From contig WELB01000319.1 of the NCBI GenBank assembly GCA_009602725.1, positions 1 to 32,979 on the forward strand: 32,979 nt of DNA, read 5' to 3'. The notes beneath the pieces are model-generated. The model was not told where the DNA came from, searched no databases, and saw only the letters and a program-made list of their open reading frames with translations. Shown piece after piece: positions 1 to 32,979 of the stretch (positions are counted from its first letter, which is position 1; each line of letters starts with the position of its first letter). Both the position numbers and the translations under genes were made by a program. This DNA is from Spirogloea muscicola (taxonomy: Eukaryota; Streptophyta; Zygnematophyceae; Spirogloeales; Spirogloeaceae).

Positions 1-804
1 GCTGTGGTGCTGCCGGGGGTGGCTCTCACGGGGCCTGCGGCCGCTCGAGCTGCCGGCGGCGGCGCCCACGACACCCATGGCTTTCCGGCTTCCAGCGAGG
101 TGGATGCCACCTTGATGGCGCCGTCAGAGACGGCCTCAGTCGCTGCCACCACGCCGGGGCCATCATTGGTGGTGGCGAGCGCCGCCGCTGCCGGCCTGGG
201 GACGTCACCGCTCAGCCGGCCCTTTTTCATTGGGTCCGTTCCCTCGTTCGACGTGCTCGACCGTGGCTTCGTCCTGCCGCCGGCTCCTGCCTTGGCTGAT
301 CGTCACGTCGATGTTGCCAGCGGTGCTGCTGTACTCAATGGCGTCGATCAGTCGCTGCCGACACCCGTGTCCGTGCCTGTCGCTCAAGTGCATGGTGATT
401 GCTCTTCCTCTCTCCCCCACTCCTCCCTCTAAAACCCCCCTCCAAAGCCCCCCAATCCCACTCTCCCTTTCTTATTTTCTCTCTTTACTGACTATGCCGG
501 TCTAAAACCCCACTCCCAAACGCGTTGTGCTCTTGCAGAATCGGTCAAGGAGGATGATAACCAGAAGGCAGAAAGGGAGAGCGGAGATGAGGAGGAACTT
601 AACAAGGAGGGAGACGTGGTGACTGCCGAGGCACCGGTGCATCTGGCAGAGCCGGCGGCGGCGGTGCTACTGGAAGAGGAGGAGGTGCTGGTAATGCAGG
701 GGATGGAGGCAACGGCAGGCAGCGGCGATGCTGCTGCGGTGGCGGCAGAGCCTGACGTGTCATTGCGGGAAACGTTCGCTGCAGGTGAGCTCAATGGGCT
801 GTAG
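1..804 (+). CDS. unrecognised acidic protein, 3' part (2 exons)
   Basis: I do not recognise this protein. The frame is open from base 1, so its start lies outside the window. Exon 1 runs to 394 (donor ATG|GTGATT); a pyrimidine-rich intron of 144 bases ends in CTTGCAG at 538; exon 2 runs from 539 to a TAG at 802-804. The splice keeps phase 1 and joins an Ala/Val/Pro-rich stretch to a Glu/Asp-rich stretch (EESGD/EEE-type runs) and then to an Ala-rich tail. No catalytic motif or membrane segment is visible. A strong donor-like CAG|GTGAGC at 784/785 means the last seven codons could be intron and the gene could continue downstream. Composition alone could produce such an open frame, so confidence is limited. 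Confidence 0.35.
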
Positions 805-879
805 AGCAACAGAAAAGAGAGGAGGGAGGTGAGAAGGGGAAGAATTGAAGGGCAGAGAGGGTCAGCTCGGAGGGAGGGN

Positions 880-1022
880 GGGCAGCACCCTGCTCCCGGC
901 GCCGCTGGTCAGCTTGAGAGGCCAGCAGCGAAAGTAACGAGGACCACCGACCCCCGTAACACCCATGGATGTCCATGGCCAGGGGGTAAAAGGTATCACC
1001 CGCCGGGTGGTCCTTGTTCCGG
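880..1022 (-). mobile_element. LINE fragment, nuclease-domain remnant
   Basis: The minus strand reads KDHPAGDTFYPLAMDIHG, then CYGGRWSSLLSLLASQA. This matches the segment KYSDHPVGDGFVPLAVDVHG encoded by the long LINE copy at 19349-20990. Only about 45 residues remain; the reverse transcriptase, the C-terminal tail and the 3' hairpin are missing. It sits just after the probable end of the acidic-protein gene and next to a purine tract, in a possible intron or 3' UTR. Confidence 0.7.
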
Positions 1023-1132
1023 GGAGAGGAGGGAGGTGGTGGAGGGAGGGAGAGGAGGATGTAGAGGGGGAAAGAGGCGAGCAGAGAGAGAGAGGGAGGG
1101 AGAGAGGAGAGAGGAGAGGGCAGGAGGAATGG
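1023..1132. repeat. purine-rich low-complexity tract
   Basis: About 110 bases are almost entirely G and A on the plus strand (GGAGGGAGAGGAGG-like). There is no exact tandem unit. It could be a decayed (GA)n/(GGA)n microsatellite, or the pyrimidine tract of a minus-strand intron. Confidence 0.6.
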
Positions 1133-1283
1133 CGGACGAGGAGCTTGCCACAGGCGAGCGCCGCCAGCGCCCGCAGCGACGGCCGTGGCAGCTTGAGCTT
1201 TCCAGCGGCTGCTGACATTTGCGGCGGGCTCAGCGCCGCCCTGGCTTGACGTTCATCTGCGCGTCCACGCCGGTGGCACAACC

Positions 1284-4200
1284 ATGGCGGAGCTCCTGAG
1301 CAGCAACGGCGCAGTGGGTCTGCAGCTCCGCAGATGGGTCCTGCGTTCTCGGTCGACAGCCATGGCCGCTGGGACGCGCCCACCAAGCTCGGCAAGGGTC
1401 TCCTTGCCGCCGGCTGGACGGGCTGCGCCAAAAGACGGGGGCCGCCGCAGCAGTGGCAATGGCCGTGGTGGCAGCTCTGGCGGCGAGAGTCGCGGCAGCA
1501 GCACTGGAGGTAACAGCAGCGCCGAGCGCCAGCTACCTGGCAAGCCTAAGGAGGCCGGAGGAGCCCGCCGTGGTCATGGCCACGGCAGAGGCACGTGGCG
1601 GGAGAGCGCCCAGCCAGGTCCGCTGCCGCCTCCGCTGCAGTTTCAGGGTTCTGGGGTTTAGCCTTGCAATTAGGGTTAGGGTTTAGTGTGCAAAAGCAGC
1701 CCTGCCGGCTCACACCACCTGGGTATTCAATCTTGTGTTTAGATTTAGGGCCCTAATTCTCAAACCCTAATCTTGGACTTTATGACCTTCCAGCTTTGCG
1801 ATATGGTTGTAAAGTAGTCACCAAGTGCCACAGCATTAGCATTTTATACATATTAACATAAGCCATGTCCAAACTGCTCACTCGAAATGGCAGCGGCAGC
1901 GCAGGCTCAGCGGCGGACCAGGCGGGCCGAATCCTTGCGGCATTGGCAAACGCACCCAGTGGCGGCCCCCTGGACGCCGCCCTCGCAGGCTTCCAGGGTG
2001 CGCCCATGGCGACCTGGTCGCTGGTGCTCAGGCGCGCAGCCGAGGACCGCAGCCACGTGCTGGCTTGCCGCGCCTTTTTGTGGCTGCAGGTCAGCTGAGC
2101 TCCACACCCTGGACCCTTCGAACTAAGCGTTGAAAGCCTGTCACATCCCAGGAATGTACTCTTACACCTTCTCCCCATATCCTGTTGACACTGACGACCT
2201 GCATTTGTGAAATTGCTCTGACTTTTGGCTTGTAAAAAGCCTTTGACAGTAGCACAAATATACCAAAGGTCAAAGCAATGCCTTCCTGTTCCCAGACACG
2301 ACGAGCAGCCTAGGATCTGGGCTTAATCTGTTTCTGACTGTGAAGCTGAAGCTGAATAAGGGACCTTTACTGCAGAAGACGCTATAATTGTACGTTGGTG
2401 CTGTCTAAGGCACTGCAATCTAAGGCATTCATGTGTCCCACTTGCGAGTCCCTGATTACAGGAGCAGGGGAGCCGCCAGCCAGACATGCGGCTGTGGACG
2501 CAGGCCATCAGCCTGGCGGGTCGCGCTGGCGACGTCGCCCTCACAGAAGACCTGTTCCAACGCATGCAGCGCTCCGGGGTGTACATCGACCTCTTTGTGT
2601 ATAGTGCCGTGATCAGCAGGTGAGCGCTGCATTTAGCAGGCTGCCACTCCAGCAGCTGTATGGTGTATTATGGACCCATCAGAGTCAGTATAGTCACCAA
2701 ATTCCCTGTGCCAAGTTTCTCATCTCCGCTTGCACACGAATGATGAGTAGGTTCCTGCATTTAGAATTCCTATCAGATCATTTACCAAAGTACTTGCTTG
2801 GCCGTCTGCTGCAAGTCAAGGATAACAAGTGCTGTGCAGATTGTCGTCAGTGCACTACTACTCCATCCTTGCACAAGGAAGGGCCTCGGTTACCTGGAGG
2901 ATAATTGACAATCATAAATGCCATGCGACTTTTTAAGCTGCTAGGTCCTTACTACAGTACCCTGGATCCTGCCTATCTGCAGCTACGCTCGGTGCGGGCA
3001 ATACCAAGAGGCGCTGGCTCTGCTGGACAAGATGAGGGGGGAGGGCGTGCAGCCCGACATAATCCTCTACGGCTCCATCATCCACGCCTGCGCCAAGGGC
3101 GGCATGCCTCTGGAGCAGATCCGCGCCATCTTCGATGGCATGCGGTCCGCAACTCACGCCTTAGTCATGGACTCTATAAGAAAAAGTCACAAAACAGCAA
3201 TGAACGTTGCAGCCTTTTGATTGCATATAGGTGCTTAAGAAGAGGCCGCTCCTCCATGGGCGCCCCTGCTCCCTCTCGCCTTCTGTATCCTCATGACTCC
3301 TCACCTCCTCTCCTCCTAAGCTCTCTCACCTCTGCAGGCGCGATGGCCTGCAAGCAGACATGATCCTGTACAGCACGATGCTGAGTGCCTACGCGCGCGA
3401 TGGCCACCCGGCGGGCGCCCAGGAGATGTTCGAGGAGATGCAGGCTGCAGGCCACCAGCCGGATCTCAAGGCTTACAATGCCTTGCTGGAGTCGTATGCC
3501 CGCCTCGGACTCTGGGACATGGCCCAGCAGACGCTCAACAAGCTCCACCGTAAAGGGTAAGTTTCTCTGAGGAACAATTTTGTGGGCTTCGCAGGCAAGG
3601 GTCAGAGAACGACAGACAGGTTTCGCTACTTTGGATCTCCATAGTTGAGCATGCATTGTAGGCTGGTCTGTGAGACTTTCTCAGAGGTCAGCTGACCTTC
3701 AAAGACTGTCTTGTACTGGGTGGAGTTCCTGCATTATTGCTCAGACTTGGAGGATTTTCAACACAATTTGGGAGCCATAGCCTAGTCATCATTCCCAGAC
3801 CCTGCAATTGAGGATGTGAGCACCATCTGAATGCATGCAGGACATGGCGATACTTTCATGCAATGCAGACAATTGCGTGCAGGGTCTTGACGACCCTTGT
3901 CCAGGTCCACACATATGCAGCTTCGCGCCGAACGTGTGGACGTATAGCGCGATGATCAAAGGGTACGGGCGGGACGGGCTAACGAAGAAGGCTCTGAATG
4001 TCTTGAGGACAATGCAGCAGGAGGGCTGCCGTGCTGACGCCATGATATATTCCACTCTCCTCGACGTTCTGGCCAAGGTAGTTAGGCCTCTGTCCTAGCT
4101 CCACACTCTTGTGATTCAGTGGCTTCACCTCTGTCCTTGAACTTGGTCAGGTTATCATCCTTGACCAAGTTCTTCCAGAGCATCTAATATTCAACTTGAG

Positions 4201-6005
4201 TAGAGCAAAGCAGCCTGGTTGGCACCATGTGCTGTTTGGTCCTTGGCAGGGGTTTAGATTTCTAGCTCTCTGCACAATAGATTGGAGTCAAGGAGGTCAG
4301 GCTAGAACGATTGAGCAGATGGCACTTGATCTTGAAGTTTGACTTGATGACCTTAACCAAGAACTAAGGCTTACGGCCTAGGCAATAAATCCCTAATCTC
4401 AGCGCGTTGCCCTGTTTGTTTCTCATCTCTTCCATGGCTCTTGCTTCCAGGCAGGAGACCATGAAACGGCGTTGCTCGTCTTTGAGGAAATGCAGACGGC
4501 TGGGTACCCACCCACAGTCTCCACATTCAACCTGCTCATCAACGCGCTCTCGAGGGGCGGTCAAGGACGGGCCGCGGTGGCATGCTACAACAAGATGCTC
4601 CGGCGGGGCCTGGAGCCTAACAAGACGACCTTCCGTAACCTCGTCGCTGCTTATGGGCGCGACGAGCAATGGCAGGACGTGGAGGAGGTTGTGAGGCAGG
4701 CTGCAGAGCGCGGGTTCTTCCCCAGTCTAGAGATGTACAACTCCTTGCTGGAGGTCTATAGCAAGGTCAACACCTCAGTCACCTCTACTCGTCTTGGACT
4801 AACTGTGTGGCAGCTCGTCACTGCATTGCATACAGTCATGCAGTAGAACATGTGAAAGGATGCACGATTCCGCTCTTCTCTTAAGCTGTGCATTCACTTC
4901 GTGATTTTTAAGTCTCGCATTAATTAGCAGGGAGCGAAGTACCACAAAGGCATCAAGTGCTTGCGTGAAACCGGTATCGAATGTAAAGCAAGCAGCATGT
5001 GACAGTCCTGGTTAACAAGGTCTGATGACCTTTGCTTTGCCTTCTGTTGCTGTTTCTAAAATCAAATTGCTCACGTGACAGGCAGGCCTGTCTGGAAAGG
5101 CTGAGAACTTGATGAGAAGAATGGACGAGGACCACATTCAGCCAGATGGGGCCTCGCTCACCGCCCTCCTCGAAGCCCACAGCGCGGCTGGCAACTCAGC
5201 CAAGTGCGAGGTAAAATACTGTGATTGTGGTTATTACCTCACTGCTGTTAAGATGACTCGACTTGGCTGATATCTGTTGTGCTTGAGGGATTGAACTGGT
5301 GTGCAGAAGAGGTTGCACTGAGGTAAGACGATGGAATGTCCCTTGTACTGCATCGTTATGTCTTAGCATGAGCAAAAAGCAAGATGATGGTAACCTCAGT
5401 GGGACTTTTTTCCATAACAGTCTTAGTTTGCAACCCAGATCTAAGGCTCGTGAGCAATTGATATGCAGGAGGTGGTCGGCACAATGAAGGCCAGGGGCAT
5501 GCCAATGACTGCCACCACGTATGCGCTGTTGGGAAAGTCGTACGCTTCACATGGAGATGTTGCCAAGACCCTTAAGATTTTCAATCTGGTTAGAGCCGGA
5601 GGACTGAAACTGACAGCGGGCAACTATGACTCTCTACTCCAGGCGTAAGCTCTTCTTTGCCTTTCCTTCATTAAAACTAAGTGTATGTATATGATATCGC
5701 TCTTCAGATACTTCGGTTATCTAGCAGACCTGGCTTTCAAGGAAACCATTGACTCACACTCGGTTCTCATAGAGCATCGCTGAAGCCATTCCATAGCATT
5801 CTGCTGCAGGTATGCAGTGACTGGGAAGTATCAAGAGGCATCGGGCATCATGGGGCACGTGTGGAAGGACGGGCTCTTGCCCAATGCATCAAGCTATAAG
5901 TGGCTCATGCAGGCCTTTCACGAAGCAGAGCGGTGGGTTTACTCGCTTCATGCACGTACAACGTCCAAACAATGTCTGCAGTATAGTCAAACCAACGTCC
6001 ACTGA
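1284..6005 (+). CDS. P-class pentatricopeptide-repeat protein
   Basis: This is a probable organelle RNA-binding protein of about 676 residues. Exons: 1284-1617, 1905-2089, 2462-2619, 2983-3144, 3338-3556, 3921-4077, 4451-4765, 5082-5210, 5469-5644, 5810-6005; all junctions keep phase and most acceptors are TGCAG. Exon 1 gives a Ser/Arg/Gly-rich N-terminus consistent with a transit peptide. From about residue 181 there are 13 uninterrupted 35-residue PPR motifs of the form DxxxYxxLxxAYxRxGxxxxAxxxFxxMxxxGxxP, then an incomplete 14th. No SMR, DYW or E domain is seen. Introns fall inside repeats. P-class proteins bind single-stranded plastid or mitochondrial RNA and affect its stability, splicing or translation; which RNA cannot be told. 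Uncertainties: an ATG at 1865 would give a 578-residue form without exon 1. The C-terminus reads into intron-like sequence after 5932, where a donor (CG|GTGGGT) could instead splice to a short exon at 6078-6117. Confidence 0.88.
1671..1770 (+). promoter_or_regulatory. telo-box cluster in first intron / upstream of ATG 1865
   Basis: TAGGGTTAGGGTTTAG at 1671-1686 and AAACCCTAA at 1762-1770 are plant-type telomere-repeat words, with TTTAGGG also at 1744-1750. In land plants telo-boxes occur in promoters and 5' regions of many housekeeping genes. Here they lie in the PPR gene's proposed first intron, or just upstream of its alternative start at 1865. The words are visible; their function is inferred. 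Confidence 0.45.
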
Positions 6006-7291
6006 GCTCTCTTATTTAGCTGTCACACAAGCTGGTAGGCTTTATACTGTGGAGATGAGCTGAAAGTGCACGTGCAGTATTCATTTGTGGCTTGAGCCAA
6101 TGTCTGCCATTGTCTGATTCCTCGCCTCCATAAGATCAATGCTTATGCAAGTCAATGTTGGAACTGAAGCACCTGCCCAAATTGCAGGTGGACTGATATT
6201 ATCCAAGTTGCAAGTGCAATGCAAGAGCGGAGTATTGTCCTGTGCCATACTTGTAAGAAGCTGGCCGACGAAGCTACGATGAGGTTGGGAAGGAAAAGTG
6301 AGAGTAGGCAGCTGCCTCTGGCGCCTGCCTTTAGGAAGGAGCATGACACTAAGACAAGGATAGAGAGGAGCAACTCTCCTCACTACTGAGCTCTCACTTA
6401 TCACTTGTACTCTTTGAGGCTTGTAAAAGCAAACCCGTAATTGCTTGAAATTTGTTGTCTTTGTTGAGAGGGGACTGCCAAGGCTTTCTTCTTTTCCTAC
6501 GTGGAAGAAAGTCTTGCTGAAGCTACATAGCGGCAGTGAAGGCTAGCTAAGCGGCAGAAGGACGCTCCTGGCAAGCCTTAGGGTCTGAGGGCGGCTCAGT
6601 GACCCGACATTTATGACATCAAATTGGATGAGCTAATGATATGAGGGATCTGCTGCGCAAAGTTAGAGGCAGCTTCCAGAGCTCGACCAGTCGGTCAACC
6701 ATGCAGCGCCAGAGCTGAAAGGCACAGGAGGGGCCAGAAGTTGAGGTCAAGCTTCAGGGCTTCTGTCATGATGGGCTTTCAAGTATTATTGATGCCATGT
6801 TGAGGCCCAGCTGACGGAGTCAGGCATGTGGTAGCAAAGATATAGACATTCCGCGGAGGTCATACGGCACATAGGACCAGGCTGTCATGGCGAACTCGTC
6901 GCCATCCAGCACTCTTGCACCAGAAGAGGACTCCAATATCTCCACAGTGCCTGACCTTGGAGACCTTGCACCAATGCGGCTGCCTGTTCTGCGGGGCTTC
7001 CTGACACATAAAAGGAGGGCCAACAATGAGGTTCATAGCATTAGGAATGCTGAGTTTGCGGCCTACTTTTTGACGGTTAACATACTATACTGCACCTTAC
7101 TTGGTGCAGAATAGACCCACAAAGGACACTTCAGACAAGCCTACCAAATAAAGGGCAACCTGTGTACTCCAATGTAGGACAGTAGTCTTGACTTAGATCT
7201 GGGTGCACTTGGCTAAGCATGATAACTGAAATAGAAAAAGGTGTGCTGACTAGCATGCCAGATGCCTTCTAAGCAAGCAGAGGATCATACA

Positions 7292-7323
7292 TCACTTGGA
7301 CAAAACCTCACTTGGACAAAACC
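7292..7323. repeat. 16-bp tandem duplication
   Basis: TCACTTGGACAAAACC occurs twice in direct succession with no mismatch. Confidence 0.85.
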
Positions 7324-7662
7324 CAGCACAGGTTTCCGAATTGATTTACATTGGCTATGGGTACATTTCTGAAGGTATGTAATTGACATGTCTTCGAATT
7401 TGGATAAGGCAGGATATAGAAGGGAGGCTTGGCATGCTTGGCTGGTACACATGCTCAAAGAGTTGCGGGGCCAGTCATGCAACATGCTGTTACCTGCTTG
7501 ACCTTGGGCTTGCTTCTGATTGCCCAGCTGCAATTCACTGTCCGAGCAGCACCACTCTGTCCGCGTTGTGCTCAGTCTCAAGCTTCCGCTATCTCCGCAA
7601 GCTCCAACCACCGTTCCGTCTGCATAGCAATTTAGTTTTGTACAGTATTACATCGTATTGAA

Positions 7663-7732
7663 TAGTTGACAGACAATACAGGAGGCAAATGTAGCACTAG
7701 TTGACAGACAATACAGGAGGCAAATGTAGCAC
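7663..7732. repeat. 35-bp perfect tandem duplication
   Basis: A 35-base unit beginning TAGTTGACAGACAATACAGG and ending GTAGCAC is present twice (7663-7697 and 7698-7732) without a mismatch, suggesting a recent duplication or replication slip. It lies downstream of the ABC-F stop codon. Confidence 0.9.
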
Positions 7733-7917
7733 CAAAGTACTAATCAACTCAGCATCCAGGATGCTGAGGAATTGTTGACGTAGATGTTGCTCTGAAGAGC
7801 CAAGAACCATGGCACAAGTACTGAATAATGCTGACACAACTTCATCTGAAGCTCATGGGCAAGCAGGACTGACATCCTCACTGCTCGGCACAGCCAGTAG
7901 CAATCACAAATCTTATG

Positions 7918-10900
7918 TCATGAACAACATGTCACAAACGACAAGCTTGAACCTTGTGATGCATCCATCAAACGCACCTTCTTGTCAATGTCAGCCATGA
8001 CAACTGCTATCTTCTGCCCAAGCGAGCTCAGCTTCTCGTAGTCTGCTGTATCAACCTCAAGTTCCTGCTCTAGCTTCAGTTTCTGATGTCCAAGTCTCTC
8101 GATCTCCTTCTCCAACCCCTGTACTTCAGACAAATGCAAAGCTTATAGCCAAAGGCTGTACTATCTTTCATCCTGTTGAATGCCCCCTGCTACAAGATGG
8201 ATCCGAGTATGACTACCTCACTAGATGCCTTAACATTACTACTAAACCAGACTGCAGAACATCAAGTACCTCATATTCTTTCTTCTCCATGTAGGACAAT
8301 CGTTGTTCCCCACTTGCCTTCTTCACTTTGACTACGACACTTGCTTGATTAGCAACTTGAGCACTTGAAGCAGCTACACGTCCTTGACCATCTGCAAGAA
8401 GGTGTGTCATGATCGATGCAACAGCAATCAGCAATGCTTGAGGCTGATAAGTGATAAGTGATTGATTGAAACCAATACTTGCCAAAACTTCAACTAGTAC
8501 AGTATCATAGTCTGAGACTAGAGATCCAATATCTGTTGGTGCTGCATGGCATACTTGCTGGCTGCCTCTTGCTTTCTCTCTCGGCCTCCTTATCCCGCTT
8601 CATGGCATCTTCAACATACTCCGTGTACGATCCATCATACAGCTGTATGCTTGCATTACCCTCCAAGACAAATAGTCTTGACGTCACATTGTCCATGAAT
8701 GCGCGGTCATGGGACACCACCACAATGCACCCCTCAAAAGCCTCAAGAAAGGACTCCAAGGCCTAGTCATTGCCAGTCACACTTGCGTCAGCAACATTAT
8801 AGACACCCATAGCATATGAAAAACAAAGAGATAGTCAGATTCTTGTGATTCCAGCGACTGAGGATGCTAAGAGTAGACCTTACAATGCCGTGCAGTCAAT
8901 CAGTCCTCGGGATAATTTGACGGGTAACAATCCTGATAACATCAGGTGCCCAGCAGGTTGGACATGCCAAGAGCAGACCTATACACCATGAAGTCCTTAA
9001 TCTCTTACAGCCTTGGTTTACAAGTACTAATCAATGGGGCTGTGGAGCTCACTGTACCTCAATAGTGGAAAGATCAAGGTCATTGGTGGGCTCGTCCAGC
9101 AGGAGGAAGTTTGGCCTCTGCATCAAAAGCGTGGCAAGATAGAGCCGCCTTCTCTCTCCCCCACTGAGCTTGCTTGCACTGATGCCATGCACAAACACCA
9201 GAGATGAGATGAAAGGCCCAAGTCTGAGAAGGCCTGCAACATATATATGTTTCGATCATCCTGGCTACTGCACATTGACATTATTGCATGGTCCTGCAGA
9301 TGTCAGCAGATGGCGAAATCTCAAGGTGCTGTTGGGGGGCCTCACAAGTCGTACTGCTTGCTGCGGGAGAACCCAAATCGCTCCAACAAGCTGACTGCCG
9401 TCACAATCTCCTTTTCATGAGAACCGGCGCCCTGGAACCCCCCACTTGCCTCTTTTCCAATTGCGACAGTCTCTCCAAACTGTCTGGCATAGTCAATGAC
9501 CCTCATATCGTCGGGGATGGCAGGAGTCTGCTGCTTGTAGAAGGCAAGAGCCTGCAGTAGTTGATATGAAGCAACTAAATGTAGTAGATGATGATAATCA
9601 TGTAATCTATCATTATCTAAAAGTCCGTCAAGTACCTCACATACTCACTGATACATGGCACTTTTCCTTCATTACATCTTGCCCTGAGGCCAAACTCTCT
9701 TAGAGCCTTTCGACATCGAGCAGGATGGAGCCTAGTATGGTGCAGTAAAGCCATTCACTCAGGCGGCCACTGCTGGAGCTTTTCACCAACTGGATACTAC
9801 TCACTCTTGAAACAAGGCCTGAGGAGCCTTGGAATCATACCAGAGTCTCGCCAGGATCCCGTAGCCCTTGCTCTAAGGGCAACTCCCCTGCAAGGGCCTC
9901 CGAGAACTGCACAGTATATTGCCATCCTGTAAGCCTCAATCTATGCTGCAGCTTCTCGTGAATCACACGGGCTTGCAATCAGGCTTCTAACTCATGTTTG
10001 TTACTAAAGGAGACTTCCTGCCACATATTCACCGCTGCCAGATTATAACAGAGGTATAGAGCTGAAGGGCACATAGAATACTGAGGATTGGAGAATGTTT
10101 TTGCATGTAGAAGTGGATTGGACTAACCGTGGACTTGCCAACGCCATTCCGCCCAACCACCCCTATACGCTCCCCCCTACCAAACTCGTGACTGTTGCCA
10201 TGCCAATGCATGCCAACTTTTATTGCTTGCATACCTAAGGCAAAGTTTCCACACTAAAGAAGCCAAGCTCAAGGTTCTGTAGCGGACAACATTCAGTCTA
10301 ACTTGAAGGTTCAGAAACAGTATCACCCCCTGCCACTCACCTGAATGATTTGAAAATGGTCCTGTCACCCCTTTTGGCAGTGGCGTTTTTCAAGGCCAGC
10401 ACCTTGGTACCAAGCCTTGCTTCTCCCAGTTCCATCTGGAGGTCCTCTGCCTTTTTGCCTCTGTCCGCTTGTTGGGTCAGAGTATGGAAGCGGTCAATTC
10501 TTGACCTGCTTTTGGTGCTCCTGGCCTGCAATGAAAGCGCCACACTCATAAAACTGGCAACAAGTAGACTCGTTGGGCCATAGAGAGACTCGACAGCAAT
10601 ACCATGCACTACTATCATGCAATCCACGGGAATGGACGTCAGATCAGATGCAGATCAGATGCCATCAACAATCTATGATTCCAGTAATTTTTATGAGCTT
10701 AAGAGCTAGCCCCCGTTCTCCATCGTAGGCATCACTAAGGACCGAGCTCAGTCATGCATTGACCATAGAACTGAACGATCGAGCATGTATTGGGCTATAC
10801 ATGCTTCAGAACGGCGCACCTTGGGTTGCCTTCTCATCCACTCCGCCTCTTTCCTCAAAACAGTCTCGGCTCGTCCAATGGCGGCCTCCTCGTCGGCCAG

Positions 10901-13155
10901 CCGCTGCCCCCGGTTTGCCAGGAAGCAGCTGTAATTGCCCGTGTGCCGGAAGGCCTTTCCTTTGTCCAGCTCCACCATCTCGTTGCACACCTTGTCTAGG
11001 AAATAGCGATCGTGTGTCACCTGCGTGGAGCTTGAGGTAGGCATGTAAGTAGAAATTTAGCATGGAGAAGACAGCTGCCCGTTACACCAGCTAACCTGCG
11101 CACTTTATGGGCCTAGGACCTTTACAATCACAGGCTTCTGTATAGAGTCAGTCTCAAGTATTATCTGCAGAAGATATTAAACTTCCATCTTCTCCATCTG
11201 GTTCAGATCAAGGGTGCATCACCAGAAGAACAGCAAGTGCAGGGTCACCGAGGAGTCGCTCCATCCACTCAATCATGTGCACATCCATGTGATTGGTGGG
11301 CTCCTGCAGAATGACAGGCTCCATGTCACTTTATCGAGTAGATATACAGCAACTCTACTACTGTCTTACCACTATTCACAAGATGCCACTGTGGTCCTTC
11401 GCATCTTGGCTGTCTATTCAGCTGTCGCACTGACACCGTCATCTCATTCCACGACCAATTTAAACTAGTCTTGCTCTTCTCCTGTGAGAAGGATGGGAGA
11501 TGCCTTACGTCCAGCACGACAAGCTCCGGCTTTGCCAAGAGCGTGGAGGCCATGGCAACCCGCTTCTTTTGACCACCACTAAGGGTCCCCACCTATAGAT
11601 TCCAGATGAGGAGGTAACAGAACTTAGTCATCTATAGCACAATACCATGCCAGTAGAGTAAGAGTGGACGAGGAATTCATGGACTACCTGATGATCCACG
11701 AAATGGTGCAGTTAAAGGCAGAAGCTGGATCAATACTGTTGATCAAACAGGAAGGCTCTACATTCTCTGGCTCCTGCTCCTGCTCCCAACCAATGCTACT
11801 GAAAACGGGCAATGTCGACGGGAGACTCATGCAATGAGCATCCAAATTAGATGAAAAGTGAGGAGGGTTTTAGGTGTAGCTCCTCTAAGGCCCTCCAAAG
11901 GCTGTCCTGTTTGCCTGCAAGCTCAGTGCATGCACCGGAAAAATGTGTAGTGCACCTTGCGATCAGTGAAGCCAACGCCAAGCATCTGGAGGACCCTCTC
12001 GGCCTCGCTGGCGACGTCCCACGCCTGGAGGGCGTTCATACGGTCCAGGGCGGCCTGCGCGATCCGCTCCTCCTCGCGGTCTTGCCTGGCGCTCACCCTC
12101 ACGACACTCATCTCGTACTCGCGCACGGCAGCCATGATGGGGGTTTCGGCCGCTAGCACCACCTCAAGCACCGAGAGCTCGGAGTTCAGCTCCGGCTCCT
12201 GCCACTCACAGCGCAACACCAATATTGTACGTCGTGCTCAATGTCTACTTCTAATGTATGCAACACCTCCATAACTTGGAGATCAGATCCCCCCGTAAAA
12301 AGCAGTTGCTGTTACAGAGCTCAGCGATACAACTTTACTACAGTGTATCCTGAATCACAAGACAGGGTTCTGGGTCGTGCTTACTGACCCCTAATGTATG
12401 CAGTACCTTCACGACGTGGAATCAGATCTACTGTGACAACCAGATATTGTTACAGATATCAGCAATGCAACTTCACTACGATGTGCTCAATCTCACAAGA
12501 CAGGGTTCTGGGTCCAGGGCTTTGGAGGTTAGATGGAGAGTTGCGCCGATACAACTTCACTGAAATCCTTACTAAGATCACAGGACAGGATGTTTGGGTT
12601 TAGGCTTCGGAGTTGATTGAAAGTTGGGCAGGTGAGCGGAGCTTGGCACCTGCGCGAGGTAGCCGACGGAGACGGCCTTGCGCAGCACGACGGAGCCGCG
12701 GTCGGGGGCGTCGCGGCCGGTGAGCACGCGGAGGAGGGTGCTCTTGCCGCTGCCGTTGGGGCCGAGGAGACCGATCTTCTGGCCGCGCGCGACGGTGAGG
12801 TCCAGGCCGTCGAAGAGGTCCCGCAGGCCGTCGAAGGACTTGCCGAGGCCCTCGGCGGTCAGGAGGACGTCGCCGCCGCCGCCGCCGCCGCCGCCGGACG
12901 TCCGGCCCGGCGCTGGCGGCGCCGCCGNCTGGACCGCCCGCGCCGCTAGCGGCCGCCGCCGCCGCAGGCTACCTGGGCCTCGCCGCCAGAGCCAGCGGCC
13001 TGCGCGCGGCCCGTGCCCGCCTCCCGCGCCGCAGGTGGCGCCGCAGCGAGCGCCGAGATGCCAGGCGCAATCAAAGGAGCACTGCGGCTGCTGATATTTG
13101 AAGGAGCGGCTTCATAAGCCGGCCAGGTGCATGCAGAGATTGATAAGGACTTCAT
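7918..13155 (-). CDS. plastid-type ABC-F ATPase, Uup/ABCF5-like
   Basis: A soluble twin-ATPase ABC protein without membrane domains, about 761 residues. Exons (minus strand): 13155-12650, 12198-11956, 11592-11509, 11303-11223, 11020-10820, 10525-10341, 10191-10128, 9906-9841, 9551-9346, 9178-9058, 8762-8555, 8391-8270, 8118-7918; every downstream junction keeps phase. The N-terminus ([19 protein letters not shown]) is Ser/Ala-rich like a plastid transit peptide. NBD1: Walker [10 protein letters not shown] (about 134), LSGGQKKR (about 253), LVVLDEPTNH. Then the basic Uup-type linker (KSRSRIDRF). NBD2: GRNGVGKST (about 450), [17 protein letters not shown] and the SHDR H-loop. A Lys/Glu-rich coiled-coil tail (about 655-725) resembles the Uup C-terminal domain. 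ABC-F proteins of this branch act on ribosomes or RNA; a plastid-translation role is inferred. Oddity: the transit-peptide frame meets a stop in the GGC-rich tract near 12946, and the NBD1 frame opens beside the 'n' at 12928, so a sequencing gap or indel probably lies there. Confidence 0.92.
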
Positions 13156-13376
13156 TTGCGGAGCCACAGGCTAAGCAGACATGGCACTCGTATTACCCCA
13201 GTGTCAATTGTCCTTGCCCTTAGGACTTGGCCACTCAGGCCCTCCATCCCTTAATGCACACTCCGATTCCCCCGTGTCAGCAACAGGATGAGTGCCAGGT
13301 GCGGAGGCCGCAGTGAACTTCATCATAAATGGGGCTCTGCTTCTTTTCTTCTCTGCAGGCGCCAACGACCCGCGAA

Positions 13377-13671
13377 AGAAGAAGGCTCGCCCATAAAGAA
13401 AGAGGGGCTGGCAAAGCCAGCCCAAAAAGAATGGACAATGTCCAAAGCCGAAGAATGAGAAGCCGAGGAAGGACTCCTCTACTCTACCAATCACGACAAC
13501 ATACTAGGGAAGCTCAGTACCCGCGAGTGAGCAACATCAGGTCCGAGTAGCTCGAGGCAGGGAAGGAGGCACTCCGCCGAGACCCGGAGGCCGCGGCCAG
13601 AGCGCGTCCTGCGCGCGTGTGGACAGCGTGGGCAAGGGATCGCTGGAACGATACCGCCAAGCGAAAGGGCT
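13377..13671 (-). mobile_element. 5'-truncated LINE tail
   Basis: Encodes on the minus strand the last ~60 residues of the LINE protein, ending SSYSDLMLLTRGY then stop, followed by a 3' UTR with an 8-bp stem-loop (13405-13423) and the terminal word ATGGGCGAG-like (here TTATGGGCGAG). It is almost identical to 22804-23085, apart from a 5-base duplication (CTCTA) and a small deletion near its 5' end. It lies upstream of the ABC-F gene start. Confidence 0.85.
13405..13423 (-). other. LINE 3' stem-loop (best example)
   Basis: GGGCTGGC-AAA-GCCAGCCC: 8 paired bases and a 3-base loop. Equivalent stem-loops occur at 18370-18388, 21726-21741 (opposite strand) and 31713-31732, in each case 5' of the terminal GGGCGAG word when read in LINE sense. 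In 3'-hairpin LINEs such structures are recognised by the element's reverse transcriptase; that role is inferred here. Confidence 0.75.
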
Positions 13672-14028
13672 GCCAATCGCGAGTGAACTTTGGGTCAGAT
13701 GACGGGACAAGCACCGAAGATACTTTTCCACTATAGAGTGATGGCTGTATTGGGCCAGCCCAGTGAACGAGTGAGCACAGAGCCACCATCAAGCAGCAAC
13801 ATCTGGGCTGTGTGATTGTAAGCACTGGCTGTCTATGTACAGCAGGAGGGCTGACTTGTCATGGCCAGGTTGTGGCTCGATGTCAAAGCCAGCAAGGTGA
13901 GTAGGCCCAGCTTCAATGCCATCGGGTAGCCTGCTTACGTGTCCCAAAGTGTCTATCAGTCTCGCAGTCCCGTGAACTTGCCGACAGCTACGTACACGGG
14001 CATGTAGCCTTACCCAGCAACATTGGGC
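13672..14028. other. unassigned spacer between LINE tail and copia element
   Basis: About 360 bases. A minus-strand frame (13789-13980) reads GFDIEPQPGHDKSALLLYID, which has a faint retroelement look but no diagnostic motif. Nothing else is recognised. Confidence 0.3.
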
Positions 14029-14088
14029 AATGTTGAATATAGAAATATGGTGAGTCAGCAGTGGGTTGATAGAATCACCCATTCAATA

Positions 14089-14588
14089 TTTTACTATTGT
14101 CGCCAACCTGGTCATATGATCAACAATATGTCCAGAACGGCAGGTTCTGATTGATGATTACAGAGGTAGAAGTAGCAAGAGATACAGGGGGGGCCAGGCC
14201 CCATCTATGTGGAGAACAGGTCAGGTCAACTAAACACAGTTGGCTGATTGACAGTGGCACCACGCATCACTTTACTAATCGACGTGATTGGCTAGAGAAG
14301 TATGATCGCATTGCTCCTTCCAGGGTCTTCTTGGGAGATGCTTGTGTACATCCTGTTGTTGGAGTTGGCCAAGTGCGTTTGCAGGTGCCTACTTTTAACG
14401 GCATCAATGAGCAGTTGTTGAACAATGTGTTGCATGTACCAGCACTAGCAGCACTGTTGTCTGTACCCCAGCCGCTCAAAAATGGATATTGGGTTACTTT
14501 TGAAGATGATTTCTGTGTGATTGAGAAAGATGGAGCTCTTACTCTTACCGGTAGGAGAGAGAAAGATCTCTTTATTTCGAATGAATAG
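14089..14588 (+). pseudogene. copia gag zinc-knuckle remnant and aspartic protease
   Basis: The frame from 14089 reads FYYCRQPGHMINN, a CCHC zinc knuckle that has lost its first and last cysteines. After two in-frame stops the protease follows, with catalytic DSGTT (SWLIDSGTTHHFT) and the usual downstream LLSVPQLLKNG-like segment (here LLSVPQPLKNG). It ends at DLFISNE, where the inverted insert interrupts the frame. Confidence 0.8.
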
Positions 14589-15143
14589 GTCCACAAACAT
14601 CAGTGTACTAGATCTAATAGACCAGCCCTATAATGTTCACCAGCAACTGGAGGTTGAAGATGAAGTTTACCTTGCACACAGGCTGAACAAAGCTCAGGTG
14701 AAATAGGAACAACACTCAATCTACGCACCAAGCTCTGTGTCTGTTCCATCCTCTTGCCATTAGGATGCCCCAATTGGGCATGCCATTGCTTTTCTTGTGA
14801 TATCACAGTCTGCTATGCTGACCCTGAACCTGTTCCTGTCCCCTGTCTCTGCGAATGTTGTTGTCCCTGTTCCTGTCTTTTTTTCTGTCTCTGCATCTGT
14901 TTTCTGTTTCTGTACCTGTTCATTCAGAATAAAGAGATCTTTCTCTTTCCTACCTGTAAGAGTAGGAGCTCCATCTTTCTCAATCACACAGAAATCATCT
15001 TCAAAAGTAACTCGATATCCATTTTTGAGCAGCTGGGGTACAGACAACAACTTTGCTGCTAGCGCTGGTACATGCAAGACATGGTTCAACAACTGCTCAT
15101 TGATGCCTTTCAAACTAGGCACCTGCAAACACACTTGGCCCAG
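14589..15143 (-). mobile_element. inverted extra copy of copia protease/pre-integrase segment
   Basis: The minus strand encodes a second copy of the same element region: VCLQVPSLKGINEQLLNH through DLFILNE, a Gln/Lys/Thr-rich linker, and the pre-integrase WHAQLGHPNGKRM with CSACVQGK. Each part has a diverged plus-strand counterpart outside the insert (14355-14588 and 15186-15436). It begins at an element position inside the protease and ends just after the pre-integrase (TGTGGACCTA). The flanking plus-strand sequence would be continuous in element order if this block were removed, so it is an inserted inverted duplicate, not a simple inversion. Confidence 0.85.
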
Positions 15144-17812
15144 GAACAGAGACAAAAATAACATCAGAGACATGGACAGGAACAGGTGCAGGGTCAAGCA
15201 TATCAGACTTTCATACGAGAAAATCAATGGCATGCACGATTGGGGCATCCTAATGTCAAGAGGATGGGACAGACACAGCGCTTGGTGCGTGCATTGAATG
15301 TTGTTCCTACTGAACCTGAGTTTTGTTCAGCCTGTGTGCAAGGCAAACTTCAATTTCAACCTCCAGTTGCTGGTGGACATTTCAGGTCTAGCTTTTGGTC
15401 TTTTAGATCTAGTACTCTCTGATGTTTGTGGACCTATGCAAACATCATCTTGAGGAGGGAGTAAATACATTCTCTCATTCATCGATGATGCCAGCAGGTG
15501 GAGTTGAGTATATTATCTGAAGAACAAGAGTGACGTGTTTGAAAAGTTTCAGGCTTTCAAAGCTGCAGTAGAGTTGCAAACAGGGCGAAATGTCAAGGCT
15601 CATCGATTCAACAACGGTGGAGAGTATATCTCTAAAGACTTTCAAAGCTTTTGTCAGCAACAGGGCATACATAGGCAGCTGACTGCAGCGTACCGTCCTC
15701 AACAAAACGGTGTTGCAGAAAGATGGAACAGAAGTGTGATGGAGACTGCCAGGTGGTTTTTTTCCAATTTTGTACACCACCTAAGTTTTGGGCTGAAGCA
15801 GTAGCCACTGCAGTATATCTCAGAATAGGTTACCTACTCGTGCCATTAAGAATATGACAATATATCAATACTGGACATGGAAGAAGCCTACAGTGGCTCA
15901 TCTTATGGTGTTTGGTTGTGCAGCGTGGATGCACATCCTAACTGAAACACGACACAAGCTGCAACCCAAAGCTCGACAGTGTGTCATGGTAGGCGATGGT
16001 GTCCATGTGAAAGGGTGGAAATTACTCGATCTTGAGAAGCACAGGATGGTGTCCAGAGATATAGTCTTTGGTGAGCAGAGAAGTCCAGATTACAAAGTCG
16101 ACAGTTGATTCAGTTGACTTTGTGCGGTGATGGCCTAAATCACAAGAGATTGAGATTGTGGTTGATGTGGAGACAGGGTCTGGTTCTGGCAACGGAGTGG
16201 AAGCCAGGACAACAGGCGTGGATATGGAAGAGACTACTGCTACAGTGGGAGTGTCAAGTCACAGAACAGATGCTTCGTGTTTTTGCTGTTGATGCTCTTC
16301 ATGAGCCTCTCACCATTCAGGAAGCCTTGAGTGGTGATGAAGCTGTCAAGTGGAAAGCAGCTGCCGAAGCAGAACTTAACGCCATCGATGAGAACGATTC
16401 TTGGGATCTGGTAGACTTACCAGCTAACAGGAAGGCTATTCCAAGTAAATAAGTTTTCAAGACTAAGCTAAAGAGGTGATGGATCTGTTGACAAATATAA
16501 AGCACGCCTTGTGGCCAAAGGCCGTGCACAGAAGGAAGGAATAGACTATAAAGAGACATTTGCTCCTGCATTCATACATAGTGCTATGAGGAGTTTGCTC
16601 GCCATGATTAGGAAGTAAAGCAGATGGATGTGACTATAGCTTTTCTGAATGGAGACTGAGAGGAAATTTATATGCAATTAAAGGCAAGGAGAGCAAGGTT
16701 TGCAAGCTCAAGAAATCATTGTATGGACTAAAACAGGCACCCAGAGCTCGGTATGAACAGATGGACACTTCTTTACTGCATCAAGATTTCAAGAGATCTG
16801 AAGCAGATCACAGTGTATATGTGAGAGAACCTGCCAAGGTAATTCTGGCAGTATATGTTGATAATTTTATCATTCTGGGAGATCCAGCTGTTGAAGTGAA
16901 AAGAGTGAAGGAAGAGCTGAGTGGTAGATTCAAGATGAAGGATTCAGGGCCTTTGAAGTACTTCTTGGGCACAAAAGTGATGAGAGATAGAGAAAAGATA
17001 GAGAAGCTTTTAGAGTTGGAGCTGTCGAAGTACATTACTGAAGTTCTAGACAGATTCGGTATGCAAGACTGCAATCCTATTTCCACCCCACAGGATACAA
17101 GACAAACGTTGAGCAAGGATCAGGGACCAAAGGATGATAACCAAAAGGCAAGTGGCACAAGTACCTTACAGAGAAGCAGTGGGATCCTTGATGTATGTGG
17201 CTGTGGCAGCACGTTCACACAAAGCAGCAGCAGTGGGAGTTGTTGCTCACTTGGTGGAAGATCCTGGTTCAGAACATTGGCAAGCTGTGAAAAGAATCAT
17301 GAGGTATCTGCAGGGAACCAAGAATGTCTGTTTGACATTTCAGGCAGTGGGAGACAAATGTAATGAATTGGTGGGTCTCTGTGATGCTGATTGGGCAGGA
17401 AATTTGGATGACAGGAATCCATAAAACAGGCTATGTTTTTCAGCTAGGAGGAGGTGCAGTGAGCTGGAGTAGTCGAAAACAGCAGACTGTAGCAACGTCG
17501 ACTGTAGAGGCAGAGTACATGGCTACCACTGGAGCAGCAGAGGAAGCAACCTGGTTGAGAAGACTACTTCAAGAATGTGAATTCCATGCAACTACTCTGT
17601 TCAGTGCTAGTCAAGGCAGGATTGCATTGATCAAGAATCCTGTCTATCATGTTTGTACCAAGCGTATAGAGATACAACATCATTTTATTTGAGAGAAAGT
17701 AGGAGTCATCAGAATGCAATATTGCAGTACTACTGATATGACTGCAGATATTCTGACCAAGAGGTTGCCTAAGCCCAAGTTTGATAGATGTAGAGGTACT
17801 AAATTTGGCTGA
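15144..17812 (+). pseudogene. copia pre-integrase, integrase, RT and RNase H, broken
   Basis: Pre-integrase (15217-15360) has WHARLGHPN and CSACVQGK. Integrase has DVCGP near 15421 and QNGVAERWNRSVMET near 15710, but the second catalytic Asp is Asn (FNNGGEY, near 15610). RT pieces are [15 protein letters not shown] (16495), DVTIAFLNGD (16625), LYGLKQAPRARYEQM (16719) and YVDN (near 16855), where YVDD is expected. RNase H has CDADWAGN (17380), STVEAEYMA (17500) and TKRLPKPKFDR before a TGA at 17810. Several frameshifts and stops. Two altered catalytic sites and the stops show it cannot act on its own. Confidence 0.88.
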
Positions 17813-17831
17813 TTCACACATTGAGTGGGAG

Positions 17832-18146
17832 TGCTGAAATAGTGAATTGAATATAGTGAATCAGTGGGTTGGTACAGTTACTCGTTCCGCCCGTTCTGCT
17901 AGGCCAATGAGAGTCTCCCTAGATAAGGGAAGCCCCGGCAGATAGTATTATTGGCCTGAACGATCTCGTGGCTCTGAGTGCGGCTAGGCGGCGCTGTGTA
18001 CGCGGCGGCTCTGTGTGCGGTGAGGCGGCGCTGTGAGCGCGGCGGCTGTGTGTGCTGCTAGGCGGCGCTATGTGTGCGGCGGCGCGGCGCTGTGCGCGCA
18101 ACAGCTGTGTGCGGCCAGGTGGAGTTGAGTGCTCGCCGTCTGTGTG
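17832..18146 (+). repeat. copia LTR (about 315 bp)
   Basis: It starts TGCTGAAATAGTG directly after the polypurine tract, typical of plant copia LTRs. The far end is set by the PBS-like sequence at 18147. A GC-rich internal repeat lies within it. The terminal CA is not clear, so the right boundary is approximate. Confidence 0.65.
17970..18100. repeat. 36-37-bp imperfect tandem repeat within LTR
   Basis: About 3.5 copies of a unit containing CTGTGTGCGGTGAGGCGGCG, with 10-20% divergence between copies. Confidence 0.7.
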
Positions 18147-18158
18147 TGTTATCAGGCA
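18147..18158 (+). other. primer-binding-site-like sequence
   Basis: TGTTATCAGGC resembles the initiator-Met tRNA primer site TGGTATCAGAGC used by most plant copia elements, and it follows the LTR directly. Two to three mismatches are present. Confidence 0.45.
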
Positions 18159-18190
18159 AGCCTTTGTGTCACTCTGAACTCTTCGTGACC

Positions 18191-18341
18191 ATGTCTGCGG
18201 CTGCGTCTGCATCTGCGCCAAGACGGGGACGGTCTGCTGGTCCTCCCACATCAAGATAGGAAGTGGCTGTAAGACATGAAGGACAGGTACAGGATGTAGA
18301 TCGTGAACAGCAGGTTCAGGTTGCAGGACAAGGAAGGCGAG
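18191..18341 (+). pseudogene. copia gag N-terminal fragment, copy 1
   Basis: ATG follows the LTR and PBS-like site, reading MSAAASASAPRRGRSAGPP, then a TAG, then a Gln/Glu/Val-rich stretch (EGQVQDVDREQQVQV). Its position fits the first codons of gag in a second element sharing this LTR. It is cut off by the LINE tail at 18342. Confidence 0.5.
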
Positions 18342-18968
18342 GAAGAAAGTGCTAGCCCATTGAGAATAGGGGCTGGAAAAGCCAGCCCAAAAAAGAATGA
18401 ACAGAGTACGAGAGAGGGCCAGGGGAATCGCTAAGAAAAACAAGCACACAGAGAAACAAAGCAGCTACGAATCACTCAGTAACCTCTGCTAAGCAACCGT
18501 AGGTCGGAGATGCTAGGCTCGTGGAAGTGGGTCCCCTGGCCGGAGCCAGAGGCAGCAGCGAGGGCTCTGCCGGCACGAAGGTGCAACGCCTGGGCCATAG
18601 ACCTCTGCAGCGAGACGGCCAGGCGCATCGATACACTTGCGCCAGCGACCCGGCTGCAGGAAAGTCTACCGGCTCCCATGGAAGCGACGGGCAATGGTGT
18701 GGCGGGCGAGCTGGGTGAGCAGCTCGAGCCACCGAGCGCCCAGCGCCCCATGGGTGTCAATGGCCAACGGGAAGAACTCGTCTTCCCGCAGATGGTCGGC
18801 GTACTTGAGCTCGTTAGCCCGAGCGGCGCAGGCGACCGCATACCCAGCCTTGGTGGCACATTGGGCTGGGTGTGAGCGGTCGTATGCATCGGTGGTCACC
18901 ACGTCAAGGAGAAGACGTGGCCCGCCGGCCTGTGGGGTGGCCACCAGGAGAGCAGGCGGAGCAAGAAA
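18342..18968 (-). mobile_element. 5'-truncated LINE copy with nuclease domain
   Basis: The minus strand encodes GGPRLLLDVVTTDAYDRS, a KAGYAV/ELKYADH segment and FFPLAIDTHGALGARWLEL, then after a frameshift VSLQRSMAQALHLRAGRALA and ISDLRLLSRGY plus stop. The 3' UTR holds a 7-bp stem-loop (18370-18388) and the terminal word CCCATTGAG in plus orientation. The 5' end abuts a second gag fragment at about 18970. The Asp of the RRADLV motif is replaced (PPALLV), so the nuclease site is decayed. Confidence 0.85.
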
Positions 18969-18974
18969 CCTTTC

Positions 18975-19117
18975 ACGCCGGTCCTCCCACATCGAGACAG
19001 GAAGTGATGGCTGTAGGACATGAGGGACAAGTACAAAGTGCAGATCGAGAACAGCAGGTTCAGGTTGTCGAAAATGAAAGACAAAGGCATGCAGAACAAG
19101 AATCATTTCAAGCATAA
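18975..19117 (+). pseudogene. copia gag N-terminal fragment, copy 2
   Basis: Reads GPPTSRQEVMAVGHEGQVQ and ADREQQVQVVENERQ before TAA. It matches gag copy 1 over about 100 bases with roughly 10-15% differences. The two copies bracket the LINE at 18342-18968. Confidence 0.6.
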
Positions 19118-19163
19118 CCACATGGAGGGAACGTTACACTTTCTGACTTGCGGCTGCCCAATG

Positions 19164-19207
19164 GAAGAAGCAGGGCTCGCCCATTGAGGATAGGGGCTGG
19201 ATAAAGG
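19164..19207 (-). mobile_element. 3' end of an interrupted LINE tail (left part)
   Basis: GGCTCGCCCATTGAGGATAG and the left hairpin arm GGGCTGG. The right arm and the rest of the same tail resume at 20991-21125, after the long LINE copy inserted between them. Confidence 0.75.
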
Positions 19208-20990
19208 AAGGAGAGAAGAAGGAAGCTCTTCCAAAGAGAGAGTGCTCGCCCATTGAGAATATTGGGAAAGGCCAGCCCAAAGGAATGGACAAGGTCTGAG
19301 GGAGCCTGAGTGCGAACGACTAGGACTAAGACGTCAGCCAGGGAACGCTCAGTAACCTCTAGTCAGGAGATGCAAGTCCGAGTAGCTAGCTGGCGGAAAG
19401 ACGTCGCCCTGACGGAAGCCGGAGGCCGCCGCCAAAGCTCGGCCTGCGCGCAAGTAAACCGCGAAGGCAAGGGACCGCTGCATCGAGACGGCCAAACGCA
19501 TATGGAACACTTGAGCGAGGGACCCGGCGACGTTGAAGCCGGGCTGCTCGCCCTGCTGCCCGAGGCGGCGGGCCGCTGCACGCCGCGCCAGGCGGTGGAG
19601 CAAGTCAAGCCATTTCGAGCCAAAGGCTCCGTGCACGTCGACTGCCAGTGGAACGAACCCGTCTCCCACCGGGTGATCCGAGTACTTCCGTTCCTTTTCG
19701 CCCGCCGCTTGGCTGACTGCGTAGCCCGCCTCCTCCGACGAGCGTTTGGAGCTGCTGGAAACGAAGCTGTCAGTTGTGACGACGTCTGCGATGAGCCGAG
19801 GTCCCCCGCCGAGCGCGCTGGCGACGAGGTCGGCGCGCCGGGTGTGGATGCGGCCATCCGCCCCAACGGTCGGAGGCATGACGCTGGTGTTCTCGAGCGC
19901 CACCGCATAACCGGCCTCGACAAAGATGCCAAACATGGCATCCCGCAGCAGGTCGTGCGTTCCTGTCCGCTCCCCGCCCCATGCGCACCTCAGCATGTGA
20001 GCTGCCAACGATGCCGCGTCGGAACCGCGCTCTCCGCGCTCACACTGCTGTACTCCACTAAGGCAGGGTGTGTGGAGGCTGAGGAGGCGGTGCACCGCCG
20101 TGCGGAAGGCGTCGTCAGGCATGCGGAGCGCATCGTGGACAGGCAGGGCACACAACCAAGCTGCCGCCCCTGGTGAGGATGCCGAGAGCAACCGCGCGCG
20201 CCCCCGGAGGTCGGCCGATGGCAAAAGCCCCATCGCCGTGGTGAAGGCGGCCGCATCTACCTCTGCCATGAAGCGAGGTTGGGCCCGGAGGTCGGCCGTG
20301 CGCGCGAGGTGCGCGAACAGGACGGCCCGTGGCACCAGGGCGGGGTGATCTGCATGCAGCGCATCCCGGGCAGAGCGTAGAGCCGCCTGGAAGGGCAAAG
20401 TGCCAGTCTCCACGTCCGCTGCCGCCTGATCCAGAAGGCGACCCCCATGCCGGATGAAACGCTGGGCCACCGACGACGCAACCTGCGCCCAGCTCCCCAG
20501 GTGGGCTGCCCGGCAGGCACGAGCCAGCGGACGGCAGCCCAGACCCCCGCGGCTCACAGGCAGGGAGGCCTGGTGCACGGCAGCCGGCGTCGCCAGGAAG
20601 GCCGGGTGCTGGACCAGGGCCGCTGCGCTGGCGAGGAGACCTGCATCAAAAGTTGCATAGGCAGCCTGCGCCGCCGGGGAGGGGGAAGGGCTCGGGCCAG
20701 GTACAGGGGACGTTGGGCTATGCTGCGCGTCAGCATGGCGAGCCCTAGCTGCATGTCGCGCAACTCCGGGAGGCGGGCCGCCGGCCTGAGGTGCTCCTGC
20801 AGCTTGTTCCGCAGCTGATCGTCCACGAAGATCGGTGATCCCAAGGGAACCCCGAGGAGTGTGAGGCCCCCCGCTGGTGTCTGACAGCCGGAGGGTAGGC
20901 GGAGGAGGGCTGGCAACCCTTGTGGGGACCAAGCGCTGCACTTCGACGCGCGGATGTCCAGGCCGATCTCCATCAGCTGCGCCTCGAGGG
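19208..20990 (-). mobile_element. longest LINE copy, 5'-truncated in the reverse transcriptase
   Basis: About 1.8 kb on the minus strand, inserted in the 3' hairpin of an older copy (19164-19207 plus 20991-21125). It retains the end of the reverse transcriptase, the nuclease domain, the C-terminal tail and a 3' UTR with GGCCAGCCC and GCTCGCCCATTGAG (plus orientation). There is no poly(A). The 5' part (RT palm with the catalytic Asp pair, any ORF1) is absent. Confidence 0.88.
19349..20990 (-). pseudogene. LINE protein: RT thumb plus PD-(D/E)XK-like nuclease
   Basis: From 20990 downwards one frame reads the region after the RT palm (EIGLDIRASKCSAW, LLGVPLGSPIFVDDQL, RPLYLARALPP). A frameshift near 20680-20695, in a C-rich run, moves to the frame that stays open to the TGA at 19349. 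That frame holds SLPVSRGGLGCRPL, then CAWGGERTGTHDLLRDAMF, RRADLVAS, LIADVVTTDS, KERKYSDH and FVPLAVDVHGAFGSKW, and ends YSDLHLLTRGY. The spaced Asp-x-x-x / Asp-Val-Val / Lys pattern is typical of restriction-like (PD-(D/E)XK) domains at the C-terminus of some LINE polyproteins. That would cut target DNA and prime reverse transcription from the nick. The nuclease call is from the motif pattern only. The first ~85 residues of the long frame (20941-20690) are out of frame and not real. Confidence 0.82.
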
Positions 20991-21125
20991 GGCCAGCCAA
21001 AAAAGAATGGACAAAATCCAAAGAGCTACAGGAGAATCACTCGGTAACCCCTGCTGAGCAGCCGCAGGTCGGAGATGCTAGGCTCGTTGAAGTGGGTCCC
21101 CTGGCCAGAGCCAGAGGCAGCAGCG
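20991..21125 (-). mobile_element. interrupted LINE tail (right part)
   Basis: Begins with the right hairpin arm GGCCAGCC, then the 3' UTR and the C-terminal codons (ending RGY stop at ACTCGGTAACC). It matches 18471-18560 closely. Truncated at about 21125. Confidence 0.75.
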
Positions 21126-21200
21126 AAGGGAGCCAGGGGAAGCGCTAAGAAACAGAAACAAAGCAGGTACAAATCACTCAGTAACCTCTGCTAAGCAGCC
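21126..21200 (-). mobile_element. LINE 3' UTR fragment
   Basis: AGCGCTAAGAAACAGAAAC and AATCACTCAGTAACCTCTGC match the 3' UTR and stop-codon region of the copy at 18342-18968. It ends abruptly in GCAGCC next to the following tail. Confidence 0.65.
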
Positions 21201-21362
21201 GGGGGGGCGAGGCTGTGAATAGCCAGCCCACAAGAAATGTACAAGGTCCAACGAAAATAGGTACCCCGACGAGACCCTGAAGTAGCAGCTGAAGCATGGC
21301 CTGCCCGCAAATGCACTGCGTGAGCTTTGAACCATTCGAAGGGAATGGATAGCCACATACCG
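21201..21362 (-). mobile_element. LINE tail, SDL-terminus deleted
   Basis: A hairpin-like GGCTGTGAATAGCCAGCCC is followed by a minus-strand coding match (AVHLRAGHASAATSGSRRGT). The last codons and stop present in other copies are missing. Confidence 0.65.
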
Positions 21363-21560
21363 AAAAAGAGAAAGTGACTTCCCCAAAGGGGCCGCTGGCT
21401 GTGAACAGCCAGCCCGAAAATAATAGACAAGGTTCTGAGGGGCCGAAAAGCGATAGAAGATGTGACACAGCAATAACCATGTGTTTTCTTCACACAATAA
21501 CCTCTAGTTAGTAGCCGCATGTCAGAAAGACTAGCCACCGGAAAGTGGTCGCCTTGACGA
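21363..21560 (-). mobile_element. LINE tail
   Basis: GGCTGTGAACAGCCAGCCC (hairpin) and the C-terminal codons (SDMRLLTRGY, stop at 21478-21490) mark another 5'-truncated copy. Confidence 0.65.
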
Positions 21561-21574
21561 ACAAGGGGGGCTTC

Positions 21575-22150
21575 TTTAAAAGGGGTGAAGGTTTAAACAG
21601 TTTCCAAATCAACAAGGTTCAACCCGAAAGAAAAGTTGGTGACCACACAGCTATGCAGCTGCTTTGTTTCTGTTTTTTAGCGCTTCCCCTGGCCCCCTTC
21701 TCGTATTCTGTTCATTCTTTTTCGGGCTGGTTTTTCCAGCCCCTGTTCTCAATGGGCGAGCACTTACTATGCAGAGACAACAGCGACTGGAAGTTGAGTA
21801 CCTCGAGTCAGCAGCCGCAAGTAGGAATAAATTGCAGCTGAAAAAGGTGGACCCTGTCCAGACCCAAAAGCAGCAGCCATGGCATGGCCTGCCCGCAAGT
21901 GCACTGCATGAGACTGGGACCGAGGAAGGATCTGGTTAGCCGCATACGGAGAACCTGGGCAAGCGACCCAGCGGCGTTGAAGCCGGGCAGCTCACCTTAC
22001 TGTCCCTGTCGACGATCAATGGCCCGCCGTGCAAGCCGCTGCAGAACGTCCAGCCTTCGACTGCCGAACGCCCCCACTGCCAGCCCCACAAAGTCATTGC
22101 CGTCTGGATGATCCTTGTACTTCCGCTCTTTGCCACTGGCAGCCTTGCCA
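21575..22150 (-). mobile_element. LINE copy hosting an antisense tail insert
   Basis: The minus strand encodes KERKYKDHPDGNDFVGLAVG, then AFGSRRLDVLQRLARRA and a degraded C-terminal tail. Its 3' UTR is interrupted at 21651-21774 by the short plus-strand tail. It is closest to the tail at 32545-32790, which shows the uninterrupted 3' UTR. Confidence 0.75.
21659..21766 (+). mobile_element. 108-bp LINE tail-only insert with 8-bp target duplication
   Basis: Contains only the 3' UTR: TTAGCGCTTCCCCTGGCCCC, the stem-loop GGGCTGG/CCAGCCC and TCAATGGGCGAGCACTTA. It is flanked by CTATGCAG at 21651-21658 and 21767-21774. The homologous tail near 32610-32650 has the corresponding word once (TTATGCAAG), i.e. 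an empty site. Confidence 0.82.
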
Positions 22151-22156
22151 AATGCC

Positions 22157-22170
22157 AAAAAAAAAAAAAA
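22157..22170. repeat. A14 homopolymer
   Basis: Fourteen A on the plus strand between two minus-strand LINE tails. It has the wrong orientation to be the poly(A) tail of either. Confidence 0.8.
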
Positions 22171-22192
22171 GAAGCGCGGCCAGATTGACTGG

Positions 22193-22425
22193 TGGCTGGG
22201 AAAGGCCAGCCCAAAGGAATGGACAAGGTCAGAGGGGGCCTGAGTGCGAAGGACTAGGACTAAGACATCAGCCAGGGAACGCTCAGTAACCTCTAGTCAG
22301 GAGATGCAAGTCCGAGTAGCTAGCTGGCGGAAAGACGTCGCCCTGACGGAAGCCGGAGGCCGCCGCCAAAGCTCGGCCTGTGCGCAAGTGAACCGCAAAG
22401 GCAAGGGACCGCTGCCAGAGGCTGC
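22193..22425 (-). mobile_element. LINE tail, close relative of the long copy
   Basis: Nearly identical to the 3' end of the long copy (about 19256-19490), including GGCCAGCCCAAAGGAATGG, the stop region and YSDLHLLTRGY. 5'-truncated at about 22425. Confidence 0.82.
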
Positions 22426-22485
22426 AGCTTGAGCACGGCCAGCACGCAGTTGCAAGGCGTGGGCCATGGAAATGCGTGTATATTA

Positions 22486-22625
22486 AGAGATGGGGAGGCC
22501 ATGTGTGGCCAAGTACAAAGGCAAGCATATTGGACAGATGTACGTCACCTGCTGCTAAGCTGACCCGCTCAGTAACCACGAGTCAGCACATAGAGGTCGC
22601 TAGCTGACGCTCGAATACCGGACGG
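22486..22625 (-). mobile_element. LINE tail, third 3'-UTR subtype
   Basis: Encodes SDLYVLTRGY stop on the minus strand, followed by CGGGTCAGCTTAGCAGCAGG. The same subtype is found in an intron at 28677-28775. Confidence 0.7.
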
Positions 22626-22748
22626 CAATGGAGGGAGATGAACAGGTGCATGCACATGCGCTTGCAATACACCTGCATCCCAACACCTGGGACTGCCTCT
22701 CACAGCCATTGCCTTACATTGGAAGAGCTCTTTGGATGATTTGTAGCT

Positions 22749-23215
22749 GCTTTCTTTCTTTGTGTGCTTTGGTTTCTTAGCGCTTCCTCTGGCTTCCTCT
22801 GGCAGAAGAAGGCTCGCCCATAAAGAAAGAGGGGCTGGCAAAGCCAGCCCAAAAAGAATGGACAATGTCCAAAGCCGAAGAATGAGAAGCCGAGGAAGGA
22901 CTCCTCTACCAATCACGACAACATACTAGGGAAGCTCAGTACCCGCGAGTGAGCAACATCAGGTCCGAGTAGCTCGAGGCAGGGAAGGAGGCACTCCGCC
23001 GAGACCCGGAGGCCGCGGCCAGAGCGCGTCCTGCGCGCGTGTGGACAGCGTGGGCAAGGGATCGCTGGAACGATACCGCCAAGCGCATGCGAAAGACCTG
23101 GGCGAGCGACCCGGCGGCGTTGAAGCCGGGCTGGCCCCCTTCTCGTTCTTTGTTCATTCTTTTTTGGGCTGGCTTGTCCAGCCCCTATCCTCAATGGGCG
23201 AGCCCTTTCTTCTTT
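22749..23215 (+). mobile_element. plus-strand LINE tail split by another LINE copy
   Basis: The left part (22749-22803) ends GCGCTTCCTCTGGC, with a local TTCCTCTGGC duplication. The right part (23131-23215) starts CTGGCCCCCTTCTCG and continues through the stem-loop to CAATGGGCGAGCCC. Joined, they match the intact tail at 21659-21766 in order. The minus-strand copy 22804-23130 lies between, with CTGGC on each side. Confidence 0.8.
22804..23130 (-). mobile_element. 5'-truncated LINE tail inserted in a plus-strand tail
   Basis: Minus strand: FNAAGSLAQVFRMRLAVSF, RAGRALAAASGSRRS and SSYSDLMLLTRGY stop, then the 3' UTR with stem-loop. Almost identical to 13377-13671 but extends about 45 bases further 5'. 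Confidence 0.85.
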
Positions 23216-23553
23216 GGATGAGCTTACCCTTTCCTTCCTCTGGCTTGGCCTTCAACAGCCATGTGGGAAAAACATTCTTCCATGCCAACCAGTATTTTAA
23301 TGAGCATGCAAGAAGATGTTTCAACCCCTTCATTGCCACGCTAGTTCCGGTCAAGCAAGGGGCTCTTCCACACGCATTTCCAGCTGGAGTGGAGTAGCAA
23401 CCCTTTCCGATGAGAGGACCGAAGCTACTGAAATTGGATGCAAACACGAGTATCTAGTGGGTCCAGGGATACGGTGAATCCCCCGTTTGCATGTTCCATG
23501 GGCATTCAAATGCATGGATGATCGTTGGCCGCTCGACTTCAGCTTGACTTCCG
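23216..23553. other. unassigned spacer
   Basis: A plus-strand frame ending at 23397 (HANQYFNEHARRCFNPF) is coherent but unrecognised. Nothing else is visible. Confidence 0.3.
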
Positions 23554-23953
23554 CCACCTGCAGCAGTCCCGGCGAGCTCTCCCCGCTGGACTCCCACGGC
23601 CAAGGCCTACTGCACCGGCGGCGGCGGCGGCCGCGGCGGCGGCGGCGGCCGCCGCNGCGGCGGGAGGCGGGAGGCGGCGGCCTTCGTCATCGACGGCTAG
23701 GTGCCATATTGGCGGCGGTGGCGGTAACGAGACGACCGCCAAGTCGCGCACTGTGGCGGATGCGGCCGCCGCGGCGGGCCTCGCGGCGGCGTGAGCGGCC
23801 GCCGGGAGGCCAGCGCGAAATTTTCGGCGTGAAACGCGGAGGTCTTCCCGCCTTCCGTTGCGGACGCCGGTGGCGCCGCCGGTGCCTGGCGGAGGGGCTC
23901 TTGATGAGACTTGCTGAAGCGACGAGCCGCGCAAGCGCCTCGCACGGGCGCTC
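23554..23953 (+). promoter_or_regulatory. GC/CGG-rich region upstream of the RBR ligase gene
   Basis: Dense CGG/GCC runs including the 'n' at 23656, directly upstream of the RNF216-like ATG. It probably holds the promoter and 5' UTR. No TATA box is seen. Open frames here are composition artefacts. Confidence 0.35.
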
Positions 23954-26900
23954 ATGGAGGTCGCTGGCGCCGAGACGGCTGGCCACCGACGACGCGCGAG
24001 CTCGTCCGGGACCCCGCCGGAGCTGCCGGACGTCTACGTGGTGGAGCGCGGCGCCCCGGCCGTCATCGACCTCCTGGACAACGACCGCGAGGCTGCGATA
24101 GCGCAGCATCGCCCGTCCGCGGAGGACCTGCACGACGCCATAGAGACTCTCGTGGCCATCTTCCCGACGCTGACATGCGAGGCCGCACGGATGCACCTGT
24201 CGGCCGCCATGGACAGCCTTCCTCTGCAGGCGGCGCTGGAGGTTGTGCTCGAGAGGTTCCTCAGTGGTGACTGCCCGACACCACCTCAGGAGGTCTCTGC
24301 AGCTGAAGGCCTCCGTGAAGCACAGGCTCTGGACAGGCAGACAGGCCCTGGATTGCTCACAAAGGAGGAGCTCTTCAGGATCGAGCCGCCGCCACTCGAA
24401 GCCGGGCAGGCTTACGCCGACTGGTGCTTGCTGACGCTGTCCAACGAGTTTCCCACGATATCCAAAGCGGACTTAAGGAGAGCGCTGAAATCACATGCAG
24501 GCCGGATCGCTCCAACACACAGCTCACTGATGCTTGAGTTGCAGCGAATGGCCGAAGCAGATTCTGGCTCAACAAGTGGCACGGAAGCAGGTACTTCTAT
24601 ACCTGCTTTGTTTTATAACATGGCAACAGTCATAGTAAACGGGCTGTCAGAAACTCGCTGAAGCAGAGGGCCTCCACTTCGGATGTTGAATCTACTACAA
24701 CTATGACCAATTTGATACTGTTGTTGCCATGTGCCCTAGCTGCTAGCTACTCAGTATCTGCTGTTTGCTGCAGGGCCACCCACTGCGGGGTGGCTGAGGA
24801 ACAAGCCGCTGGTCCTGACTAAAAGGAGAAGGAGGTTGTCCTCAACTACTAACTCTCATATCAGCATCCACTTTGAGGCAGAGTGGTCAGCGCTGCAGAG
24901 GTTGTATGTCAAGGATCAAGAGCTGCGTGACATGCAGCTGGCAAAGAGATACAACGACGAGCAGTACGAGAAGGAAAGTCAGCACATCGAGTGCGGCTGC
25001 TGCTGTGGCGAGTTCTCCTTTGAGGATATGGTGCAGGTAAGGCCAGAGTATAGCAGCACTGCTAGCAGTGGTAACCAAGCTCTCTTGTGATGTCACTCCT
25101 GTGACACCCTGCAGTAATTGAGAAGAAACGCCAATAGACAAATTGAAGTATGTAGCTCTACTGGATGCTCCTGGTTGCAGTGTGCAGATGGTCATCTCTT
25201 CTGCTTCAGTTGCCTGAGGAGAAGGATCGAGGAGTCCACGTTTGGCGGAATGTCAGCCACTGGAGCTCTTCCCTGCATGGCAACAGATGGTTGTGACGAG
25301 TTATTTCCTGGCGCCGAGGTCAGTCAAGTGGGCCTCACCGGAACATATCTGTATAGGCCGCCCAAATACAACACAAGGCCTCTTTGGATGCAAATGCATG
25401 AAGAAGTATGTGGTCTTGCTCATGTGGCATCCAGTGTGGCGTTCAGTAGCACCTTCAGACTGTTTCTATTGCGGTATGTACTCGTGGCTGGTGACATGGT
25501 CTTGTTTTCGAGCAGGTCAGGCGAGCCCTACCTGCTGATATCCTCGACAATTACGAGCAGCGGCAGGCACAGTTTGCAATTCAACAGGCAGGCCTTGTTG
25601 GTCTGGTATGCCCTTTCCATTGTACACAAGTTCTTGTTGTGGAGCACTCGTGTGCTGGACAGTGCAGCTACTTTACTGCACACAGCAACCGGTCAACCAT
25701 GATATATCAGCACTTCGTCTTGGTTGTGCTCTGTGATTGCGACTCCCATGTGACATTGTAATCGCAGGTGTACTGCCCCTTCTGTGACTTTGCAGTGGAG
25801 CTCCATGAGGACCAGAGAGTTTTGGATTGTCCGAATCAATCTTGCCTGAAGGTCAGTATCCTTCTTTGTTGTTCAATGAGGCATGCTTGGTCGATCTAGT
25901 GACTTGTATTGTCTGATGGGAAAATTGCAATTTGGATAAAAAGATGTCAGTGGGCCATTAATCATGCAACCTTTACTCTTGATGATGCACTTGCTAGGTC
26001 AATCTTTGAAATGACCTCTATGGCCATATTGCAACAGACTGCCCTGTACAGGCTATCATTCATGTCTCCAAAGTTGGTGGGCAGTCCTCTTGCAGGCATT
26101 GCAAAGAGGCGAGTCACTTACCCTTCCGCTGCGAAGAGATTGAGAAGGTACCCCTTGGCAAGTATTGCTTTTGGCAAGTATTGTTTACTGAGACATGCTC
26201 TGGTAGATAATGAGATTCTGTTGTGTTGGACATGTTGGCATCAAGTTCTCCAAGCACAAATCTTCCAAATCTTGAGAAGCCAAATGCTAGGGTAATCTCT
26301 TGATGAGCATGCAGCGAGGGCGCAAGGGGCTGGGGTTTGTTTGCAGTGGAGTCCTGAGACTAGCTCATTATTGTTACATATATGCAAGTTTGCTTGTGCT
26401 TATCAAAGAGTTCACTTGTCATATTCACAGAAATCTGAGACTAATGTGAGAACAAAGATTGAAGAGGTATTGCATCCTGTTCCTGAATCCTGCAAACCTG
26501 ACCCTTGCATATTATTTTTGAAAGATGTCCCTGCTGCTTACTGCCACTCCACCATGTCTTAGTAGCCTACTTCTCATATTCTTCTCCTCCTTATTCGTCT
26601 TCAATTACTACAACTGCTTCTTGTACTTTCGTTTATCTTCCTCTGCCAGACATATGGTCCCTATAGTCATCGATTCTGAATGAAGCTGTAATGTTATTCT
26701 GCAGCTAATGACGAAAGCTTTGGTCCGACAGTGCCCACACTGCTCTGCTGAACTCATCAAGAGTGATGGCTGCAACAAGGCAAGTGCTGCCATTAGTCTT
26801 TGAGCTTATTTTTTAGCCAGGGACTCTCCAAAGACTCTTAAAATTATCATCACAGGTGTCACTTTCAGCCTCACAAGTTCATGACATGGTGGCAACAGAT

Positions 26901-27710
26901 GAGGGCAGACATACCTACAGTCCTCACAGACCAAGCAAAGCTTCCCTGCATCATGAAGTAGTCATCCACGAAGATTACTGCCACAACAATGAAACAAGTG
27001 GATGAGGCTTGTCCACAAGCTGTGGTGTATGCAGGTTGTATGTCGCTGTATGCGATACATGTGCTATGTCTGCAGGGAGCCGGTTAAAGACTACAATCAC
27101 TTCTGCCAGGTGGATTCTGTTGCTGATTCTGTGCTTAGAAGTGTTGTGCATAGTAGGCTCGCTTGTGACAGTGCATGAATCAGTTGAATAGTGACGGTTG
27201 AGAACGTGGAGGGCTCATCCCAGTGTGCTCGATTTGCAGCATCCCTTAAATCCAGGCGACGCCTGCAGTAGCTGCAAGAAGTGCCCGCTGTTTTACAAGG
27301 TACATGCAGCAACTTGATGCCGAGTGGTCCCCTGCTCATTGCATGCATGTGTGTCACAGATTAGCCCATGGCATCCCGCCATGCATTGTTGTGTGCTTGT
27401 TGTTCTTATCTTTGCGCAGCCAGATGGAGGAAATACCTCTACCGAGTCCTCAATCTTGGCAAACTTGCAACACTTCTAAACAAGCAAGAGTCTCATCTCT
27501 TATCTATTTCCTCTGAGCCTCTCATCTCAGCTGCACATTGATATGTCAATGCGTAACCTCTTGCAGGAGAATGAGACCGTGGTTGTTCAGAAGGCCAAGG
27601 AGACAGCTCTCAACGATGAGCGCCTACCAAGCGAAGCCAAATTTGATAAGCCAGTAGGACCCCCAGAGAACTTGCAAAGTACGCTGAAAAGAACACGGCC
27701 CTTGGATTGA
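23954..27710 (+). CDS. RNF216-like RBR E3 ubiquitin ligase
   Basis: A complete 554-residue protein. Exons: 23954-24590, 24774-25036, 25181-25318, 25516-25605, 25768-25851, 26085-26147, 26431-26466, 26705-26779, 27035-27109, 27240-27299, 27567-27710; all phases agree. A CUE-like helical segment lies at about 56-103 (AIETLVAIFPTL). RING1 (about 284-346) has IECGCCCGEF, CADGHLFCFSCL and PCMATDGC. The IBR (about 376-437) has YCPFCDFAVEL, LDCPNQSC and CRHCKEASH. RING2 (about 446-487) has RQCPHCSAELIKSDGCNK followed by CRCMRYMCYVCREP and DYNHFCQ. The order and the 'KDYNHFCQ' ending match RNF216/TRIAD3 rather than Ariadne or parkin. RBR ligases pass ubiquitin from E2 to a RING2 cysteine, then to substrate; that cysteine is within the SDGCNKVVCRC stretch. 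Intron 8 uses a GC donor (AAG|GCAAGT). The human-type long N-terminus is absent. Confidence 0.93.
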
Positions 27711-27757
27711 TCAAATTTTGGTACCATCTTATGCCTGGGCTTGTACCATGCTAACCC

Positions 27758-29374
27758 TCATAACTTGCTTACCATGGGCGATTGCTTTGATTCTACTCGT
27801 TCAAGCAGTGCATTCTGGATATAGCTCGTCATCATCAGGGTGACATCCACCCCAGCAGCAGCTGTGTCATGGTCAGCAGTATGCATCAATGTCGCTTTGA
27901 GGGCAGGAGGCGATGGTAGTGGGGGCCCGCCACCAAGCTCAACACCTTCATTCGTCATAACATGCTCGCTCCTGATTGCAAGAAGGAAGATGCTACAGGG
28001 CATTGCCGGACTGAGCGAATGAATGCCCTTGTTTGTGCTGGCATCAGCCAAGATGCTTCGCTGCCATGAAAAACAGCCATCACGGGTGCCTGGCTGGTAC
28101 ATTTCAGCAACACAGCCCAAATGACATGCTCATCGCTCCTGGCCCAGGCTCCATGGCACTGCTTGCGCAATTTCGTCCAAGTGCACTGGTTGTAAGACCA
28201 TAGCACATGCCATGCAGCTCTCACTCACAGTCCACCTCGGCGCGACGGGCGGCAGTGAGTGACTGCCAACCCATTCAGCATGCGCCTCTAACTCCAGCCT
28301 ACGCCGCTGCCTCTGAGGAAGGCCAGGTTCCGCGCGCCCGGCACGTGGCCAGCCCCTCGTGGCTCTACCGATGGTATGTCTGGCGGACCTGCGGCAGGGT
28401 CTTCTTGCCGATGTACGCGCAGTAGGCCGACTTGCACGTGCTCGTCTTGTAGTATGAGCCACGCGACTTGCTCACGCCAGTGCCCGCCTGTCCTGATGGT
28501 ACCGAGAAGGTCTGCCAGATCAAACCAGCCAGAAAGAGGGAGAAGGCAGGGGGAAAGAAAGGGAGGAGGGTTTGAAAGAGATGAAGAAAGGGGAGGGAGT
28601 GGAGGCAGGAGGAGGAGAGAGAGGAGGAGAGCAGGGGGCAAGAGAGGGAGGGAATGGAGTGTATAGTGAGTGATGGAGGGCCTGAGTGGCTAAGTACAAT
28701 GGCAAGCACGTTGAAAGATGCACATCACCTGCTGCTAAGCTGACCCGCTCAGTAATCACGAGTCAGCACGTAGAGGGAGGGGAGGAGAGAGAATCAGTCA
28801 GACAGAAGCGGGAACTTTGTCGAGCAATGGGCAAGGCCCTTCCCTGCACCCAAGCACCAGACAGCCAGCAGTACCACAGGCTGCCGCACGGGCCCTCGGA
28901 GCAAGCCTCCATTGGGCACTCACAGGACCAATGAGGCGCTCACCGCGCAGAGGAAGCAGGCCCCGAGGCCCGGCGGCGTGAAGTCGGAGGAGCACCCGTT
29001 GCCGCAGTTGGTGAGCCCTGCAAGCTCCCTCCGCCGCTCCTGCTCAGGCGCAACACCAGAGTCAGAGTCAGGGGCAGAGCAGCGTCGTCAGCGCCAGCTT
29101 GAGCGTCAGCGTCAGCGCCAGCACCTCGATGAGGGGGCTCTGCCTTGCGAAAGACGCAGGCCCAACTGGCAAACTCAGCGACTGCCTCCGCCGCCGCCGC
29201 CGCCGCCGCCATCGCAGGCAGCGGGACCAGCGCGGCGCGGGGGGGCCGAGGCCTCCAAAGGCGGGCTGGCGGGCGCACCTCGGCCGCGAAGTCAATGTCG
29301 TCGAGCTCCACAGCGTGGCCGTGCGCGAGCGGGGAGTCGCCGCGCGCGGTCGCGAGCCGCGGNGGGGCCGCCAT
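27758..29374 (-). CDS. small cysteine-rich protein, not recognised (4 exons)
   Basis: Proposed exons (minus strand): 29374-29279, 29039-28944, 28487-28369, 27971-27758, giving 174 residues with consistent phase. Exon 1 is MAAPPRLATARGDSPLAHGH followed by ELDDIDFAAE (one residue depends on the 'n' at 29363). Exon 2 carries NCGNGCSSDFTPPGLGACFL then Cys; exon 3 carries YYKTSTCKSAYCAYIGKK. The six cysteines (CxxxC, CxxC, CxxxxC) could bind zinc or form disulfides. No signal peptide is evident. The stop lies 47 bases from the stop of the convergent RBR gene. A donor-like ATG|GTAAGC at 27773/27772 leaves the 3' end open. The exon 2-3 model is supported by a duplicate with the same splice sites at 31000-31400. 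Function unknown. Confidence 0.55.
28531..28676. repeat. purine-rich tract in intron 2 of the cysteine-rich gene
   Basis: About 145 bases of mostly G/A on the plus strand (GGAGGAGGAGAGAGAGGAGG), i.e. a long pyrimidine tract on the transcribed strand. It could assist splicing of the large intron or be a decayed microsatellite. Confidence 0.6.
28677..28775 (-). mobile_element. LINE tail in intron 2 of the cysteine-rich gene
   Basis: Matches 22486-22600 at about 80%: CCTGCTGCTAAGCTGACCCG and the C-terminal codons (YVLTRDY stop). It is absent from the corresponding intron of the duplicate at 31130-31290. Confidence 0.7.
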
Positions 29375-29700
29375 GGCTGTCGCCCGCGATGGTGGGCGGC
29401 GCCGCGGGAGGGGAATGGCGTACTTATTGTCCAGCCCCACCTTCTAACCCGCCCGGTCTCTTCCCTCCTAGGGGGAATTAATCCGTTCCGTGGTCAAACT
29501 GTGCCGCGCGGGTCGCTGGGGGACGAGCCCCGGAGCGGGAGTGGCCACCCCCCAAGATGCCCTGAATCGATTCCGTCGGCCAATCCAGGTCGGCGCGTCC
29601 GTCTCTCCGGAAGTCAACGCCAGGTCCGCCGCCACCGCCGCCGCCGCGCCGCCGCCGCCGCCGCCATGGCTTAGGGTTTACAGCTTAGGGTTTAGGTATA
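29375..29700. promoter_or_regulatory. GC-rich, possibly bidirectional promoter region
   Basis: CGG/GCC-rich sequence between the minus-strand gene start (29374) and possible plus-strand transcription. Two telo-box copies lie at its right end (29671-29696). No core promoter element is recognised. Confidence 0.35.
29671..29696 (+). promoter_or_regulatory. paired telo-box
   Basis: TTAGGGTTTA and CTTAGGGTTTAGG, 16 bases apart, resemble the words at 1671-1770 near the PPR gene. Confidence 0.45.
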
Positions 29701-30990
29701 GGCCGGATGCAGCGGCGTGGTCGTCGAGACGCTGAGCTCCCTGCGATCATCGACCGCTGTGGCCTTAGGGTCTGCGGTCTATGATCTACGCCTGCCGGTA
29801 GCCTATCGTAGACCATATCGTCACCATGTTGTTGGAAGCCAACGTCTGCTCCTCGGCTGTGGTGTACATTGTACAGGATAAGCTCAGCTTTTTTGCAGTA
29901 CGCTGCAAAACATCTCAGAGCCTTGTTCAAGACAAAGGTAGCGGGGCTCAGTTGTGGTGCATTTGCTCCTGTGTACAATCTCACCTGCCGAAGGAGATGC
30001 AGACCCATGGATACATGACAGATTCAGTGTTCCTAAGAACGGTCCACATGCTCGTAGTCAGCAATCAACATGGCATCAAGATTCTGTGTTGACCTTGTAT
30101 TAAGCGGGCAATTTACCTTGCAGGCGTGGGCAGACATTAGCTTGCGTAGGGTGTCTGCCAACGTGACTCGTCAGCAAATATGTGTAACTGATGTTGAACG
30201 AGCAAAGGTTCAGCTGCACCTTAGCAATGCTCTAAGCTTGCGTACAAGAAAGGGGATGTGAGGCTTGTCCCAACATGCTCACGCTAGGCGCAACCATTTT
30301 AGCCACAATAACCTCATCAGCAAAAGACCGCTGAGCAGGCCATAGCATAAGATCATCAGCAAAAATCTGCTGAGTATGCCTGGGCTTGGGGAATGCCACA
30401 CCTTCGTACGTCGACATGGTGCAACTTCCATTGGATCCATACCGTGCTCGTATGTGTATGCTATGTGAATCGAGCCTATCTACTTAAAGGTGAGCTGCAG
30501 CAGCGGCGTTTATGCAATATGCATCACATGCTGATGCTTTACACTAGCTTGTCAAGGAGCACAGAGAAATGGTGGTGAGCATAAGCATCATGCTCCATAC
30601 CTCCAATACTGACCTTGCGCTTGCTTGAAAGTTGCCAGCTATGTCAGGCTGACGAGTCTTGCACACGCTCAAGAAATACCAATGAAGGTGCTGTGCACTG
30701 TGCCAATAAATAGGGAAGGCGCCACTCTTGGGCGAGTGCATTACAACAACATCTCCAGCGCATGAATCTTCCGACACCGGCTCCAGGATTATTTCTGCGG
30801 CTGACTTCGTGCAAGAGCACTGATTCTGAACGGACAGCAGGAGGGCTGCTTAAATTGTCCCAGGCAGTCGTGCACGACAATGGCAGTGCTTGCCTGCCAA
30901 GCCCTTCCAAGATGCGGCGCCACATCCGGCTTTCGCCGCGCTCTGGCAAGGGCCGGGCTCCGCAGGCCTGGGACGAGGCCCGCTTCACTC
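29701..30990. other. unassigned region
   Basis: About 1.3 kb. The longest plausible frame is 29826-30092 (+, 88 residues, ATG after TCACC), with several cysteines and no known motif; it could be the first exon of a plus-strand gene downstream of the telo-boxes. An imperfect local repeat (CATCAGCAAAA...CGCTGAG) occurs at 30314-30333 and 30354-30376. No gene can be supported. Confidence 0.35.
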
Positions 30991-31686
30991 GACTCACCGG
31001 GGGTACGTCTGACAGACTCGGAGCAGGGTCTCTTGCCAAGTAGCGCGCAGTAGGCCGAACGGCAGCTGCTCGTCCTTCAGTACGAGCCACGCTCTTCGCT
31101 CTCGCCGGTGCCCGGCTGCCCTGATGACTTTGAGTAGCCTGGTGAATTAACAGCCAGCCAAGGCAGGAGGGGATGAGGGGATCTGTTTAACATGGAGAGC
31201 CCAATTTCACGTCCTCTTAGCCTCGAACAAGACAGCGCAAATTGCCGCGCAGCCCAGAAAGTAGAGCGCTCCGCTGGGCTCCGCGAGTTCGCCTCGATGA
31301 TGGGCGGCGCTCACCTCGCAGCTGATGCAGGCCTCGAGGCCTGGCGGCGTGAAGTCGGAGGGGCAGCCACTGTTGCGCAGTCAATGTATATCTGCGAGCT
31401 CCCTCGGTCGCACCTGTGCAGTGCAATGGTCTTGCGCTGGTATCAGCGTCAACGTGGGCCGCACCTGCAATGAGTGGCCTGCTTTGAGAAGCCTCAAGCC
31501 CAATCTGCTCGCCAGCATGGGCGCCGCGGGCAGGCCACGCTTGCGGAAACGGCGACCCTCGAGGCCGTCTGGCGCAATTTGCGGGCCGCCGCCACTGAGT
31601 CCCTAATGCGGGGCTGCCACACTGCCAGTCAACATTTGCAGGGCCACTCTTGCAGCGTTTTCCTCCAAGGAGAAGCTTCTGCATAG

Positions 31687-31754
31687 AAGAAGGCCTTGCC
31701 CACAGAGGATAGGGGCTGGGAAAGGCCAGCCCAAGGAAAAAGCATGTACATGAA
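31687..31754 (-). mobile_element. 68-bp LINE tail-only insert with 11-bp target duplication
   Basis: Contains only the stem-loop (31713-31732, GGGCTGG/CCAGCCC) and the 3' terminus (minus strand GGGCAAGGCCTTCTT). It is flanked by CTTCTGCATAG at 31676-31686 and 31755-31765. It sits in the 3' end of the older LINE tail that continues from 31766. Confidence 0.8.
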
Positions 31755-31765
31755 CTTCTGCATAG

Positions 31766-32222
31766 CAAGGCGATGGTTGTGAGAGGCCAGCCAGAAGAGA
31801 CGAACAAAGTATGATGGTCGAAAGGAGCAACTGAATGACTTCTAGTCAACAAATGCAGATCGGGTTTCTAGCGAGCGGAAAAGCGTCGCCCAGTCAGAAT
31901 CGGGAGGCAGCAGCCAAGGAGCGGCCTGCCAAAAGCGCACGGCGAATGCAAGGAACGCTGCTGAGCGATGGTGAGGAGCATTCGGTACACCTGAGCGAGC
32001 AATCTGACGGCGTTGAATCGGGCTGCTCGCTCTGCTGCCCTTGACAGCGGGTCACTGCTCGCGGCTCTTTCTGCTGGAGTAGGACGAGCTCTTTTTGCTG
32101 GAGTAGGACGAGCCACCGAGACTCAAAAAGCCTCGTGGGCGTCGACCGTAAGCGCAACGAAGATGTCGCCAGCAGGATAATTTGCATGCTTCCGCTCCTT
32201 GGCACCTGCCACTTGGCCGACT
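31766..32222 (-). mobile_element. LINE copy within intron 1 of the pseudogene
   Basis: The minus strand encodes AGAKERKHANYPAGDIFVAL, then after a stop VRLLAQVYRMLLTIAQQRSL and a degraded tail ending PDLHLLTRSH. A local 18-base duplication (CTTTTTGCTGGAGTAGGACG / TTTCTGCTGGAGTAGGACG) lies at 32068-32110. The hairpin remnant is GAGAGGCCAGCC near 31780. Confidence 0.75.
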
Positions 32223-32224
32223 TG

Positions 32225-32285
32225 GCTGTCCATACCTTTTTGGGGGCTGGCCAGTCACAGCCATCGCCCTCTTTTGGAAGAGTCT
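32225..32285 (+). mobile_element. plus-strand LINE 3' tail fragment
   Basis: GGGGGCTGGCCAGTCACAGCC and ATCGCCCTCTTTTGGAAGAG resemble the 3' hairpin and terminus in opposite orientation to the neighbouring copy. Confidence 0.5.
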
Positions 32286-32544
32286 TTCTTCAACAGCACA
32301 GGCTGCCGCTGCGGGCAGCGGGCCAGCATGGCGGGCGGCCGAGGCCTCAGAAAGGAGAGAGTGCTGACGCTAAGTCGAGCTCCGAAGCCGTGCGCAAACG
32401 ACACGTATTGCGGGCGAGAGGCGCTCAGCCACCGCTGCCGACGGCGTCGCTGTGGCGAGGAGTGGCGGCGAAGTGGCTGACATAGCCGCCGTTGCGGAGA
32501 TGTAGAAGCTGTTCCACTAGGAGGCCGAGGTGAAGAATGTAGCA

Positions 32545-32790
32545 CTTCAAAAGGGAGCAGGGGCTGCGAATGGCCAGGCCAGAAAGGATGAACAAGATCC
32601 AAAGGGCCAGAAGCCGTCAAAAGCACACAATTATGCAAGAGACTACAGCGACTAGGAGCCGAGTTACCCCAAGTCAGCAGCAGTAAGTCGGAGTAACTTG
32701 CAGCTGGAACAGAGGCACCCCGACGAAACCCAGAAGCAGCAGACATCGTGCAGCCTGGAGAGAAGGCGCGCGGTGCGCATGAGATTAAAG
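32545..32790 (-). mobile_element. LINE tail (empty-site reference copy)
   Basis: GGCTGCGAATGGCCAGGCC (hairpin-like) is followed by the 3' UTR and minus-strand codons SAASGFRRGASVPAASYSDL then LLLTWGN. Its 3' UTR is uninterrupted at the position where the copy at 21575-22150 carries the 108-bp insert. Confidence 0.75.
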
Positions 32791-32979
32791 CTAGGCCAAT
32801 TCAAGCCAAGACATTGTTCAGGCAGAAAATGCAGAAAGTGCAAAGAATGCAGCGCAAAGAATGTGGCTACATGAAATGACGCCCTATACTAGGAGGGCCG
32901 GAGGTGCCACAGAGTGGGGGAAGCCGTGCTGACGGGGGCCATGTCGACTCGACCTGTACCACTTGTAGAGCTGCTAGAG

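Follow-up and report, generated by a model that had tools for sequence, protein, structure and literature searches.

Insertions of a LINE in Spirogloea muscicola favour the 3' tails of copies of their own family, a preference that is supported by the insertions sampled here and that adds to a regional clustering of the copies. The sample consists of the exact 3' ends of one subfamily (100 listed of 208; 99 used, one exact duplicate dropped). Tail hits were scored by alignment to a tail library with shuffled controls, the same locus being left out of the library; local control points were taken within the same loci at a distance of 200-700 nt. An excess in the last ~250 bases over random expectation, which the sequence-only reading had proposed to look for, is present in this sample: 40/99 insertions fall within the terminal ~110 bp of a family copy, compared with 26/1079 random points (2.4%, Fisher p = 8e-30) and 104/792 nearby points (13%, Fisher p = 5e-10), hits being 3.1 times commoner than among the latter. 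In the copy interior, at 100-400 bp from the end, insertions exceed random points 2.6-fold (p = 0.009) but display no local excess (10/99 vs 74/792). The effect therefore extends beyond the single nest on which that reading was based, and is strongest in the tail; an even spread of insertions over LINE and other DNA is not seen in this sample.

The excess persists under different scoring schemes. If library entries from overlapping loci are also excluded, 41/99 insertions fall into tails, against 26/1079 random, 104/792 nearby, 60/1200 CTT-matched random and 254/1200 CTT-matched nearby points, i.e. 8.3-fold over the CTT-matched random and 2.0-fold over the CTT-matched local sites. With 10 neighbouring or similar flanks dropped, 33/89 remain in tails (p = 7e-4 vs CTT-matched nearby sites). 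A simple motif count points in the same direction (36/99 vs 3.2% and 8.1%). A tail-profile search alone yields 28/99 vs 13.7% of local and 3.5% of random windows; it was replaced by the tail-library alignment because it misses short remnants.

Regional clustering is evident from the 3' ends of this subfamily, of which the 100 listed include six neighbouring pairs no more than 1 kb apart, with ~0.14 expected, and from a family density that remains high hundreds of bases past the insertion. A local duplication may account for one of these pairs (L071 and L072). Both features are compatible with a safe landing zone, in which insertion is widespread, copies survive only among their relatives and nests are the leftovers of selection. 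Such a zone gives no reason to expect that hits in the terminal ~110 bp exceed those in DNA at a distance of 200-700 nt when the interior shows no such local excess, or that a single position is used repeatedly, and we regard it as unlikely to be the whole explanation. In exact-pattern counts over the whole genome (399 tail-end copies, 6963 target boxes), 23/399 copies are located directly before a tail box, with ~0.14 expected, and eight at one exact position, with 0.005 expected; one target site has 4198 exact genomic copies. The antisense exact pattern has 0 matches and probes the opposite side of the box, so that it is not a clean mirror of the sense pattern. The alternative posed earlier, targeting of the family's own tail or a tolerant landing zone, thus resolves into both being partly true, and the suspicion that 3' UTRs are interrupted more often than simple clustering would predict is supported in the form of a tail preference that adds to regional clustering. 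The places listed, 100 in number, are spread over 41 contigs, with up to eight on one contig (C48, 106 to 744 kb), contigs here not being whole chromosomes.

The new copies in the sample have a CTT-rich tail at their end. Junctions in sense targets gather just 5' of the hairpin, in the hairpin loop and just 5' of the tail box, and the target at mapped junctions often reads CT or CTT; among 36 mapped sense targets it starts with CT in 14 and with TT in 10. This pattern would suit priming alone, whereby nicked ends in AAG pair with the CTT-rich RNA end and tails are chosen merely as pyrimidine-rich DNA. The sense orientation of 29/40 tail insertions disappears as a bias against CTT-matched control sites in tails (sense in 41/52 and 221/249), which also agrees with priming alone; since the CTT motif accounts for it, the orientation is no independent support, and was rejected as proof of pairing. 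Tails are nevertheless 9.3-fold enriched over CTT-matched random points (52/1200, Fisher p = 6e-24) and 1.9-fold over CTT-matched nearby points (249/1200, Fisher p = 2e-5), and priming as the sole cause appears quite improbable. As this strictest local control leaves just a 1.9-fold excess, a large share of the effect is regional. Insertions also enter tails of plainly different subfamilies, which weakens strict RNA-DNA pairing. Median copy length is 79 bp in tail targets (n=26) and 96 bp in other targets (n=30), a few lengths being lower limits set by the end of a sequence stretch or a run of N; homologous targets forcing shorter copies were therefore rejected (p = 0.44). Two of four tails fold better than their shuffles (z -3.0 and -2.9) and two do not (0.4 and -0.5), and an alignment of 10 tails contains no consensus RNA structure. 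Short target duplications are present in a number of the sampled copies, one of them clear at a locus outside the window (L086, CTATCCTCA); many copies have no readable target duplication.

The window, i.e. the whole analysed stretch of 32,979 nt, contains a nest of copies at 18342-23215. Tail and coding-end models (E<1e-3) cover 73% of the nest vs 14.5% of the window, and its copies are 5'-truncated and occur on both strands, as read earlier from the letters alone, with the minus strand the commoner. Two nested events are resolved cleanly, most of the nest not being decomposed event by event. In the first, a 327-bp 5'-truncated copy on the minus strand (22804..23130) lies within a plus-strand copy, in its 3' UTR, and is flanked by CTGGC at both 22799-22803 and 23131-23135; the inserted copy is 96-98% identical to the 39 other full-length genomic matches scored. 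The interrupted target consists of a 5' half at 22737..22803 (+), recognised by self-match, and a 3' half at 23131..23215 (+), which carries the hairpin as well as the tail box (E 9.5e-16 for the tail model at 23144-23206). When the flanks are joined at 22803/23131, the result is an uninterrupted 3' end that is alignable to other loci, among them the flank of L095. In the second, a ~1.79-kb copy on the minus strand with ORF end and 3' UTR (19205..20991, coding matches 19352-20988) is inserted in sense orientation into the hairpin loop of another minus-strand copy, the 5' part of which occupies 20992..21130 (tail model positions 11-52 at 20991-21032) and the 3' part, including the tail box, 19163..19204 (tail model positions 53-83 at 19173-19203). 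Joining the flanks at 19204/20992 restores the hairpin, which aligns to an uninterrupted copy in a random locus (L147). Four other trial joins within the nest are weak or uninformative, so that interruption of the 3' UTR or hairpin, claimed for many copies, stands for these two.

Tail-in-tail arrangements might also arise by recombination, by slippage or by amplification of a single composite. Recombination is favoured by the homology of insert and target, and some composites (L037, L040) have no recognisable upstream target half. For the resolved events this origin is already contradicted, the opposite-strand insert 22804..23130 having both a duplication and a restored site. Flanks are rarely alike (six pairs among 100 align from the junction at E<=1e-10, one of them the dropped exact duplicate), and the letters of inserted and target tail differ in several cases, e.g. 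L037, L084 and L085. Taken generally, an origin other than insertion is very improbable.

A protein of 1393 aa is encoded by one element copy; it contains a reverse transcriptase (RVT_1, PF00078, residues 667-862 of the first protein piece, E 2.2e-11) and a C-terminal endonuclease. R2 proteins occupy ranks 1-6 in Foldseek (five with E<0.001) and ranks 1-7 in VIA-align (Z 9.3-11.7, among the best 50 listed) for the predicted endonuclease model, whose mean pLDDT is only 46; the next group in the structure ranking are spliceosome chains (Z up to 7.8). As modelled, the C-terminal endonuclease has the R2 fold, which, like the reverse transcriptase, is in keeping with a non-LTR retrotransposon with restriction-like endonuclease of the R2 superclade. 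In that superclade a Cys-His motif is followed by a PD..D motif, and the spacing in R2 serves as our yardstick. R-x-D-[LI]-V-x followed by D after 11 residues is found in 7/9 aligned rows, and CxC..HxxxC in 4/9, the second cysteine missing from the window's own row. The ORF displays two C2H2-like motifs, but Pfam at E<=1 lists no zinc finger and no apurinic endonuclease in it, and a single-protein search against solved structures gave no match. Specific insertion into 28S rDNA, the trait of R2 proper, is absent: the 100 flanks are diverse, and those in 40/99 cases are family tails. Among other genes looked for, 5.8S rRNA is present and a RuBisCO search gave no match.

Nesting into own copies is already known from the L1-type Zepp; here it occurs with an R2-like endonuclease. 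Excerpts of the respective sources describe Zepp and Zepp-like LINEs of Chlorella, Coccomyxa and Chlamydomonas as nested into existing copies, with arrays of mainly truncated 3' ends (PMC8226300, PMC3446292), as members of the chlorophyte L1 LINEs (PMC8226300) and, in Coccomyxa, as one cluster per chromosome (PMC3446292). The Spirogloea element likewise nests into its existing copies, but differs in its R2-like C-terminal endonuclease, the lack of an apurinic endonuclease in Pfam, a CTT-rich end and copies dispersed in up to eight separate places per contig among the 100 listed. With CRE, R2, R4, NeSL and HERO it shares a single long protein combining reverse transcriptase and C-terminal R2-like endonuclease. 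The targets of most known restriction-like-endonuclease LINEs are rRNA or other RNA genes, or microsatellites, and many in HERO are non-specific; the own tail is not named as a target in the excerpt consulted (PMC4640811). The putative hairpin close to the 3' end recalls the stringent-type LINEs UnaL2 and ZfL2, whose 3' stem-loop is recognised as RNA by their own protein, whereas target choice of tail DNA is not described in the part of that source at hand (PMC4176376). BLAG of the German cockroach also combines an R2-like protein with a lack of rDNA specificity, but is, according to the portion consulted, randomly located (PMC7650587). Within a limited literature of titles and abstract beginnings, no earlier report of own-tail targeting by an element with such an endonuclease was found.

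We consider it fairly probable that these are truncated copies of related non-LTR retrotransposons with R2-like endonuclease, that a protein loaded with the tail of its RNA is held at tail DNA, and that the nests feed themselves. The protein bound to its own RNA's tail would be held at DNA copies of the same tail, either through the same protein surface, which would also bind tail DNA, or through pairing of the RNA tail with that DNA; the protein may then nick a strand with the 3' end AG or AAG, and the nicked end would prime on the CU-rich RNA end. Severe 5' truncation (median <100 bp in measured copies) would leave mostly bare tails as new targets, through which nests would grow by feedback. 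More doubtful is the stronger form, in which the tail of an R2-type retrotransposon has taken the place of a fixed host target, its RNP locating DNA copies of the tail on board either by RNA-DNA pairing or by a single protein surface that reads the tail as RNA and as DNA, and each insertion becoming a new target. If true, a restriction-like-endonuclease LINE would here be guided by homology to targets that it replenishes itself, and self-targeting would account for a LINE staying abundant while often striking only its own dead copies. The question bears on how such LINEs gain, lose or change targets. An element piling onto itself offers many natural examples of landing-site choice: the genome supplies many short young copies, a limited set of target sites and many empty sites (the 4198 of one), by which target choice and 5' truncation become readable to the nucleotide.

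The nest is not made of very short copies alone, as copy 19205-20991 indicates, nor of one LINE family as first proposed: identities of 66-98% between matched copies in the window denote several related subfamilies. Its other members comprise a minus-strand copy at 18342..19004 (tail 18348-18411, coding end 18479-19004), a pair of minus-strand tail fragments at 21209..21453 (21209-21253 and 21377-21453) that enclose a coding fragment, and minus-strand coding-end fragments at 21800..22155, all recognised by the tail or coding models. A plus-strand copy at 21657..21768 (self-match, tail 21701-21764) lies between minus-strand copies, and its excision gave an only partly better flank join. The minus-strand copy 22172..22417 (tail 22172-22249 plus coding end, models and self-match) is 97% identical between 22197-22415 and 19263-19481, and its trial join was uninformative. 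Further copies had been placed at 880, 13377, 28677 and 31687-32790. Site 28677 matches neither the tail nor the coding model, being an 84% match to 22468-22596 of the window. The other three are confirmed: a diverged minus-strand coding-end fragment at 701..1012 (E 6e-10, 37.5% identity to residues 1285-1381), a minus-strand copy at 13377..13663 (self-match and models, 98% identical to 22804-23085), and a second small nest at 31691..32755 with tails at 31691-31751 (-), 32227-32285 (+) and 32540-32611 (-) as well as coding fragments, found by both models.

Several related subfamilies of 5'-truncated LINE copies with a CTT-rich tail form the nest at 18342-23215; matches to an 88-position tail profile and to the element ORF (protein search) mark 73% of it, versus 14.5% of the window. 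Self-comparison of the window yields 51 matches, many among nest copies, with 66-98% identity between copies. The copies in the window retain the ORF end and the 3' UTR, or less, and the minus strand holds more of them than the plus strand. A minus-strand copy of 327 bp (22804-23130), flanked by CTGGC on both sides, interrupts a plus-strand copy in its 3' UTR. The halves of this target (22737-22803 and 23131-23215), when joined, align with a copy that lacks such an interruption, located in the L095 flank, and score 140 against the random background locus L146, versus 69 and 86 for the halves alone. The largest copy (19205-20991) has the orientation of its target (sense) and sits in the hairpin loop of this minus-strand target, whose two parts are 20992-21130 and 19163-19204. 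Once joined, these parts align to the random background locus L147 (score 151, versus 127 and 36 for the halves alone). Four further trial joins in the nest received weak support or none.

The frequency of insertions in own-family tails exceeds what chance and local density would produce. In the genome (153.1 Mb, 471 contigs) a 22-base pattern from the 3' end of one subfamily has 208 exact matches, its reversed control none. The sample comprises the first 100 of these matches, from 41 contigs, each with 700 bases of 3' flank, and 99 insertions after removal of one identical duplicate. Alignment of the first 60 bases of each flank with a family 3'-end library, own locus excluded, gave the junction position relative to the tail box, a motif behind the 3' UTR hairpin. 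Junctions at -100 to +12 are present in 40 of 99 insertions, versus 26 of 1079 random points (20 stretches of 2.5 kb from contigs of known length) and 104 of 792 local points (200-700 nt downstream at the same loci). At -400 to -100 the counts are 10/99, 42/1079 and 74/792, an interior share equal to the local control (p 0.46) and above random (p 0.009). Shuffled flanks matched in 1 of 125 cases. With library entries from overlapping loci also excluded, 41/99 insertions fall in the tail range, and 33/89 after omission of 10 neighbouring or similar flanks. The 327-bp copy as query gave 3598 first-look candidates in the genome, 40 of them scored, and 47 matches; the second set drawn from these, picked by length and hence biased, and without four loci overlapping the first set, has family DNA in 14 of 26 cases, nine of them in the tail range.

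Of the 36 mapped sense targets, 14 start with CT and 10 with TT, which is what priming from a nicked AG end on a CU-rich RNA terminus would give, and CTT-matched control sites were therefore sampled, 1200 from random stretches and 1200 from nearby DNA. Tails contain 52 and 249 of these, respectively, and the tail excess of insertions over them is 9.3-fold (random, p 6e-24) and 1.9-fold (nearby, p 2e-5). The sequence-only reading had offered target choice for the family's own tail or a tolerant local landing zone; the tail excess is partly regional, and this part may reflect selection or chromatin. The sense share of tail insertions (29/40) is not above that of CTT-matched sites in tails (41/52 random, 221/249 nearby), thus orientation adds no support.

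Genome copies with the 16-base tail end number 399, occurrences of the target box TCAATGGGCGAGC 6963 and those of the 26-base intact target site 4198. Twenty-three copies have CAATGGGCGAGC at most 14 bases past the tail (0.14 expected under uniform insertion), and eight of them share one exact position (0.005 expected); these folds are upper values, because uniform insertion takes no account of clustering or composition and there is a one-base difference at the start of the two box patterns. Ends of the same subfamily cluster: the 100 listed matches include six neighbouring pairs within 1 kb (expectation about 0.14).

Own-tail insertions display some short duplications, CT-rich junctions and heavy truncation. 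The junction-position listing holds 46 sense matches of 125 points: eight just before the hairpin (-52 to -41), three in its loop (-33 or -32) and 11 before the tail box (-25 to -14). A sense tail box lies at most 45 bases upstream in 10 of 51 copies with readable 5' flank, thus insertion at or near the tail end also occurs. Five loci (L006, L011, L033, L034, L104) carry sense insertions at most 14 bases apart in the element coding end, shortly before the stop codon, possibly a second preferred site. Upstream DNA was taken for 16 tail-targeted copies (1.8 kb) and 40 more (0.6 kb), 30 of the latter without clear tail target. A number of copies carry short duplications read by eye, such as CTGGCAAAG (L051), CTACTAGC (L067) and CTAGAG (L113) in non-family DNA, and CTATCCTCA (L086) within a family tail; in other copies none was readable. 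Copies are very short, with a median length of 79 bp for tail targets (n=26, including L085, whose target was judged by eye) and 96 bp for other sites (n=30), a non-significant difference. Family tail pieces are also inserted in or beside telomere-like TTTAGGG/CCCTAAA repeats inside contigs (L152, G000:C1:1289692-1291492; L164, G000:C77:314881-316681). At L168 (G000:C139, around 279418-279571) the 3' end of a family copy and an unknown base directly adjoin 5.8S rRNA, which may be an assembly join.

A single ORF of 1393 aa, followed by 141 bases until the cut, is present in one copy (L151 joined to L002). Its N-terminus is proline-rich with two C2H2-like motifs, read by eye, and it contains a reverse transcriptase (RVT_1, E 2.2e-11); a Pfam search of the C-terminal part gave no match. 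The structure model of this part, built from a 9-row alignment, has a mean pLDDT of 46 (50-75 per block across about residues 211-370). Its top six Foldseek matches are R2 proteins, and VIA-align ranks seven R2 entries first (Z 9.3-11.7), then spliceosome chains (Z <=7.8), which we take to be Prp8. A likeness of Prp8 to this endonuclease is named in the title of PMC5678591. RVT_1 and the R2-first structure rankings identify the element as a LINE with restriction-like endonuclease. Known targets of such LINEs named in PMC4640811 are RNA genes and microsatellites, HERO often being non-specific. No earlier report of one targeting its own tail was found in titles and abstract openings of a limited literature collection. 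The element works like Zepp in nesting into its own copies, but Zepp are L1 LINEs and the element is R2-like, so it is no Zepp member. An RNP with tail RNA would be retained at tail DNA, recognised by protein or by RNA, and the nicked end would prime on the CTT-rich RNA end.

Other features of the window include inverted repeats at 14367-15440 (84% identity over 304 and 91% over 236 alignment columns) and, at 16719-17363, a fragment of a Copia-type reverse transcriptase (RVT_2, E 4e-26). A direct repeat (85%; 18236-18323 and 18977-19067), part of another repeat, brackets one family copy. The segments 22468-22596 and 28651-28776 belong to a further repeat (84% identical), mostly outside the tail and ORF models, and several insertions have, 3' of them, ends with GGCCAtttGGCC resembling it. 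A probable host gene at 23954-25702 carries a CUE domain (E 5e-5), and a RING-like match in it is weak.
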